Assembly (NCBI GenBank): GCA_016872515.1
Contig: VGZR01000012.1
Span: 1 to 64,000, forward strand
Source of the DNA: SAR202 cluster bacterium
GTDB taxonomy: Bacteria > Chloroflexota > Dehalococcoidia > Lucifugimonadales > VGZR01
Length of the DNA: 64,000 bases
Direction of reading: 5' to 3'
A model generated the notes under the pieces. It ran no database searches, was not told where the DNA came from, and was given only the letters and a program-made list of their open reading frames with translations. A program made the translations under genes and the position numbers. Of the stretch, positions 1 through 64,000 are shown piece after piece. The first letter of the stretch is position 1, and each line of letters begins with the position of its first letter.

Positions 1-165
1 TTCCGGGTCACCGGTGCCTGGGGCTCCGAAATGGGTGATGTCCTCTACTCCCTCGTCTGCCTCGCCAACGCCACAGGGACTGACCTCGGGGCGGCGCTGC
101 GCGATGCCATGGCGAAGTACGAGGCGCGGCTGGCGACGAAGGGCGACGCAGGCTCCGGGCGGTAG
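1..165 (+). CDS. MazG-like nucleotide pyrophosphohydrolase, C-terminal fragment (5' end outside window)
   Basis: Frame 1 is open from base 1 to TAG at 163-165: FRVTGAWGSEMGDVLYSLVCLANATGTDLGAALRDAMAKYEARLATKGDAGSGR; resembles a MazG-type C-terminus. Confidence 0.6.
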   Translation, partial: FRVTGAWGSEMGDVLYSLVCLANATGTDLGAALRDAMAKYEARLATKGDAGSGR

Positions 166-169
166 CCGG

Positions 170-1073
170 CTACAGCAGGGCGATGACGGCGATGCCGCCC
201 ACCACCATGCCGATGGCGACAAGCTTGACGGCCAGGGCACGCGTCTGCAGAGGCTCGTTCATGAGCTTGAGCTTCGGCGTGCTGAGCAGCGTGCTCACCA
301 GGAACACCCACGCCGGCACCGTGGAGACAAGCGTGGCGACCAGGGCGGCGGGACCAGTGTCGAAGGCGCGAAGCATCAGGATGTGTCCCAGCGGCAGGAT
401 CCCCGCCTCGGCGCCCAGGGCCAACGCGACCACGACAGGTTTGCGGGCTGAGGCAAGCATCTGCCGTGTCGTCTCCTTGCGCCAGTTGAGCGCCACGAAG
501 ACGAGATAGCCCATGCGCATCGCCCAGAAGCCGGTCATCGGCTCGACCCGCTCCAGCGCGTAGCCGGTCAACACGTGGGCGAGTCCGGCGAAGCCCGCGG
601 CGACCAGGAGCGCGAAGAAGGTCACGCCAAGGCTGAAGCCCAAGACGCCGGGGCCGCGCTCCGCCGAGATGACCACAGCCCCCAGCACCGCCGCAAGGAT
701 GGCCAACCACTCCCATGCACTGCGATGATCACCCAGGACGAACACCGCGATGAGCGCCACGAACACGGGCGCCGTGTTGAAGACGGGGATAGCGCGCGAG
801 GCCTCCGCCTTCCGCAGCACGCGGTAGAGGATGCTCAGAGCGATACCGAACGAAGCGCCACCTCCGAAGATGGCGGCCATGTGGCTAGCAGGCGTGCCCG
901 GCTGGAAAAGGGGCGATGAACGCGAACGGGATCCCGAAGAGCACCAGGTTCACGCCCAACCAGCCCATCATGACCGGCGCACTGAGCTGATAGCGGGTAG
1001 CCATCTGCTTCTCGGCGACGTTGCCCAGGCCGGTCAGAACGGCTGCGAACAGCGAAAGGGTGACTCAGTTCAC
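170..1073 (-). pseudogene. EamA/DMT-family transporter, degraded tandem paralog of 1171..2073
   Basis: ORF 170..880 aligns to the neighbour from MAAIFGG... onward. The missing N-terminus is readable upstream but has TGA at codon 3 (1067..1065, TGG in the paralog) and a frame break at the aaaagggg run (906-913). Confidence 0.75.
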
Positions 1074-1170
1074 TAAGGATTCCTGCCTATGGCACGCCAT
1101 CCATCGGCGTGCTCACGGTTAGAATCGGCTAACTGGAGGGGCATCGCGGTTCGATGCGAAAGGCTGCGCC

Positions 1171-2073
1171 CTACAGCAGGGTTATCAGCGCCACACCACC
1201 CACGACCATGGCAATGGCCACGACTTTGAGGGCCAAGGCGCGTTTCTGCACAGGTTCGTCCATGACCTTGAACCACGAGGAGCTGAGCAGGGTGCTGATC
1301 AGGAGCACCCAGATCGGCACGGACGAGAACAGCGTGGACACCAGCGCGACGGGGCCGGTGGCGAAGGCGCGCATCATGAAGACATGGGCCAGAGGCATCA
1401 GGCCGGCCTCGAACACCAGGACCAACAGCAGCACGACAGGCTTCCGCGCAGATTCGAGGATCTGTCCCGCCGTGTCCTTCCGCCAATTCACCAGCACCAG
1501 CGCAAAGCAGCCGAGCCGCATCGCCCAGAAGGCGGTCATCGGTTCCATCTCGTCCATCGCATAGCTCGTGAGCACATGGGCCCCGCCGACGATTGCAGCT
1601 GCGAGGAGCAGTACGAAGAAGTTGCTGTTCAGGCTGAAGCCCAATACCCCCGAACCCCGCTCCGCCGATATGACTACCGCACCAAGAACGGTTACAAGCA
1701 CCGCCACCCACTGCCATGCGCTGAGGGGGTTGCCAAGGACAAAGACCGACAGGATCGCCACGAACACCGGCGCGGCGTTGTAAACGGGAAAGGCGCGAGA
1801 TGCCTCAGCCTTTTTCAGCACGCGGTACAGGATGCTCAGCGAGACGCCGTACAGGGCGCCCGCAACGAAGATAGCGGCGATGTGGCTGACCGACGTGCCC
1901 GGCGCGAACGGGTAGATGAAAGCGAAGATTACGCCATAGCCGAGCAGGGTCAGGCCCAGCCACCCCATCAGCGCCGATGCGCTGGGCAGGTAGCGCGACG
2001 CTAGTTGCTTTTCAACGACGTTGCCGGCGCCACCCATGGCCGCGGCAATCAACGCAAGGGCGATCCAGTTCAC
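1171..2073 (-). CDS. EamA/DMT-family transporter
   Basis: 300 aa, multiple hydrophobic helices, MNWIALALIAAAMGGAGNVVEKQ..., two EamA-like halves. Confidence 0.8.
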   Translation of the reverse strand: MNWIALALIAAAMGGAGNVVEKQLASRYLPSASALMGWLGLTLLGYGVIFAFIYPFAPGTSVSHIAAIFVAGALYGVSLSILYRVLKKAEASRAFPVYNAAPVFVAILSVFVLGNPLSAWQWVAVLVTVLGAVVISAERGSGVLGFSLNSNFFVLLLAAAIVGGAHVLTSYAMDEMEPMTAFWAMRLGCFALVLVNWRKDTAGQILESARKPVVLLLVLVFEAGLMPLAHVFMMRAFATGPVALVSTLFSSVPIWVLLISTLLSSSWFKVMDEPVQKRALALKVVAIAMVVGGVALITLL

Positions 2074-2120
2074 TCGGGACTCCTCAATCCCCCTCCGGGT
2101 GCAATCAGCTGTAAACGGAA

Positions 2121-2161
2121 CCCCCTACCCCGCCCTCCAGCGGAAGAAGCGAAGTAGGGGG
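2121..2161. terminator. Inverted repeat, possible terminator of the upstream (minus) aminotransferase gene
   Basis: CCCCCTAC ... GTAGGGGG arms flanking a short spacer in the intergenic gap. Confidence 0.35.
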
Positions 2162-2191
2162 CCTTTCGAAGATCTCGTTAGAGGTTGAAGG

Positions 2192-3526
2192 TCAGCGGAT
2201 GCGCTGAACGACCTTGCGAGCGGCGGTCACGAACTGGTCTATCTCCTTCTCGGTGGTGTTGATGTTGAGCGCGCCGATGCCTTTGGCGAACATCAGGATG
2301 CCCTCGTTCATCATACCCACATAGAAGGCGTTCAGCTTCGCCTTGTCGCCCTTCAGGTACGAGCGGTAGTCGGTGATTTCGTGCTCGTTGAAGTGGATGC
2401 CGAACAGCGACCCGACGCCCGTCACCTGCGCCGGCACGTCCAACTCGTCGAAGGTCGCGCGCAGCTTCGCGCGCAGCGAGTCGCCCAGCGCGTTCAGCCG
2501 CTTATAGACGGGCGGCGTGAGCTGGGTCATCGTTGCCTCGCCCGCCGCCATCGTCATGGGGTTGGCGTTGAAGGTGCCCGGATGCGAGATGGTCGCGCCC
2601 TTCTGGTTGTCGTACAGGGCCATGAGGTCGTCGCGCCCGCCCCACGCGCCTACCGGCAGCCCGCCGCCGATGATCTTGCCGAAGCAGGTCACGTCGGGGA
2701 TGACCCCGAACATCTCCTGCGCGCCGCCCGGCGCCAGCCGCAAGGTCTGCACCTCGTCGAAGATGAGCACCATGCCCAGTTCTTTGGTGAGGTCGCGCAT
2801 CCCTTGGAGGAACTCCGGCTTGCCCGGCACGTAGCCGATATTGGACAGAACCGCCTCCATGATGACGCAGCCGACCTCGTGCTGATGACGGCGGAGGATG
2901 TCCTCGCACGCCTCCAGGTTGTTGTACGGCATGATGACGACGTCGTTGGTCACGCCGGGAGGCTGTCCCGGCCATTCAGGGACGGGGTTGTAGCCGTTGG
3001 GGTCGAGCTTGCTGAGGGGAGGGCTGACACTGATGGAGACCTCTTCGGAGTTGCCGTGGTAGCCGCCCTCAAACTTGGCGTACTTGGGTTTGCCTGTGAA
3101 CGCCCGGGCCATCCGGATGGCGTTCATCGTCCCCTCGGTGCCCGAGTTGGTGAACCGGATCTTTTCTACCGACGGCACCCGCTCGACGAGCAGCTTCGCC
3201 AGGCGCACCTGCACATCCGTCGGGGCGCTGTAGCTCAGCCCCTTGGGCGCCTGGTCGGTCACCGCCTTCACGACTTTGGGATTGGCGTGACCGACGATGT
3301 AGGTCGTCGCGTTGATCATGAAGTCGAGATAGCGGTTACCGTCCACGTCATAGACGTAGTGGCCCTCGGCGTGGTCAACGAAGAAGGGGTACGGGTCGAA
3401 ATAGGCGGTGCCGCGCGAGCTGCCGCCGGGCAGGTACTTGGCCGCCTCGGCCTGCATCGTCTTGGACTTGGCGTGCTTCTTGGTATAGGCCTCGCGCTCT
3501 CTGTTCAAGGCGTTGTTATTCGCCAT
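2192..3526 (-). CDS. Class-III aminotransferase, glutamate-1-semialdehyde 2,1-aminomutase-like
   Basis: 444 aa; LPGGSSRGTAYFDPYPFFVDHAEGHYVYDVDGNRYLDF, FTNSGTEGTMNAIRMARAFTG, LIFDEVQTLRLAPGG, FGKIIGGGLPVGAWGG. Confidence 0.85.
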   Translation of the reverse strand: MANNNALNREREAYTKKHAKSKTMQAEAAKYLPGGSSRGTAYFDPYPFFVDHAEGHYVYDVDGNRYLDFMINATTYIVGHANPKVVKAVTDQAPKGLSYSAPTDVQVRLAKLLVERVPSVEKIRFTNSGTEGTMNAIRMARAFTGKPKYAKFEGGYHGNSEEVSISVSPPLSKLDPNGYNPVPEWPGQPPGVTNDVVIMPYNNLEACEDILRRHQHEVGCVIMEAVLSNIGYVPGKPEFLQGMRDLTKELGMVLIFDEVQTLRLAPGGAQEMFGVIPDVTCFGKIIGGGLPVGAWGGRDDLMALYDNQKGATISHPGTFNANPMTMAAGEATMTQLTPPVYKRLNALGDSLRAKLRATFDELDVPAQVTGVGSLFGIHFNEHEITDYRSYLKGDKAKLNAFYVGMMNEGILMFAKGIGALNINTTEKEIDQFVTAARKVVQRIR

Positions 3527-3620
3527 CTGCTCTCTCCTTCAGCGGGCGCCTTGCCCTTTGCGGGCTTCGCCCAGAACCCGCTCATTATATCCGCTCACAC
3601 ATCTGCAAACAGTCCATGCC

Positions 3621-4376
3621 TCACTGGGCGGTGATACCGCCGTCCATGACCAGTTCGGCGCCGGTGATGTAGCTTGACTCATCAGAGGCAAGGAACAAGG
3701 CCCCCGGGGCGATGTCCTCGGGCATGGCGATGCGGCCCAGGGGCGTCCTCTCGATCAGCTTCTTGCGCTCCACGGGGTCGTGGACGAGAACCGCGGCCTG
3801 GGGCGTGTCTATGAAGCCGGGGTGGAGGGAGTTGACGCGGATGTTCTCCTTGGCGTACTGGATGGCGGCGGCCTTGGTGAAGATGCGGACGGCACCCTTC
3901 GAGGCGGGATAGGCCGCCTCCATGGCTGATCCCACAAGCCCGTAGATGGACGATACGTTGATGATCGAGCCGCCGCCCGCCTTCCGCATCTCCGGGATGG
4001 CGTGCTTGGTGCCGAGAAACGTGCCGGTGGCGTTGACCGCCATGACCCTGTCCCAATCCTGCGTGGGGTACTCGTGAAGGCGCACGAGCGCGCCGCCGAT
4101 GCCGGCGTTGTTCACCAGCACGTTCAGCTTGCCGTACAGCTTGACCGTGGCGGCGATGACCTTCCGCCATTCGTCCTCGCTGGCCACGTTGAGGTGCATG
4201 TAGGTCGCGGTGCGGCCTGTGTCCTCAATCACGCGCGTCACCTTGCGGCCCAGCTCGTCCTGGATGTCGGCCAGGACCACCTTGGCGCCCTCGTTGGCAA
4301 ACAGCCGCGCCTCGGCGGCACCCATGCCGCTGGCCGCGCCAGTGATCAGAGCAACCTTTCCGTCCAATCTACCCAT
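3621..4376 (-). CDS. SDR-family oxidoreductase
   Basis: MGRLDGKVALITGAASGMGAAEARLFANEGAKVVLAD, NNAG, YPASKGAV, C-terminal YITGAELVMDGGITAQ; true start is internal to the listed ORF. Confidence 0.9.
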   Translation of the reverse strand: MGRLDGKVALITGAASGMGAAEARLFANEGAKVVLADIQDELGRKVTRVIEDTGRTATYMHLNVASEDEWRKVIAATVKLYGKLNVLVNNAGIGGALVRLHEYPTQDWDRVMAVNATGTFLGTKHAIPEMRKAGGGSIINVSSIYGLVGSAMEAAYPASKGAVRIFTKAAAIQYAKENIRVNSLHPGFIDTPQAAVLVHDPVERKKLIERTPLGRIAMPEDIAPGALFLASDESSYITGAELVMDGGITAQ

Positions 4377-4539
4377 CGTTCTCCTCATCTCATTCCCCAC
4401 TTCGCGCCGATGCCAGCATCCCGCGACGGCAGGCAGTGTACCTACGGTCAACCCTCGTGTCAAAAGCCTATCCCGAGCGGAGTCGAAGGAAAAGCTTGGG
4501 CTAAAATGGGGCCGCCAGCCAGGCAAGGCATATGAATCT

Positions 4540-4992
4540 GTGACCCGCCAACCCCACGTAGAGTCTTTAGGTGGAGAGGAAAGAGACAAGCTCCACTCAG
4601 GGCAAGCTGCGGGCCTCGCCGGGCAGAGCGACGAAGAGTTGATCGCCTTGGTGGTGGAGCAGAAACGGGAGGCGCTAGAGGCGCTCTACAGGCGGTACGG
4701 GAACGCGGTGTACTCTCTGGCCTTGCACATCCTGAGGGACCCGGGGGCTGCGGAGGAGATGGCCCAGGACTCCTTTTTCAACGTGTGGCGCGGCGCGGCC
4801 ACAGCAGGCGGAAGGTGGTGCCGCGGCATGGCTCCGCAGGGTGCTGGCGGCGATGACGAGGCCGTCGCTGGGGATGGCCGGAACCTACGCGGGCGCTGCC
4901 GCGGTCGTGCTGGCCGTCGTCGGCGTGGTCTTGCTCAACGGGCGGGTCAACGATGTCGCCAGCGACAACCAGGCCTTGGCCCAGAAGGTTGA
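4540..4992 (+). pseudogene. ECF sigma factor, truncated in region 2
   Basis: From GTG 4540: ...DEELIALVVEQKREALEALYRRYGNAVYSLALHILRDPGAAEEMAQDSFFNVWRGAAT, then low-complexity out-of-frame sequence; no region 4. Confidence 0.7.
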
Positions 4993-5566
4993 CGCCGCCC
5001 AAGAGGAACAGGTCGTCATGTCAGATATGAAGGAGCAACTGGAGGAGGTCGCGGCGAGCCAGGACGCCATGGATACCAAAGTCGAGGAGACCGCCAGGCT
5101 CGGCACGCGGCTGGACGCGCTCATCGCCGAGCAGTCGGCGTTGGCCACGGAGGTGCAGACGGTGGCGGCTAGGGGCTCGGATCTCATGGGCATGGTGAAG
5201 GACACGCGCTACCTAGCCTATATGGCCGCCGAACCGGGCACGAGCGTGAACGCACTCTGGTGGGAGCAGCGTACAGTCCAGGCCCGCGGCATGATGATGG
5301 TCTCCTCTGACCGCACCTGGGTCATCTTGGCTGTGCTCGACCTGCCGCCGCTGCCCCAGGGCAGGGTGTACCAGGTGTGGCTCATCAAAGGCAACACCGC
5401 CTTCGACGCCGGTACGTTCGTCTTGAACCCGTTCACCAGCCAGGGACAGGTGCGCATCCAGTTCCCCGTACCGCCCGACGAACTCGAAGCCATCGGGATC
5501 ACCATCGAGCCGATCGGGGGCAGCCCCGGCCCGACGAGCGACTCGGTACTGGTCGGCGAGTTCTAA
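4841..5566 (+). CDS. Anti-sigma-K-like (RskA C-terminal domain) membrane protein lacking the N-terminal anti-sigma domain
   Basis: TM helix YAGAAAVVLAVVGVVLL, coiled coil, then WVILAVLDLPPLPQGRVYQVWLIKGNTAFDAGTFVLNPF...ITIEPIGGSPGPTSDSVLVGEF. Confidence 0.7.
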   Translation: MLAAMTRPSLGMAGTYAGAAAVVLAVVGVVLLNGRVNDVASDNQALAQKVDAAQEEQVVMSDMKEQLEEVAASQDAMDTKVEETARLGTRLDALIAEQSALATEVQTVAARGSDLMGMVKDTRYLAYMAAEPGTSVNALWWEQRTVQARGMMMVSSDRTWVILAVLDLPPLPQGRVYQVWLIKGNTAFDAGTFVLNPFTSQGQVRIQFPVPPDELEAIGITIEPIGGSPGPTSDSVLVGEF

Positions 5567-5668
5567 GACTTTTCTTAGAAATAGGCCTGTGAACGTCTAT
5601 GCCCCTCCAGTGGTCGTGTGCTACAGTCGGCTCGTAGCTACGACTTCAAAGGAAGATAGGCAGTCTCC

Positions 5669-6802
5669 ATGCTCAGGCCCAAGCTAGCCCTCCTACTCGC
5701 CCTGTTCGCCATCGCGGCCCTGCCCGTGGCGCTCGCCCATGCCCAGAAAGCCGAGCCTCCGCCCAGGAACATGGCCGTCATCTGGGACAACCTCTCCCTC
5801 AGCGACTCTATCACCTACACACTCACAGGGATGCCCAAGCTGGGGCCGGACAAAGCCCTGGAGGGTTGGCTCATCTCCGACGACAACTCTGTACGGCTGA
5901 GCACAGGCATCATGACGGTAGCCGAGGACGGGAGTGTCAACCACTCGACCACCACACCAAGCGGTGAGAACCTCATACGCAGGTACGACAAGGTGGTCAT
6001 CACCGTCGAGCCGGTGCCGGACCCCTCGCCGGCCAAGCCCTCCGACGAGGTGCTCTGGAGCCACCGCATCCCCAGCAGGGCGATGGAGCACATCCGCCAC
6101 CTGCTGACGAACTGGCCGGAGCCGGCGACCAAGGGAGTCATCACCAACCTCAAGGAGCAGCTTGAGGCCGCCCTTCTCCATGCCCAGCTGGCCCAGGCTG
6201 CCACGACCATCGCGGAGTTCCAGACCCACGCGCACCACGTCATCAACATCATCGAGGGGCCGACGGGCTCGAATTTCGATGCGGACTTCGGGAACCCCGG
6301 CGACGGCATCGGCGTGCTGACCCACGCTGCAGACCGCAAGCACGCGGGCTTCGCGGCGGATATGGCGCCCGACGACGCTGACATCACCAATCACGCCGCG
6401 CTTGTGGAGACCAACGGCAAGAACGTAGAGGACTGGGCCAAACAGGCCAGGGACCAGTCACTCGTGGCCCTCGGCGTCAGCGGCCTCACACAGGCCCAAA
6501 TCCAGATGATTCCCGTCATAGGACTGCTGAACAGTGCGGTGAACGGTACGGATGCCGGCGGCAGCGGGACAATCGACTCCATCTCCGGCGAGGGCGGCGC
6601 CAAGCAGGCGTATGTCGAGGCACAACTCATGGCCACCTACGCCCTCAGCCCGGGCGGCCTGCCCAAGCCGATCCAGCTCGGTCCGGGTCTGCCCAGCGCA
6701 GGCGACAGTGCGGTGCCGATGGTTGCGTGGTTGGCCTTGGCCTTCGGCGTGGCCCTAGCCGCTGGCGGGGCAGCGCTGTTCTGGAGACACCACAGGGCGT
6801 AG
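5669..6802 (+). CDS. Secreted/membrane-anchored protein with divergent RskA-like N-terminal domain and C-terminal TM
   Basis: Signal peptide; TGMPKLGPDKALEGWLISDDNSVRLSTGIMTVAEDGSV...YDKVVITVEPVPDPSPAKPSDEVLWSHRIP parallels the preceding protein; C-terminal MVAWLALAFGVALAAGGAALFWRHHRA. Confidence 0.6.
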   Translation: MLRPKLALLLALFAIAALPVALAHAQKAEPPPRNMAVIWDNLSLSDSITYTLTGMPKLGPDKALEGWLISDDNSVRLSTGIMTVAEDGSVNHSTTTPSGENLIRRYDKVVITVEPVPDPSPAKPSDEVLWSHRIPSRAMEHIRHLLTNWPEPATKGVITNLKEQLEAALLHAQLAQAATTIAEFQTHAHHVINIIEGPTGSNFDADFGNPGDGIGVLTHAADRKHAGFAADMAPDDADITNHAALVETNGKNVEDWAKQARDQSLVALGVSGLTQAQIQMIPVIGLLNSAVNGTDAGGSGTIDSISGEGGAKQAYVEAQLMATYALSPGGLPKPIQLGPGLPSAGDSAVPMVAWLALAFGVALAAGGAALFWRHHRA

Positions 6803-6931
6803 CACCCCCGGCTCTTTCCGACCGTATCTCGACGTGGGGAGCACGGCCGTACGCCCCTACGCGCATCCTCATCCTTGAACTCACTCTCCTGCTCAGTGCT
6901 ACGCTGGTCTCATAGCCTTTCGGAGGGCGCA

Positions 6932-7114
6932 ATGGCACGTCCCGTCCAACCTCCGGAACCAACGAGTACCCCCAACGCGGGCCAGCCTGCAGGAAGCGAC
7001 CCCCCTACGGCGGGCCAAGAACTCTGCGACATCTGCGGCGCAGTGATGCTAGAAGACCACTGCAAGATGCGCTGCCCCGCCTGCGGCTACACCAGGGACT
7101 GCTCCGATCCGTAG
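6932..7114 (+). CDS. Small zinc-ribbon protein
   Basis: MARPVQPPEPTSTPNAGQPAGSDPPTAGQELCDICGAVMLEDHCKMRCPACGYTRDCSDP; CxxC...CxxC. Confidence 0.55.
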   Translation: MARPVQPPEPTSTPNAGQPAGSDPPTAGQELCDICGAVMLEDHCKMRCPACGYTRDCSDP

Positions 7115-7179
7115 GCGCTAGAATAGACCCATGGTGGCCTTGCACCAAAACCGTCTATTTCTCAGTCGAAGCATGCAAT

Positions 7180-7228
7180 CACCCCCACCTCATATCCTCC
7201 TCCCTCAAGGTGGAGGAGGGTTTGAAGG
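7180..7228. repeat. Palindromic intergenic repeat, family A
   Basis: cacccccacctcatatcctcctccctcaaggtggaggagggtttgaagg. Confidence 0.6.
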
Positions 7229-7272
7229 CGATCCTTTCCGATGAAGGCATACCTTCTTGTGCAAGGCTACCC

Positions 7273-7980
7273 ATGGTGAGGACAACTCTTGCGGCAGTGT
7301 ACGTGCTGACGGCCCTGTGGCTGGCTGCGTGCGGGCGCTCGACCCCGCCCTCCCCCACACCCACGCCGACGCCCGTCACACCGCAGGGGGTGCTGGCCCA
7401 GTCGGGCCAGGTCATGGCCTCGCTCGCCAGCTTCCACTTCCGCATGGTCCACGAGGTCGGCTCGACCGAGATGCTGCCGGGGCTGAAGGTGGACGACGTG
7501 TTCGGCGACGTGCAGACGCCCGACCGCCTCCTCGCCGAGTTTCGGGGGCTGTTCGGCGCCTTCACCATCAAAGCGCAGATCATTGCCATCGGCGAAGAGA
7601 ACTACATGACCAACCCCCTCTCCGGCGTATGGGAGAAGGTGGATACGCAGGTGACGCCCATCGGCTTCTTCAACCCGAGGGAGGGCATCGCATCGATGAT
7701 GGGCCAGATAACCGAGGCGCAGTTCCTCGACCCGCTCCCGACCAACTCGGACGTCTTCCGCATCGGCGGCGTGCTAGAGGCGCGGGCTTTGCGGCCGCTC
7801 CTCGGCAACACGCTGACCACCGAGCTGGTGAGCGTCGAACTCCACATCGAGCAGACATCGCTGCGTCTGCTGCGCGCGGTCTTCGAAGGCGCCGTGACAC
7901 CCACCGACCAGCCGGACACGCTGCGGCTGGTGACGATGTCCGGCTTCAACGAACCCGTGACCATTGAGCCGCCGCAGTGA
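7273..7980 (+). CDS. LppX/LprAFG-like lipoprotein
   Basis: MVRTTLAAVYVLTALWLAACGRS lipobox; ASFHFRMVHEVGSTEMLPGLKVDDVFGDVQTPDRLLAEFRG...ENYMTNPLSGVWEKV. Confidence 0.65.
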   Translation: MVRTTLAAVYVLTALWLAACGRSTPPSPTPTPTPVTPQGVLAQSGQVMASLASFHFRMVHEVGSTEMLPGLKVDDVFGDVQTPDRLLAEFRGLFGAFTIKAQIIAIGEENYMTNPLSGVWEKVDTQVTPIGFFNPREGIASMMGQITEAQFLDPLPTNSDVFRIGGVLEARALRPLLGNTLTTELVSVELHIEQTSLRLLRAVFEGAVTPTDQPDTLRLVTMSGFNEPVTIEPPQ

Positions 7981-9532
7981 TAGTAGCCTGGAACTAACAG
8001 GCGAAGGCGACGTGGAGGCAGTCTCACCACTGGACACCAAGCGTGCCACTCGCTGGGGCCTCTCCCCCTACATCGCCCTCATCCCCATCTGCGCGGGCGT
8101 GTTCGTCGCCGCCGACGACCAGACCGTGGTGGTCACCGTCCTGCCCCAGATCATGTTGGACATGCGGGTGCCCATCACTGAGCTGGACACCGCGTCATGG
8201 ACCATCACGGCCTACTTGCTGGGCTACGTCGTGGCCATGCCGCTCATCGGAAGGCTCTCCGACGTGTGGGGCCACCGGCGGATGTTCGTCGCCTCGATGC
8301 TGCTGTTCATGGCCGGGTCGGTGGCTGCGGCGATGGCGCCGAACCTGCCCGCGCTCATCGGCATCCGGGTCGTCCAGGCGTTAGGGGCCGGAGCGCTGGT
8401 TCCCATCTCCATCGCCATCGCGGGCGACCTGTTCCCGCCGGGCAAGCGCGGTCTGGCGCTGGGTCTCATCGGCGGCGCCGCTGAGGCGGGCGGCGTCATC
8501 GGCCCGCTGTGGGGCGGCCTAGTCCTGCGCTATCTGGACTGGCGGTGGGTCTTCTGGATGAACGTGCCGCTGGGCGCGGCGGTGCTGGTCGTGCTGGTGC
8601 TCATGCTGGCGAGAAGCCCCACGTTCAAGGCAAAGGTGGACTACCTCGGCGGCGCGCTGGTGGCCATCGCCCTGGCGGCCCTCACGCTCGGCCTAGCACG
8701 GGTGGACGAGCCGGACGCGCTTATGGGCATCTACCTAGCTGCATCGGTGGCAGCGCTGGCTGCGCTCGTGCTGAGGCACCGCCTGGCCCAGGAGTCGCTG
8801 TTCCCTCGCGGGATGTTCACCGCATGGGCGGTCAAGGCCGCCAACGCGACACATCTGCTCGTGGGCGGCGCGCTCATCATCGGCATGGTGACCATCCCGT
8901 TCATGGCGGACACAGTGATCGGGCTGCCGCCGCTGGAGGGCGGGCTGCGCCTGATGCGGATGACGGCCGCGATACCCTTCGGCGCGGTGCTGGGCGGATT
9001 AGCCTGCCAGCGTATGGACTACCGCATCCCCACGGTGGCCGGGCTGCTGCTGGCGGCGCTGGGGTTCGCGCTGATGAGCACCTGGGATCTGGCTATCGGC
9101 GAACCGATGCTAACGGTGCACCTGGCTCTGGCGGGGTTCGGGTTCGGGCTGCTTATCGCTCCGATCGCGCTGGCGGCGACGGAGCCGGTGGGCGAGGCGT
9201 CGCGCGGCACAGCGGCGGGCGTGGTGACGGCGATGCGGATGGTAGGGATGACCTTCGGGCTCGCTGCGCTGACGGCCTGGGGGTCGGGCCGGTTCGCCAC
9301 GCTGGCGGGAGGTGTGCCCCTGCCGCTGCCCCTAGTCGGCGAGACGGAGGCACAGTCGGCGGAGCGCCTCGCGGCCTACCAGTCCCAGGTGACGGACATC
9401 GGCATGTCGCTGTTCATCGAGTTCTTCATCGTCGCGATGGCGGTCTGCCTCATCGCGCTGCTGCCCGCCATTTTCATGGCCTGGGACCACAGGCGGCACG
9501 GTCAGAGCAGGAGCGCCAAATGCAGGGGTTAG
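7964..9532 (+). CDS. MFS transporter, DHA2-like (14-TM) drug efflux family
   Basis: DDQTVVVTVLPQIMLDM, WTITAYLLGYVVAMPLIGRLSDVWGHRRMF, many TM helices; start may be GTG 8012. Confidence 0.85.
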   Translation: MSRRSDSSLELTGEGDVEAVSPLDTKRATRWGLSPYIALIPICAGVFVAADDQTVVVTVLPQIMLDMRVPITELDTASWTITAYLLGYVVAMPLIGRLSDVWGHRRMFVASMLLFMAGSVAAAMAPNLPALIGIRVVQALGAGALVPISIAIAGDLFPPGKRGLALGLIGGAAEAGGVIGPLWGGLVLRYLDWRWVFWMNVPLGAAVLVVLVLMLARSPTFKAKVDYLGGALVAIALAALTLGLARVDEPDALMGIYLAASVAALAALVLRHRLAQESLFPRGMFTAWAVKAANATHLLVGGALIIGMVTIPFMADTVIGLPPLEGGLRLMRMTAAIPFGAVLGGLACQRMDYRIPTVAGLLLAALGFALMSTWDLAIGEPMLTVHLALAGFGFGLLIAPIALAATEPVGEASRGTAAGVVTAMRMVGMTFGLAALTAWGSGRFATLAGGVPLPLPLVGETEAQSAERLAAYQSQVTDIGMSLFIEFFIVAMAVCLIALLPAIFMAWDHRRHGQSRSAKCRG

Positions 9533-9623
9533 TTTCACCCTCACCCTCTTCCCGATGTTGTAGGGACGGGCCTCTCCCCCCAAGAAAGAGGGCGGGCCCC
9601 ACCCCGGGGGCCCCTGCGCCTTC

Positions 9624-10424
9624 CTATACCTTCGAATACGTCGGCGTGGCGGTCTTGGTGCCGTCGGGGAGCTGGCTGACAGTGAAGTCGCCGAAGAGGA
9701 GTGGCGCCTCTTTCTGCAGGATATCGAGGACGATGAGGGCGAGGCGGCGTATCTCCCAGTCGGCGAAGGGCGCACCGCGCATTTCGATGAAGTGGCGCCA
9801 AGCTCGGACGTTGGCCGTGATGAATATCTTCGTTTCGGTGGCGTTGGGCAGCACCGCCCTGGCCGCCTGGCGTATCGCCTTGCGCCGGTCGGTGTTGGAC
9901 GTGAACTTATCGGGGGGCAACGCCTTGTCGAGGGCCTCCACCAGCTCGGCGTAGCTGGCTGACGCAGTCTCCAGGGCCTCGGCCAGGATGCGCCTAGCTT
10001 CGCCGGTATCACCGATGCTGTCCACCAAGGCTGGCGGCAGCACGAAGGCGCTCGCGGCCTCGTCCACGTATCGCTGCGAGCGCTGGCTGTAGGCGAAGCC
10101 CGCCCGGTGGCGCACCAGCTCGTGGGTCAGGCTGCGGGAGACGCCGGTGACGACGAAGCCGTAGTTGACGTGCTCGAAGACGCTGCCGTCCTTGGACTTG
10201 AGCAGATTGTTGACGAAGTCGGCGATGTCCTTACGGCCCCGCCCGAAGCTCATGTAGCACATGCGGGCCGAGACCTCGACGACAGCGGCGGACTCGTCCT
10301 TGCCTGCGCGGATGCTGTCCGGCACGGCCGGCAGCCCTTCGTCGGCCAGGAACGTGGCGACTTGCTCCCAGTCCACGGCGGGCCGAGTGACCAGATAGAT
10401 CTTCGGCTCAGCGATGAGTTTCAA
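9624..10424 (-). CDS. thyX: FAD-dependent thymidylate synthase ThyX
   Basis: SVFEHVNYGFVVTGVSRSLTHELVRHRAGFAYSQRSQRYVDE (ThyX RHRxxxxxxxSxR motif). Confidence 0.9.
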   Translation of the reverse strand: MKLIAEPKIYLVTRPAVDWEQVATFLADEGLPAVPDSIRAGKDESAAVVEVSARMCYMSFGRGRKDIADFVNNLLKSKDGSVFEHVNYGFVVTGVSRSLTHELVRHRAGFAYSQRSQRYVDEAASAFVLPPALVDSIGDTGEARRILAEALETASASYAELVEALDKALPPDKFTSNTDRRKAIRQAARAVLPNATETKIFITANVRAWRHFIEMRGAPFADWEIRRLALIVLDILQKEAPLLFGDFTVSQLPDGTKTATPTYSKV

Positions 10425-10451
10425 CGGCGCAACATCCCCGGGATTTCACTC

Positions 10452-10478
10452 CCACCCTTCGACAAGCTCAGGGCAGGC
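10452..10478. repeat. Dispersed repeat, family B (CCTTCGACaaGCTCAGGG type)
   Basis: cccttcgacaagctcagggcagg; related to the reverse complement of cccgagcggagtcgaagg at about 4473. Confidence 0.45.
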
Positions 10479-10483
10479 TCTCA

Positions 10484-10520
10484 GTCCTCCCCACTCAAGG
10501 GGGAGAAGAGTTTGAAGGCA
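10484..10520. repeat. Palindromic intergenic repeat, family A
   Basis: gtcctccccactcaagggggagaagagtttgaaggc. Confidence 0.6.
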
Positions 10521-10601
10521 CTCGACTTCCGCAGAAGGCAAGGCTTTGTGTACAGAGCCAGATACCCCACCCCGGCTACGCGAGGGAATGGAAGGCGGTT
10601 A

Positions 10602-10643
10602 TCCCTTCCCCCTTGAGGGGGGAAGGCGCGAGATGGAGGTGAG
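10602..10643. repeat. Palindromic intergenic repeat, family A
   Basis: cccttcccccttgaggggggaaggcgcgagatggaggtgagg. Confidence 0.65.
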
Positions 10644-10656
10644 GAGCGTGAGGGTA

Positions 10657-11922
10657 TCACATCATCAGCAGGTAAGGATGTTCCAGGAGGCGCTTGACCT
10701 CGCCGAGGAAGACCGCGCCCTCGGCGCCATCCACGACGCGGTGGTCGGCGGACAGGCTGGCCGTCATCGTCTCGGCGACGGCGAGCTGCTCGTTGCGGGC
10801 GACGGGCCGCTTGGCGACGGTGCCCACGGCAACGACGGCGGCCTGCGGCGGCAGAATGATGGCCGTGAAGCTGACGACGTCGAACATGCCGAGGTTGCTG
10901 ATGCTGAACGTGCCGCCGGTGTACTCCGCGGCGTGGAGCGTGCCGCCCTTGGCTCGCTCGGCCAGGTCGCGGCTGGCGGCGGCGATGTCTTTCAGCGACC
11001 TGTGGCCGCAGTCCATGATGGCGGGCACGATGAGGCCCTGCTCTTCAGCGATTGCGATGCCGACGTTGATCTGCTCGTGCATCTGGATGCCGTCGTCCGT
11101 GTAGGAGGCGTTGAACTTGGGGTACTTCTTCAGGGCGCCAACGCAGGCCTTGATGACCAGGTCGTTTACGGTGACGTGGACGCCCTTGAACACGTCGCTT
11201 TGGTTGAGGTGGGCGCGCAGGCGCATGGCCTGGGTCATGTCCACCTCGGTGGACACGTAGAAGTGGGGTATCTCGCGTTTGCTGTGGACGGTCACCCGCG
11301 CGATCTGCTGGCGCATCTTGGAGAGGGGCACCTTCTTGCCGGGGCTGACGCCCTGGGGCACGGGCATCGCGGGCGCAGCAGGGGCGGCCGTAACCGGCTT
11401 GGCCGGGGATGGCGCTGCCGAGGGCGCTGGGGCTTGCCCTTTGGTGCGCAAGGCCAGCACATCCTCCTTTGAAATGCGTCCGCCGGGGCCGGTCCCCCTC
11501 ACCAGGGAGAGGTCAACGCCGAGCTCTTCCGCCAGCTTGCGGGCGACGGGCGAGGCCTTGACCTCCTCGGCGGAGACGGGCATGTGTTCCGCTTCGACGG
11601 TCTCCTCTGACGGCGTCGGATGGGCCTGCCGCTGCGTCACGAGGGCTTGCGGCTTGGCCGGAGCGGGCGCGGCCGCCTTCGGCATGTCGGCGAGCTTCTC
11701 GCCCTCGGCGGCCACGATGGCGATGGCGCGGCCAACGGGCACGACCGTCCCCTCGGCCACGAGAATCTTTGCGAGCACTCCCGAGGCGTAGGACTGGAAC
11801 TCCACCACCGCCTTGTCCGTCTCGATCTCTGCGATGGCCTCGCCGCGCTTGACCGGCGAGCCCTCGGTCTTCAGCCAGCGCACTACGGTGCCTTGCTGCA
11901 TGTCATAGCCCATCTGGGGCAT
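10657..11922 (-). CDS. pdhC: Dihydrolipoamide acyltransferase (E2)
   Basis: Lipoyl domain with ETDKAVVEFQS, peripheral-subunit-binding domain SPVARKLAEELGVDLSLVRGTGPGGRISKEDV, catalytic SLSADHRVVDGAEGAVFL. Confidence 0.9.
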   Translation of the reverse strand: MPQMGYDMQQGTVVRWLKTEGSPVKRGEAIAEIETDKAVVEFQSYASGVLAKILVAEGTVVPVGRAIAIVAAEGEKLADMPKAAAPAPAKPQALVTQRQAHPTPSEETVEAEHMPVSAEEVKASPVARKLAEELGVDLSLVRGTGPGGRISKEDVLALRTKGQAPAPSAAPSPAKPVTAAPAAPAMPVPQGVSPGKKVPLSKMRQQIARVTVHSKREIPHFYVSTEVDMTQAMRLRAHLNQSDVFKGVHVTVNDLVIKACVGALKKYPKFNASYTDDGIQMHEQINVGIAIAEEQGLIVPAIMDCGHRSLKDIAAASRDLAERAKGGTLHAAEYTGGTFSISNLGMFDVVSFTAIILPPQAAVVAVGTVAKRPVARNEQLAVAETMTASLSADHRVVDGAEGAVFLGEVKRLLEHPYLLMM

Positions 11923-11961
11923 CGTCAGTTCAGTAGCCAGGGCACACCCCCTCAGGTAGTA

Positions 11962-12939
11962 CTAGAGACCGTACAGCCTTTCGATGGTTTCCACAACCCG
12001 ATCGGGCGTTGGAATGGCCGCAGCTTCGAGGCTGCGGTTGTAGGGCATGGGCACTTCCAGCCCGCCGACGCGGCCTACGGGGCCGTCCAGGTGGTCGAAG
12101 GCCTGCTCCTGGACAGCGCTGGCCACCTCGGCGGCGAACCCGCCCGTCCGCCAGTTCTCCTCGACGACCACCGCCCTGCTCGTTTTCTTGACCGACTCCA
12201 CCACCGTGGCGACGTCCAGCGGCCGCAGCGACCGAAGGTCAACCACCTCGACCTGGACGCCCTTGGCCGCCAGGGCCTCGGCGGCTTTCATGGCGACGCT
12301 CACCATGCGCAGGTAGGCAACGATGGTGACGTCCTTCCCCTGGCGGCGAACCTCGGCCTTGCCGAAGGGGACCTCGTACCGCTCTTTCGGCACCTCGCCT
12401 TTGACGCCGTAGAGCAGCGCGTGCTCGGCGAAGATGGTGGGATTGCGGTCGGCGATGGCGGTGCGCAGCAGCCCCAGGGCGTCGTAGGGCGTGGACGGCA
12501 CGGCTACCTTCAGGCCGGGCACGGAGGCGTACCAGCCCTCGAAGTTCTGCGAGTGGGTGGCCCCGAGTTGCCCGCCGCCGCCTGTAACGGTGCGGATGAC
12601 CATGGGCACCTCGAACTGGCCGTTGGACATGTACCGCATCTTCGCGGCGTGGTTCACGATCTGGTCCATGGCCAGGAGGGTGAAGTTGATGGTCATCACT
12701 TCGACCACGGGCTTCATGCCGCCCATGGCCGCGCCGACGCCCGCGCCGACGATGACCGCCTCGGCGATGGGGACATCCCGCACGCGGTCGGGGCCGTACT
12801 TCTCCAGAAAGCCCTTCGTGACGGCGTAGGCGCCGCCGTAGCTGCCGATGTCCTCGCCCATGAGGAACACGCGCTCGTCGGCGTCCAAGGCCTCGCGCAG
12901 TCCCAGCGACACGGCCTCCCTGATGCTCATCTCCGGCAT
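11962..12939 (-). CDS. pdhB: Pyruvate/2-oxoacid dehydrogenase E1 beta
   Basis: MPEMSIREAVSLGLREALDADERVFLMGEDIGSYGGAYAVTKGF...; start trimmed from the repeat-derived upstream ORF. Confidence 0.9.
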   Translation of the reverse strand: MPEMSIREAVSLGLREALDADERVFLMGEDIGSYGGAYAVTKGFLEKYGPDRVRDVPIAEAVIVGAGVGAAMGGMKPVVEVMTINFTLLAMDQIVNHAAKMRYMSNGQFEVPMVIRTVTGGGGQLGATHSQNFEGWYASVPGLKVAVPSTPYDALGLLRTAIADRNPTIFAEHALLYGVKGEVPKERYEVPFGKAEVRRQGKDVTIVAYLRMVSVAMKAAEALAAKGVQVEVVDLRSLRPLDVATVVESVKKTSRAVVVEENWRTGGFAAEVASAVQEQAFDHLDGPVGRVGGLEVPMPYNRSLEAAAIPTPDRVVETIERLYGL

Positions 12940-12973
12940 GGGACGGCTCCTTCGCCAGAGTATCGGGGTGAGG

Positions 12974-13045
12974 TTCCTCCTCCCCCTCGAGGGGGGAGAG
13001 CCGAGGACTCGCGACTCCTGCCGGAGATCGAGGTGGGGGTGAGGC
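12974..13045. repeat. Palindromic intergenic repeat, family A
   Basis: tcctcctccccctcgaggggggagagccgagg...gaggtgggggtgagg. Confidence 0.6.
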
Positions 13046-13076
13046 CTTTCACCACCACCGCGGTCACCCCAAACCT

Positions 13077-13105
13077 GAACCTTCCCCACTCAAGGGGGAA
13101 GGGTA
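13077..13105. repeat. Palindromic intergenic repeat, family A
   Basis: aaccttccccactcaagggggaagggtaa. Confidence 0.6.
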
Positions 13106-13164
13106 ACGGCGGCCCGGCCCTGGCAGCAGGATGCAGGATGTGCCAGCACTCCATACCGCACCGT

Positions 13165-14139
13165 TCAACCATAGACATGGTCATGGATGGACTCCGGCGT
13201 CGGCTCCGGACTCTCCTCGGCGAACTTCGCCGCCTCCGCTACCGCCGCCTCGACCTCTTTCTCGATGCGCGCCACGTCGGCGGGGCCGAGCAGCCCGTCG
13301 GTGAACATGCGCACCCTGAACGTCTCGATGGGGTCCCTCTTTTTCCAAAGCTCCACCTCGGCGCTGTCGCGGTAGGCGGAGGGGTCGGCCATGGAATGGC
13401 CTCGGAACCGGTATGCCATCGCCTCGATGAAGACGGGACCGGCGTCCGAGCGGACACGGTCTATGGCGTGGAGAACGGTCTCGCGCACCGCCAACAGGTC
13501 CATGCCATCCACCTGGACGGCGGGTATCTGGTACGGCTCGGCGGCCAGGTACAGGTCGCGGCCCGTGGCATGTGTCTTGTCCACATGGCTGCCCATGCCG
13601 TAGAGGTTGTTTTCGAGGAAGAAGATAACGGGCAACTTCCAGATCGAGGCGAGATTGAGCGATTCGTGAAACTCGCCCTCGTTGGCAGCGCCGTCGCCGA
13701 AGAAGCAAAGGACGACACGCCGCTCACGCCGCATCTTGATGCCTAGGGCGAGGCCGACGGCGATGGGCATCTGGCCACCGACGATGGCGTAGCCGCCCAT
13801 GAACCCCCGCTTCAGGTCGAACAGGTGCATGGAGCCGCCGCGTCCGCCGCTGCAACCGGTGGCCTTTCCCAACAGCTCGGCCATCGCCGCCTTCGGGTCG
13901 AGGCCCCGCGCCAGGGCGTGGCCGTGGTCGCGGTAGTGGCTCACAACGTAGTCGTCGGGGCCGAGGATGGGGATGGAGCCCACGGCTATGGCCTCCTCGC
14001 CGATGTACAGGTGGAGGAATCCGTGTATCCTGCCTTGCATGTACAGGCGGCCGCTCTCCTCCTCGAACCGGCGGATGAGAACCATCTGGCGGTACAGGTC
14101 CTGGACCAGGGTCTTTTCCAGTTTTGGCGCGACTTTCAT
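13165..14139 (-). CDS. pdhA: Pyruvate dehydrogenase E1 alpha
   Basis: GHALARGLDPKAAMAELLGKATGCSGGRGGSMHLFD, FFGDGAANEGEFHESLNLASIWKLPVIFFLENN. Confidence 0.92.
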   Translation of the reverse strand: MKVAPKLEKTLVQDLYRQMVLIRRFEEESGRLYMQGRIHGFLHLYIGEEAIAVGSIPILGPDDYVVSHYRDHGHALARGLDPKAAMAELLGKATGCSGGRGGSMHLFDLKRGFMGGYAIVGGQMPIAVGLALGIKMRRERRVVLCFFGDGAANEGEFHESLNLASIWKLPVIFFLENNLYGMGSHVDKTHATGRDLYLAAEPYQIPAVQVDGMDLLAVRETVLHAIDRVRSDAGPVFIEAMAYRFRGHSMADPSAYRDSAEVELWKKRDPIETFRVRMFTDGLLGPADVARIEKEVEAAVAEAAKFAEESPEPTPESIHDHVYG

Positions 14140-14151
14140 GGGCCGTCCAGC

Positions 14152-15558
14152 CTAGATGTGTATCGCCTGTCCCTCGGCGGCCAGGGCCGCCTCCTTGAGC
14201 ATCTCGGAGACGGTCGGGTGCGGGTGCACCAGCCAGCCCAGCTCGGTGGTCGTGCCCTCCAACAGCCGGGCCAGCGAGACTTCGCCCAGCAGCTCCGTGA
14301 CCTCCGCGCCGATCATGTGGGCGCCGAGCACCTCGCCGACCTCAGCGTCCACCACGAGCTTGATGAAGCCCTCCGTCTCCCCCATCGCCAAGGCCTTGCC
14401 GCTGGCCATGGCGGGGAACTTGCCGACCTTGATGGAACGCCCCGCGTCCCGCGCCTGCTTCTCGGTCATGCCGAAGCTGGCGACCTGGGGCTTGCAGTAG
14501 GTGGCCTTGGGCATGAGGGCGTAGTCCAGCGCGGGCGGGTTCAGGCCCGCCATAGTCTCGACGGCGGTCACGCCCTGGGCCGAGGCGACGTGGGCCAGGA
14601 GTAGCTTGCCGGTCGCATCGCCGATGGCATAGACGCCCGGCACGTTGGTCTGCATGTGCTCGTCTATCTTCACGAAGCTACGCTCGGTGGCGACGCCCAC
14701 GCTCTCGAGCCCGATGTCGTCCACGTTCCCCTGGACGCCCACCGCGACCAGCACGCGGTCGCACTCGACGACGGTCTCGCTCGATGCCGCCGCGACGGTG
14801 ACCTTGGCAATGGAACCGGAGACCTGGACGCCCTTGACCTGGGCGCCGGTCATCGCCTTGATGCCCTGCTTGGAGAAGGAGCGCTCGAGCTGCTGACTCA
14901 CCTCCTCGTCCTCGTTGGGGACGAGACGCGGGAGCAACTCGACGATGGTGACTTCTGCGCCGTACGCGCGGTAGAGGTAGGCGAACTCGGCGCCGGTCGC
15001 GCCGCCGCCCACGATGACCGCGCGTTTGGGCACCTCGCGCGACTCGATGGCGTGACGGCTGTTCATCACGACCTTGCCGTCTATGGGCAGCGCGGGCAGG
15101 TCACGCTGTCGCGCGCCGGTGGCGATGATGACCTTGCCGGTGCTGAGGCTGCGGTTGGTGCCGATAGATCGCGCATCTCCGACCTTGTCCACGCGGATGG
15201 TGTTGCGGTCGGCGAAGACGCCGGTGCCGCTCACGACCTCGACCTTGTTCTTCTTGAGCAAGAACGAGACACCGCCCGTCAGCTTGGTGACGACCTGGCG
15301 GCTGCGGTCCATGGCCTTGCCGAAGTCGGCATAGAACCCGTTGGTCTCGATGCCGAAGTCGGCGGCATGGTGGAAGAGGTTGACGACCTCGGCGTTACGC
15401 AGCAGGGCCTTGCTGGGGATGCACCCCCAGTTGAGGCAGACGCCGCCGACGGCGTCGCGCTCGACGATGGCGGTCTTCATGCCGAGCTGGCCCGCCCTGA
15501 TGGCAGCCACGTAGCCGCCTGGGCCGCTCCCCAGCACTACCAGGTCGTAATCAGCCAA
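14152..15558 (-). CDS. lpdA: Dihydrolipoyl dehydrogenase
   Basis: VLGSGPGGYVAAIRAGQLG, GGVCLNWGCIPSKALL, C-terminal HPHPTVSEMLKEAALAAEGQAIHI. Confidence 0.93.
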   Translation of the reverse strand: MADYDLVVLGSGPGGYVAAIRAGQLGMKTAIVERDAVGGVCLNWGCIPSKALLRNAEVVNLFHHAADFGIETNGFYADFGKAMDRSRQVVTKLTGGVSFLLKKNKVEVVSGTGVFADRNTIRVDKVGDARSIGTNRSLSTGKVIIATGARQRDLPALPIDGKVVMNSRHAIESREVPKRAVIVGGGATGAEFAYLYRAYGAEVTIVELLPRLVPNEDEEVSQQLERSFSKQGIKAMTGAQVKGVQVSGSIAKVTVAAASSETVVECDRVLVAVGVQGNVDDIGLESVGVATERSFVKIDEHMQTNVPGVYAIGDATGKLLLAHVASAQGVTAVETMAGLNPPALDYALMPKATYCKPQVASFGMTEKQARDAGRSIKVGKFPAMASGKALAMGETEGFIKLVVDAEVGEVLGAHMIGAEVTELLGEVSLARLLEGTTTELGWLVHPHPTVSEMLKEAALAAEGQAIHI

Positions 15559-15625
15559 ACCGTTGCCTCCAACACACCGTCTCTGTCATCCACACCCCTG
15601 TCATTCTAAAGGGAGGGTCGACGGT

Positions 15626-15690
15626 ATCGGCCCGGCCCGAAGAATCTCTCTCGGAAGAGATCCCCTGCTTCGCTCAGGATGACAAGGGGA
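15626..15690. repeat. Dispersed intergenic repeat (agagatcccctgcttcgctcaggatgaca type)
   Basis: gaatctctctcggaagagatcccctgcttcgctcaggatgacaagggg. Confidence 0.4.
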
Positions 15691-15919
15691 GCGCCGCCAC
15701 AAACTAGCTTGCGTTGCTGCGGCATATTCTAACACCGTAGCCCGCCAAGCTAGACACCTCGTGCTGTGAGGTAACGCCACCAACTCTCGCACTTTTGTTC
15801 TGGGGAGTAATCGTTGGACGCCCGCATTGGCGGGTGCTACCATGAAGGCGCAGCCAATCCCTCTGGGAACGGTGAGCATCGCGTAGCGGGCCTGTGGCCC
15901 GTCGCCTGTTTGGAAGCGC

Positions 15920-15956
15920 GAAGGCCCCTCCGTCCTAGATGGGGAGGCCTTCTGTT
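15920..15956 (+). terminator. Intrinsic terminator/attenuator-like hairpin upstream of the peptidase/pan gene cluster
   Basis: GAAGGCCcCTCC gtcctagat GGGGaGGCCTTC followed by TGTTTTG. Confidence 0.55.
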
Positions 15957-15972
15957 TTGGAGGCGTTCACAG

Positions 15973-16956
15973 GTGACTAGCGGCATCACCCAGGTCCCGG
16001 GCATCCGTGTCGGCCACTACACCGACCGCGAGCACATCACTGGCTGCACGGTCGTCCTGTGCGAGGCTGGCGCGATGGGCGGAGTGGACGTACGCGGCGG
16101 CGCGCCCGGCACGCGGGAGACCGACCTGCTCCGGCCAGGGGCGCACGTGCCACAGGTGCACGGCATCGTCCTGAGCGGCGGCAGTGCCTTCGGGTTGGAG
16201 TCGGCCAGCGGCGTGATGCAGTACCTGGAGGAGCGCGGCATCGGCTACGAGACGCCGTGGGCCAAGGTTCCCATCGTTCCCGCGGCCATCCTGTTCGACC
16301 TTGCCATCGGCTCGGCGGTCGTGCGGCCCGGCCGCGTGGCGGGCTATGCGGCTTGCTGGGCGGCGACGGACGGCTCGTGCGCAGAGGGCAGCGTCGGCGT
16401 CGGCACGGGCGCGACTGTCGCCAAGCTCAGCGGGCGCGAGCATGTCGTCAAGGGCGGCATCGGCACCCACGCCGTGGACCTGGGCGGCGGCCTCGTCGTC
16501 GGGGCCATCGTGGCCGTCAACGCCCTGGGCGCGGTGTACGACCCCGACTCAGGCAGGCTCGTGGCAGGCCCACGGGGAATGCCCAAAGGCAGAGAGGACG
16601 ACCCGTTCGGCCTGCTGGCTGGTGCCCCCCTACCGGCTCAGGTGGCGGGCACGAGCACCACCATCGGCGTCGTGGCCACCAACGCGCGGCTGGACAAGCC
16701 GATGGCCAACAAGGTGGCGATGGCGGCACACGACGGCCTGGCGCTGGCCGTGCGGCCCGCCCACACGCCGCACGACGGCGACACGTTCTTCGCCCTGGCC
16801 ACAGGCCAGTACACGGGCAAGCTGTTCCCCGACCGGCTCATGGCCGCGACCGTGCTCTGCGTGTCGCGGGCCATCGTCCGCGCGGTCGAGAAGGCGGAGG
16901 GCCTCGGCGGCGTACCCAGCGTGAGGGAGTTGAGAAACCATGGCGAAGTTCGATAA
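15973..16956 (+). CDS. P1 family peptidase (DmpA-like aminopeptidase)
   Basis: GITQVPGIRVGHYTDREHITGCTVVLCEAGAMGGVDVRGGAPGTRETDLLRPG, HGIVLSGGSAFGLESASGVMQYLEERG. Confidence 0.85.
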   Translation: MTSGITQVPGIRVGHYTDREHITGCTVVLCEAGAMGGVDVRGGAPGTRETDLLRPGAHVPQVHGIVLSGGSAFGLESASGVMQYLEERGIGYETPWAKVPIVPAAILFDLAIGSAVVRPGRVAGYAACWAATDGSCAEGSVGVGTGATVAKLSGREHVVKGGIGTHAVDLGGGLVVGAIVAVNALGAVYDPDSGRLVAGPRGMPKGREDDPFGLLAGAPLPAQVAGTSTTIGVVATNARLDKPMANKVAMAAHDGLALAVRPAHTPHDGDTFFALATGQYTGKLFPDRLMAATVLCVSRAIVRAVEKAEGLGGVPSVRELRNHGEVR

Positions 16957-17839
16957 GACCAGCAGGATCGGCTTCATCGGCGCGGGCGGCGTCGGCGGGG
17001 CGCTGTCGGTGGCCCTCTCGAAGAAGGGCTACCCCATCGCCGCCGCCGCCAGCCGCACCTTCGCCTCGACGGAGAAACTGGCGGCGCGCGTCAAGGGCTG
17101 CAAGGCGTGCAAGACGACCCAGGAGGTCGCCGACCGGGCCGACGTGGTCATCATCACCACATTCGACGGCGCCATCGGGCCGGTCGCGTCCGGCATCCGC
17201 TGGCGGCCCGGCCAGGGCGTCGTCCACTGCTCCGGCGTGACCGGCCTGGGCGTGTTCGCCGATGCGGTGAAGCAGGGCGCGGTGCCAGGGGCGCTCCATC
17301 CGCTCCAGGCTTTCGCCTCGGTGGACGAGGCGGTGAACGCGCTGCCCGGCTCCACCTTCGGCATCGAGGCCGACGGCGACATGCGCGAGTACCTCAAGGC
17401 GATGACGCTCGACCTGGGCGGCAGGCCCATCTTCCTCAAGGCCGAGGACAGGCCACTCTACCATGCCTCAGTGGTGACGCTGGGCGGGCTGTTCCTGGCG
17501 ATGAGCGGCGTCGCGGCGGACATCTGGAAGAACTTTGGCGTCGAGCGCAACGACGCCCTCAAGGCCATCCTGCCCATCGTGCGCGGCTGCGTGGACACCC
17601 TCGAGGCCAACGGCCTCCCCGGCGGACTGGCCGGGCCGTACGCCCGCGGCGACGTCGGCACCGTCAAGAAGCATCTCGACTCCCTGAAGGCCCGCGCGCC
17701 CCAGGCGCTGCCGATGTACGCGCACATCGCTCTGGCGGGGATGGGTCTCGCCCGCGAGAAGGGGCGCGCCAATCCCAAGGACCTCGACGAGATCGAGCGG
17801 CTGCTCAAGAAGTGCATCAAGGAGAATCCAGCAGCGTGA
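16940..17839 (+). CDS. Rossmann-like/DUF2520 domain protein
   Basis: RIGFIGAGGVGGALSVALSKKGYPIAAAASRT...GALHPLQAFASVDEAVNALPGSTFGIEADG. Confidence 0.8.
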   Translation: MAKFDKTSRIGFIGAGGVGGALSVALSKKGYPIAAAASRTFASTEKLAARVKGCKACKTTQEVADRADVVIITTFDGAIGPVASGIRWRPGQGVVHCSGVTGLGVFADAVKQGAVPGALHPLQAFASVDEAVNALPGSTFGIEADGDMREYLKAMTLDLGGRPIFLKAEDRPLYHASVVTLGGLFLAMSGVAADIWKNFGVERNDALKAILPIVRGCVDTLEANGLPGGLAGPYARGDVGTVKKHLDSLKARAPQALPMYAHIALAGMGLAREKGRANPKDLDEIERLLKKCIKENPAA

Positions 17840-17860
17840 CGGCTCAGATTGCGGACACCA

Positions 17861-17897
17861 CCCCCACCTCAATCCTCCCCCCTCAAGGGGGAGGAAG
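17861..17897. repeat. Palindromic intergenic repeat, family A
   Basis: cccccacctcaatcctcccccctcaagggggaggaag. Confidence 0.65.
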
Positions 17898-17965
17898 TTA
17901 ACAGCGAGACCTCGCTCCCGGAATGGAAAGCGCCGCCTCCATCAAGGAGAGTGGGCTCCCCTTTA

Positions 17966-18010
17966 CCTTCCTTCCCCCTCGAGGGGGAAAGGTGCAGGAT
18001 GGGGGTGAAC
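17966..18010. repeat. Palindromic intergenic repeat, family A
   Basis: ccttccttccccctcgagggggaaaggtgcaggatgggggtgaac; very close to the copy at 47496. Confidence 0.7.
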
Positions 18011-18054
18011 CGTCAGCTACCGACGGACGATTGTAAGCATCAAAGAGGGCGCAG

Positions 18055-18074
18055 GACTTCACTCGCAGTGAGTC
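18055..18074 (+). promoter_or_regulatory. Hairpin immediately 5' of the panB ribosome-binding site
   Basis: GACT-t-CACT cgc AGTGAGTC: 8-bp stem with one bulge, directly followed by aggaggagg. Confidence 0.5.
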
Positions 18075-18090
18075 AGGAGGAGGTACCAGG

Positions 18091-18924
18091 ATGCGCACAG
18101 CGATACACCAGTTCAAGGAGATGAAGGCCCGGGGCGAGCGGTTCCCCGTCCTGACGGCCTACGACTACACCTCGGCCAAGCTCGTGGAGCAGGTGGGCGT
18201 CCCGCTGATCCTCGTGGGCGACAGCCTTGGCCAAGTCGTCCTAGGCTACGAGTCCACCATCCCCGTCACGACGGAAGACATGCTCCACCACTGCCGGGCC
18301 GTGGTGCGCGGGACGAAGAAGGCCCACATCGCGGTGGACATGCCATTCATGAGCTACCACGCCGAGTGGCCGGAGGCCGTGCGCAACGCGGGGCGGCTCA
18401 TCAAGGAGGGCGGCGCCAACTCGGTGAAGCTGGAGGGTGGCCGCGACCTGGAGCGCGCCGTGCGCCGCATGGTGCTTGCGGGCATCCCCGTCATGGGACA
18501 CATCGGCCTCACCCCCCAGTCGCTGAACCAGCTCGGCGGCTACCGCGTCCAGGGCCGGACGCCCGAGGCGGCAGCCAGCCTGCTGCAGGACGCGCTGGCA
18601 CTGGAGGCGGCGGGCGCGTACGCCATCGTGCTTGAGTTGGTGCCCGCGCCGCTGGCCAAAGCCATCACCGAGCGGCTGTCCATCCCCACCATCGGCATCG
18701 GTGCAGGGCCGCACTGCGACGGCCAAGTGCAGGTCTTCCACGACATCCTCGGCCTGTTCGAGGACTTCGTCCCCAAGCACATGCGCCGGTACGCAACCCT
18801 GGCCGACGGCGTCCGCGAGGCGGTCGGCAGGTACGCCGCCGACGTGAAGGAAGGACGCTTCCCGACCGCAGCCGAGAGCTACGACATGGAAGAGGCCCTG
18901 GCCGAGATAGCGCGAAGGTCGTAG
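18091..18924 (+). CDS. panB: 3-methyl-2-oxobutanoate hydroxymethyltransferase
   Basis: FPVLTAYDYTSAKLVEQVGVPLILVGDSLGQVVLGYESTIPVT; GIGAGPHCDGQVQVFHDILGLF. Confidence 0.95.
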   Translation: MRTAIHQFKEMKARGERFPVLTAYDYTSAKLVEQVGVPLILVGDSLGQVVLGYESTIPVTTEDMLHHCRAVVRGTKKAHIAVDMPFMSYHAEWPEAVRNAGRLIKEGGANSVKLEGGRDLERAVRRMVLAGIPVMGHIGLTPQSLNQLGGYRVQGRTPEAAASLLQDALALEAAGAYAIVLELVPAPLAKAITERLSIPTIGIGAGPHCDGQVQVFHDILGLFEDFVPKHMRRYATLADGVREAVGRYAADVKEGRFPTAAESYDMEEALAEIARRS

Positions 18925-18930
18925 GCCCTG

Positions 18931-19761
18931 ATGCGCGTCGTCGAGACCGTAGCCGACTTCCGCCGCGCCTGTGGCGCGGCGCGCCGTCCCCTGGGCCTGG
19001 TGCCCACCATGGGCGGGCTCCACGCAGGCCACCTGGCATTAGTGAAGCGCTCGAAGGCCGAGTGCGCCACCACCGCCGCGACCATCTTCGTCAACCCAGC
19101 CCAGTTCGGCCCGAAAGAGGACTTCAACACCTACCCGCGCAATCTATGGACCGACCTCGACATGTTCGAGTCTGAGGGCGTTGACCTGGTGTTCACGCCA
19201 CCAGTGGAGGAGGTCTATCCCACCGCCTTCGATACGTGGGTCAACGTGGGCAAAGTGTCATCGAGGCTAGAGGGCGAAGCCCGCCCCGGCCACTTCCGGG
19301 GCGTGGCGACCGTGGTCACCAAGCTGCTGGCCATCGCGCGGCCAGACAGGGCCTACTTCGGGCAGAAGGACGCCCAGCAGTGCCTCGTCATCAAGCAGCT
19401 CAATGACGACCTCGCCCTGGGGGCCGTGGTCGTCATCGTGCCGACGGTGCGCGAGCCGGACGGCCTGGCCCTCAGCAGCCGCAACGTGAACCTCCGGCCC
19501 GACGAGCGCCGTGCTGCCCCAGTCCTCTACCGCGCACTGTGCCTGGCGCAGAAGATGCAGCGGGAGGGCACCAACGACGCCGAGGCCATCTGCAGGGCCA
19601 TGCGCGAGGAGGTCGGCAAGGAGCGGCTGGCACAGGTTGACTACGTCAGCATCTCCGACGCGGCCACGCTGGAGGATCTGGAGCGGGTTGACCGTCCTGC
19701 ATTGGCCTTGCTGGCCGTCCGCATCGGCAAGACGCGGCTGATAGACAACATCGCGCTATGA
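18931..19761 (+). CDS. panC: Pantoate--beta-alanine ligase
   Basis: LGLVPTMGGLHAGHLALVKRSK, FVNPAQFGPKEDFNTYPR, YFGQKDAQQCLVIKQLNDDL. Confidence 0.95.
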   Translation: MRVVETVADFRRACGAARRPLGLVPTMGGLHAGHLALVKRSKAECATTAATIFVNPAQFGPKEDFNTYPRNLWTDLDMFESEGVDLVFTPPVEEVYPTAFDTWVNVGKVSSRLEGEARPGHFRGVATVVTKLLAIARPDRAYFGQKDAQQCLVIKQLNDDLALGAVVVIVPTVREPDGLALSSRNVNLRPDERRAAPVLYRALCLAQKMQREGTNDAEAICRAMREEVGKERLAQVDYVSISDAATLEDLERVDRPALALLAVRIGKTRLIDNIAL

Positions 19762-19781
19762 GCGTGGTATAGTAGCCTGCT

Positions 19782-20567
19782 GTGAACATCCTTCTAACCA
19801 ACGACGACGGCATCCAGGCGGCGGGCATCTGGCGGCTGGCCGAGGCCTTGCGCCCCCTCGGACGCGTCACCGTCGTCGCGCCTGAGCGCAACCAGAGTGG
19901 CATCGGCACGGCCAAATCGCTGCACGCGCCGGTGCCCACCCGCGAGTACCAGTCGCCCCTCGAGGGCGTCCGGGCCGTGTCCGTGGGCGGCACGCCCGCC
20001 GACTGCGTCATCCTCGCCACCGAGTCGCTGTTCTCCGAGCCGTTCGACCTCGTGGTGTCGGGCATCAACGAGGGTGCGAACCTGGGCCTAGACATCATGT
20101 CCTCCGGCACCGTCGGTGGCGCGCTCCAGGGTTACTACCGCAACATCCCTTCGATGGCGGTTTCGGTCACCTCGTTGAGCAACGTCCAGTTCGACGGCGC
20201 AGCGAACGCAGCCAAGGCCCTGGCGCAGGCCCTCCTGGCCAAGGGCAAGGCTGTTCCCGCTCCCCTGCTCCTGAACGTCAACCTGCCCAACGTCTCGCGC
20301 AGCCTCTTGCAAGGCATCGAACTGACCCGCCTCGGCCCGCGCGCCGACATGCGGAACGTGGAGACGGAGGGCGAGAGCGGACACTACCGCATCATGCACA
20401 ACAAGCCCGTCGGCGATCAGGCCGAGGAGGGCACCGACATCTGGGCCATCCGCAACAACAACGTCTCCATCACCCCGCTGAACGGCCTGCTGACCACCGC
20501 CGAGGGCACGACGCTGTCGCAGGCGCTGGCGCATGAGGTGGCGCGGGCATTGGGCATGGGAAAGTAG
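19782..20567 (+). CDS. surE: 5'/3'-nucleotidase SurE (GTG start)
   Basis: MNILLTNDDGIQAAGIWRLAEALRPLGRVTVVAPERNQSG; VVSGINEGANLGLDIMSSGTVGGA. Confidence 0.95.
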   Translation: MNILLTNDDGIQAAGIWRLAEALRPLGRVTVVAPERNQSGIGTAKSLHAPVPTREYQSPLEGVRAVSVGGTPADCVILATESLFSEPFDLVVSGINEGANLGLDIMSSGTVGGALQGYYRNIPSMAVSVTSLSNVQFDGAANAAKALAQALLAKGKAVPAPLLLNVNLPNVSRSLLQGIELTRLGPRADMRNVETEGESGHYRIMHNKPVGDQAEEGTDIWAIRNNNVSITPLNGLLTTAEGTTLSQALAHEVARALGMGK

Positions 20568-20585
20568 CATACGAGGGCAAGTCGA

Positions 20586-21734
20586 ATGCCGAGAGCGGCG
20601 AAGAAGAAGTCCGTCGCCATCGTCGGCGTTGCCGAGTCCGACCAGATCGGCAAGGTCGAGAACAAGTCTTCGCTCCAGCACCACGCCGAGGCGGCCTACA
20701 ACGCCCTGGAGGACGCCGGCCTTTCCATCAAGGACGTGGACGGCTTCCTCACCGCGGGGTACTCGTCCATGGTGGTGGCCGAGTACCTTGGCATCACGCC
20801 GGGCTACACCGACTCCACCGCCGTCGGCGGCTCGTCCTTCATCATCCACATCGCCCACGCGATGGCCGCCATCCAGGCGGGCTACTGCGAGGTCGCGCTG
20901 GTGACCCACGGCGAGGCGGGCCGCAGCCGCCGCGACCGGCCCTCGGCCGACCCCGCCGAGCCGGGCCAGCAGTTCGAGGTGCCCTACGGCTTCCTCGGCG
21001 CGCCCATCGGCTACTCCCTCGCCGCCCGCCGCTATATGCACGAGTACGGCGAGGACCGCGTGCGGCAGGGCATGGCCGAGGTGGCCGTCGCCACCCGCAA
21101 GTGGGCGCTCAAGAACCCCAAGGCGTATATGAAGGACCCCATGACCTTCGACGACTACCACAACTCCCGCTGGGTGTCGTGGCCGTTCCACCTGCTGGAC
21201 TGCTGCCTGGTCACCGACGCGGGCGGCGCCTACGTCGTCACGTCCGCCGAGCGGGCGCGCGACCTGAAGAAGAAGCCGGTGTGGGTACAGGGCGCCGCCG
21301 AGGCCCACGACCACGCCATCCTCAGCCAGATGCCCGACCTGACCTTCCCCATCTCGCGCGAGACCGGCAAGAAGGCCCTGGCGCGGGCGGGCATGACGCA
21401 CAAGGACATAGACCTGGCGATGATTTACGACTCCTTCACCTACACGGTGCTGGCGTCGCTGGAGGCGCTGGGGTTCTGCGGGCGCGGCGAAGCGCCCGAC
21501 TTCGTCGCCAACCAGCGCACGGCCCCTGGCGGCAGCTTCGCCCTGAACACCTCCGGCGGCGGGCTGTCCTACACCCACTCGGGCATGTACGGCATGTTCC
21601 TGGTGCTGGAGGCCGTCCGCCAACTCCGTGGCGAGTGCGGTGAGCGCCAGCTCGGCAGTCCCAAAGTCGCGCTCATCAACGGCACGGGCGGCTACCTGTC
21701 CTCCACCGGCACCGTCGTCGTGGCCGTGGACTAG
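20586..21734 (+). CDS. Thiolase-family protein
   Basis: VAIVGVAESDQIGKVENKSSLQHHAEAAYNALEDAGLSIKDVDGFLTAGYSS; paired with an OB-fold/Zn-ribbon protein. Confidence 0.85.
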   Translation: MPRAAKKKSVAIVGVAESDQIGKVENKSSLQHHAEAAYNALEDAGLSIKDVDGFLTAGYSSMVVAEYLGITPGYTDSTAVGGSSFIIHIAHAMAAIQAGYCEVALVTHGEAGRSRRDRPSADPAEPGQQFEVPYGFLGAPIGYSLAARRYMHEYGEDRVRQGMAEVAVATRKWALKNPKAYMKDPMTFDDYHNSRWVSWPFHLLDCCLVTDAGGAYVVTSAERARDLKKKPVWVQGAAEAHDHAILSQMPDLTFPISRETGKKALARAGMTHKDIDLAMIYDSFTYTVLASLEALGFCGRGEAPDFVANQRTAPGGSFALNTSGGGLSYTHSGMYGMFLVLEAVRQLRGECGERQLGSPKVALINGTGGYLSSTGTVVVAVD

Positions 21735-21744
21735 AGGTGAGAAC

Positions 21745-22164
21745 ATGACGCAGCAGTACAACAAGCCCCTTCCTCACCCGCAGGGCGAGTCGGACGTCTA
21801 TTGGCAGAAGGCCAAGCAGCACGAGCTGTGGCTGCGCAGGTGCGATGAGTGCGGCAAGGCCTACTTCTACCCGCGTGACATCTCGCCCTGCTGCTTCTCG
21901 AAACGCACATCCTGGATGAAGGCGTCGGGCCGCGCCAGGCTCCACACCTTCGCCATCGCCCACCGCGCGCCGACGCCCGAGTTCGCCGCCGACGTGCCCT
22001 ACGTCCCCGCCATCGTTGACCTGGAAGAGGGGCCGCGCATGGCCACGAACATCGTGGGCATCGGCGAGCCGACACCGGAGAAGCTGCGCATCGGCATGCC
22101 ACTCGTCGTTACCTTCGAGGACGTTTCCGACACCATCGCCCTGCCCAAGTTCCGCCCGGCGTAG
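21745..22164 (+). CDS. Zn-ribbon/OB-fold (DUF35) protein, thiolase partner
   Basis: MTQQYNKPLPHPQGESDVYWQKAKQHELWLRRCDECGKAYFYPRDISPCC... Confidence 0.85.
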   Translation: MTQQYNKPLPHPQGESDVYWQKAKQHELWLRRCDECGKAYFYPRDISPCCFSKRTSWMKASGRARLHTFAIAHRAPTPEFAADVPYVPAIVDLEEGPRMATNIVGIGEPTPEKLRIGMPLVVTFEDVSDTIALPKFRPA

Positions 22165-22206
22165 CTTCTTACTGTTTAGGCTGGTCAAAAGGGCCAGTCC
22201 GGCTGG

Positions 22207-22416
22207 GTGACCATCCCCGCCACCATGCCCGACAACGGGCATGTAACCCATCACCCCTTCCGGGAGATGATAGACCACCTGGTGGACTACATCCTCAACG
22301 ACCGTGAGTCGCACGTGTCGGCGGAAGATGCGGTGAAGACCCACGAGATCGTGTTCGCCCTCGACCAGTCGGCGGCCCAGGGCGGCAAGCCTGTGAAGCT
22401 GCCACTGCTGAGCTAG
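22207..22416 (+). CDS. Hypothetical small protein
   Basis: 69 aa ORF MTIPATMPDNGHVTHHPFREMIDHLVDYILNDRESHVSAEDAVKTHEIVFALDQSAAQGGKPVKLPLLS; downstream of the thiolase pair. Confidence 0.45.
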   Translation: MTIPATMPDNGHVTHHPFREMIDHLVDYILNDRESHVSAEDAVKTHEIVFALDQSAAQGGKPVKLPLLS

Positions 22417-23129
22417 CGGCTCACCAACTCCGAGATGGCCTGGACGATGCGGTCGGGCCTGACGCGGGAGTGCTCCGGCAACCCGGCGTTCTGGTGGTCA
22501 ACCCAGATGCCGTGGAGACCCACGGCCTGCGATGCCGCCACATCCATGTCCAGGCTGTCGCCCGCCATCCACGCCTGCGGAGGCGAGGCCCCCAGCCTGT
22601 TCAGCGCATGGAGATAGGCTTCCTGCTCAGGCTTCCCAGCCCCGAACTCGCCCTCGATCTGGATGTAGTCGAAGAAGTCGGCCAGGCCCGCTCGTTCAAT
22701 CTTGGAGCGTTGCATCTCCATACTTCCATTCGTGAGCATCCCCAACCGGACACCCGACTCCCGCAGCTTGGTCAGCGCTTCCAAGGCGCCTGGAAACGGT
22801 TTGAGAGAAGCCTGCCGCCTACCGCGCCAGGTGTAGGCCATGTCCTCGGCCAGGTGCAGTGGCGAGTCCAGGCCGAGGCTTTCCAGAGCCGCATGGATGT
22901 TGTTCACCAGCGTGGCCATGGGGTTGAGCCTGCCTCTGCGGTGGCGGACCGGGTCGCTCCAGAACCAGTCCCGGTGCTCCCGGATGGCCTGGTGCAGACG
23001 CTCGGGGGTTACCCCGTCGGTGCGGAGCTGGAACTCGTGGCAGATGGCGCGCCAGTCGTCCTCGGCGCCCTCGGAGGTCGCCAGGACGGTGTCGTCCAGG
23101 TCGAACAGGATGGCTTTGGGGAGAGGCAT
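22413..23129 (-). CDS. HAD-family hydrolase
   Basis: MPLPKAILFDLDDTVLATSEGAEDDWRAICHEF, LGMLTNGSMEMQRSKIERAGL, AWMAGDSLDMDVAAS. Confidence 0.85.
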   Translation of the reverse strand: MPLPKAILFDLDDTVLATSEGAEDDWRAICHEFQLRTDGVTPERLHQAIREHRDWFWSDPVRHRRGRLNPMATLVNNIHAALESLGLDSPLHLAEDMAYTWRGRRQASLKPFPGALEALTKLRESGVRLGMLTNGSMEMQRSKIERAGLADFFDYIQIEGEFGAGKPEQEAYLHALNRLGASPPQAWMAGDSLDMDVAASQAVGLHGIWVDHQNAGLPEHSRVRPDRIVQAISELVSR

Positions 23130-23143
23130 GTCCATCGGGGAGG

Positions 23144-23503
23144 TCAACTGGCTGTGGCCTTCGCCTTGTCCCTGGCGACGGTGCAGTCCATGCACGGGCA
23201 GAGGCGCCGGAGCAGGTCGAAGGGAAAGATGCCGGTGAAGTGTCCGTCGCTCCAGAGGAACTGGACGGCGTACTTCCCAACCATGAGGTAGTCTTCGGCG
23301 CGGATGTCCGCTGGCACGCTGGCAGGGTCGAGCAGCCTGCGGCGGCTCCACTCCTCAACGCACTCGGCGCAGCCGCAGTTCACCCGCAGGTACTTGGCGT
23401 GGTACTCGCTACGGTGGCCGTCGTCCCACTCTACGTGGACGTTGCCATCCCGCATCTCGACGCTCTTCGCCTTCGGACTCCCGCTCGTCGCCATCGTTCT
23501 CAT
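23144..23503 (-). CDS. DUF971-domain protein
   Basis: VEWDDGHRSEYHAKYLRVNCGCAECVEEWSRRRLL...DYLMVGKYAVQFLWSDGHFTGIFPFDLLRRLC. Confidence 0.8.
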   Translation of the reverse strand: MRTMATSGSPKAKSVEMRDGNVHVEWDDGHRSEYHAKYLRVNCGCAECVEEWSRRRLLDPASVPADIRAEDYLMVGKYAVQFLWSDGHFTGIFPFDLLRRLCPCMDCTVARDKAKATAS

Positions 23504-23587
23504 TCAAGTATAGGCCATGATGGAGGGTGAGACCAGGAGCACTGGTTCAGCTTGTGGCGGTGCACGCTGTGCTATATCATGGGCTGC

Positions 23588-24517
23588 ATGGGCAAGCCGT
23601 CCAAGAGCAAGGACTTCCTCTCGATCGCCGACCTCCAACCCCAGGAGGTCGAGGCCGTCGTCCGCCACGCGCTCCGGCTCAAGAAGAGGCAGGAGGCGCC
23701 AAGGCCGCTGGAAGGGAAGTTCATCGCACTATTGTTCGAGAAGCCGTCGCTGCGCACCAGGTCCAGCTTCGAGGTGGGCATCCGGCAGCTTGGCGGCCAG
23801 GCGGTGTACTTCGGAAAAGAGGAGGTCGGCCTGGGCGTTCGCGAGCCTGTGGCCGACGTAGCCCGCGTCCTCGACCGCATGTTCGACGGCATCGTGGCCC
23901 GTGTCTTCTCCCACGAGAACCTGAAGGTATTAGCCTCCCATACTCAAAAGCCGGTGGTCAACGCCCTTTCGGACGTCGAGCACCCGTGCCAGGCCTTGGC
24001 CGACCTGCTCACCCTCCTCGAACGGTTCAACGGATTCGCAGGCCGTAAGCTCGCCTATATCGGCGACGGGAACAACGTCGCCGCGAGCCTCGCAATAGCC
24101 TGCGCCTCCGTGGGCACGGAGTTCGCCATCGCCTCGCCGAAGCGCTACCAGGTGCCTTCCGAGCAGTGGGGCGAGGCCTTGCGCAGAGCCGCCACCGCGG
24201 ACACTCGGGTGTCGTGGCATGAGTCGCCCCAAGAAGCCGTCCAGGGGGCCGACGCTGTGTACACGGACGTCTGGGTCTCCATGGGCCAGGAGGCCGAGAA
24301 CGCCGTGCGCATGAAGGCCTTCGCGGGGTACCAGGTGAACCCGGGCCTCATGAAGCGCGCCAAGCCGGGCGCCATCTTCCTCCACGACATGCCCGCCCAC
24401 GAGGGCGAAGAGATCTCGAAGGGGATGCTCGACCATCCCAGTTCAGTGGTCTTCGACCAGGCCGAGAACCGCCTCCACGCCCAGAAAGCGTTGCTGGCCC
24501 GGCTCTTCGCTCAGTAG
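23588..24517 (+). CDS. argF: Ornithine carbamoyltransferase
   Basis: FEKPSLRTRSSFEVGIRQLGG, HTQKPVVNALSDVEHPCQALADLLTL, FLHDMPAHEGEEIS. Confidence 0.92.
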   Translation: MGKPSKSKDFLSIADLQPQEVEAVVRHALRLKKRQEAPRPLEGKFIALLFEKPSLRTRSSFEVGIRQLGGQAVYFGKEEVGLGVREPVADVARVLDRMFDGIVARVFSHENLKVLASHTQKPVVNALSDVEHPCQALADLLTLLERFNGFAGRKLAYIGDGNNVAASLAIACASVGTEFAIASPKRYQVPSEQWGEALRRAATADTRVSWHESPQEAVQGADAVYTDVWVSMGQEAENAVRMKAFAGYQVNPGLMKRAKPGAIFLHDMPAHEGEEISKGMLDHPSSVVFDQAENRLHAQKALLARLFAQ

Positions 24518-24572
24518 TCGCTGGCGGCCTGACCGGCCTGATCCAATCACCCACTGCTTAGGGAGCGCACCG

Positions 24573-25892
24573 TTGCCGAAGCCTGTCGTAGCCATCGTCG
24601 GACGGCCGAACGTCGGCAAGTCCACCCTGTTCAACCGGCTCGTGGGTCGGATGGAGGCCATCGTCTCTGACCTACCTGGCACGACCCGCGACCGCGTGAT
24701 GGCCGACGCGATTTGGGAGGGCCGCGAGTTCCTGCTAGTGGACACCGGCGGCATCGAGATGCGCTCCGGCATGCCGATGTGGGAGCAGGTACGTCAGCAA
24801 GCCCAGGTGGCCATCCACGAGGCCGACGTCATCGTCATGGTGGCCGACGCCAACGAGGGCGCGACGGCCGGCGACCTCGACGTGGCCGACATCCTCCGCA
24901 AAGCGGGCAGGCCCCTGCTCCTGGCCGCCAACAAGGCCGACAACTCCAAGCGCGAGACCCTCTCTCTCGAACTGTTCGAATTGGGCATGGGCGACCCCAT
25001 TCCCATCAGTGCCTACCACAACATTGGGATTGACGACCTCATGACCCGCGTGGTGGCCTTGCTGCCCCCCGAGAAGGAGACTGAGGAGGTGCAGGCCGAC
25101 GTGCGGCTCGCCATCGTGGGCCGCACCAACGTGGGCAAGTCGCAGCTGCTGAACACCATCACCGGCCAGGAGCGCGCCATCGTGAGCGAGGTCGCAGGCA
25201 CGACGCGAGACACCGTGGACACCCTCGTCTCCCACGGCGACAAGCGGCTGCTGGTGATAGACACGGCCGGCATCCGGCGCAGCGGGGACATCCTGCCTGG
25301 TATCGAGAAGTACAGCGTCCTGCGGTCGGTCCGGGCCATTGACCGCGCCGAGGTGGCCGTCCTGCTCATGGACGTGGTCGAGCCAGCCACCGCACAGGAC
25401 ACCCACATCGCCAGCCGCATCCTTGAGGCCTACCGCGGCATCGTCCTGGCCGTCAACAAGTGGGACCTGGCCGAAGAGCGGAACATCTCCAAGGAGGCGG
25501 TGGAGCGCCAGGTCCGCTCCCGTTTCAAGTTCCTGACCTACGCCCCTGTGTGCTTCGTCTCGGCCTCGAAGGGAACGGGTGTCAAGGAGCTGCTGGACAC
25601 CGTCTGCGAAGTGCGCAGTGAGTGGACCAAGACCGTTCCCCGGTACACTCTGCGCCGGAAGGTGCTGGAGGCCGTCGCCGAGAGCCCCCCGGCGACGTCG
25701 GGCGGGAAAGTGTTGAAGATCTTCGGCGTTGACCAGGACCAGGCCGGGCCGCCCACATTCACCTTCTATGTGAATAGGCCTGAGATGGTACACTTCACCT
25801 ACCAGCGCTATCTGGAAAACGCCATCAGAAAGGCCTACGGCTTCAAAGGGTCTCCCTTGCGATTCCGTTTCAAGGGCATAGGCGAGCAGTGA
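24573..25892 (+). CDS. der: Ribosome-associated GTPase Der (EngA)
   Basis: Two G domains: VAIVGRPNVGKSTLFNRLVG and LAIVGRTNVGKSQLLNTITG; C-terminal KH-like domain. Confidence 0.95.
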   Translation: MPKPVVAIVGRPNVGKSTLFNRLVGRMEAIVSDLPGTTRDRVMADAIWEGREFLLVDTGGIEMRSGMPMWEQVRQQAQVAIHEADVIVMVADANEGATAGDLDVADILRKAGRPLLLAANKADNSKRETLSLELFELGMGDPIPISAYHNIGIDDLMTRVVALLPPEKETEEVQADVRLAIVGRTNVGKSQLLNTITGQERAIVSEVAGTTRDTVDTLVSHGDKRLLVIDTAGIRRSGDILPGIEKYSVLRSVRAIDRAEVAVLLMDVVEPATAQDTHIASRILEAYRGIVLAVNKWDLAEERNISKEAVERQVRSRFKFLTYAPVCFVSASKGTGVKELLDTVCEVRSEWTKTVPRYTLRRKVLEAVAESPPATSGGKVLKIFGVDQDQAGPPTFTFYVNRPEMVHFTYQRYLENAIRKAYGFKGSPLRFRFKGIGEQ

Positions 25893-26536
25893 CGGCGTAC
25901 TTCATCTTCATCCCTATCGGCTACCTCATCGGGGCGATTCCTTTCGGCCTGGTTGCGACATGGCTGGCCAAACGTGTGGACGTCCGCAACTACGGCAGCG
26001 GCAAGACGGGTATGACCAACGTCATGCGCACCGCGGGTGTGAAGGTAGGCGTGGCCGTCATACTCCTCGACATGGGCAAGGCCGTGCTAGCCATCGCGCT
26101 GCCCATCGCCTTCGCGGACACACCAGGCGCCGACGCGGGCGCGGGCCTCGCGGCGCTGGTGGGTCACATCTGGCCGGTGTATGTCGGCTTCCGCGGAGGA
26201 CGCGGCATCGGCCCCGGCTGGGGCGGCCTCTTCATGTTCCATCCTCTCGCGGGAGTCATCGCGACGGCCATCGGCATCCCGATAGTCCTTATGTCGCGCT
26301 ACGTTTCCTTGGGGTCACTGGCGGGCGCCGTATCGGGCGCCATCGTCATCATCGTCTTCGCAACGGTGGACATCGTACCGCTGGAATACATGTGGTACGG
26401 CGTAGTCGGCGCGGCACTCATCGTGTACAAGCACCGTGACAACATCGTCCGGCTGCTCCGCGGCCAGGAGCGAAAGCTAGGGGCAGCCGCACAGCCTGTC
26501 CCCGGCCAAGCCGAAGGCTCCAAGCAGGCTAGCTGA
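25889..26536 (+). CDS. plsY: Glycerol-3-phosphate acyltransferase PlsY
   Basis: YLIGAIPFGLVATWLAKRVDVRNYGSGKTGMTNVMRTAG, FRGGRGIGPGWGGLF; 4-bp overlap with der. Confidence 0.88.
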   Translation: MTAYFIFIPIGYLIGAIPFGLVATWLAKRVDVRNYGSGKTGMTNVMRTAGVKVGVAVILLDMGKAVLAIALPIAFADTPGADAGAGLAALVGHIWPVYVGFRGGRGIGPGWGGLFMFHPLAGVIATAIGIPIVLMSRYVSLGSLAGAVSGAIVIIVFATVDIVPLEYMWYGVVGAALIVYKHRDNIVRLLRGQERKLGAAAQPVPGQAEGSKQAS

Positions 26537-26537
26537 T

Positions 26538-27542
26538 ATGGCCGACGTCGTCGTCATCGGCACCGGCAGCTGGGGCACCACCCTCGCCCTTCTCCTGGCG
26601 CGCAAGGGTACCTCTGTCGTCCTCCTCGCCAGGACCGAGGCCGAGGCCGGGCAGCTCCGTCAGGATGCCGAGAACAAGCGCTTCGTCCCGGGTCACCAGT
26701 TCCCCGCAAGATTGAACGTAGATGCCTTGGGGAAGAACCCCCTCTTGGAGGCAAGAATCGTCCTCATCGCTGTTCCGTCGCCACGCCTCCGGGAGAACGC
26801 CAAGAGCATCGCCCCACACCTGAAGCGCAGCGCCATCGTTGTGAGTGCTACGAAGGGCTTGGAGACGGAGACGGGCAAGCGGATGAGCCAGGTGCTGGCC
26901 GACGAACTCCCCCTCGCCCTACGGAGCGGGATCTGCGCGCTATCCGGCCCTAACCTGGCGATGGAGATCGCCGCGGACATGCCGTCCTCGACCGTCGTGG
27001 CCTCGCAGAGCGAGGAGGCCGCCAAAGCCATCCAGGGGCTGTTGAACACGCCCCGTTTCAGGGTGTACACCAGTGAGGATATAGTCGGGGTCGAGTTCGG
27101 CGGCGCCCTGAAGAACATCATCGCCATCGGCGCGGGCGTCTGCGACGGCCTCTCCCTCGGCAACAACGCCAAGGCCGCCTTCCTGACGCGCGGCCTCGCC
27201 GAAATCACCAGGCTTTCGGTGGCGGCAGGCGCCGACCCACTCACGCTGTCCGGGCTCTCCGGCATGGGTGACCTCATCGCCACGTCGTACAGCGGCCTGA
27301 GCCGGAACCACTATGTGGGCGAACAGCTGGCTGCTGGCAAGTCCCCCCGTCAGATACGCGGCTCGATGAAGAACGTGGCAGAGGGCGTGGAGACCTCCGC
27401 GGCGGCGGTGAAACTCGCCGCCAGCATGGGCGTCGAGATGCCCATCGCACAGGTGACCTATGAGGTGCTGCACAAGGGGCTGCCTCTGGAGCAGGCGATA
27501 GCAGGGCTTCTGGGCCGCGCCCCGGCACCGGAGCAGACCTGA
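26538..27542 (+). CDS. gpsA: Glycerol-3-phosphate dehydrogenase (NAD(P)+)
   Basis: VVVIGTGSWGTTLALLLARKGTSVVLLART, VGVEFGGALKNIIAIGAGVCDGLSLGNNAKAAFLTRGLAEI. Confidence 0.95.
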   Translation: MADVVVIGTGSWGTTLALLLARKGTSVVLLARTEAEAGQLRQDAENKRFVPGHQFPARLNVDALGKNPLLEARIVLIAVPSPRLRENAKSIAPHLKRSAIVVSATKGLETETGKRMSQVLADELPLALRSGICALSGPNLAMEIAADMPSSTVVASQSEEAAKAIQGLLNTPRFRVYTSEDIVGVEFGGALKNIIAIGAGVCDGLSLGNNAKAAFLTRGLAEITRLSVAAGADPLTLSGLSGMGDLIATSYSGLSRNHYVGEQLAAGKSPRQIRGSMKNVAEGVETSAAAVKLAASMGVEMPIAQVTYEVLHKGLPLEQAIAGLLGRAPAPEQT

Positions 27543-27550
27543 GCAGGCGC

Positions 27551-28456
27551 TTAGCGGGCCGCCCTCGCGACGAGGACCACCCAGTCGCCGTCCGCTCTCG
27601 TGCGCTCTACCTGGACCCCCACCTCCAGAAGCCGGAGGGAGACTTCCTCCGATCGCTCCTTCAGGATGCCTGAGGCAAGGATGGCCGCGCCCGGCTGGGC
27701 CGCCGCTGCCAGATCTCCCGCCAAATCGCCGATTACCTTCGCTGAGATATTGGCGCACACCAGGCCACAGGATGCGCGTGGCACTGCGGGGTGCGGCAGG
27801 CTGCCCTGATATACCTCCACAATGCCCTCCACCCCGTTCAGCCGGACGTTTTCGGCGGCGACACCCACGGCGGTCGGCTCAATCTCGATACCCGTGACCC
27901 TCATCGCGCCCAGCTTGGCCGCAGCTATGGAAAGTATCCCGGAACCACACCCCATATCAAGCACAGCCATGCCAGGCTGCACCAGGGACTCTAGCTCTTC
28001 GAGGCACATGCGGGTGGTGGGGTGATGTCCCGTGCCAAAGGCCATGCCGGGGTCCAGACGGACCATGACCTGGAAGCCGCTCGGCTGATACTCGCGCCAG
28101 GTCGGGACGATGACGACCCTTTGCCCTACCCGCAGGACGTGGAAGTGCCGCTTCCAGGCCTCCTGCCAGTCCTGCTCGTCGAGGACACGCTCTCGAAGCT
28201 CCGAAATCGGGGCCACGTGACCCACCAGCAGGACGCCTACCTGGATCTGCGCCCGGCGGCCATCGAGGCGTTCATCGTGGGGGATGTAGGTGCTAAGCGT
28301 GACCAGCGCATCTTCGGGCGGCTTTTCGCCCTCGTCGGGGTTGAAACCGCCGGCCGTTTCGACGGCCACGCCGCCCTGGCCGTAGCGGTGGAATATCTGA
28401 GAGAGCGGCTCGACGAACTCCGGAGGGGCCTGGATACTGAACTCGACCCACTTCAA
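27551..28456 (-). CDS. prmA: Ribosomal protein L11 methyltransferase
   Basis: [50 protein letters not shown]. Confidence 0.92.
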
Positions 28457-29583
28457 CCTGAAAGCGAGTCCTTGATCTTGCCGAACCAGCCCTTGTCCCC
28501 GTTCTGGCCAGGCTGCTCCAGAGTCGCCGCCAGCTCCTCCACAAGCCTCTTTTGCTTCTCGGTCAGCGTCTTCGGCGTGACGACGACAATCTTCACGAGC
28601 TGGTCACCCCGCCTCCGGCGTTCCCGCAGGTATGGCACACCCTTGCCCTTGAGCCGGAAGGTGCTTCCTGTCTGCGTGGCCGCCGGTATCTCCAGCTCAG
28701 CCTCCTCACCATCGAGCGTGGGCACCTTGAGCGTGGTGCCCAAGGCTGCCTGCGCGATGTTGATCTGCTGCGCGCACACTAGGTCGTTGCCCTCACGGGT
28801 AAAGAAGGGGTGGGGTTTGACGCGAACGACCACATACAGGTCGCCCGGCCCACCGCCGAAGTTCCCCGGCTCGCCTTCGCCCGAGAGACGCAGCCTGGAG
28901 TCGCCTTCGATGCCAGCCGGGATGGTGACGGCCATGCGGCGCGACTTCCGCTCCCTGCCCGCACCTCGGCACTTGGAGCACGGCGAAGTGATGACCTTTC
29001 CCTCGCCGCCGCACGTGCCGCAGGTCGAGACCTGGACGAACTGGCCGAACATGCTGTGCTGCGACCGGCGAACCTGGCCGGCGCCGCCGCAGTTGCTGCA
29101 CCGGACAGGGGTGCTCCCTGGTTCGCTTCGGGCCCCCTTGCACTGCTCACAAAGCTCGGTTCTGGCGATTTGGAGCTCCTTCTCGACGCCGAAGACCGCC
29201 TCCTCGAAATCGAGCGTCACCGTGTCCTGGAGGTCGGAGCCCCGCACCGCAGCGGTCGCGGACCGCCCGCCGAGCCCCGCGCCAAAGAAGGCATCGAAGA
29301 TGTCTCCGAAGCCGCCGAAGGTGTCGAAGCCCTCGAACCCTCTGGCGCCGTTCTGGCCCATGCCCGCGTGCCCGTACCGGTCGTACTCAGCACGCTTGCC
29401 AGCGTCGCTCAGGACCTGGTAGGCCTCGTTGACCTCTTTGAACTTCTCGGCTGCACCTTCGGTTTTGTTGCGGTCCGGGTGAAACTCGAGGGCGAGCTTC
29501 CGGAACGCCTTCCGAATCTCCTCCTCGGTGGCGTCCCTGGATATACCCAGGACCTCGTAATAGTCGCGCTTCTTGGTCGTCAA
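28453..29583 (-). CDS. dnaJ: Chaperone DnaJ
   Basis: J domain [37 protein letters not shown] region, CxxCxGxG repeats. Confidence 0.96.
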
Positions 29584-29718
29584 TGCCTAGCTATCCACGA
29601 ATCATTATAGGTTCGCCGCGGATACAGCCACAAGCTAGCAGTGTGTGCGCCGGCGGGGAACACTGGAACTCCGAAACTTCACGGAGCAGCGACACGGGGT
29701 TTGAGGGTGCCGCAGGAG

Positions 29719-30744
29719 CTAGCGGCCGTGGATGTCCTCGGCGAGTTCACTCATGACAACGGTCATGGCCTTGACGCTGGCGATGGTCCGCGAGTACTCC
29801 ATCCGCGTGGGCCCCACTGCACCTATTGCTCCCACCGTCTCGCCTGGCACACCGTACTGGGCGATAACCACGCTCAGCGGCCAGAGCAGGTCGCCTTTGT
29901 TCTCCTGCCCTATAACCACCCTCACGAAGACGCCTTCCGGCGCTTCGTCCAGGACCGCCTGCGCGAGGGAACCGTCCTCAACCGCCTCCACCACGGGACG
30001 CACACGCTCGTTCCCGGAGAACTCAGGCTGAGTCAGAAGGTTTCGGAGGCCGTCCAGGTAGTGACCACGGTAGATACTCCGGTCCTCTTCTTTCAAGATG
30101 ACCAGCGTCGTATTCAGGACCGCCTCCTCCAACGCAGTGAGGTCGGCCGGCGCGGTCTGAATCTGCCGCCTGGTCTGTCCCACCACCATCTCCTTGACCC
30201 GGTTGGCGGAGTGCTCTAGCTCCGCGCGGTCGGCAGGGGTGACAAGGCGTATGAGCTGGCGGCGAAGCTGCGCATGTTCCAGGACGACGATGAGCAACGC
30301 CAATACGTCCTGAAGCGGGACGACCTCAAGGTGCCGCACGCGTGACTCCGGGGCCTTGGGGAAGGTCGCGATGGCGAGGTTGCCCACCATCTGCGCCAGG
30401 ACCGCCGCTGCGGCGCTCGTCCACTCCTCGAGGTCCTGCTGGGCCTTCAGGAGCTGTTGGCGCAAGCTCTCCCTGAACGGCGCCTCGGCTGACGTGGACT
30501 CTGCCGCAATCAACCGGGACACGTACTGCCGGTAGCCCATGTCGGTGGGGACACTTCCCGCCGAGGTGTGCGGCCTGGTGATGTAGCCTTGCTTCTCCAG
30601 CTCCGCTACCTCGTTGCGCACCGTGGCAGGGCTCACGCGAGGGTCGGCATGGCGCGCGATAACGTCGGAAGGCATGGGCGATGCGGAGCGGACATGCCCT
30701 TCAACGATGAGGCGAAGTATCACTTCCTGTCTTGACGTCAGCAT
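29719..30744 (-). CDS. hrcA: Heat-inducible transcription repressor HrcA
   Basis: MLTSRQEVILRLIVEGHVRSASPMPSDVIARHADPRVSPATVRNEVAELEKQGYITRPHTSAGSVPTDMGYRQYV. Confidence 0.95.
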   Translation of the reverse strand: MLTSRQEVILRLIVEGHVRSASPMPSDVIARHADPRVSPATVRNEVAELEKQGYITRPHTSAGSVPTDMGYRQYVSRLIAAESTSAEAPFRESLRQQLLKAQQDLEEWTSAAAAVLAQMVGNLAIATFPKAPESRVRHLEVVPLQDVLALLIVVLEHAQLRRQLIRLVTPADRAELEHSANRVKEMVVGQTRRQIQTAPADLTALEEAVLNTTLVILKEEDRSIYRGHYLDGLRNLLTQPEFSGNERVRPVVEAVEDGSLAQAVLDEAPEGVFVRVVIGQENKGDLLWPLSVVIAQYGVPGETVGAIGAVGPTRMEYSRTIASVKAMTVVMSELAEDIHGR

Positions 30745-30801
30745 CCAACCACCTAGGGCTCATGGGCATCGCTCCCCACCTACCGGCCCCGTATGGGGAA
30801 T

Positions 30802-30828
30802 GTAGCACTCGGGGGAAACGAGTGTCAA
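30802..30828. promoter_or_regulatory. CIRCE operator (HrcA-binding) upstream of hrcA
   Basis: GTAGCACTC-GGGGGAAAC-GAGTGTCAA against consensus TTAGCACTC-N9-GAGTGCTAA. Confidence 0.88.
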
Positions 30829-30850
30829 GAAAGGGCCCCGGTGGCTTTCT

Positions 30851-31969
30851 CTACCGCCGGAACCGCCGGTAGAGGCCGAGGGCCGCCAGCGGACCAACCA
30901 TCAGGAGGAAATTGGTCATCCCTGTTGTGATGGGTGCATCCACGTCAGGAGCACCGCAAGCCCCGCCTGAGGCCGCCGGCGTGGCCTGTGGCGTCGTCTG
31001 CTCAAGCGCCGAGGTGGGCTGCGGCGCTGCTGCACTTGTCGGAAACACCGGCACAGGCGTGAGTGTCGGCGATACTGGCACAGGCGTGAGTGTCGGCGAT
31101 ACTGGCACAGGCGTGAGTGTCGGCGATACTGGCACGGGCGTGAGTGTCGGAGACACCGGCACGGGCGTAGCCGTAGGGGTAATGGTCGGGGTCGCTGTAG
31201 GCGGCAGTGGGGTGGGGGTGAACGTGGGCTGCGGCGTGGGCGTGGGGGTCGGGACATCGAAGAAGACCAGAGTGAGGTCGCGCTTGACCGCCCCACTCGC
31301 GTAGCTATCCACCGTCCTGGAAACGACTCCGTTGAGCATGAACTCAATCGTCTTGCCTTCCAGGCCGGAGTCCTGCGGGTCTATGATGAGGTTGCGAAAG
31401 GTCTCTCCTTCTATCCGCGCCGGCAGAGACTCGTACGATCCGACCCTCGCCACCAGGACGGCACCCTCTGGGGTGACGCCGCCTGCCACAACGATGAATC
31501 CAGAATAGACGGCGGGGAAAACCACTTTGGGAGTGGCCGTTGGCACGGGGGTAAGCGTGGGCGTCGCTGTCGGTGTCGGCGTCGGGTCTGGTAGCTTCGG
31601 GAATGTAAGGTTGAAGCTGGTGTTCACCACCCCTGGCTGGTACGTCGCCGTTTGGTTAGCAAGCACGCCCTCTAGGTCAAAGGTGACAGCCTGGCCGATG
31701 AGGGCCTGGTCGTCGGGAGCCACTACAAGGAGTTCGTACCTGCCGTCTTTGACCTCCACAGGCGCGCTCTCGTAGCGGGTATCTATCCTCGCCACTAGAG
31801 TAAAGCCGTTTGGAACAGCCTTCCCTCCACCAGTCGCGCTGCCACTGAATACCGTCGGCAGGTTGGGTGGCTGTTCTTGCGCAGATGCGGGAGCTGCTGA
31901 AAGCAGCAAGGTCCCAACAAGCGCCGCTAACCCAAGGCCTACCCGGAGCCATTGTCGAACAGTCATCAC
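30851..31969 (-). CDS. Secreted two-domain surface protein with Thr/Pro repeat stalk and C-terminal TM
   Basis: Signal peptide; two related ~90-aa domains (FSGSATGGGKAVPNGFTLVARI... and YSGFIVVAGGVTPEGAVLVARV...); PVSPTLTPV repeats; C-terminal MTNFLLMVGPLAALGLYRRFRR. Confidence 0.7.
   Translation of the reverse strand: MMTVRQWLRVGLGLAALVGTLLLSAAPASAQEQPPNLPTVFSGSATGGGKAVPNGFTLVARIDTRYESAPVEVKDGRYELLVVAPDDQALIGQAVTFDLEGVLANQTATYQPGVVNTSFNLTFPKLPDPTPTPTATPTLTPVPTATPKVVFPAVYSGFIVVAGGVTPEGAVLVARVGSYESLPARIEGETFRNLIIDPQDSGLEGKTIEFMLNGVVSRTVDSYASGAVKRDLTLVFFDVPTPTPTPQPTFTPTPLPPTATPTITPTATPVPVSPTLTPVPVSPTLTPVPVSPTLTPVPVSPTLTPVPVFPTSAAAPQPTSALEQTTPQATPAASGGACGAPDVDAPITTGMTNFLLMVGPLAALGLYRRFRR
31053..31163 (-). 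repeat. 27-bp in-frame tandem repeat (about 4 copies)
   Basis: acaggcgtgagtgtcggcgatactggc repeated; encodes PVSPTLTPV. Confidence 0.9.
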
Positions 31970-31983
31970 ATCTCCACCAGAAA

Positions 31984-32022
31984 CAAAGACCTCCCTCCCC
32001 TTCTAAGGGAGGGAGGTCTTTG
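31984..32022 (-). terminator. Intrinsic terminator-like perfect inverted repeat
   Basis: CAAAGACCTCCCTCCC cttctaa GGGAGGGAGGTCTTTG, 16-bp perfect stem, 3' of the 1005-aa gene. Confidence 0.75.
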
Positions 32023-32060
32023 CGTTAGTTCTGCGTTACGTCCGCTCTACGGTCTTTGCG

Positions 32061-35000
32061 TTACGGCACCAGTGTACCGTTCGCGGTGGCGTACACCCAG
32101 TAGGACTTGCCTACCTGAACGTTCGCGGTCACAGCAACCCACTTCCCGTTCAGGGTGTCGAAGGTGTAAATCCTCGACGTGGTCAGACCACTGAAGTAAG
32201 TGCCAACGGCGATATTATCGCCAGCCATCTTGTCGCCAGTCGTGTCAATCACAGGCACGAGGTTCCAACCCTTCATGATGTTAACCGCGGGCGGCTGGAC
32301 AGGCGTCTCACCCGTGGCAGCGCCACCAGCCATTCGCGGGATGAGTGTGCTGATCGCCTGGAACGTGTCCGTGCTCACCCAGTAGCCGAGCTTCGGATCG
32401 ATGGCCGTCAACGTGCCGGTGAAGGCCGTAAACGTGCCATCGTCCTTGCGGGTGCGGGTAGCGACCTTCCAGCGGGCCGCGCTGCTCGAATCGTAGGCCA
32501 TCACCACCGTGACCGGGGTATTGCCGATGACCGCGTCAATGGCAGCGTTGGCAGGAGTACCCGGGAAGCTGATCATGTTCCAGCCCGGGTTCAAGGGCAG
32601 GCTGAACGCCGCCCGATCATTGATCTTGAAGGTATGTGTGAAGGTCTTGGTATTGCCGGCCACGTCCTTGGCATCCACGACCACGGTGTGGCTCCCGACC
32701 GTCAGTCCGCCAGCCGCTTTGTACAGGAACTGGATGTTGTCCACCGAGGAAACCATGGAGGTAATGTCGCTCCCATCCAAGGTAACCTTGGTGAGTGTCA
32801 CAGTGCCATTATTGTCAAGGTCTGTGCCAGCCGCGATGGCGTCGTAGTCTGCCTGGGCTGCTGGTACAACGTTTGCCCCAGCGGAGTTCAAGCCGTACTC
32901 AAGACCTTCGTTCGCGAAGTTGATGGAGACGACAGCGTTCCGGTCGTCCACGCCAGCAGCTGCCGGCAGGAACGTCGGCGCCGGCAAGCCCTTGTCAACC
33001 TCGAAGAGAATCAGGCCACCAAGACTCAGGGCCGAGACCGTGCTCCCGCCCGCGGTGCTAATATTCGCGGCCGAGTTCAGGTCAGAAGCCTGAGCAAACA
33101 CGCTGTAGAGACCAGAGTCGGCGGGCGAAGCCTCGGCACTGAAAGTCTTCGGGCCACCGGTGAAAACCAGCGCGGTGCTTGTCACGCCAGCGGTGTGTAG
33201 CGTACCTACCCGAACCGTAGTGATTGTCAGGTTGGTTGCGTTTTCGTTTGAGGTGATCTGGATGCTCACCTTGGTGTTGGTCACCGGACGGGTCGCAGTG
33301 CCGACCGCTACAGTCAGGGCCGGGGCGATGCCGTCGGTGGACGGGTCAACGCTGACTGGAATGGTCATTTCGTTGCCCGCAACATCCTTGATGCTCCCCA
33401 CCACCTCAACCTTGGGCCGGTCACTTGGGGCCAGGGCACCGACCGTAAGGAAGACCGACTTCGGGGCGCCTGCGAAGGCCTCGGCGGTCACTGGCGTGCT
33501 GCCAGCAACCTTGAAGTCGCTAGCCGTCACGGTCGAAGCGTCGATGGCCTCGGTAAATTCGACCCTGATGCTCGTGTTCTTCCCGTTCGACGGATCGTTA
33601 TTGGTCTTGTTGGTGGCGGCCGACGTCGTGTCCCAGAATGAGCCGGTCGTTGCCGGATTGGTCGTCGCCAAAGCTGGCGCCGTTCGGTCAATCTTGATAG
33701 AGAACGGTTGGCAACCCTTTACGCTCCCACTGGTGCCCGGCGTCAGACCCACTGTGGTACCGAGCGCGATGAAGGCATCGGCATCGCACGGGTTAGCCAC
33801 GCCTGCGGCCGTGGAGGGTTCCCGGTCAGTCACACCACTGTTGCCTGCGTTGTCCGTGCCGATGATCCACCAGTACACCGTCTGGTCGGAGGCGAGGGTG
33901 GCGGTGATGCGCTGCCTGATACTGAAGCCGCCGGTAATCGCGGTCTTATCCGCCGTCGCGACCGAGATGCCCTCGAAGGTGGTAGCATCGATCGTGCCGT
34001 CGGCATTCGTGTCCCGGCCAAACCACACAAGGATGGACCCTGTGTTGACACCTGAATCCGCATCCGTGATGTCGCCCCAAACTGTCGGTTGAAGGACAGT
34101 AGATGCCGCGCCCTCGGCTGGGCTGAAGTTCCCGAAGCTCGGGGCAGTCGTCTCAGCCTTTATGGTGGCCGACCTGGTAACCGTGGAGCCGGTTGCGCCG
34201 TCCACATAGCTCACAAGGATGGTATCCGCAGTGTTGATCTTGAGGTCGCCGACGCTCCAAGTGTTGTCGGCGATTCTGGTAGAAGTGGCCGCAGGGCTTC
34301 CGGCGGATTGGTTGCTCGGATTCTCCCCAGCGGTGCACTGGCCCGCCGTTGTCGTCAGACAGGTGGCGGTGCTGGTAGACGCGGTGCTGCGAAGCCGCAG
34401 GGTCCCGCGGAAGATGCCGGTGTTGGAGCCGGTCTCTTCAAGTACCACGTTGATGCCCGCCGCGTCGGCGTCGCTGGCGACCTTGACCGATCCGAGGCCG
34501 CTGCTCGCCGTTCGGTTGACGGCGCCCTTCCGGTAGACGAGGCGAACCACATCGCCATCGCTGCCGGTCAGAATGTTCTTGTCGTCGGTGCCGTGGCTGT
34601 TAGTGCACCGGATAGTGATGATTCCGTTCACGCCATCGACAATCGAGACGCCCAGTCCCAGAAGGGATACGTCAACGGCGGCTCCCGTCTCGCTAACGAA
34701 GCCTATGTCGGCGCCGGTGAGGACACCATCGCCGTTCCTGTCCAGGATAGGCGCAGTGATGGGCGCGCTGGACGTTGCGGCTGGGACGCCGGTGGAGGTG
34801 CTCGTTGTTGAAGTGAACTGATCGAGTACCACGTTTTCGCTCTGGGCACACTCGAGATAGACCAGCACAGTTGTGTCCACACCCGTGTTCAGGTCTGCGT
34901 CCGTGACTTCAAGCAGGACGTTGCCGCCCTGCTTGACCCAGGTCACCACCTTCGTGGTGTCGGCCGAGTTTGGGAAGCGCTGCGTGGCGTCCGCGCCGAA

Positions 35001-35078
35001 GACCGGCACGACGACCAGCAGCGTCACCAGCACAGCCAGTGCACTGAGGACGATTGCGATCCGTTGCTTGCTATTCAC
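32061..35078 (-). CDS. Large secreted S-layer/Ig-like surface protein
   Basis: 1005 aa with signal peptide; Thr/Ser/Ala-rich Ig-like segments; C-terminal repeats LNPGWNMISFPG... and MKGWNLVPVIDTTG...SYWVYATANGTLVP. Confidence 0.7.
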   Translation of the reverse strand: MNSKQRIAIVLSALAVLVTLLVVVPVFGADATQRFPNSADTTKVVTWVKQGGNVLLEVTDADLNTGVDTTVLVYLECAQSENVVLDQFTSTTSTSTGVPAATSSAPITAPILDRNGDGVLTGADIGFVSETGAAVDVSLLGLGVSIVDGVNGIITIRCTNSHGTDDKNILTGSDGDVVRLVYRKGAVNRTASSGLGSVKVASDADAAGINVVLEETGSNTGIFRGTLRLRSTASTSTATCLTTTAGQCTAGENPSNQSAGSPAATSTRIADNTWSVGDLKINTADTILVSYVDGATGSTVTRSATIKAETTAPSFGNFSPAEGAASTVLQPTVWGDITDADSGVNTGSILVWFGRDTNADGTIDATTFEGISVATADKTAITGGFSIRQRITATLASDQTVYWWIIGTDNAGNSGVTDREPSTAAGVANPCDADAFIALGTTVGLTPGTSGSVKGCQPFSIKIDRTAPALATTNPATTGSFWDTTSAATNKTNNDPSNGKNTSIRVEFTEAIDASTVTASDFKVAGSTPVTAEAFAGAPKSVFLTVGALAPSDRPKVEVVGSIKDVAGNEMTIPVSVDPSTDGIAPALTVAVGTATRPVTNTKVSIQITSNENATNLTITTVRVGTLHTAGVTSTALVFTGGPKTFSAEASPADSGLYSVFAQASDLNSAANISTAGGSTVSALSLGGLILFEVDKGLPAPTFLPAAAGVDDRNAVVSINFANEGLEYGLNSAGANVVPAAQADYDAIAAGTDLDNNGTVTLTKVTLDGSDITSMVSSVDNIQFLYKAAGGLTVGSHTVVVDAKDVAGNTKTFTHTFKINDRAAFSLPLNPGWNMISFPGTPANAAIDAVIGNTPVTVVMAYDSSSAARWKVATRTRKDDGTFTAFTGTLTAIDPKLGYWVSTDTFQAISTLIPRMAGGAATGETPVQPPAVNIMKGWNLVPVIDTTGDKMAGDNIAVGTYFSGLTTSRIYTFDTLNGKWVAVTANVQVGKSYWVYATANGTLVP

Positions 35079-35247
35079 TGCCTACCCCCTTGTCTTTCCT
35101 GGCTTCTTTAAGCCTTTGGATACTTTATGAGTGCCTACCGACATGACAATGGGCGCACTCCGCGCGCCCAAGTGAACCGAGTTGTTATGTATGACGGCCT
35201 CCGACCTTGAAAAGTTCCGTGGCCGTTCCAGACCGTTCTGGGAATGA

Positions 35248-35277
35248 TTTGTACACCATGGCCATTTCCCTTGTCAA
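35248..35277 (-). promoter_or_regulatory. Sigma-70-type promoter for the 1005-aa surface protein
   Basis: Minus strand TTGACA-N18-TACAAA, about 170 bp upstream of the ATG. Confidence 0.5.
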
Positions 35278-35449
35278 GGTCTAGAAGGCGTGGCTCGGAG
35301 CCAAATGCCCCTTGCTACACGCCTTACTCCCTGGCCACAGATGCGGGCCACTGGCCGAAACTATAGAGGAGACCCAAACCATTGTCAATAAGAGAACAAC
35401 CCCCCTTATCTACGAAATCCTGTTTATTCACCCGGCTGTTAGCTGTCCT

Positions 35450-36724
35450 TTAGATGTCCTTGCCCAGTGTGGCCAGGAACTCAGCGTTGTCTTTGGTCTT
35501 GCGCAGCCGCTCCAACACCTTCTCCGTGGCTTCGTGAGCGTTCATCGAGTCCGACGTGACCATGGTCACCATGCGGCGTAGCAGCCAGACTTGCTTGAGG
35601 GTGATTTCATCCAACAACAACTCCTCGCGCCGGGTGCCGCTGCGGCCGATGTCTATGGCGGGGTAGATGCGCCGCTCCGCCAGCCGGCGGTCCAGGTGCA
35701 CTTCCATATTGCCCGTGCCCTTGAACTCTTCGTAGATCACATCGTCCATGCGGCTGCCCGTGTCAACCAGGCACGCCGCCAGGATGGTGAGGCTGCCGCC
35801 CTCTTCTGTATTGCGTGCGGCGCCGAAGAACTTCTTCGGCGGATACAGGGCCACAGGGTCTATGCCGCCGGAGAGGGTGCGCCCGCTGGTGGGCACGGCC
35901 AGGTTGTAGGCGCGGGTCAGGCGTGTGATGCTGTCCAGCAGGATGCACACGTCGCGCCCGGCCTCCACCAGCCGCTTGGCCCGCTCCAGGACCAGCTCCG
36001 CGACCCGGCAGTGGTCCTCCACAGGCTCGTCGAACGTCGAGCTGAACACCTCGCCCTTCACCGACCGCTTCATGTCCGTCACCTCTTCCGGGCGTTCACC
36101 GATGAGCGCGACCATGAGGTGGATGTCGGGACAGTTGATGGCAACGCCATGGGCTATCTGTTTGAGCAGGGTCGTCTTGCCCGCCTTGGGCGGCGAGACG
36201 ATCATGCCGCGCTGTCCACGCCCGACGGGTGCGAGAATGTCCATCAAGCGGGTGGACGGGTTGCTCCGGTCGGTTTCGAGTTTGATGAGCTTGTTGGGGA
36301 AGATGGGCGTGAGGTTCTCGAAGTGGGGCCGACTTCGGGACGTGTCGGCATCCTGCCCGTTGACCACCTCGACTCGTACGAGTCCGAAATAGCGCTCGCC
36401 GTCCTTCGGAGGCCGCACCTGGCCCGCGACCTCGTCGCCGGTCCGCAGCCCGAAGCGCCGGATCTGCGACTGGGAGACGTACACGTCGCCCGAACCCTGG
36501 TGCGAACTGTCGTGCCGCAGGAACCCATACCCATCGTTCACGATGGACAGGATGCCCCTGACCTGGATCGCTCCGTTGCGCTCCGAGTAGGCCTGCAAGA
36601 CCTTGGTGAGAAGCTCATGCTTCTTCATCACGACCCCGTTCTCAGGCACGCCTAACTCGGTGGCGAGCCTTCTCAGGTCCTCCTCCGATAGTTTCTGTAC
36701 GTCCAACAAGTTGATCGGATCCAT
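35450..36724 (-). CDS. rho: Transcription termination factor Rho
   Basis: [70 protein letters not shown]. Confidence 0.96.
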
Positions 36725-36955
36725 CGTCTCCCTCTATGCATTGCCCATCCGTCTGCCGGGCCTGGGCGGTGTTCATGTCCTCTCGGACGATACTTCTTAT
36801 GCTGTCGTGGTTGCGTTGCTATCGAACGAACGGTGGAGATGTGCGAACTGCCAGTGCCTCTAGACCAGTAAATACCGGATGGCTGGCATCGCGATGGTCT
36901 TTGGGTATCTTGGGGTTCGTGAGCGGGAAGGGTTACCTCAGGGTAAGGACGTGGT

Positions 36956-37615
36956 CTATTTCTTGGAGACCTTTTGCCAGTCCTGGGTGAACTTGGCCAG
37001 GCCAACGTCCGTGAGCGGATGGTGGGTCATCTGCGTGAGCACTTTGAAAGGAATGGTGGCGACGTGAGCACCTGCGCGCGCGGCCATCACGCAGTGCAAC
37101 GGGTGGCGGATGCTTGCAGCGAGCACTTGGGTCGAGATGCCGTGCTTCTTGAAGATCTCGGCGATGTCTGCCACCAACGCCATGCCGTCGTGGCCTTCGT
37201 CGTCGAGTCTGCCTACGAACGGGCTGACGTACACCGCGCCAGCCTGCGCGCCGAGCAGGGCCTGATTCACTGAAAAGCACAGCGTCTGATTGATCTTCAC
37301 GCCCTCTTTGGAGAGGTGGGCCATCGCCTGGAATCCCGCCGGGGTGCTTGGCAACTTGACCACCACATTCGTGTGCCACTGCGCAATCCCCCAGCCTTCC
37401 TCAATCATCGCCTCGGGTTCTAAACTCACGACTTCCACGGAGACAGGACCATCCACGATTTCGGCAATCTCAAGGACTGCCTTTTTGTAACCGCCCTGGG
37501 TGCCGATACCCTCTTTCGCGGCAAGCGAGGGGTTGGTGGTCACTCCAGAAACAACGCCGAGCTTAGCGGCTTGTCGGATTTCATCAACGTTGGCGGTATC
37601 GAGGAAGATGCGCAC
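36956..37615 (-). CDS. fsa: Fructose-6-phosphate aldolase/transaldolase-like
   Basis: MRIFLDTANVDEIRQAAKLGVVSGVTTNPSLAAKEG; VVKLPSTPAGFQAM; VSPFVGRLDD. Confidence 0.88.
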   Translation of the reverse strand: MRIFLDTANVDEIRQAAKLGVVSGVTTNPSLAAKEGIGTQGGYKKAVLEIAEIVDGPVSVEVVSLEPEAMIEEGWGIAQWHTNVVVKLPSTPAGFQAMAHLSKEGVKINQTLCFSVNQALLGAQAGAVYVSPFVGRLDDEGHDGMALVADIAEIFKKHGISTQVLAASIRHPLHCVMAARAGAHVATIPFKVLTQMTHHPLTDVGLAKFTQDWQKVSKK

Positions 37616-37693
37616 TGTGGGGACTCCTTTACCTTACCACATTTGTCAAAGGGCCACAATGCGCCTCACAAGCGCTTTGTGGCAGGTGTCTGG

Positions 37694-39334
37694 CTACTTC
37701 GCGTTCTCCAACGGCAAGACGTGCTGGCCGCCCTCGCGGAGCGTCCTCTTCGCGACGCCGATGAACTCGCGGAACAGTGGGTGGGGCCGGTTGGGCCTCG
37801 AAAGGAACTCAGGGTGGAACTGCACACCCAGCATGAACGACTGGCCCGACATCTCCATGATTTCGACGAGACGCCCATCGGGCGACAGCCCTGTCGGCCA
37901 AAGCCCTGCGGACTCGAGCTGTTCTCGGTAGGCGTTGTTCACTTCGAACCGGTGGCGGTGCCGCTCCTGCACCTGGGGCTTGTCGTACGCCCTTGCCGCG
38001 ATGGAGCCAGCAACCAGTCGGCACGGATACCCACCAAGCCGCATCGTCCCGCCTTTATGGGTGATGTGCCTCTGGTCAGGCATCATGTCTATCACAGGGT
38101 CAGGGGTGTGCGGGTCGAACTCCGTGGAGTTGGCTTTGGGTCTGTCCAATAGACTCCTGGCCGCCTCCACCACCATGACCTGCATGCCGAGACACAGCCC
38201 CAGATACGGAACTTTGTTGTCCCGCGCGTAGGTCACCGTGCGGATCATGCCCTCCACACCGCGCGGTCCGAACCCGCCCGGCACCACGATGCCGCTGACG
38301 GACTGGAGGAACGAGTCTGGGCCTTCGACCTCCACCTGCTCCGACGGTACCCAGGACAGCTCGATGTCCAGGTCGTGAGACAGCCCGGCATGGTGCAGAG
38401 CTTCTTTAACCGAGATGTACGAGTCCCTCAGGTCAACGTACTTGCCGACGACGGCGATGGGGAGCCGCTTCTTCGGCCGTTTGATGGCTTCCACCATCTC
38501 CCGCCATTGGGTCATGTCTCGCTCCGGCGTGCCTAGCCCAAGCCCTGCGATGATGAGGTCTCCCAGCCCCTCCTGTTCAAGTATCAGCGGAACCTCATAC
38601 ACTGTAGGCACCGTCGGCAAGGCCACAACAGCAGGCCGAGGGACGTCGCAGAACACCGAGATCTTCTTCTTGATGTCATCGTCCACCGGGTGGTCGCTCC
38701 GGCAGATGATGGCGTCCGGCTGGATGCCGATGCTGCGCAGCTCCCGGACACTGTGCTGAGTTGGCTTCGTCTTGAGTTCTCCCGTGGAAGCGATGTACGG
38801 CAGCAGGGACACGTGGATATAGAAAACGTTGTCCTTGCCTACCTCGTTGCGCATCTGCCGGATGGCTTCCAAAAACGGCAGGCCCTCGATGTCGCCGACC
38901 GTGCCACCGACCTCCACCACGATGACCTGCGCCTCCGATTCCCGCGCCAGATTCAGCATGCGACGCTTGATGGCATCGGTGACGTGGGGGATGGCCTGGA
39001 TGGTCCCACCCAGGAACTCGCCCCTGCGCTCCTTGGCGATGAGTTCGCTGTAGATCTGGCCGGCGGTCAGATTGGAGGACTTGGTCAGGTCCATGTCGAT
39101 GAACCGCTCGTAGTGGCCCAAGTCCAGGTCGGTCTCACCCCCATCAGTGGTGACGAACACCTCACCATGCTGGTAGGGCGACATCGTGCCGGGGTCAACA
39201 TTGAGATAGGGGTCGAGTTTGAGGACCGAAACCGAGACGCCGCGGCTCTTGAGGATACGTCCGATGGACGCGACGCTGATGCCTTTGCCAACTGAACTGA
39301 CGACGCCGCCGGTGACGAAGATGAACTTAGTCAT
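37694..39334 (-). CDS. pyrG: CTP synthase
   Basis: MTKFIFVTGGVVSSVGKGISVASIGRILKSRG; PGGFGPRGVEGMI; GLCLGMQVMVVE. Confidence 0.96.
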   Translation of the reverse strand: MTKFIFVTGGVVSSVGKGISVASIGRILKSRGVSVSVLKLDPYLNVDPGTMSPYQHGEVFVTTDGGETDLDLGHYERFIDMDLTKSSNLTAGQIYSELIAKERRGEFLGGTIQAIPHVTDAIKRRMLNLARESEAQVIVVEVGGTVGDIEGLPFLEAIRQMRNEVGKDNVFYIHVSLLPYIASTGELKTKPTQHSVRELRSIGIQPDAIICRSDHPVDDDIKKKISVFCDVPRPAVVALPTVPTVYEVPLILEQEGLGDLIIAGLGLGTPERDMTQWREMVEAIKRPKKRLPIAVVGKYVDLRDSYISVKEALHHAGLSHDLDIELSWVPSEQVEVEGPDSFLQSVSGIVVPGGFGPRGVEGMIRTVTYARDNKVPYLGLCLGMQVMVVEAARSLLDRPKANSTEFDPHTPDPVIDMMPDQRHITHKGGTMRLGGYPCRLVAGSIAARAYDKPQVQERHRHRFEVNNAYREQLESAGLWPTGLSPDGRLVEIMEMSGQSFMLGVQFHPEFLSRPNRPHPLFREFIGVAKRTLREGGQHVLPLENAK

Positions 39335-39671
39335 GTGCGGCTTTTCCTGCGGGATGGCTGAGGGCAACAAGACCCATGCCTGAGTCTAACGGCACGTGGG
39401 GCGAAACGCACACTGGAGAAAGTGGGTATCCGGTAAGAGAAGGGGATATACGCGGGTCCGAGGCCGCCGTTGTGTCCGGATAGGACTGTAGGGGAACCGG
39501 CTAGGGTCGGATAGACCAACTTCCTACTGCTCGTCGGATGGGCTGGCGCAGTATATCCATCTGGCGCTTGAACTGTCAAACGGCCACGCGCCCGTCAACA
39601 CGCGCCACGAGGCCATTCTGGCAAATCTGAGGGCATCTTTTCAAGAGAAAACACGACGAACGTCCAGAGGT

Positions 39672-40610
39672 ATGATGTGCAGGCCGGTCCATAGATACCC
39701 CGATGAAATCCTTCGGAGTAAGCGAGTGGGCATAACCGTCATCCCCGCCTACAGAGTCGTCAGTACCCTTGCGCGCAAGGCTCATGGCATGCCTTTCGAG
39801 CAAGCCGCGGACTCCATGGAGCAGGGATTGCGGGAGTACGTGCGCAGCCTGCTTTCCATGCTCCACCCTTCCATCATGGAGTTGGGCGAGCGTTCCGCGG
39901 TGACCCAACTGGGAGACCCTGATCCTGATGTTCTCCTGACTGCCCTTGCCAAGTTGGACGAGGGCGACCCCAAGACGATCGTGGAACAGGCTTTGGACCG
40001 ATGTGCCGCCGCGCTCCCGAGACCCGATCTCAACGCGCGGGTATTTCTCTTCCCTGGCGACGGCGACAGCAAGGTCCTAGTCCGACAAATGAACGGTGTT
40101 CTCGCCTTCAGCCTCGGTTCCCAGGCCATGGCAGTCTTCCTATGGCCGACGGAGGGCTGGCAGCAATGGCTTAGATACACCGTCACCCACGAGTACGTTC
40201 ATCTGGTGCGCAACATGCTCTTCCCAAGAAGCCCGGCCGGCGGCCGTCTGTTGTATATCAAGACGCAGACGCCCGAAACGCTCTTGGATGCAATGGTGGC
40301 CGAGGGGCTGGCCGACCGTTTCGCCGTCGGCTTGTATCCGGAGATGCGCCCTCCTTGGACCCACGCCCTCAGCGATGAGCAGACGCGGCATATCTGGCCG
40401 AAGGTCCGTCGCCGGCTCGGAGCGGCCGATATCAGCGAAATACGCCGCTTGCTCTTCGGGGACAACGACCGCATCCCGTTGTGGACGGGCTACACCTTCG
40501 GCTACCGTATGGTGGACAGCTACCTGGAGCATCATCCCGGCTCGAGGCCCGCCAACCTGGTGGGCACCCCCGGGAAAACCGTCTTCGAGGAGTCCGGCCT
40601 GCCGCTCTAG
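39672..40610 (+). CDS. DUF2268-like putative Zn-dependent protease
   Basis: YTVTHEYVHLVRNMLFPR (HExxH) with downstream LLDAMVAEGLADRFA. Confidence 0.7.
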   Translation: MMCRPVHRYPDEILRSKRVGITVIPAYRVVSTLARKAHGMPFEQAADSMEQGLREYVRSLLSMLHPSIMELGERSAVTQLGDPDPDVLLTALAKLDEGDPKTIVEQALDRCAAALPRPDLNARVFLFPGDGDSKVLVRQMNGVLAFSLGSQAMAVFLWPTEGWQQWLRYTVTHEYVHLVRNMLFPRSPAGGRLLYIKTQTPETLLDAMVAEGLADRFAVGLYPEMRPPWTHALSDEQTRHIWPKVRRRLGAADISEIRRLLFGDNDRIPLWTGYTFGYRMVDSYLEHHPGSRPANLVGTPGKTVFEESGLPL

Positions 40611-41488
40611 CCCTGCGAGGCTGCCCCGCCACCGCCGAACCCGGCCTGCTCCAGCGACTGCCGCATGAAGTCCACGCCAACAACCTGCTTCCACGCCTCC
40701 AGCAGCCTATGCGTCACAGGCCCTCCGGCGCTGCCCTTGATGCGCAGCCCATTCACCGAGGCGACCGGCACCATGCAGAAGCGCGTGCCGGTCACAAAGG
40801 CCTCGTCCGCGTCATATACATCCGAGAGGCTGTAGTCCCCTTCGTCCACGGGGATGGCCAGCGACTCCGCTAGCTCCAAGACGGTCTCCATGCTGATGCC
40901 GGCCAGCACGTTCCTGCGGTCAGGAAGATCGATATGGCCACCCCGGACAAACATGAAGTTCCCTCCCTGGCACTCGGTGATGTTGCCCTCGGCGTCCATC
41001 ATCAACGGGAAGGAGAGCGCCCCCCTGCTCAGGTCTTGGGCCTTGGGCGGCACGGCGTACGTCACCGGCGTGACGATGCGCACCCCGCGGGAGTAGCTGG
41101 CCGCGTACAGACCCAAGTCGAGGAATTGGCAGTACACCACCACGTTGGCCACCGAACCTTGTGGCGTGCCCGGACGCGGGCTGACGATCTGGGTGACAAG
41201 GAACTCTTCGCCCTGCTTAAGGTGTGGCAGATTCGCCTCCAGCACCTTGCCGGTCGTCGCCGCCATCTCCTCCGGCGTCATGCCCGCATCCAGTTTGGTG
41301 TAGGTCAGACCGCGGTAAAGCCTGGCTAGGTGGGCGTCCAGCTTGAAAATCCTACCGCTGAAGGTACGCTCGTTGTCGTAGAACCCGCCCACCGACTGGA
41401 AGCCTGCCTGCTTCATCTCCTCGGCGGCCTGACTCTGCGGCATGAATCTGCCATTAAAGAAGGCGAGCAGGTCGGGCCGTTGCGTCAT
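40607..41488 (-). CDS. Class IV (branched-chain type) aminotransferase
   Basis: LDAHLARLYRGLTYTKLDAGMTPEEM; DAEGNITECQGGNFMFVRGGHI. Confidence 0.82.
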   Translation of the reverse strand: MTQRPDLLAFFNGRFMPQSQAAEEMKQAGFQSVGGFYDNERTFSGRIFKLDAHLARLYRGLTYTKLDAGMTPEEMAATTGKVLEANLPHLKQGEEFLVTQIVSPRPGTPQGSVANVVVYCQFLDLGLYAASYSRGVRIVTPVTYAVPPKAQDLSRGALSFPLMMDAEGNITECQGGNFMFVRGGHIDLPDRRNVLAGISMETVLELAESLAIPVDEGDYSLSDVYDADEAFVTGTRFCMVPVASVNGLRIKGSAGGPVTHRLLEAWKQVVGVDFMRQSLEQAGFGGGGAASQG

Positions 41489-41555
41489 GTCTCTTGTGCT
41501 TCCAACTCCTGCCCACCACCACGTCGCGGTTGCCGCCCGACGTCAGGTACGCTGC

Positions 41556-42443
41556 CTACTTCTTCTTGTCCGTCACAAGCTCTTGAGCCGTCCGGCCGAT
41601 GTCCCCCGGCGAGGGGATGATGGCCGCGCCAGCGGCACGGAGCGCTTTCATCTTCTCGTCCGCCTTGGCCGCCGCTCCCGTGATGATGGCGCCGGCGTGT
41701 CCCATCCGGCGTCCGGGCGGCGCACTCTGGCCGACGATGAGGGCCGCGACAGGCTTCTTGAAGTGGCCCTTGATGTACTCCGCCGCCTCCTGCTCCTTCG
41801 AGCCTCCGATCTCGCCGATGAGCACCACCGCATCTGTCTCCGCATCATCGTTGAACCGCCGCAGCACGTCCACGAAGTCGGTCCCACTGACCGGGTCGCC
41901 GCCGATGCCCACAACCGTGGACTGGCCGATGCCCATGGCTGTAAGTTGGCCGACGGCTTCGTAGCTGAGCGTCCCGCTCCGCGAGACCACGCCGATGCGT
42001 CCCGCTTTGTGGATGTGCCCGGGCATGATGCCTACCTTGCACTTCCCGCCCGGCGAGATGAGGCCGGGGCAGTTCGGCCCTATCAGCGCCACTCCGTTGC
42101 GCCGCGCGTAGTCCACCACCTTCACCGAGTCGAGCACCGGCACCCCCTCGGTGATGCACACCACGGTCTTGATACTCGCATCCATCGCCTCCGCGATGGC
42201 ATCGGCGGCAAAGGCAGGCGGCACTACCACCAGGGAGACGTTGGCTTTCGTCTCGGCCACCGCCTGCTCCACGGTATTGAAGACCTTCACCGTCTCATCG
42301 AACATGGTGCCGCCGCGCCCAGGAGTCACGCCAGACACCAGGTTCGTCCCGTACTCCTTGCAACGCTTGGCATGGAAGCTGCCCTCTTTGCCCGTGATGC
42401 CCTGGACAAGCAGACGCGTGTTCTTGTCAACCAGAATGCTCAA
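41556..42443 (-). CDS. sucD: Succinyl-CoA ligase alpha subunit
   Basis: [54 protein letters not shown]. Confidence 0.95.
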
Positions 42444-42458
42444 TCTCAGTCTCCTCAG

Positions 42459-43616
42459 CTAGCCCAGGGCCTTGATGGCGGCGGCGGCCTCGCCCAGGTC
42501 GTTCACTAGCTTCACATCCAGGCTTGACTGGCTCAGCAGCTTGCGGCCTTCTTCGGCGTTCGTGCCCAGCATCCGCACCACCATCGGCCGCAGATTGCGG
42601 GACGCCGACTCGGCTCCTATGAGGATGCCACGCGCCACTACATCACAGCGGAGGATGCCACCGAAGATGTTCACCAGGATGGCGTCCACACCCGAGTCGG
42701 ATAGGAGGATGCGTACTGCCTCGGCTACCCGAGCCTCGTCCGCACCGCCGCCGACGTCCAGGAAGTTCGCAGGCCGCGCTCCCGCGGCCACCGCCACATC
42801 CATCGTCGCCATCGCCAGACCCGCGCCGTTGACGATGCACCCGATGTTGCCGTCGAGCTGCACGTAGTTCAGCCCCGCGTTGCGGGCCTGCACCTCCTGC
42901 GCCGCCTCCTGCTCAGGGTCGTGCAGTTCCTTCAGCGCGGGATGACGGAACAGCGCATCGTCTTCGAAGCTCAGTTTGGCGTCCACCGCCATGATGCGGC
43001 CATCCGGCGCGACCGCCAGCGGATTGATCTCTGCCAATGTGCAATCGTTCTCCATGAACGCACCGTAGAGGCTCGCGACCAGGCCGGCCACCTGGCGGAC
43101 CTGCTCTTCTTTGACCTTCAAGAAATACGCGACCTTGCGGCCTTGGAACGGCTGTAGGCCCAGCGTCGGGTCCACCTTCAGCCGCAGGATCTTCTCCGGG
43201 GTTTTGGCGGCCACCTCCTCAATCTCCACGCCGCCCGCCTCGCTGGCGATGATGACGACGCCACGGGCGCCGCCGTCCACTACTATAGCTAAGTACAGCT
43301 CCCGTTGGATGTCCGCCCCCTCCGCGACCAACACCTTCCGCACCGGCACGCCCTTCGGGCCGGTCTGGTGCGTCACCAGGTCCTTGCCCAATATCGCCCT
43401 GGCGAACTGTTCCGCCTCCTTCGGCGAGGCAACCAGCTTGATGCCGCCGGCCTTGCCCCTGCCGCCTGCGTGCACCTGCGCCTTCACCACCACCTTGCCG
43501 CCCAAATGCGCCGCGACGGCGGCAGCTTCTTCAGGCGTGGAAGCCACGCCGCCCTTGGGCACAGGCACACCGTACTCGGCCAGTATCTTCTTCGCCTGGT
43601 ATTCGTGGATCTTCAT
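42459..43616 (-). CDS. sucC: Succinyl-CoA ligase beta subunit
   Basis: MKIHEYQAKKILAEYGVPVPKGGVA; KAQVHAGGRGKAGGIKL; NIFGGILRCD. Confidence 0.96.
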   Translation of the reverse strand: MKIHEYQAKKILAEYGVPVPKGGVASTPEEAAAVAAHLGGKVVVKAQVHAGGRGKAGGIKLVASPKEAEQFARAILGKDLVTHQTGPKGVPVRKVLVAEGADIQRELYLAIVVDGGARGVVIIASEAGGVEIEEVAAKTPEKILRLKVDPTLGLQPFQGRKVAYFLKVKEEQVRQVAGLVASLYGAFMENDCTLAEINPLAVAPDGRIMAVDAKLSFEDDALFRHPALKELHDPEQEAAQEVQARNAGLNYVQLDGNIGCIVNGAGLAMATMDVAVAAGARPANFLDVGGGADEARVAEAVRILLSDSGVDAILVNIFGGILRCDVVARGILIGAESASRNLRPMVVRMLGTNAEEGRKLLSQSSLDVKLVNDLGEAAAAIKALG

Positions 43617-43657
43617 CGTAGGTGTCTGACCATCTTTTGAGAGTCCTTCTAGCTAAG

Positions 43658-43741
43658 CGGAGGGGGTGGGATTCGAACCCACGTTCCTTTTGGGAAACCT
43701 GTTTTCAAGACAGGCGCCTTAAACCGCTCGGCCACCCCTCC
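43658..43741 (-). tRNA. tRNA-Ser(UGA)
   Basis: Reverse complement GGAGGGGTGGCCGAGCGGTTTAAGGCGCCTGTCTTGAAAACAGG...GGGTTCGAATCCCACCCCCTCCG; anticodon TGA. Confidence 0.93.
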
Positions 43742-43957
43742 ACCAGGAAATCTTAGCGCAGGTCTGCGAAAAGAGCATCGGTGGGGCGTTTGGGCAGAGG
43801 GGGTATTGTATGGGGTAGGCCCACGACGGGCAACCAGGTGCCGGGTTTGATATCGTTTAGAGGGCCTCATGATGGGGCGCATCGACACCTCCAGCTCCCG
43901 CGGAGCACAGCCCTCCGAATTGGTCCCTCTGTGCACTCTGCTATAAAACGAGCTACG

Positions 43958-43987
43958 TTGACACCCGTTTGGGCCGGTTGATACACT
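43958..43987 (+). promoter_or_regulatory. Sigma-70-type promoter upstream of FBP aldolase/phosphatase
   Basis: TTGACA-N18-TACACT; about 160 bp upstream of ATG 44151. Confidence 0.5.
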
Positions 43988-44150
43988 TTGCCTGTACACC
44001 AGCCCAGCCGTCGGTAAACGGGCCGAAAGGCCAGCAGTCACACCACCTCATGCCCGTGCTGACCTGGGTCGGTAGAGACAGAGAGCGTCCCCACATGCAA
44101 ATGCGATCTCCTCGGCCGGACAGGCGCGGCCCAGGAGCCAGGAGGACACC

Positions 44151-45323
44151 ATGCCGAAGCTCACACTCTCCCTAATCAAAGCCGACGTCGGCTCTATCGG
44201 CGGCCACACCAAGCCATCCAAGCGCATGATGGACTCAGTCAACCACGAGGTTGCTGAGGCCCAGAAGCGCGGCCTCATCATAGACGGCTTCGTCTCCCAT
44301 ACCGGCGACGACATCGCCATCCTCATGTCCCACACCAAAGGCGAGGGCAACGTTCAGATCCACCAGTTCGCCTGGAACTGCTTCCTCAAAGCTACCGAGA
44401 TCGCCAAGTCCTACGGCCTGTATGGTGCCGGCCAGGATCTCTTGGTGGACGCCCCCTCCGGCAACGTCCGCGGCGCCGGCCCCGCCGTCGCCGAGCTCGA
44501 GTTCGAGCACTCCCTGAAGTCCCCAAGGGCCGCCGAGTCGTTCATGATGCTCGCCGCCGACAAGTGCGGCCCCGGCGCCTACAACCTGCCGCTCTACCTC
44601 GGCTTCGCCGACCCGATGTACTGCGCCGGGCTCATGCTCCCCAACATGATTAAGGGCTTCACCTTCCACATCATTGACATGGACAACACCGGCGGCGACA
44701 GCATCATCCAGCTCAACGCTCCCGAAGACGCCTACAAGATTGCCGCCCTCCTCCGCGATAACGAGCGCTTCGGCATAGACAGCATCTACTCGCGCACCTA
44801 CGACGAGAAGGCCGCCGCTGTCTCCGCCCAGCGCCTCCATTCCATCGCCGGCAAGTACACCGGCAAGGACGACCCCATCGCCATCGTCCGCGACCAGGGC
44901 ATCTTCCCCGCTCCTGAAGAACTCATCTCCCCCTTCGCCAAGGCCCACTTCGTCGGCGGCGACGCCCGCGGCTCGCACGTCATGCCCCTCATGCCCGTGC
45001 CGCTCAACACCGCCGTCACCGGCATGTACTGCCTGCCCATCGTCGCCTGCGTCGGCTTTTCGGTCAACAAGGACGGGTACTTTTCGGACAGCTACGCGGA
45101 CTTTTTCGACGGCTCCTCCTGGGACGAGGTGCGCCGCCGTGCCCAGGTCAAGGGCATCGAGATGCGCAGCCAGGGCTGGTCCGGCGCCGCCATGCTCCCC
45201 TACACCGAGCTGGAGTACAGCGGCTTTCGCGACACCGTCGGCGGTCTGGTCAAACAGTTCGCCTTCCGCGACGGCCACCGCGCAGGAGCCGCAGCCGAGG
45301 TCGCTGCCGCCAAGAAGAGTTAG
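44151..45323 (+). CDS. fbp: Bifunctional fructose-1,6-bisphosphate aldolase/phosphatase (archaeal-type, class V FBPase)
   Basis: MPKLTLSLIKADVGSIGGHTKPS, SHTGDDIAILMSHTKGEGN, GAGQDLLVDAPSGNVRGAGPAVAELEF. Confidence 0.94.
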   Translation: MPKLTLSLIKADVGSIGGHTKPSKRMMDSVNHEVAEAQKRGLIIDGFVSHTGDDIAILMSHTKGEGNVQIHQFAWNCFLKATEIAKSYGLYGAGQDLLVDAPSGNVRGAGPAVAELEFEHSLKSPRAAESFMMLAADKCGPGAYNLPLYLGFADPMYCAGLMLPNMIKGFTFHIIDMDNTGGDSIIQLNAPEDAYKIAALLRDNERFGIDSIYSRTYDEKAAAVSAQRLHSIAGKYTGKDDPIAIVRDQGIFPAPEELISPFAKAHFVGGDARGSHVMPLMPVPLNTAVTGMYCLPIVACVGFSVNKDGYFSDSYADFFDGSSWDEVRRRAQVKGIEMRSQGWSGAAMLPYTELEYSGFRDTVGGLVKQFAFRDGHRAGAAAEVAAAKKS

Positions 45324-45341
45324 CCCCTGCCGCTTGACCCC

Positions 45342-45965
45342 GTGGCCCACGGCCAGACCTGGCTCCTGGTCGCCACGCGTAACCGCGGCAAACTCCGCGA
45401 GCTATCACGGCTGCTGGACGGCTCCCCGTTCCCGCTCGTCTCCCTCGACGACGTCAGCATCGGCGACCTGGTCGCCGAGACCGGCGCCACCCTCGAGGAG
45501 AACGCGACCCTCAAGGCCACCGAGTACGCCAGGCTCACCAGCCTGCCCACCCTCGCCGACGACTCCGCACTGGAGGTGGCCGCCCTTCGCGGCCAGCCGG
45601 GTGCCCGCTCCGCCCGCTTCGCAGGTGAGCAAGCCACCGACGCCGAGAACATCGCCCTGCTGCTGGAGAAGTTGATTGGCGTCCCGGACGAGGCCTTGGC
45701 CGCCAGCTTCCGCTGCGTCATCGCCACCGCCTGGCCCCAAAGGCCAGTCACGCTGTTCAGCGGCGAGTGCCGTGGCCGCATCGTCAGGACGCCCCGCGGA
45801 GCCAATGGCTTCGGCTACGACCCCGTCTTCTTCGTCCCGGAGCTAGGCCAGACCATGGCCGAGCTCACCCAGGAGCAGAAGGATTCCATAAGCCATCGGG
45901 GCATCGCCGCCCGGAAGGCGCTACAATGGCTGAATCGAGTGGCCACGGACAAAGAGCGACCATGA
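45342..45965 (+). CDS. rdgB: Non-canonical purine NTP pyrophosphatase
   Basis: LLVATRNRGKLRELSRLLDG, LADDSALEVAALRGQPGARSARFAG, GFGYDPVFFVPE. Confidence 0.93.
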   Translation: MAHGQTWLLVATRNRGKLRELSRLLDGSPFPLVSLDDVSIGDLVAETGATLEENATLKATEYARLTSLPTLADDSALEVAALRGQPGARSARFAGEQATDAENIALLLEKLIGVPDEALAASFRCVIATAWPQRPVTLFSGECRGRIVRTPRGANGFGYDPVFFVPELGQTMAELTQEQKDSISHRGIAARKALQWLNRVATDKERP

Positions 45966-46996
45966 CCACGTCAATACAGCGGAGACCAGCCACCATGAGG
46001 GACGCCTTCGAGCGGCCCTTCCGCGACTTGCGCATCTCGGTCACCGACCGGTGCAACTTCCGCTGCACCTACTGCATGCCCGCCGAGTTCTACGGTGAGC
46101 GGTACGAGTTCCTCCCCAAGGAAAAGCTCCTCACCTTCGAGGAGATCGCTCGCATCACGCGCATCCTCCTCAAGCTGGGCGCCGCCAAGCTGCGCCTCAC
46201 CGGCGGCGAGCCCCTCGTCCGCAACAACGTCGACCGCCTCGTCGCCATGCTCGCCAAACTCGACGGCGCACGCGACCTCACCATGACCACCAACGGCTAC
46301 CTGCTCCCAAAGTACGCCCAGGCGCTCAAGGGCGCCGGCCTGGAGCGCGTCACCGTCAGCCTCGACAGTCTCGACGATGAGGTCTTCAAGAAGATGAACG
46401 GGCGCGGCTTCGGCGCCGCCAGCGTCCTCGCCGGAATCCAGGCCGCCGAGAAGGCGGGCCTGACCCCCATCAAGATCAACGCCGTCGTCGTCCGGGGCGT
46501 CAACGACCACACCGTCGTTGACCTCGCCCGCTTCTTTAAGGAGCGCGGCCACATCGTCCGCTTCATCGAGTACATGGACGTCGGCAACCTCAACGGCTGG
46601 AAGATGGACAAGGTCGTCACCGCCGACGAGATCGTGGCGATGATAGACCGAGAGATGCCCCTGGAACCCGTCGAGAGCAACTACCGGGGCGAGGTCGCCC
46701 TCCGCTACCGCTACCGCGACGCCGCCGGCGAGATCGGCCTCATCGCTTCCGTCACCAAACCCTTCTGCGGCGACTGCACCCGCCTGCGCCTCTCCCCCGA
46801 GGGCCAACTCTTCACCTGTCTCTTCGGCACCAAGGGCACCGACCTGCGCGACCCAATGCGCGCCGGAGCGGCTGACGAGGCCATCGAGGCCATCATCCGC
46901 AAGGCCTGGGGCGTACGCACCGACCGCTATTCTGAGGAGCGCGCCTCCGTGACCGAGCCGCGCCGCAAGGTCGAGATGTACCACATCGGCGGATAA
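45962..46996 (+). CDS. moaA: GTP 3',8-cyclase MoaA
   Basis: RDLRISVTDRCNFRCTYCMPAEF (radical SAM CxxxCxxC), LRLTGGEPLVR, C-terminal FCGDCTRLRLSPEG; ATGA overlap with rdgB. Confidence 0.95.
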   Translation: MTTSIQRRPATMRDAFERPFRDLRISVTDRCNFRCTYCMPAEFYGERYEFLPKEKLLTFEEIARITRILLKLGAAKLRLTGGEPLVRNNVDRLVAMLAKLDGARDLTMTTNGYLLPKYAQALKGAGLERVTVSLDSLDDEVFKKMNGRGFGAASVLAGIQAAEKAGLTPIKINAVVVRGVNDHTVVDLARFFKERGHIVRFIEYMDVGNLNGWKMDKVVTADEIVAMIDREMPLEPVESNYRGEVALRYRYRDAAGEIGLIASVTKPFCGDCTRLRLSPEGQLFTCLFGTKGTDLRDPMRAGAADEAIEAIIRKAWGVRTDRYSEERASVTEPRRKVEMYHIGG

Positions 46997-47061
46997 CGCC
47001 TTCGACTTTCGGCTCCGACACCCTGGACTCCTCTCCTCGGCTACAATAGGCGCCACCAACG

Positions 47062-48027
47062 ATGATTGAGATCTATACCGACGGCGCGTGCGACGGGAAC
47101 CCCGGCCGGGGCGGCTGGGCCGCCATCCTCGTCGAGGACGGCCGCCAGCGCGTCCTCCGCGGCGGCGAGCGACACACAACCAACAACCGCATGGAGATCA
47201 CCGCCGCCATCAAGGGCCTCGAGGCCGTGTCTGCCGACGCCGAGGTAACTGTGGTCAGCGACAGCGAGTACGTCATCAGGACCATGACCCGCAACTGGAA
47301 GCGCAACGCCAACACCGACCTCTGGCCCCGCCTCGATGCCCTCGTCGCCTCCCATCGCGTCCGGTGGGAATGGGTGCGCGGCCACACAGGGCATCCCCTC
47401 AACGAACTCGCCGACCGCGTCGCCAAGGAGGAGGCCGGCCTCCTCAAACCAGAGCTTCCCCCTTCTGGCAACTACGGTCCCGCCGAGACCACGCCATCCC
47501 TTCCCCCTCGAGGGGGGAAGGCGCAGGATGGGGGTGAGTATTCTAAGGCCTCTCGCCTCACCCACGTGGACGAGTCGGGTGCGGCCCGCATGGTGGATGT
47601 CGGCCACAAGCCCGACACCGAGCGGGTAGCCGTCGCCAAGGGCTCCGTCGTCATGGCCCCCGAGACGCTTTCGCTCATCAAGCGCAACGCCATCGCCAAG
47701 GGCGACGTCCTCTCCGTGGCCCGCACCGCCGGCATCATGGCCGCCAAGCGCACGCCCGACCTCATCCCCCTCTGCCATCCCCTGCCGCTGAGCAGCATCG
47801 CCGTGGACATGGCCCTCGACGAGGCCCGCAGCGCCGTGGATATCGCCGCCACCGTCAAGACGACCGGCAAGACCGGCGTCGAGATGGAGGCCCTCACGGC
47901 CGTCACCGTCGCCGCGCTGACCGTGTACGACATGTGCAAGGCCGTGGACCGGCGCATCCGCATCGAGGCGCTCAGGCTGGTCCGCAAGACCGGCGGCAAG
48001 AGCGGCGACCTCATCCTGGAGGAGTAG
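47062..48027 (+). CDS. RNase HI - MoaC (cyclic pyranopterin monophosphate synthase) fusion protein
   Basis: N-terminal [22 protein letters not shown]...[10 protein letters not shown]...SDSEYV...[17 protein letters not shown]-terminal [20 protein letters not shown]...[17 protein letters not shown]...[27 protein letters not shown]; one uninterrupted frame. Confidence 0.85.
47496..47538. repeat. Palindromic repeat, family A, inside the rnhA::moaC coding frame
   Basis: atcccttccccctcgaggggggaaggcgcaggatgggggtgag; compare the intergenic copies at 10602 and 17966. Confidence 0.8.
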
Positions 48028-48086
48028 CCCTGCCAGCTTTCAAGTTCTGGCGCCGCTCGCCCACGGCCACCACGCCGCGCCGGGGC

Positions 48087-48647
48087 GTGGATGCCGTTAT
48101 CGTCGGCCTCGGCAATCCGGGGCCGGAGTACGCCAACACCCGCCACAACGCCGGGTTCTGGTGCGTTGACCGCCTGGCCGACCTCCACCGCATCCGCCTG
48201 ACCACCAAGCACCAGACCTGTCTGCTGGGCGAGGGCGAGATCGAGGGTAAGGCTGTTGTGCTGGCCAAGCCGCGCACCTTCGTCAACCTCAGCGGCGAGG
48301 CGGCCCGCTACCTGCTCGCACGCTTCGGCGCCAAGCCCGATAAGCTCCTCGTCATCTACGACGACATGGACCTACCTATAGGCAAGATGCGCCTGCGTCC
48401 CAACGGCAGCCCCGCCGGCCATAACGGCATGAAGTCCATCACCGCCGCGCTGGGTACCGAGGCCTTCCCCCGCCTGCGCATCGGCATCGGCCGCCCTTCC
48501 GAAGGCGGTGGAAACATCGGCCATGTCCTGGGCAGGCTATCGCCGGAGGAGCAGAAGCTGGCGGACGAGGCGGTCGAGCGGGCCTCCCAGGCCGTGGCGT
48601 TTGTCCTCGCCGAGGGCATCGCCGCCGCTATGAACAAGTACAACTGA
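48087..48647 (+). CDS. pth: Peptidyl-tRNA hydrolase (start uncertain)
   Basis: DAVIVGLGNPGPEYANTRHNAGFWCVDRLA; VIYDDMDLPIGKMRLRPNGSPAGHNGMKSI. Confidence 0.92.
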   Translation: MDAVIVGLGNPGPEYANTRHNAGFWCVDRLADLHRIRLTTKHQTCLLGEGEIEGKAVVLAKPRTFVNLSGEAARYLLARFGAKPDKLLVIYDDMDLPIGKMRLRPNGSPAGHNGMKSITAALGTEAFPRLRIGIGRPSEGGGNIGHVLGRLSPEEQKLADEAVERASQAVAFVLAEGIAAAMNKYN

Positions 48648-48840
48648 GCGGGGCTCGCCACGACCTCCGCCGTCCCTAAGGTGTGAGACAACAGCACGTT
48701 CTAATGAGAGTGCGGCTCGTGGCAATAAGGCTAGATTTAAGGCATTGACATTGCGGCGTAGAATATAGCGCAGAGTGACCCTGCGAATGGCAGGTTTCCT
48801 GGCGACTCTGAAACTACAATCTACGAACAAGGAGGCTAGG

Positions 48841-49191
48841 ATGGGCTTCTCCGAAGCGATTTTGTCAGGGTTCCGGAAGTACGTCGATTTCAGTGGCCGG
48901 TCTCGTCGTTCAGAGTACTTGTTTTGGACGTTGTTCGTTATTCTGGCCTACATCATAGCTGCGATCATTGATTGGCTTACTACCGGTTTCGTACTCTCTG
49001 TCCTGGTTCTCGTCGGAACCTTCTTGCCTTCGTTAGCAGTAGTTGTCAGACGCCTACATGATATTGACAAGTCAGGCTGGTGGGATCTAATCGGCCTGAT
49101 CCCCTTCGTCGGATCCATCATTCTCCTCGCCTGGTTTATCGAGGAAGGCACGCCAGGCCCAAACAGATTCGGTGCCCAGCCGGGGTATTGA
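48841..49191 (+). CDS. DUF805 family membrane protein
   Basis: YVDFSGRSRRSEYLFWTLFVILAYIIAAIIDW; VRRLHDIDKSGWWDLIGLIPFVGSIILLAWF. Confidence 0.88.
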   Translation: MGFSEAILSGFRKYVDFSGRSRRSEYLFWTLFVILAYIIAAIIDWLTTGFVLSVLVLVGTFLPSLAVVVRRLHDIDKSGWWDLIGLIPFVGSIILLAWFIEEGTPGPNRFGAQPGY

Positions 49192-49323
49192 ATTGCTTAG
49201 TCAGCTATAGAGGCTGGCCTCGATGTCCACGCCCACGCGTGGCCCGTAGGTGGGGCAACGCGAGCTCGGCTCCTCCGGTGTAGCTCTCTCAAGAGAGTCA
49301 CCAGAGCAAAGGAAGAAACGGGC

Positions 49324-50502
49324 CTAAGGGGTAAATATCTCCGAGGTGTGGAGGACCTTCTCGATGCTCTGGCCGCCGACGATGAGGACGGTGCCGTCCT
49401 TGAGCGCCGTCGCGGTGAACCGGTAGCGCGGGTCGGCCATGCTCCCCGACACCGACCAGGTATCCGTCGCGGGGTCATAGAGCTCGGCGACCCGCACGTC
49501 GCCGACGCCGCCCACCACGAGCACCCGTCCGTCCGCCAGCAGCGTCGCCACATGCTCCAGCCGCGCGTTCTGCATCTCCCCAGCAGGCGTCCACGAGTTG
49601 GTCTCCGGGTCCCAGATCTCGGCCGTTTTCAGCTTGCCCGCACCGCCAACGATCAGCACACGCCCGTCCGCGAGCAGCGTCGCTGTATGCAGCGCGTGGG
49701 CCTTGGACAACTGGCCGGTCGGCGTCCAGGTGTTGGCGACCGGGTCGTACACCTCCGCCGAGTCGAGCCATGGCCCGTCCAGCTTGCCGCCGCCCACCGC
49801 CAGCACGCGCCCGTCGGCCAGCAGCGTCAGTGTGTGCAAGCTGCGGCCCACCGACATCGGCGCCAGCTCCGTCCACGTGTTCGCCGCCGGGTCGTAGGCC
49901 TCCACCAGCGCCAGCGAACGGAACGTCTTGTCCTTCCCGCCAGCCACCAGCACGCGTCCGTCCTTCAGCACGACCGCAAGCGGAATCTCCTTGTGTATCT
50001 TCATGCTGGCTGCGGCAGACCATTGACCGGTCTCAGGGTCCCAAATCTCGGCGGTCTTGTACGGGTCTATGCTCGTGTCCGTTCCGCCGGCCACCAGTAC
50101 GCGCCCGTCGGGCAACAGCGCCGCTGCGGGGGCCTGGCGCTCGCTCTTCATGTCGCCGGAGCTTGTCCACTGGCCAGTGACCGGGTCGTAGAGCTCGGTG
50201 TGGGAGTGGACCACCGGCCACTCGCTCACGCCCTTGGCCCTGCCGCCCGCCACGAATACCCGGCCGTCAGGCAGGAGGAGCGCAGCATGGTACGAGCGGG
50301 CATCGCTCATGTTCGTCAGTGTGGCCGTGAACTTCCCGCCGGACGGTGTGCCTTTGGATGCCGACGGCTCGGTGGCCCTGCCCTCAACCTGTTCCGTGGT
50401 GGAGTCGCTGGAAGAGCTTGGCGCCGCAGGCGAGCCGCTGCACGCCGCGAGAAACGCCGCGATCACAGCCACCGCCCCAAACATCAAAAGCCGCCTTATC
50501 AC
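49324..50502 (-). CDS. Kelch-repeat (seven-motif beta-propeller) lipoprotein, array copy 1
   Basis: Lipobox AAFLAACSGS; seven L-x-DGRVLVxGG motifs; GGGKLDGPWLDSAEVYDP; ends EIFTP. Confidence 0.85.
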   Translation of the reverse strand: MIRRLLMFGAVAVIAAFLAACSGSPAAPSSSSDSTTEQVEGRATEPSASKGTPSGGKFTATLTNMSDARSYHAALLLPDGRVFVAGGRAKGVSEWPVVHSHTELYDPVTGQWTSSGDMKSERQAPAAALLPDGRVLVAGGTDTSIDPYKTAEIWDPETGQWSAAASMKIHKEIPLAVVLKDGRVLVAGGKDKTFRSLALVEAYDPAANTWTELAPMSVGRSLHTLTLLADGRVLAVGGGKLDGPWLDSAEVYDPVANTWTPTGQLSKAHALHTATLLADGRVLIVGGAGKLKTAEIWDPETNSWTPAGEMQNARLEHVATLLADGRVLVVGGVGDVRVAELYDPATDTWSVSGSMADPRYRFTATALKDGTVLIVGGQSIEKVLHTSEIFTP

Positions 50503-50537
50503 CCTGTCCTCGCCTCCAGCTATTTACATCTCTCGCG

Positions 50538-51716
50538 CTACGGGGTGTAAACCTCGGTCTTCGCCAGGACACCCTCTTCGCCGTGGCCTCCGGGTATGAA
50601 AACCGTGCCGTCCTTGAGCAGCACCATGGTATGCCGGTAGCGGGACTCGTTCATATTGCCCGCGCTGGACCAGGCGCCGCTCTCCGGGTCAAAGATCTCG
50701 GCGGTGGCAAGATTACCGATGCCGCCGGTGACGAGCACCTTGCCGTCGGGCAGCAGTATCGCGGCATGTTCAGCCCGTGGGTCCTTAGTCTCTCCTGCCG
50801 GACTGAACGCGCCGGTGGCGGGGTCGAACAGCTCCGCCTTCCGCCGCTTGCCCTTCCCGCCGACCACCAACACACGCCCATCATCAAGAAGGGTGGAGGT
50901 GTGAAGCGCGCGTCCCAAGGACATGTCCGCTACGGGGGTCCATGTGTCTGTCTGAGGGTCATACACTTCAGCCGACTTGATGAATGGGCCATCGGGGATG
51001 CCGCCGCCGGTGACTAGCACGCGCCCGTCGGGCAGGAGTGTCGAGGCATGGTTGATGCGCGCCACGTTCATCGGCGCCACGTCCGACCAGACGCCGGTGG
51101 CGGGGTCATAGACCTCCGCCGTGTTCAGGTGCTTGACGGTGACATCGTCTATCCCACCGGTCACGAGCACACGCCCGTCTTGCAACTGCACCGCCGACGG
51201 GAACTCACGGGCGGCCCGCATCTCGCCTGTGTACGTCCACGTTCCGGTTGCCGGGTCCCATAGCTCCGAAGTCCTGTACGGATGGTAGTTGATGGACCTG
51301 CCGGCAGCTGCCAGCACTTTGCCGTTGGGCAAAAGGAAAAGCAGCGCCTGTTGTCTCTCGTTCTGCATCTCGCTGGTTGCGGTGGACAGCCCGGTGGCGG
51401 GGTCATAGACGTCAGCCTCGGAGTGGACGTTGGCGAACCCTTCGGCGACGCCGACCCCGCGTCCACCCACCGTGAGCACTTTGCCATCGGGCAGGAGCAC
51501 CGAGGCATGGAGCTCACGCGCTGTCTTCATCTCGCCCGAGGCGGCAAACTGCCCAGACGCCTTCGACGAGACCGCCGCCGCCTTCGTGGGCTCGGCTTGC
51601 GCCGTGCCGCCCGTGCCGGGGGTCGTCGAGGCGGCCGGCGTGGCACCACCACAGGTCACCAGCAAGGCGGCCAAAACCACTGTAACGAGAGCCAGTCCCC
51701 GCACCCTACCTCCCAC
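50538..51716 (-). CDS. Kelch-repeat lipoprotein, array copy 2
   Basis: Lipobox AALLVTCGGA; seven kelch motifs; GGGIPDGPFIKSAEVYDP; ends TEVYTP. Confidence 0.85.
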   Translation of the reverse strand: MGGRVRGLALVTVVLAALLVTCGGATPAASTTPGTGGTAQAEPTKAAAVSSKASGQFAASGEMKTARELHASVLLPDGKVLTVGGRGVGVAEGFANVHSEADVYDPATGLSTATSEMQNERQQALLFLLPNGKVLAAAGRSINYHPYRTSELWDPATGTWTYTGEMRAAREFPSAVQLQDGRVLVTGGIDDVTVKHLNTAEVYDPATGVWSDVAPMNVARINHASTLLPDGRVLVTGGGIPDGPFIKSAEVYDPQTDTWTPVADMSLGRALHTSTLLDDGRVLVVGGKGKRRKAELFDPATGAFSPAGETKDPRAEHAAILLPDGKVLVTGGIGNLATAEIFDPESGAWSSAGNMNESRYRHTMVLLKDGTVFIPGGHGEEGVLAKTEVYTP

Positions 51717-51737
51717 CGAGCCGTCGGCTGTCTTCGG

Positions 51738-52952
51738 CTACGGGGTGAAGATCTCGGTCGCTGCTAGCAATCCGTCTTTGCCTACGCCGCCCGGCACTAC
51801 CACGGTGCCATCTCCCAGCACGAGCGTGGGGAACCGGAGGCGTCCGTCGGCCATCGAAGGCCCGGATGCCCAGGTGTTGTTAGCCGGGTTGTACACCTCA
51901 GATGTGGCGAGATTGCCTATCCCGCCGATGACGATTACCCTGCCATCGGGAAGGAGCGCGGCGCCGTGCTCGCCACGGGCCTCCGCCATGTTGCCAGCCG
52001 ACGTCCAGCTGTTCGTCGCCGGGTCGTAGAGCTCCGCCGACGTCCGCTTGCCCCGGCCTCCGGCCACCAGTACCTTGCCGTCTTGCAACCGCGTCGCGGA
52101 GTGGTTAGCTCTTCCCTGGGCCATCTCCCCCGCGGGCATGAACGAGTTAGTCGCAGGGTCGTACACCTCGGCTGTTTTGGAGAACGGTCCGTCAACCTTG
52201 CCGCCTCCGACCACAAGCACGCGTCCATCTTTGAGCAGCGTCGCCGTGTGGTTGGCCCTGGAGTCGGACATATCCGGGCCGATCGTCCACTCGCCCGTCG
52301 CGGCGTCATACATCTCGGTGGTTGCCTGCATCGCGTACTCTTTGGTGAATCCGCCGAAGACCATCACCCGCCCGTCGTTCAGCACCACGCCGCCAAAGAA
52401 GTCCCGCTCGTGGTTCATGTTCTTCGCGGGTGTCCACTCGCCCGCCCCGGGGTCCCAAATCTCGACGGTAGGCTGCGCGAACGTTGAGTGCCCACGGCCG
52501 CCGACAACCAAAACCTTGCCATTCCCTAGGACGAACAGGCCCATGTCGTGGCGGTCATCTTTCATGAGGCCGCTCTCCGTCCAACTCCCGCTTGCCGGGA
52601 CATAGACCTCCGAGGAGTAGTGAATAGGCTTGTTGAGGTTGGTGCCGCCGGTGCCGGCGCCGCCGACGACGAGGATCCGCCCGTCCTGCAGTACGACACC
52701 GGCGTGCTGCTGGCGCCTTGCGGTCATGTCACCCGACTTCTTGAATGCACCACCCGACTTGGACGCACTGCTGGCAGGTTTAGCCGTGGCGGATTTCGTG
52801 ACCTGGGTCGTATTAGATCGCTCCGCCTGGCTCTCCCCGCCACTCGTCGGCGCTGCTGTCGGAGCAGGCTCCGCGGAACCGCCTCCGCAGGCCGCGAGGA
52901 GTGCAGCGATGAGCAAGGCCGCTATCACAACGAGGAAAGGTTTGCGTCTCAT
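51738..52952 (-). CDS. Kelch-repeat lipoprotein, array copy 3
   Basis: Lipobox AALLAACGGG; seven kelch motifs; GGGKVDGPFSKTAEVYDP; ends TEIFTP. Confidence 0.85.
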   Translation of the reverse strand: MRRKPFLVVIAALLIAALLAACGGGSAEPAPTAAPTSGGESQAERSNTTQVTKSATAKPASSASKSGGAFKKSGDMTARRQQHAGVVLQDGRILVVGGAGTGGTNLNKPIHYSSEVYVPASGSWTESGLMKDDRHDMGLFVLGNGKVLVVGGRGHSTFAQPTVEIWDPGAGEWTPAKNMNHERDFFGGVVLNDGRVMVFGGFTKEYAMQATTEMYDAATGEWTIGPDMSDSRANHTATLLKDGRVLVVGGGKVDGPFSKTAEVYDPATNSFMPAGEMAQGRANHSATRLQDGKVLVAGGRGKRTSAELYDPATNSWTSAGNMAEARGEHGAALLPDGRVIVIGGIGNLATSEVYNPANNTWASGPSMADGRLRFPTLVLGDGTVVVPGGVGKDGLLAATEIFTP

Positions 52953-53049
52953 GGGTCCTCCTGGGTCGTTTCTTTAGAGATAGAACGGCTCAGGTCGCTT
53001 TTCGTTCCGTTAGGATACCTATTTGCGCGCTGGGATTCAAATCCGCTAG

Positions 53050-54201
53050 TCAGGGGGTGTAGAGCTCCGCCTCAGCGAGCACCGAATCCGTGCTCTGCCC
53101 AGCAGAGACCAGCACCCGCCCGTCTCTCAGCGTGGTGGCGGCGAAGCGGTAGCGCGGCTCGAACATGCTGCCGGTGGGCGACCAGGCTCCCGATGCCGGG
53201 TCGAACACCTCCGCCGACGTCAGCTTGCCGACTCCGCCGACGACGAGCACGCGTCCGTCGGACAGCAGCGCGGCGGTGTGATCGGCCCGTGGTGATGCAG
53301 TGTTTCCGGCTGGGGTCCACGTGTTCGACACGGGATCCCAGATCTCCGCAGACGTGCGTTTCCCTCTTCCGCCGACCACCAGCACTCTGCCGTCCTTCAG
53401 CAGCGTCGCGGTGTGCAGCGCACGGCTGGCGGACATCGTGCCCGCGGAAGACCACGCATCTGTGGCCGGGTCGTACACCTCCGCAGAGGCGAGGTAGGGG
53501 CCGTCGAACTTGCCTCCGCCGACGGCTAACCCGCGACCGTCGTCCAACAACGTCGTGGTGTGCAAAGCCCTCGCCACGGCCATCGGCGCGGCATCCGACC
53601 ACGTCCCAGTGGCAGGGTCATAGACCTCCACGGACGCCAAAAACTTGAACGTCTTGTCCTTCCCGCCCACGGCCAGCACACGGCCGTCTTTCAGGGTTAC
53701 CAGGCCGAACTCACGCCTCGCTTCTTTCATGGCGCCGGTGGGTCGCCACGTACCGGTGGCGGGGTCCCAAAGCTCCGCCGTGCCCTTCACCGTACCGTGG
53801 TTGCCGATGCCACCCGCCGCAAGCACGCGGCCACCCTGGAGCAACGCGATCGCTGGCAGCTCCCGCTCTTCGGCCATCTCGCCGGTCCTCGCCCAAAGGC
53901 CGGTGGCCGGGTCGTACAGCTCCGCCGTCTTGTGGATGACTGCGGTGTGGCCGACGCCCTTCCCTCTTCCGCCGACCACGAGCACACGCCCATCAGGGAG
54001 GAGCAACGCGGCATGGGAGATGCGCGCCTCTTTCATCGTGCCTGCGCGCGCAAACTGGCCCGAGGCAGCCGAAGGGATGTCCGCTGCGGGTTTTGACTCT
54101 GCGCTTCCGGACGGCACAGGCGCAGCCGCCGGGCTGCCGCAGGCGGCGGCGAGGACTGCGAACACCAGCACGGTGGTGAGTGCGGCGACTACAAGCTTCA
54201 C
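53050..54201 (-). CDS. Kelch-repeat lipoprotein, array copy 4
   Basis: Lipobox AVLAAACGSP; seven kelch motifs; GGGKFDGPYLASAEVYDP; ends AELYTP. Confidence 0.85.
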   Translation of the reverse strand: MKLVVAALTTVLVFAVLAAACGSPAAAPVPSGSAESKPAADIPSAASGQFARAGTMKEARISHAALLLPDGRVLVVGGRGKGVGHTAVIHKTAELYDPATGLWARTGEMAEERELPAIALLQGGRVLAAGGIGNHGTVKGTAELWDPATGTWRPTGAMKEARREFGLVTLKDGRVLAVGGKDKTFKFLASVEVYDPATGTWSDAAPMAVARALHTTTLLDDGRGLAVGGGKFDGPYLASAEVYDPATDAWSSAGTMSASRALHTATLLKDGRVLVVGGRGKRTSAEIWDPVSNTWTPAGNTASPRADHTAALLSDGRVLVVGGVGKLTSAEVFDPASGAWSPTGSMFEPRYRFAATTLRDGRVLVSAGQSTDSVLAEAELYTP

Positions 54202-54282
54202 TGCAATTCCCCTCCTTCCCGGATAGAACCGAGGTGTTTAGCTACATGCGGGTATAACGACTATTCGAGAGTGTTCAGATTC

Positions 54283-55494
54283 CTAGGGCGTGTACAACTC
54301 CGTCTCGGCCAGCAGCTTCGATTGACCCTGCCCTCCGGCCAAAAGGACCCGCCCATCCCGCAGCAGGACCGCAGGATGGCGGTAGCGGGAGATCGCCATG
54401 TTGCCTGCCGCAGACCAAGTACCTGTCGCCGGGTCGTAAATCTCGCCCGACGTACGGTTGCCAACGCCGCCAGTGATGAGGACGCGCCCGTCAGCCAGCA
54501 GCGTCGCGCTGTGGTCGGCGCGCGGCTCCGCGGTGCTTCCGGTGGGAGTCCACGTTTCGGTCGCGGGGTCCCAGAGCTCGGCGGATGTCTTCTGTCCCTT
54601 GCCGCCGACGATGAGCACGCGCCCATCCTTGAGGAGTGTCGCCGAATGGGAGATGCGGGCCACGGACATCTCGCCTGCGGGCGACCAGGTATCCGTGGCG
54701 GGGTCGTACGCCTCCGCCGACTTCAAGTACGGCCCATCCGTCTTGCCGCCGCCGGTCACGAGGACGCGACCGTCTTGGAGGACGGTGGCGGTGTGGTAGA
54801 GCCTTGGCGCAGACATGGGCGCCGCCTTCGTCCATGCAGCGGTAGCCGGGTCGTAGATCTCGGCCGAGGCCAAGAGAGAGAACGTCTCGCTATTCCCGCC
54901 GATCACCATCACGCGTCCGTCTTTGAGCACCACCAGGTTGTACTCGTCGCGGGCCTCGTTCAGTTTCGCGGCGGCAGACCATGTGCCCGTGGCGGGGTCC
55001 CAGACGTCCACATCCGTCTGGCCCTCCCTTTCGCTACCCATGCCAGCCACGGCAAGCACTTTCCCATCGGGCAGCAGCGCCATTGCGAATGCACTGCGTT
55101 CCTCAAGCATCGTCCCGGTCAGGTGCCACTCGCCCGTGGCGGGGTCGTAGATCTCTGCGGTGTCACTGACCTGGCCCTGGTGCCCCCGGGCAGTCTTCTT
55201 GCCGCCGGCTGCGAGAACTCTGCCGTCCGGCAGCAACAACGCCGCGTGGAAGGATCGGCCGTCCTTCATCGCGCCGGTCTCAGAGAACCCCGACTTGGAA
55301 GTGACTTTCGCCGCCGCGGTTGACGCCACCTGCGGGGTTTCCCTTGCGGCGGGCGCAGGAGTAGCGGCTCCCCCGCTGCAGGCCATGAATAGCAAGGCAG
55401 CAAGTTGAAAAGAGAGCAGCAATGCACCACCGAGGACTGTGGGCATAAGTGCAGTGTACTGCCTACGCATGCCTGCATGTCCTCCTCGAAACAC
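54283..55494 (-). CDS. Kelch-repeat lipoprotein, array copy 5
   Basis: Lipobox-like ALLFMACSGG; seven kelch motifs; GGGKTDGPYLKSAEAYDP; ends TELYTP. Confidence 0.85.
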   Translation of the reverse strand: MFRGGHAGMRRQYTALMPTVLGGALLLSFQLAALLFMACSGGAATPAPAARETPQVASTAAAKVTSKSGFSETGAMKDGRSFHAALLLPDGRVLAAGGKKTARGHQGQVSDTAEIYDPATGEWHLTGTMLEERSAFAMALLPDGKVLAVAGMGSEREGQTDVDVWDPATGTWSAAAKLNEARDEYNLVVLKDGRVMVIGGNSETFSLLASAEIYDPATAAWTKAAPMSAPRLYHTATVLQDGRVLVTGGGKTDGPYLKSAEAYDPATDTWSPAGEMSVARISHSATLLKDGRVLIVGGKGQKTSAELWDPATETWTPTGSTAEPRADHSATLLADGRVLITGGVGNRTSGEIYDPATGTWSAAGNMAISRYRHPAVLLRDGRVLLAGGQGQSKLLAETELYTP

Positions 55495-55582
55495 CGCCGA
55501 AGCGGCGACAGCAGCCAGATTTTATCTGTTTGCGGACAGGCCTACAACAGAACTCGCAAATTGCTATCCTGGTCGCACCCAC

Positions 55583-57577
55583 ATGCGCTACCAGCCTTCG
55601 TCCACGATAAGGGCGTCCATCAGCAAAGCGGCTCCGGGGCTTGGCATGCTACTGACGCTGACCGGGATGCTCTTCGCCTCCGGGTGCAGCCGTGAGGCAC
55701 CGGCGACGACATCTCCCCTATCATCGCTAGCTTCATCGCAAGATACCGCGACGGCTATCGCATCACCTTCGCCGGACACTATTACGACGGCGGCTCCTAT
55801 CCCAGAATCCAATAGGGGCCCAGCGACAGAGATTCCACAAGAGGGCGAGCCACCAGCGTTCGACCTGCTCGATCTCAGCGTGCGGCTTGGCCGAACGCCA
55901 GCTGAGGCCCGCTCTGTGACTCCCCCGCCAGCAGCGCCCTTCCGCACTATGGGACAGGTGGACACGTTCTGGGTCTCCGACCAGATCGAAGACCGTATCT
56001 ACACGGTCGAGGCCACGCTGCGCTTGGTCAGCGAACACGCCTACTGGTATGTGGACAACTCCGTGGTCGTGCCCGACGAGGACATCCGGCAGGTCGCAGG
56101 GATGTTCGAGCGGCAGGTCCGCCCCATCATCGTCGCCTCCATCGGCGACATCCGCAGCCCAGGACTCGACGGCGACCCGCGTCTCACCGTCCTGAATACG
56201 CCGCTCAACAGCCTGGGCGGCTACTTCGGGGCACGCGACGAGTTTCCGCGTGCGGTCCACCCCACAAGCAACGAGCGGGAGATGGTGTATATGGACACCG
56301 GCGTCCTGCTCGGCGGACTCGACAGCTACATGGGCGTTCTGGCCCACGAGTTCCAGCACGCCGTCCACGCCAATCTCGACGGCGATGAGGACTCCTGGCT
56401 CAACGAAGGTATGTCGGAGGTGGCCCGTGAGCTTGCCATCGGCCCATCCGAGTTTGTCGAGTCGTTCCTCGACTCCTCCTCCATCCAACTCGACTACTGG
56501 CCCGACCGGCCCAACGACACTACACCCCACTACGGTGCGTCCGTCTTGTTCCTCTCCTATCTGGCAGACCACTACGGCGGCACGGAGGGCGTGGGTAACC
56601 TGGCGCGGCTCAGGTCCAACGGCACCCGCAGTGTGGACGAGTACCTCGCGGCCTACGGCAGGACATTTGAAAACGTCTTCGCCGACTGGGTCGTCGCCAA
56701 TTACCTCGATGAACCCGACGGGCCATACTCGTACCCCGGCCGCGATGTCCAGATACGCGATGCCGAGTTCGTTCCGGCCTTCGACGAACTGGAACGTACC
56801 ACCCCCCAGTTCGCTGCGTCCTACTTCGAGCTCGGCATGACCGGGGACATCGAATTGGAGTTCACAGGCGACCAGAAGGTGCGCCAGGTGGACACCATCT
56901 GCCGCAGCGGCAAGCGGTGCTGGTGGGGCAACCGGGGCGATGCCAAGGACACGCGCCTGACCCACGAGTTCGACCTACGAGGGCTGGAGAAGGCGACCCT
57001 GAAGTTCGCGGTCTGGCATAGCATCGAGGACGGCTGGGACTACGCCTACGTGGAGGTCTCCACCGACGGCGGCACGTCGTGGCGGATATTGCCTGGCACC
57101 CATACGACCGACCACGACCCCATCGGCAATGCTTTCGGGGTCGGCTACACGGGCGACAGCGGCGTGTGGCTCCAGGAGCAGGTGAACCTGTCAGACTACA
57201 CGGGCCAGAAGGTGCTCGTCCGCTTCGAGTACGTCACCGACGACGCGGTGTACCTCGACGGCATCGTCCTCGACGACATCACCATCCCCGAGCTGGGCTT
57301 CCTCGACGATGCTGAGGATGACGCGGGTTGGACCGCCGAGGGGTTCCAGCGCATCACCACCGTCCTGGAGCAGCGCTTCTTCGTCCAACTCATCCAGCGA
57401 TTCGCCGACGGTACCACCGACGTCCACACCCTGGTCCTCGACCCCGAGAACCACGTCCAGACGTTTCTGGAAGGTCTGGGCGAGCGCGTAACCGAGGCCG
57501 TCTTGGTCGTCTCGCCCATCACCCGCGACACCCACCAGCCCGCTGGGTACACGCTGTCCATCGGCCCCGTGGAGTAG
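55583..57577 (+). CDS. Secreted HExxH metalloprotease-like lipoprotein with immune-inhibitor-A-like C-terminal domain
   Basis: Lipobox GMLFASGCSREA; LAHEFQHAVHANLDGDEDSWLNEGMSEVA; C-terminal ATLKFAVWHSIEDGWDYAYVEVSTDGGTSWRIL. Confidence 0.78.
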   Translation: MRYQPSSTIRASISKAAPGLGMLLTLTGMLFASGCSREAPATTSPLSSLASSQDTATAIASPSPDTITTAAPIPESNRGPATEIPQEGEPPAFDLLDLSVRLGRTPAEARSVTPPPAAPFRTMGQVDTFWVSDQIEDRIYTVEATLRLVSEHAYWYVDNSVVVPDEDIRQVAGMFERQVRPIIVASIGDIRSPGLDGDPRLTVLNTPLNSLGGYFGARDEFPRAVHPTSNEREMVYMDTGVLLGGLDSYMGVLAHEFQHAVHANLDGDEDSWLNEGMSEVARELAIGPSEFVESFLDSSSIQLDYWPDRPNDTTPHYGASVLFLSYLADHYGGTEGVGNLARLRSNGTRSVDEYLAAYGRTFENVFADWVVANYLDEPDGPYSYPGRDVQIRDAEFVPAFDELERTTPQFAASYFELGMTGDIELEFTGDQKVRQVDTICRSGKRCWWGNRGDAKDTRLTHEFDLRGLEKATLKFAVWHSIEDGWDYAYVEVSTDGGTSWRILPGTHTTDHDPIGNAFGVGYTGDSGVWLQEQVNLSDYTGQKVLVRFEYVTDDAVYLDGIVLDDITIPELGFLDDAEDDAGWTAEGFQRITTVLEQRFFVQLIQRFADGTTDVHTLVLDPENHVQTFLEGLGERVTEAVLVVSPITRDTHQPAGYTLSIGPVE

Positions 57578-57655
57578 GTGTCCCGCTCCGTAGCGGCGAC
57601 GCTCGCTGTTTTGTTACACTCCCACCTGTCCTGAAACCAGCCGGAGCAGTTCACC

Positions 57656-57952
57656 ATGGCCAAGCGTCTCACAACCGAGGAGGTCCGCCACATCGCCATG
57701 CTTGCGCGCCTCGGCATGACGGAGGCCGAAGTCGAGCGGATGCGCGATCAGCTCTCCAACATCCTGGAGCAGTTCGATGCGCTGAGCCGCCTCGATGTGG
57801 CGAATGTCGAACCGACGGGCCACTCGGTGGACGTCAACACCGTCCTGCGCGACGACGTCCCGCGCGAGTCCTTGCCAATCGCAGATGCTTTGGCCAATGC
57901 CCCACGCACCGAGGGCGACTTCGTCCGCGTAAGAGCCGTCCTGGAAGAGTGA
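57656..57952 (+). CDS. gatC: Asp-tRNA(Asn)/Glu-tRNA(Gln) amidotransferase subunit C
   Basis: LTTEEVRHIAMLARLGMTEAEVERMRDQLSNILEQFDALSRLDVANVEPTGH. Confidence 0.95.
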   Translation: MAKRLTTEEVRHIAMLARLGMTEAEVERMRDQLSNILEQFDALSRLDVANVEPTGHSVDVNTVLRDDVPRESLPIADALANAPRTEGDFVRVRAVLEE

Positions 57953-57967
57953 AGGCCCTGTTGTCGC

Positions 57968-59431
57968 ATGGCTAAGTCCGACCTTGCATCGCTCACCGTC
58001 CACCAGGCCAGGAAGCTCCTGGACAGCCGCCAGGCGTCCTCGGCTGAGCTGACCGGCGCCCTCCTCGACCGCATCGCCGCCATCGAGCCGAAGGTGGACG
58101 CATACCTCACCGTGACGCGAGAGGTCGCTCTCAAGCAGGCCGACGCCGCCGACATGCGCATCGCCGCCGGCGAGGCCGCGCCGTTGACAGGCATCCCGCT
58201 GCAACTCAAGGACAACCTGTGCACCAGGGGCATCCCGACCACGTGCTCCTCGCGGATGCTGGAGAAATTCGTCCCCCCCTACGACGCCACCGTGTGGCAG
58301 AAGCTGTCCAGCCAGAATGCGGTCCTGCTGGGCAAGGGCAACCTGGACGAGTTCGCAATGGGCTCCTCTACCGAGAACTCGGCGTTCAAGCCGACGCGGA
58401 ACCCGTGGGACACGTCCCGCGTCCCCGGCGGCAGCAGCGGCGGCCCCGCGGCGGCGGCGGCCGCGGACGAGTGTCTGTTCGCCCTCGGCTCCGACACCGG
58501 CGGCTCCATCCGCCAGCCCGCCGCCCTGTGTGGCATCGTTGGCCTCAAGCCCACCTACGGCCTCGTCAGCCGCTACGGCCTCGTCGCCTTCGCCAGCTCC
58601 CTCGACCAGATCGGCCCGATGACCAAGGATGTGACCGACAGCGCCCTTGTCCTCAACGCCATCGCGGGCCACGACCCATGCGACTCCACCTCACTCAACG
58701 TGCCCATCTCCGATTACACTAAGGCGCTCAAGCCCGACCTCAAGGGGATGCGGCTCGGCGTGCCGAAGGAGTACTTCGTCCAGGGCATGGAGCCGGGCGT
58801 CGAGAAAGCCGTCCGCGAGGCCATCAAGGTGCTCGAGGGCCTGGGCGCGACGGTCGCCGAGACCTCGCTGCCCCACAGCCGCTACGCCTTGGCGGTGTAC
58901 TACATCCTGGCACCGTCCGAGGCCTCAGCCAACCTGGCCCGTTACGACGGCGTCAAGTACGGCTTCTCCACCAGCGACGGGCAAACGATGTGGGAGGCGA
59001 TGGAGAAGACGAAGCAGCAGGGATTCGGCCCCGAGGTGAAGCGGCGCATCATGCTGGGCACTTACGCCCTCTCGGCAGGCTACTACGATGCCTACTACTT
59101 GAGGGCGCAGAAGGTGCGGACGCTCATCCGTCAGGAGTTCGCCAAAGCGTTCCAGGAGTTCGACGCGCTGGTGGCGCCCACCTCGCCGTCGGTGGCTTTC
59201 GCGCTGGGTGCCAAGACCGCCGACCCCATCCAGATGTATCTCAACGACGTGTTCACGATACCCGTCAACATCGCGGGCATCCCGGCCATCTCCGTCCCCG
59301 CAGGGTTCGTGGACGGCCTGCCGGTTGGCCTGCAGTTCATGGCCAAGCACCTGGGCGAGGAGACCCTGCTGCGGGCGGCATACGCCTACGAGCAGGCCAC
59401 CGAGTGGCACAAGCACAAACCGAAGCTGTAA
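57968..59431 (+). CDS. gatA: Asp/Glu-tRNA amidotransferase subunit A
   Basis: [76 protein letters not shown]. Confidence 0.96.
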
Positions 59432-59453
59432 CGAGCGCTGGAGGAGAACGAGC

Positions 59454-60269
59454 ATGGGTGAGCTGGACGGCAAGGTCGCAATCGTGACAGGCGCGGGGCG
59501 ACTGCGCGGCATCGGACGCGCGGCTGCGTTGGAGCTTGCGAGGCTGGGGGCCGACGTGGTCCTCACCGGCACTGGCCGCAAGCCCGAGACGTATCCCCAA
59601 GACGAGAAGGCCGCCGGCTGGCGCGACATCGACAGCACCGCGGACCAAATACGTGCTCAAGGACGACGCGCCTTGCCCGTGGTGGTGGACGTCTCCGACC
59701 GTGCAGCCGTCCAGAGCATGGTGGACAAGACCATCCAGACCTTCGGCAGGGTGGATATCCTCATCAATAACGCCGCCTACCCGCGTGGCCAGGACCGCGC
59801 CCCAATCCAGGACCTCGACCCCGAGGTCTTCCAGCGCGTCATGGACATCAAGGTCACCGGCGCGTACCTCTGCACCAAGGCCTTCGTGAAGGCGCTGCTG
59901 GCCAAGGGCAATGCAAAGGGCGCCAAGATCGTCAACATCTCCTCCACCGCGGGCAAGGCCGGGTACGTGAACACCCTCGCCTATTGCGCAGGCAACTTCG
60001 CCCTCGTCGGCATGACCCAGGCGCTGGCCCGCGAACTCGGTCCACTGGGCATCAACGTCAACTGCGTCTGCCCCGGCGCGGTGGACACCGCCCGGATGGA
60101 CGTGGTGCCCCAGGCTGAGTTCGAGGGGTACGCGCAGAAGGCGGCCATCGGGCGCAACGGCACTGATGAGGAGGTCGGCGCCTTCGCCGCCTATCTATGC
60201 ACTGAGGCCACGTCATGGATAACGGGCCAATCCATCAACATCAACGGCGGGACGGTGATGGAGCATTAG
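59454..60269 (+). CDS. SDR-family oxidoreductase
   Basis: ELDGKVAIVTGAGRLRGIGRAAALELARLGADVVLTG; VDILINNAAYPRGQ; SWITGQSININGGTVMEH. Confidence 0.9.
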   Translation: MGELDGKVAIVTGAGRLRGIGRAAALELARLGADVVLTGTGRKPETYPQDEKAAGWRDIDSTADQIRAQGRRALPVVVDVSDRAAVQSMVDKTIQTFGRVDILINNAAYPRGQDRAPIQDLDPEVFQRVMDIKVTGAYLCTKAFVKALLAKGNAKGAKIVNISSTAGKAGYVNTLAYCAGNFALVGMTQALARELGPLGINVNCVCPGAVDTARMDVVPQAEFEGYAQKAAIGRNGTDEEVGAFAAYLCTEATSWITGQSININGGTVMEH

Positions 60270-60286
60270 CAGGGCATAGCGCTCCG

Positions 60287-61363
60287 ATGCTGAAGACGTC
60301 TGTTCGCCACAGGCTTGAGGAGCGGGAGGAAACCCTCTCCCCTTACGCTGCCAGGTCGCGGCGCAGCCAAGGCCGCGTCGTGCCGGAGGAGCCAAGCCCG
60401 CTGCGGACGGAGTTCCAGCGAGACCGCGACCGCATCATCCACTCGAAGGCGTTCCGCCGCCTTAAGCACAAGACCCAGGTCTTCATCGCGCCGATGGGCG
60501 ACCACTACGTCACCCGCCTCACACACACGCTGGAGGTGTCGCAGATCGCCCGCACCATCGCCCGCGCGCTGGACCTCAACGAGGACCTCACCGAGGCCAT
60601 CGCCCTCGGCCACGACCTCGGCCACACCCCCTTCGGCCACGTCGGTGAGGACGAGCTGAACAAGCTCTACCCCGAGGGCTTCCGCCATGCGGAGCAGAGC
60701 CTGCGGGTCGTGGACGTGGTGGAGAAGGACGGCTCCGGACTCAACCTGACCTGGGAGGTCCGCCAGGGCATCGTCTCCCACTCCAAGCCCAGGGGCGACT
60801 TCCTCGACCGCACCATGACTGAGGGCCTGTCCCTGGAAGGACAAGTCGTCCGCGTCTCAGATGCTGTCGCCTACCTGAACCACGACCTGGCCGACGCCTT
60901 CCGCGCCGGCGTGCTCAGGGAGAGCGGCCTGCCGCCAGAGGTCGTCGAGGTGCTGGGCAGACGCCACGCCCAGCGGATCGACACCATGGTTACCGACATC
61001 GTCCACCACTCGTGGGCGACCAGCGGGTTGGACGGCCCTCCGCCGCCCGGAGGGCCGGTCATCACGATGGGAACGGCCGTCCGCAGCGCCGTCAACGTCC
61101 TGCGGGACTTCATGTTCGCCAACGTGTACATCCCCGAGGACAAGGGCGAGCAGGGCGTGGCCGCCAGGAACATCCTACGGCTCCTCTACCGGCGCTACTG
61201 CGCTAACCCCGATGAGATCCCCCAGGAGTACCGCCTGGCCCATGGCACCGGCCAGCGGGCCGTCGCCGACTGGGTCTCCGGCATGACCGACCGCTACGCC
61301 ATCCGCGTCGCCGAAGAGCTGAAATCTGGCATCGCCGTCTCCCTCCACAAGGGTGTCTCTTGA
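60287..61363 (+). CDS. dgt: Deoxyguanosinetriphosphate triphosphohydrolase-like protein
   Basis: RTEFQRDRDRIIHSKAFRRLKHKTQVF; YVTRLTHTLEVSQIARTIARAL; ALGHDLGHTPFGHVGE (HD domain). Confidence 0.93.
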   Translation: MLKTSVRHRLEEREETLSPYAARSRRSQGRVVPEEPSPLRTEFQRDRDRIIHSKAFRRLKHKTQVFIAPMGDHYVTRLTHTLEVSQIARTIARALDLNEDLTEAIALGHDLGHTPFGHVGEDELNKLYPEGFRHAEQSLRVVDVVEKDGSGLNLTWEVRQGIVSHSKPRGDFLDRTMTEGLSLEGQVVRVSDAVAYLNHDLADAFRAGVLRESGLPPEVVEVLGRRHAQRIDTMVTDIVHHSWATSGLDGPPPPGGPVITMGTAVRSAVNVLRDFMFANVYIPEDKGEQGVAARNILRLLYRRYCANPDEIPQEYRLAHGTGQRAVADWVSGMTDRYAIRVAEELKSGIAVSLHKGVS

Positions 61364-61374
61364 CGAGAGCCAGC

Positions 61375-62283
61375 ATGAAAGCCATCGTCGCCGTCAAGCA
61401 GGGCCCGCCCGACGTCCTCCAGCTCCGTGAGGCCGAAAAGCCGACCCCCAAAGACAACGAAGTCCTGGTGAAAGTCCACGTCGCCACCGTTACGAGAGGC
61501 GACGTGATACTCCGCCGCCTACCCGCCTGGCTCTTTCCGCTCCTGCTCCCTCTCCGCTTTCTCGGGCTGCGGAGAAAGAGCATCCCTGGCACCGAGCTTG
61601 CCGGCGAGGTCGCAGCCATCGGCACAAACGTCACACGCTTCAAGCCCGGCGACCACGTCTTTGGTACCACCACCGGCCTGGGTGTCGGCGCCAATGCTGA
61701 GTACGTCTGCCTGCCTGAACGGTGGAAGACAGGCGTGCTCGCTCGCAAGCCCGCAGGCGTACCCTACGAGGGCGCCGCTGCCGTCCCCGTCGGCGGCATG
61801 ACCGCGCTACAAATCTTGAGAAAGGCGCACATCCAGCCCGGCCAGAAGGTCCTCATCTACGGCGCGTCCGGCAGCGTCGGTACCTACGCGGTGCAGCTCG
61901 CCAAGCACTACGGTGCCGAGGTCACCGGCGTCTGCAGCAAAGTCAACCTCGACCTCGCAAAGTCCATCGGCGCCAGCAACGTTATTGACTACACCAAGCA
62001 GGACTTTGCTCAAACCGGTGAGGCCTACGACGTCGTCTTCGACGCCGTGGGCAAGATCTCCCGGTCCCGCGCGAAACCTGTTTTGAAAGCACGTGGGCGC
62101 TACCTTACCGTGAAGTCCATGACTCGTGAGAACAACGAGGACCTCGCTCACCTCGGAGAACTGCTTGAATCCGGAGCGCTGAAGCCCGTCATTGACAGGA
62201 CCTACCCCCTCGAGCAGGCCGCCGAGGCACACAAATATGTGGAAACAGGACGGAAAAGGGGCAACGTGGTCATCGCCGTGTAA
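61375..62283 (+). CDS. NAD(P)-dependent zinc-type alcohol dehydrogenase/quinone reductase family
   Basis: MKAIVAVKQGPPDVLQLREAEKPTPKDNEVLVKVH; GQKVLIYGASGSVGTYAVQLAKHYGAEVTGVCS. Confidence 0.9.
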   Translation: MKAIVAVKQGPPDVLQLREAEKPTPKDNEVLVKVHVATVTRGDVILRRLPAWLFPLLLPLRFLGLRRKSIPGTELAGEVAAIGTNVTRFKPGDHVFGTTTGLGVGANAEYVCLPERWKTGVLARKPAGVPYEGAAAVPVGGMTALQILRKAHIQPGQKVLIYGASGSVGTYAVQLAKHYGAEVTGVCSKVNLDLAKSIGASNVIDYTKQDFAQTGEAYDVVFDAVGKISRSRAKPVLKARGRYLTVKSMTRENNEDLAHLGELLESGALKPVIDRTYPLEQAAEAHKYVETGRKRGNVVIAV

Positions 62284-62450
62284 GAGGCGTCGAATTCTCC
62301 GCCACTCGTAGTTCTAGGGCACGACGGAGCTCAAACCACCCGCTCCTCATGCATCACAGCGGAGCCGCAGGATGGAGAGGTAAGCAGGATTGTGACCTCC
62401 TTCACCCGCTGAATTGGTAGAATGCCCAGACCATCCCACAGGCACATCGA

Positions 62451-64000
62451 ATGAGCATCATTGACGACATCAAGGCCAAGCTCGACATCGTGGATGTCGT
62501 TTCCGGCTACGTCGCGCTCCAGAAGGCGGGCCGCAACTTCAAGGCCCCCTGCCCGTTCCACACCGAAAAGACCCCCTCGTTCATCGTCAATCCAGAGCGG
62601 CAGAGTTGGCACTGCTTCGGCGCCTGCGCCACTGGCGGGGACATCTTGTCCTTCGTCATGCGCCACGACAAGACCGACTTCGGCGAGACGTTGCGTAAGC
62701 TGGCCAAGCGGGCGGGAGTGGAGTTGGCGCCGAAGGGGCAGCCGGGTAAGTCCGATGCCCTCTACCGCGTCAACGAGGCCGCCGCAGCCTACTACCAAAA
62801 GGTCTTAGAGGCGTCGTCGGGCGCCGCCGCCCGGCGCTACCTCGACGAGCGCGGCGTCAACGACGAGATGCGCTCCGTCTTCAAGCTCGGCCTCAGCCCC
62901 GACTCGCGCGACGCCCTCAAGACCTACCTCGCCGACCAGGGCTTCGAGCTCGACGTCGCCGTCCAGTCGGGCCTGGTCATCCGCGCCGACGACGGCTACA
63001 CCCGCGACTTCTTCTGGGGGAGGCTCATGTTCCCCATCTTCGATCGCCAGGGCCGCGTCGCAGGCTTCGGGGGCCGCACTTTGACCGGCGGAGAGCCGAA
63101 GTACATCAACACCGCCAGCACTCCCGTCTTCGACAAGCGCGGCACGCTCTACGCCCTCCACCTGGCCGCTGACTCCATCCGCTCCCGCGACACCGGCGTG
63201 ATCGTCGAGGGGTACATGGACGCCATCGCCGCCCACCAGCACGGGTTCACCAACGTCGTCGCCTCGATGGGCACCGCGCTGACCGAGTCCCAGGTCTCGC
63301 AGCTCAAGTCACTGGCGAAGAACTTCGTCCTCGCCCTCGACCCCGACGCCGCCGGACAGGAGGCCACGTTCCGCAGCCTCGAAGCCTCCTGGCACGCCAT
63401 CGGGCGGCAGGACGCCGCCATGACCCACCGGCGGGTCGGCGCGCTCCACCGGCGTGACGCCGTGAAGCTGCGCATCGCCGCGCTGCCGCCGGGCCAGGAC
63501 CCTGACGTGCTCGTCCGCCGCGACCCGAAGGAGTGGGAGCTCCGTATCGCCGAGGCCGTCCCCCTCATGGACTACCTCATCCCCACCATCGCGGGCCGCT
63601 ACGACCTCACCATCGACGAGGGCAAGGCCCAGGCCGTGGAGGTCCTGGCGCCGCTCATCACCGCTCCAGAGAACCCCTTCGAGCAGGGCCGCTACCGCGA
63701 CAAGCTCGCCTCGGTCCTCGGCATCGGTGCGGATGCCCTCACGCCCATCCTCAAGCAGTTCCAGCCCTCCGACCAGGCACGCCGCGACCGGGGCGTTCGC
63801 CGCACCGAGCGCGGGACGATGCCCTCGGGCCTCGGCGCCGACCGCAAGGTCTCCGTAGAGGAATATGCCATCGCGCTGCTGCTCCACAGGCCCGACCTGA
63901 AGGAGCGCGCCCACACGTTTCCCCCGGAGTTTTTCCACCAAAGTGAACACCGGGAAGTATTTACCCTATGGCTTGCCTGCCCTACAATTGATGCACTCAA
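62451..64000 (+). CDS. dnaG: DNA primase DnaG (runs off window end; absent from the ORF track)
   Basis: Read from ATG 62451: MSIIDDIKAKLDIVDVVSGYVALQKAGRNFKAPCPFHTEKTPSFIVNPERQSWHCFGACATGGDILSF...RVAGFGGRTL...GVIVEGYMDAIAAHQHGFTNVVASMGTALTE. Confidence 0.93.
   Translation, partial: MSIIDDIKAKLDIVDVVSGYVALQKAGRNFKAPCPFHTEKTPSFIVNPERQSWHCFGACATGGDILSFVMRHDKTDFGETLRKLAKRAGVELAPKGQPGKSDALYRVNEAAAAYYQKVLEASSGAAARRYLDERGVNDEMRSVFKLGLSPDSRDALKTYLADQGFELDVAVQSGLVIRADDGYTRDFFWGRLMFPIFDRQGRVAGFGGRTLTGGEPKYINTASTPVFDKRGTLYALHLAADSIRSRDTGVIVEGYMDAIAAHQHGFTNVVASMGTALTESQVSQLKSLAKNFVLALDPDAAGQEATFRSLEASWHAIGRQDAAMTHRRVGALHRRDAVKLRIAALPPGQDPDVLVRRDPKEWELRIAEAVPLMDYLIPTIAGRYDLTIDEGKAQAVEVLAPLITAPENPFEQGRYRDKLASVLGIGADALTPILKQFQPSDQARRDRGVRRTERGTMPSGLGADRKVSVEEYAIALLLHRPDLKERAHTFPPEFFHQSEHREVFTLWLACPTIDAL

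What the first reader, a model, noticed from the sequence alone, without database searches (positions are those of the whole stretch)
47062..48027. RNase HI and MoaC fused in one ORF, with the linker encoded by a dispersed palindromic repeat
The 321-aa frame carries a complete RNase HI (acidic and His positions readable: YTDGAC, MEIT, SDSEY, GHTGH, LADRVA) joined to a complete MoaC ([18 protein letters not shown]). The linker [17 protein letters not shown] is translated from a family-A repeat (47496-47538) that is otherwise intergenic. Reading each codon from the RNase HI end to the conserved MoaC LTH, I find no in-frame ATG, GTG or TTG. The first is GTG 47566, which would remove the conserved MoaC N-terminus and has no obvious Shine-Dalgarno. 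The locus reads moaA - rnhA::moaC - pth. This suggests that repeat insertion or a repeat-mediated deletion removed the rnhA stop and moaC start and created a bifunctional polypeptide. I know of no established functional link between RNase HI and molybdopterin synthesis, so a neutral fusion is the default reading.
Basis: partly seen in the sequence, partly recalled or inferred. Interest (0 to 1): 0.82.

Follow-up and report, generated by a model that had tools for sequence, protein, structure and literature searches.

The report
Widespread RNase HI–MoaC fusion, repeat inserted later

Summary
ORF 47062-48027 (321 aa) joins a complete RNase HI to a complete MoaC in one frame. The linker has no in-frame start codon. 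Residues 146-159 are encoded by a copy of a dispersed palindromic repeat, and of 65 copies read in this genome it is the only one inside a gene.

The repeat did not make the fusion. The only same-genus relative held is fused too, with a 6-aa linker and no repeat. Of 95 same-order genomes read, 63 are fused, 26 have adjacent separate genes and 6 have no rnhA beside moaC. Ten further fused genomes lie in other orders of the class (Dehalococcoidia, from one matched public record). None was listed among ~260 genomes of other Chloroflexota classes. The RNase H tree needs at least 12 fused/separate changes, five forced by well-supported forks. Unfused pairs typically overlap (ATGA, TAATG), so small junction indels are the likely route.

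A second lineage carries a different dispersed repeat in the same linker, which is predicted to be disordered. In 64 of 81 fused genomes the fusion is the only RNase HI found.

Best reading: an inherited two-enzyme protein, most like mycobacterial RNase HI-CobC, with a tolerated repeat insertion. I found no description of it in the papers or family models searched.

The parts
47062..48027 (+). rnhA::moaC fusion gene, 321 aa, including stop codon
   Evidence: One open frame; Pfam RNase_H and MoaC both over cut-off; same architecture in 81 genomes read.
47062..47436 (+). RNase HI domain (residues 1-125); catalytic D7, E45, D67, H108, D118 intact; the 14-residue basic-protrusion ('handle') segment of E. 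coli-type RNase HI is absent
   Evidence: Pfam 3-125; catalytic columns; alignment with handle-bearing relatives; AlphaFold pLDDT mostly 80-96.
47437..47556 (+). Linker region without any in-frame start codon; predicted disordered at residues 130-164
   Evidence: Codon scan; pLDDT below 50 at residues 130-164; the same linker in relatives is 0-66 aa.
47496..47538 (+). Copy of a dispersed palindromic REP-like repeat; encodes residues 146-159 [14 protein letters not shown]
   Evidence: 77 pattern matches (45 forward, 32 reverse; palindromes are hit on both strands) against 0 for the reversed control; 65 places read, 1 intragenic.
47557..48024 (+). MoaC domain from LTH to the C terminus; conserved H, E, E, D, K, K positions intact
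   Evidence: Pfam 177-312; NCBIfam MoaC equivalog TIGR00581 206.7 bits, cut-off 141.5; residue check.
45342..45962 (+). Ham1/ITPase gene upstream in the same order
   Evidence: PF01725, 2.2e-61; found upstream in 43 of 76 fused loci with at least 1.5 kb of flank.
45995..46996 (+). moaA
   Evidence: Radical_SAM and Mob_synth_C; found upstream in 54 of 76 fused loci with flank.
48069..48647 (+). pth (peptidyl-tRNA hydrolase), conserved part of the ORF; the exact start was not determined
   Evidence: PF01195, 7.3e-66; found downstream in 21 of 83 fused loci with at least 0.7 kb of flank.

Best explanation
This is an inherited two-enzyme protein, not a fusion made by the repeat. In this class of Chloroflexota rnhA lies directly upstream of moaC in an operon-like run (Ham1/ITPase, moaA, rnhA, moaC), and in many unfused genomes the rnhA stop overlaps the moaC start (ATGA, TAATG). 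Small indels at that overlap put the two frames in register, which has happened several times (or has happened and been undone). The window's lineage was already fused before it split from its same-genus relative. A REP-like palindromic element, common between genes of this genome, later went into the linker in a frame without a stop, lengthening a disordered tether. The ribosome makes one polypeptide: the N-terminal domain is this genome's only detected RNase HI and the C-terminal domain its only MoaC. Because MoaC forms hexamers (general knowledge), the expected particle is a MoaC hexamer carrying six tethered RNase HI domains. Shown: the fusion, its distribution, the junction overlaps, the repeat census. 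Inferred: single-chain translation, activity of both halves, hexamer, order of events.
For: 63 of 95 same-order genomes fused, 26 adjacent but separate; 10 fused genomes in 8 families of other orders of the class. Same-genus G001 fused, 6-aa linker, no repeat. At least 12 fused/separate changes on the RNase H tree, at least 5 forced by starred forks. 11 of 26 separate pairs have a moaC start overlapping the rnhA stop by 1, 4 or 8 nt. G077 (fused) and G089 (separate, ATGAGTAA overlap) are near-identical sisters differing by small junction indels. 43 of 81 fused genes have no start codon at all in the linker. Only one RNase HI and one MoaC in this genome; the fused copy is the sole RNase HI in 64 of 81 fused genomes, and none of those has lost a catalytic residue, one being unreadable at one position. 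64 of 65 repeat copies are not inside genes. A different dispersed repeat lies in the same linker in G095 and G069 but not in G347 of the same genus, whose genome has no copies. Linker predicted disordered, both domains confident.
Against: No proteomics or enzyme assay; proteolysis in the linker could yield two proteins. Most genomes are drafts, so individual fused or split calls could be indel errors. Parsimony counts cannot tell fusion from fission. No empty-site proof for the repeat: G001 is too diverged (about 70-75% protein identity) to show a target duplication.
Confidence: 0.86

Rival explanations
1. The repeat (insertion or repeat-mediated deletion) created the fusion in this lineage by removing the rnhA stop and the moaC start; G001 fused independently.
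For: The linker copy is the only intragenic one of 65, as expected if it had been intergenic before fusion; fusion has happened more than once.
Against: The sister G001 and the nearest f14 genomes (three of them) are fused without a repeat; unfused pairs overlap or nearly touch, leaving little intergenic room for a 43-bp element; nearly all other fused linkers lack any recognisable repeat.
Confidence: 0.05
2. The frame is open but two proteins are made: MoaC starts internally (for example at GTG 47566) or the linker is cleaved, so the fusion is formal only.
For: The linker is predicted disordered and so cleavable; the repeat tail GGGGGTGAG resembles a Shine-Dalgarno sequence (sequence reading only).
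Against: No ATG/GTG/TTG/CTG/ATT/ATC/ATA before the conserved LTH; GTG 47566 would remove LTH, and H168 of LTH is an invariant column in 17 aligned sequences; 43 of 81 fused genes lack any start in the linker.
Confidence: 0.07
3. Only the MoaC half matters; the RNase HI half is a passenger on its way to decay.
For: In G043 and G065 (one lineage) the fused RNase HI has lost three catalytic residues while MoaC is intact, and a separate RNase HI exists elsewhere in those genomes.
Against: In the window genome and 63 others the fused domain is the only RNase HI found, and none has lost a catalytic residue. Loss is confined to genomes with a second copy: 2 of 17 against 0 of 64, a single evolutionary event.
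Confidence: 0.04

Closest known systems
RNase HI-CobC/acid phosphatase of Actinomycetales (Rv2228c, MSMEG_4305, SCO2299; NCBIfam NF005567/PRK07238)
   Same: N-terminal RNase HI joined by a highly variable linker to a C-terminal enzyme linked to cofactor synthesis; both halves conserved. MSMEG_4305 domains were found functionally dissociable and the fusion was judged most probably fixed by drift (PMC7466739).
   Different: The partner is MoaC, not CobC; different phylum; here the fusion recurs and is often the only RNase HI, whereas M. smegmatis has a second RNase HI. The window protein scores only 38 bits against NF005567 (cut-off 326), from the RNase H part alone.
Known MoaC fusions: MoaC-MoaB (PRK03604), MoaC-MOSC (PRK14499), MoaC-MobA (PRK14500)
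   Same: MoaC as one half of a two-domain protein.
   Different: In these the partner belongs to molybdenum-cofactor chemistry and MoaC is N-terminal; here the partner is a nucleic-acid enzyme and MoaC is C-terminal. The window protein fails their cut-offs.
Intragenic REP elements and Rickettsia palindromic elements (PMC3733652, PMC10969869)
   Same: A short palindromic dispersed repeat read in frame inside a gene.
   Different: RPEs enter ORFs often (nearly half of those reported, PMC10969869); here 1 of 65. The genome has no Y1_Tnp/RAYT-type transposase, and the repeat's GTAG/CGTC tag status was not tested.

Membership tests
Ribonuclease HI | RNase_H domain with catalytic D-E-D plus H and D (E. 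coli D10, E48, D70, H124, D134) | tested here: met
   D7, E45, D67, H108, D118 present; Pfam 116.8 bits, cut-off 25.8. The full-length NCBIfam equivalog NF001236 scores 148, just under its cut-off of 160, possibly because of the missing handle.
Ribonuclease HI | Cleaves RNA of RNA-DNA hybrids | not testable with these tools
   Needs an assay or complementation.
MoaC (cyclic pyranopterin monophosphate synthase) | Full-length MoaC equivalog match and conserved catalytic residues | tested here: met
   TIGR00581 206.7 bits, cut-off 141.5, model 1-148 of 148; H, E, E, D, K, K positions intact.
MoaC (cyclic pyranopterin monophosphate synthase) | Hexamer | not tested
   Only a monomer was predicted.
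RNase HI-CobC bifunctional proteins (PRK07238) | C-terminal CobC/phosphatase domain | tested here: not met
   The C-terminal domain is MoaC; NF005567 matches the RNase H part only, 38 of 326 bits. It resembles this family in design but is not a member.
Rickettsia palindromic elements (in-gene palindromic elements) | Frequent in-frame residence inside ORFs | tested here: not met
   1 of 65 copies.
REP elements of the RAYT type | RAYT/Y1 transposase in the genome | tested here: not met
   PF01797: 0 matches in the genome, 94% complete.
REP elements (structural sense) | Short palindrome, many copies, mostly between genes | tested here: met

The most novel reading that the evidence does not exclude
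The fusion recurs because it is useful: MoaC's hexamer serves as a scaffold that displays several copies of an RNase HI lacking the usual basic substrate-binding protrusion, so that tethering restores hybrid binding (or links R-loop removal to cofactor synthesis). The strong skew, 76 of 81 fused domains without a handle against 15 of 30 unfused, fits this but reflects a single loss of the handle on the tree and so is not independent evidence.
Probability: 0.13. Interest if true: 0.72.

Novelty: new variant of a known kind. Interest (0 to 1): 0.43.

Why it matters
It gives a clear case in which two unrelated housekeeping enzymes fuse repeatedly because their genes sit in an overlapping stop/start, with fused, unfused and half-decayed states all available in one class. 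That makes 'gene fusion implies functional link' testable on a good candidate for a false positive, and it warns against predicting function from fusion alone. It also shows mobile palindromes being tolerated in the same linker in two lineages. For annotators, one protein supplies both RNase HI and MoaC in many uncultured Chloroflexota and no NCBIfam model searched describes that architecture.

Tried and rejected
Repeat as cause of the fusion: rejected by fused relatives without the repeat. In-gene (RPE-like) repeat habit: rejected, 1 of 65. A first codon-usage model trained on the longest ORFs was contaminated by antisense ORFs and was replaced by an iterated one. RAYT mobilisation: no Y1_Tnp in the genome. 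Handle loss explaining fusion: untestable, because handle loss is one change on the tree. mRNA hairpin of the linker: not more stable than shuffles (z -0.74). Internal promoter or terminator: none found. Literature on an RNase H-MoaC fusion: two full-text searches gave nothing relevant. The first neighbour count used wrong frames for MoaA and Pth; one search replaces it.

Full report
WHAT IS THERE. The ORF 47062-48027 encodes 321 residues. Pfam finds RNase_H at 3-125 (116.8 bits) and MoaC at 177-312 (198.1 bits); NCBIfam calls the C-terminal part the MoaC equivalog (206.7 bits against a cut-off of 141.5), and no NCBIfam model covers both halves. All five RNase HI catalytic residues and all MoaC key residues checked are present. 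No start codon of any kind in table 11 lies between residue 126 and the conserved LTH of MoaC; the first is GTG 47566 inside LTHV. The genome (2.28 Mb, 91 contigs, 94% complete) has one MoaC, one RNase HI, which is this one, and one RNase HII.

WHERE IT LIES. Upstream are a Ham1/ITPase gene and moaA, downstream pth, all on the same strand. Of 76 fused loci with at least 1.5 kb of upstream sequence, 54 show MoaA and 43 the ITPase.

THE FUSION IS WIDESPREAD. I searched 98 same-order genomes and read the DNA of 95 rnhA/moaC loci: 63 fused, 26 adjacent but separate, 6 with no rnhA beside moaC. A class-wide search (393 genomes) added fused genes in 8 families of other orders (read). Among about 260 genomes of other classes of the phylum no full-length match was listed, and three long moaC frames checked there hold no RNase H. 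That table was cut off, so rare or strongly diverged fusions outside the class are not excluded. Of the best 80 loci of a scan over about 85,000 species, the only two with RNase HI in or beside moaC are fused Chloroflexota.

IT IS RECURRENT. The RNase H tree needs at least 12 changes between fused and separate, at least 5 of them forced by starred branches; the MoaC tree is less resolved and also forces at least 5. The clearest repeat events involve a distinct, handle-bearing RNase HI clade, mostly unfused, within which G064 and the g69 genomes are fused. Gain and loss cannot be separated.

HOW IT PROBABLY ARISES. In 11 of 26 unfused pairs the best moaC start overlaps the rnhA stop by 1, 4 or 8 nt, often with a Shine-Dalgarno-like upstream sequence. 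G089 (unfused, ATGAGTAA) and G077 (fused) are near-identical sisters whose junctions differ by small indels that put the two frames in register. This is a route, not a proof of direction.

THE REPEAT IS SECONDARY. The core of the repeat occurs at 65 places in the stretches read; only 47500 has coding signal on both sides in one frame. The same-genus G001 has three weak matches in its whole (83% complete) genome and a 6-aa linker, so its fusion does not depend on the repeat. The window linker is about 100 nt longer at the same place. Independently, G095 and G069 carry in the same linker a different dispersed repeat (GGGGAGAGGGCTGGGGTGAGGG; 40 and 58 genome matches), while G347 of the same genus is fused without it and has no copies. 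So this linker took up repeats in at least two lineages, which fits a disordered, unconstrained tether: the linker varies from 0 to 66 aa and AlphaFold gives pLDDT below 50 for residues 130-164 against confident domains (alignment only 17 deep and 3 deep for RNase H).

IS THE RNASE H HALF ALIVE? In 64 of 81 fused genomes the fused gene is the only RNase HI found, and none of these has lost a catalytic residue (one is unreadable at one position). Only G043 and G065 have lost them (D10A, H124P, D134W), and both have a separate RNase HI. The association (Fisher p 0.04) rests on one evolutionary event and is only suggestive.

COMPARISON WITH WHAT IS KNOWN. The nearest design is the mycobacterial RNase HI-CobC protein, whose domains were found dissociable in vivo, whose linker is highly variable and whose fixation was ascribed to drift (PMC7466739). 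The present protein works like that but is not a member: its partner is MoaC. Intragenic REP elements are also known (PMC3733652). I found no description of an RNase HI-MoaC fusion in two full-text searches nor in NCBIfam; other databases were not available.

VERDICT. A true, inherited and recurrent two-enzyme fusion, with a later repeat insertion in its linker. Neutral fixation from an overlapping gene pair is the default; a functional reason remains possible but unshown.

Noticed in passing
G043:C52 (L223) and G065:C19 (L030): Fused protein with a degenerate RNase HI (D10A, H124P, D134W) and intact MoaC, next to a separate intact-looking RNase HI elsewhere in the genome: a natural half-dead fusion.
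   Followed up: partly
L276 (G406), also G369, G394, G457: Directly upstream of the fused gene lies an ORF of about 500 aa with two RNase H-like domains, one weakly matching, so three RNase H domains stand in a row before MoaC.
   Followed up: no
L254 (G095) and L255 (G069), rnhA-moaC linker: A different dispersed palindromic repeat lies in frame in the same linker; G347 of the same genus lacks it.
   Followed up: yes
window 49324-55283, minus strand: A run of kelch-repeat proteins (the first with a lipoprotein-like N terminus), five paralogous blocks about 1.2 kb apart.
   Followed up: partly
window 31010-31198: Tandem array of 27-bp units, read as a short-period repeat.
   Followed up: no
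whole genome G000: The palindromic repeat has two sub-families (CTTCCCCCTYGAGGGGGGAAGG and CCTCCCCCTTGAGGGGGGAGGA) and is nearly absent from the same-genus G001; no Y1_Tnp transposase is found, so its mobiliser is unknown.
   Followed up: partly
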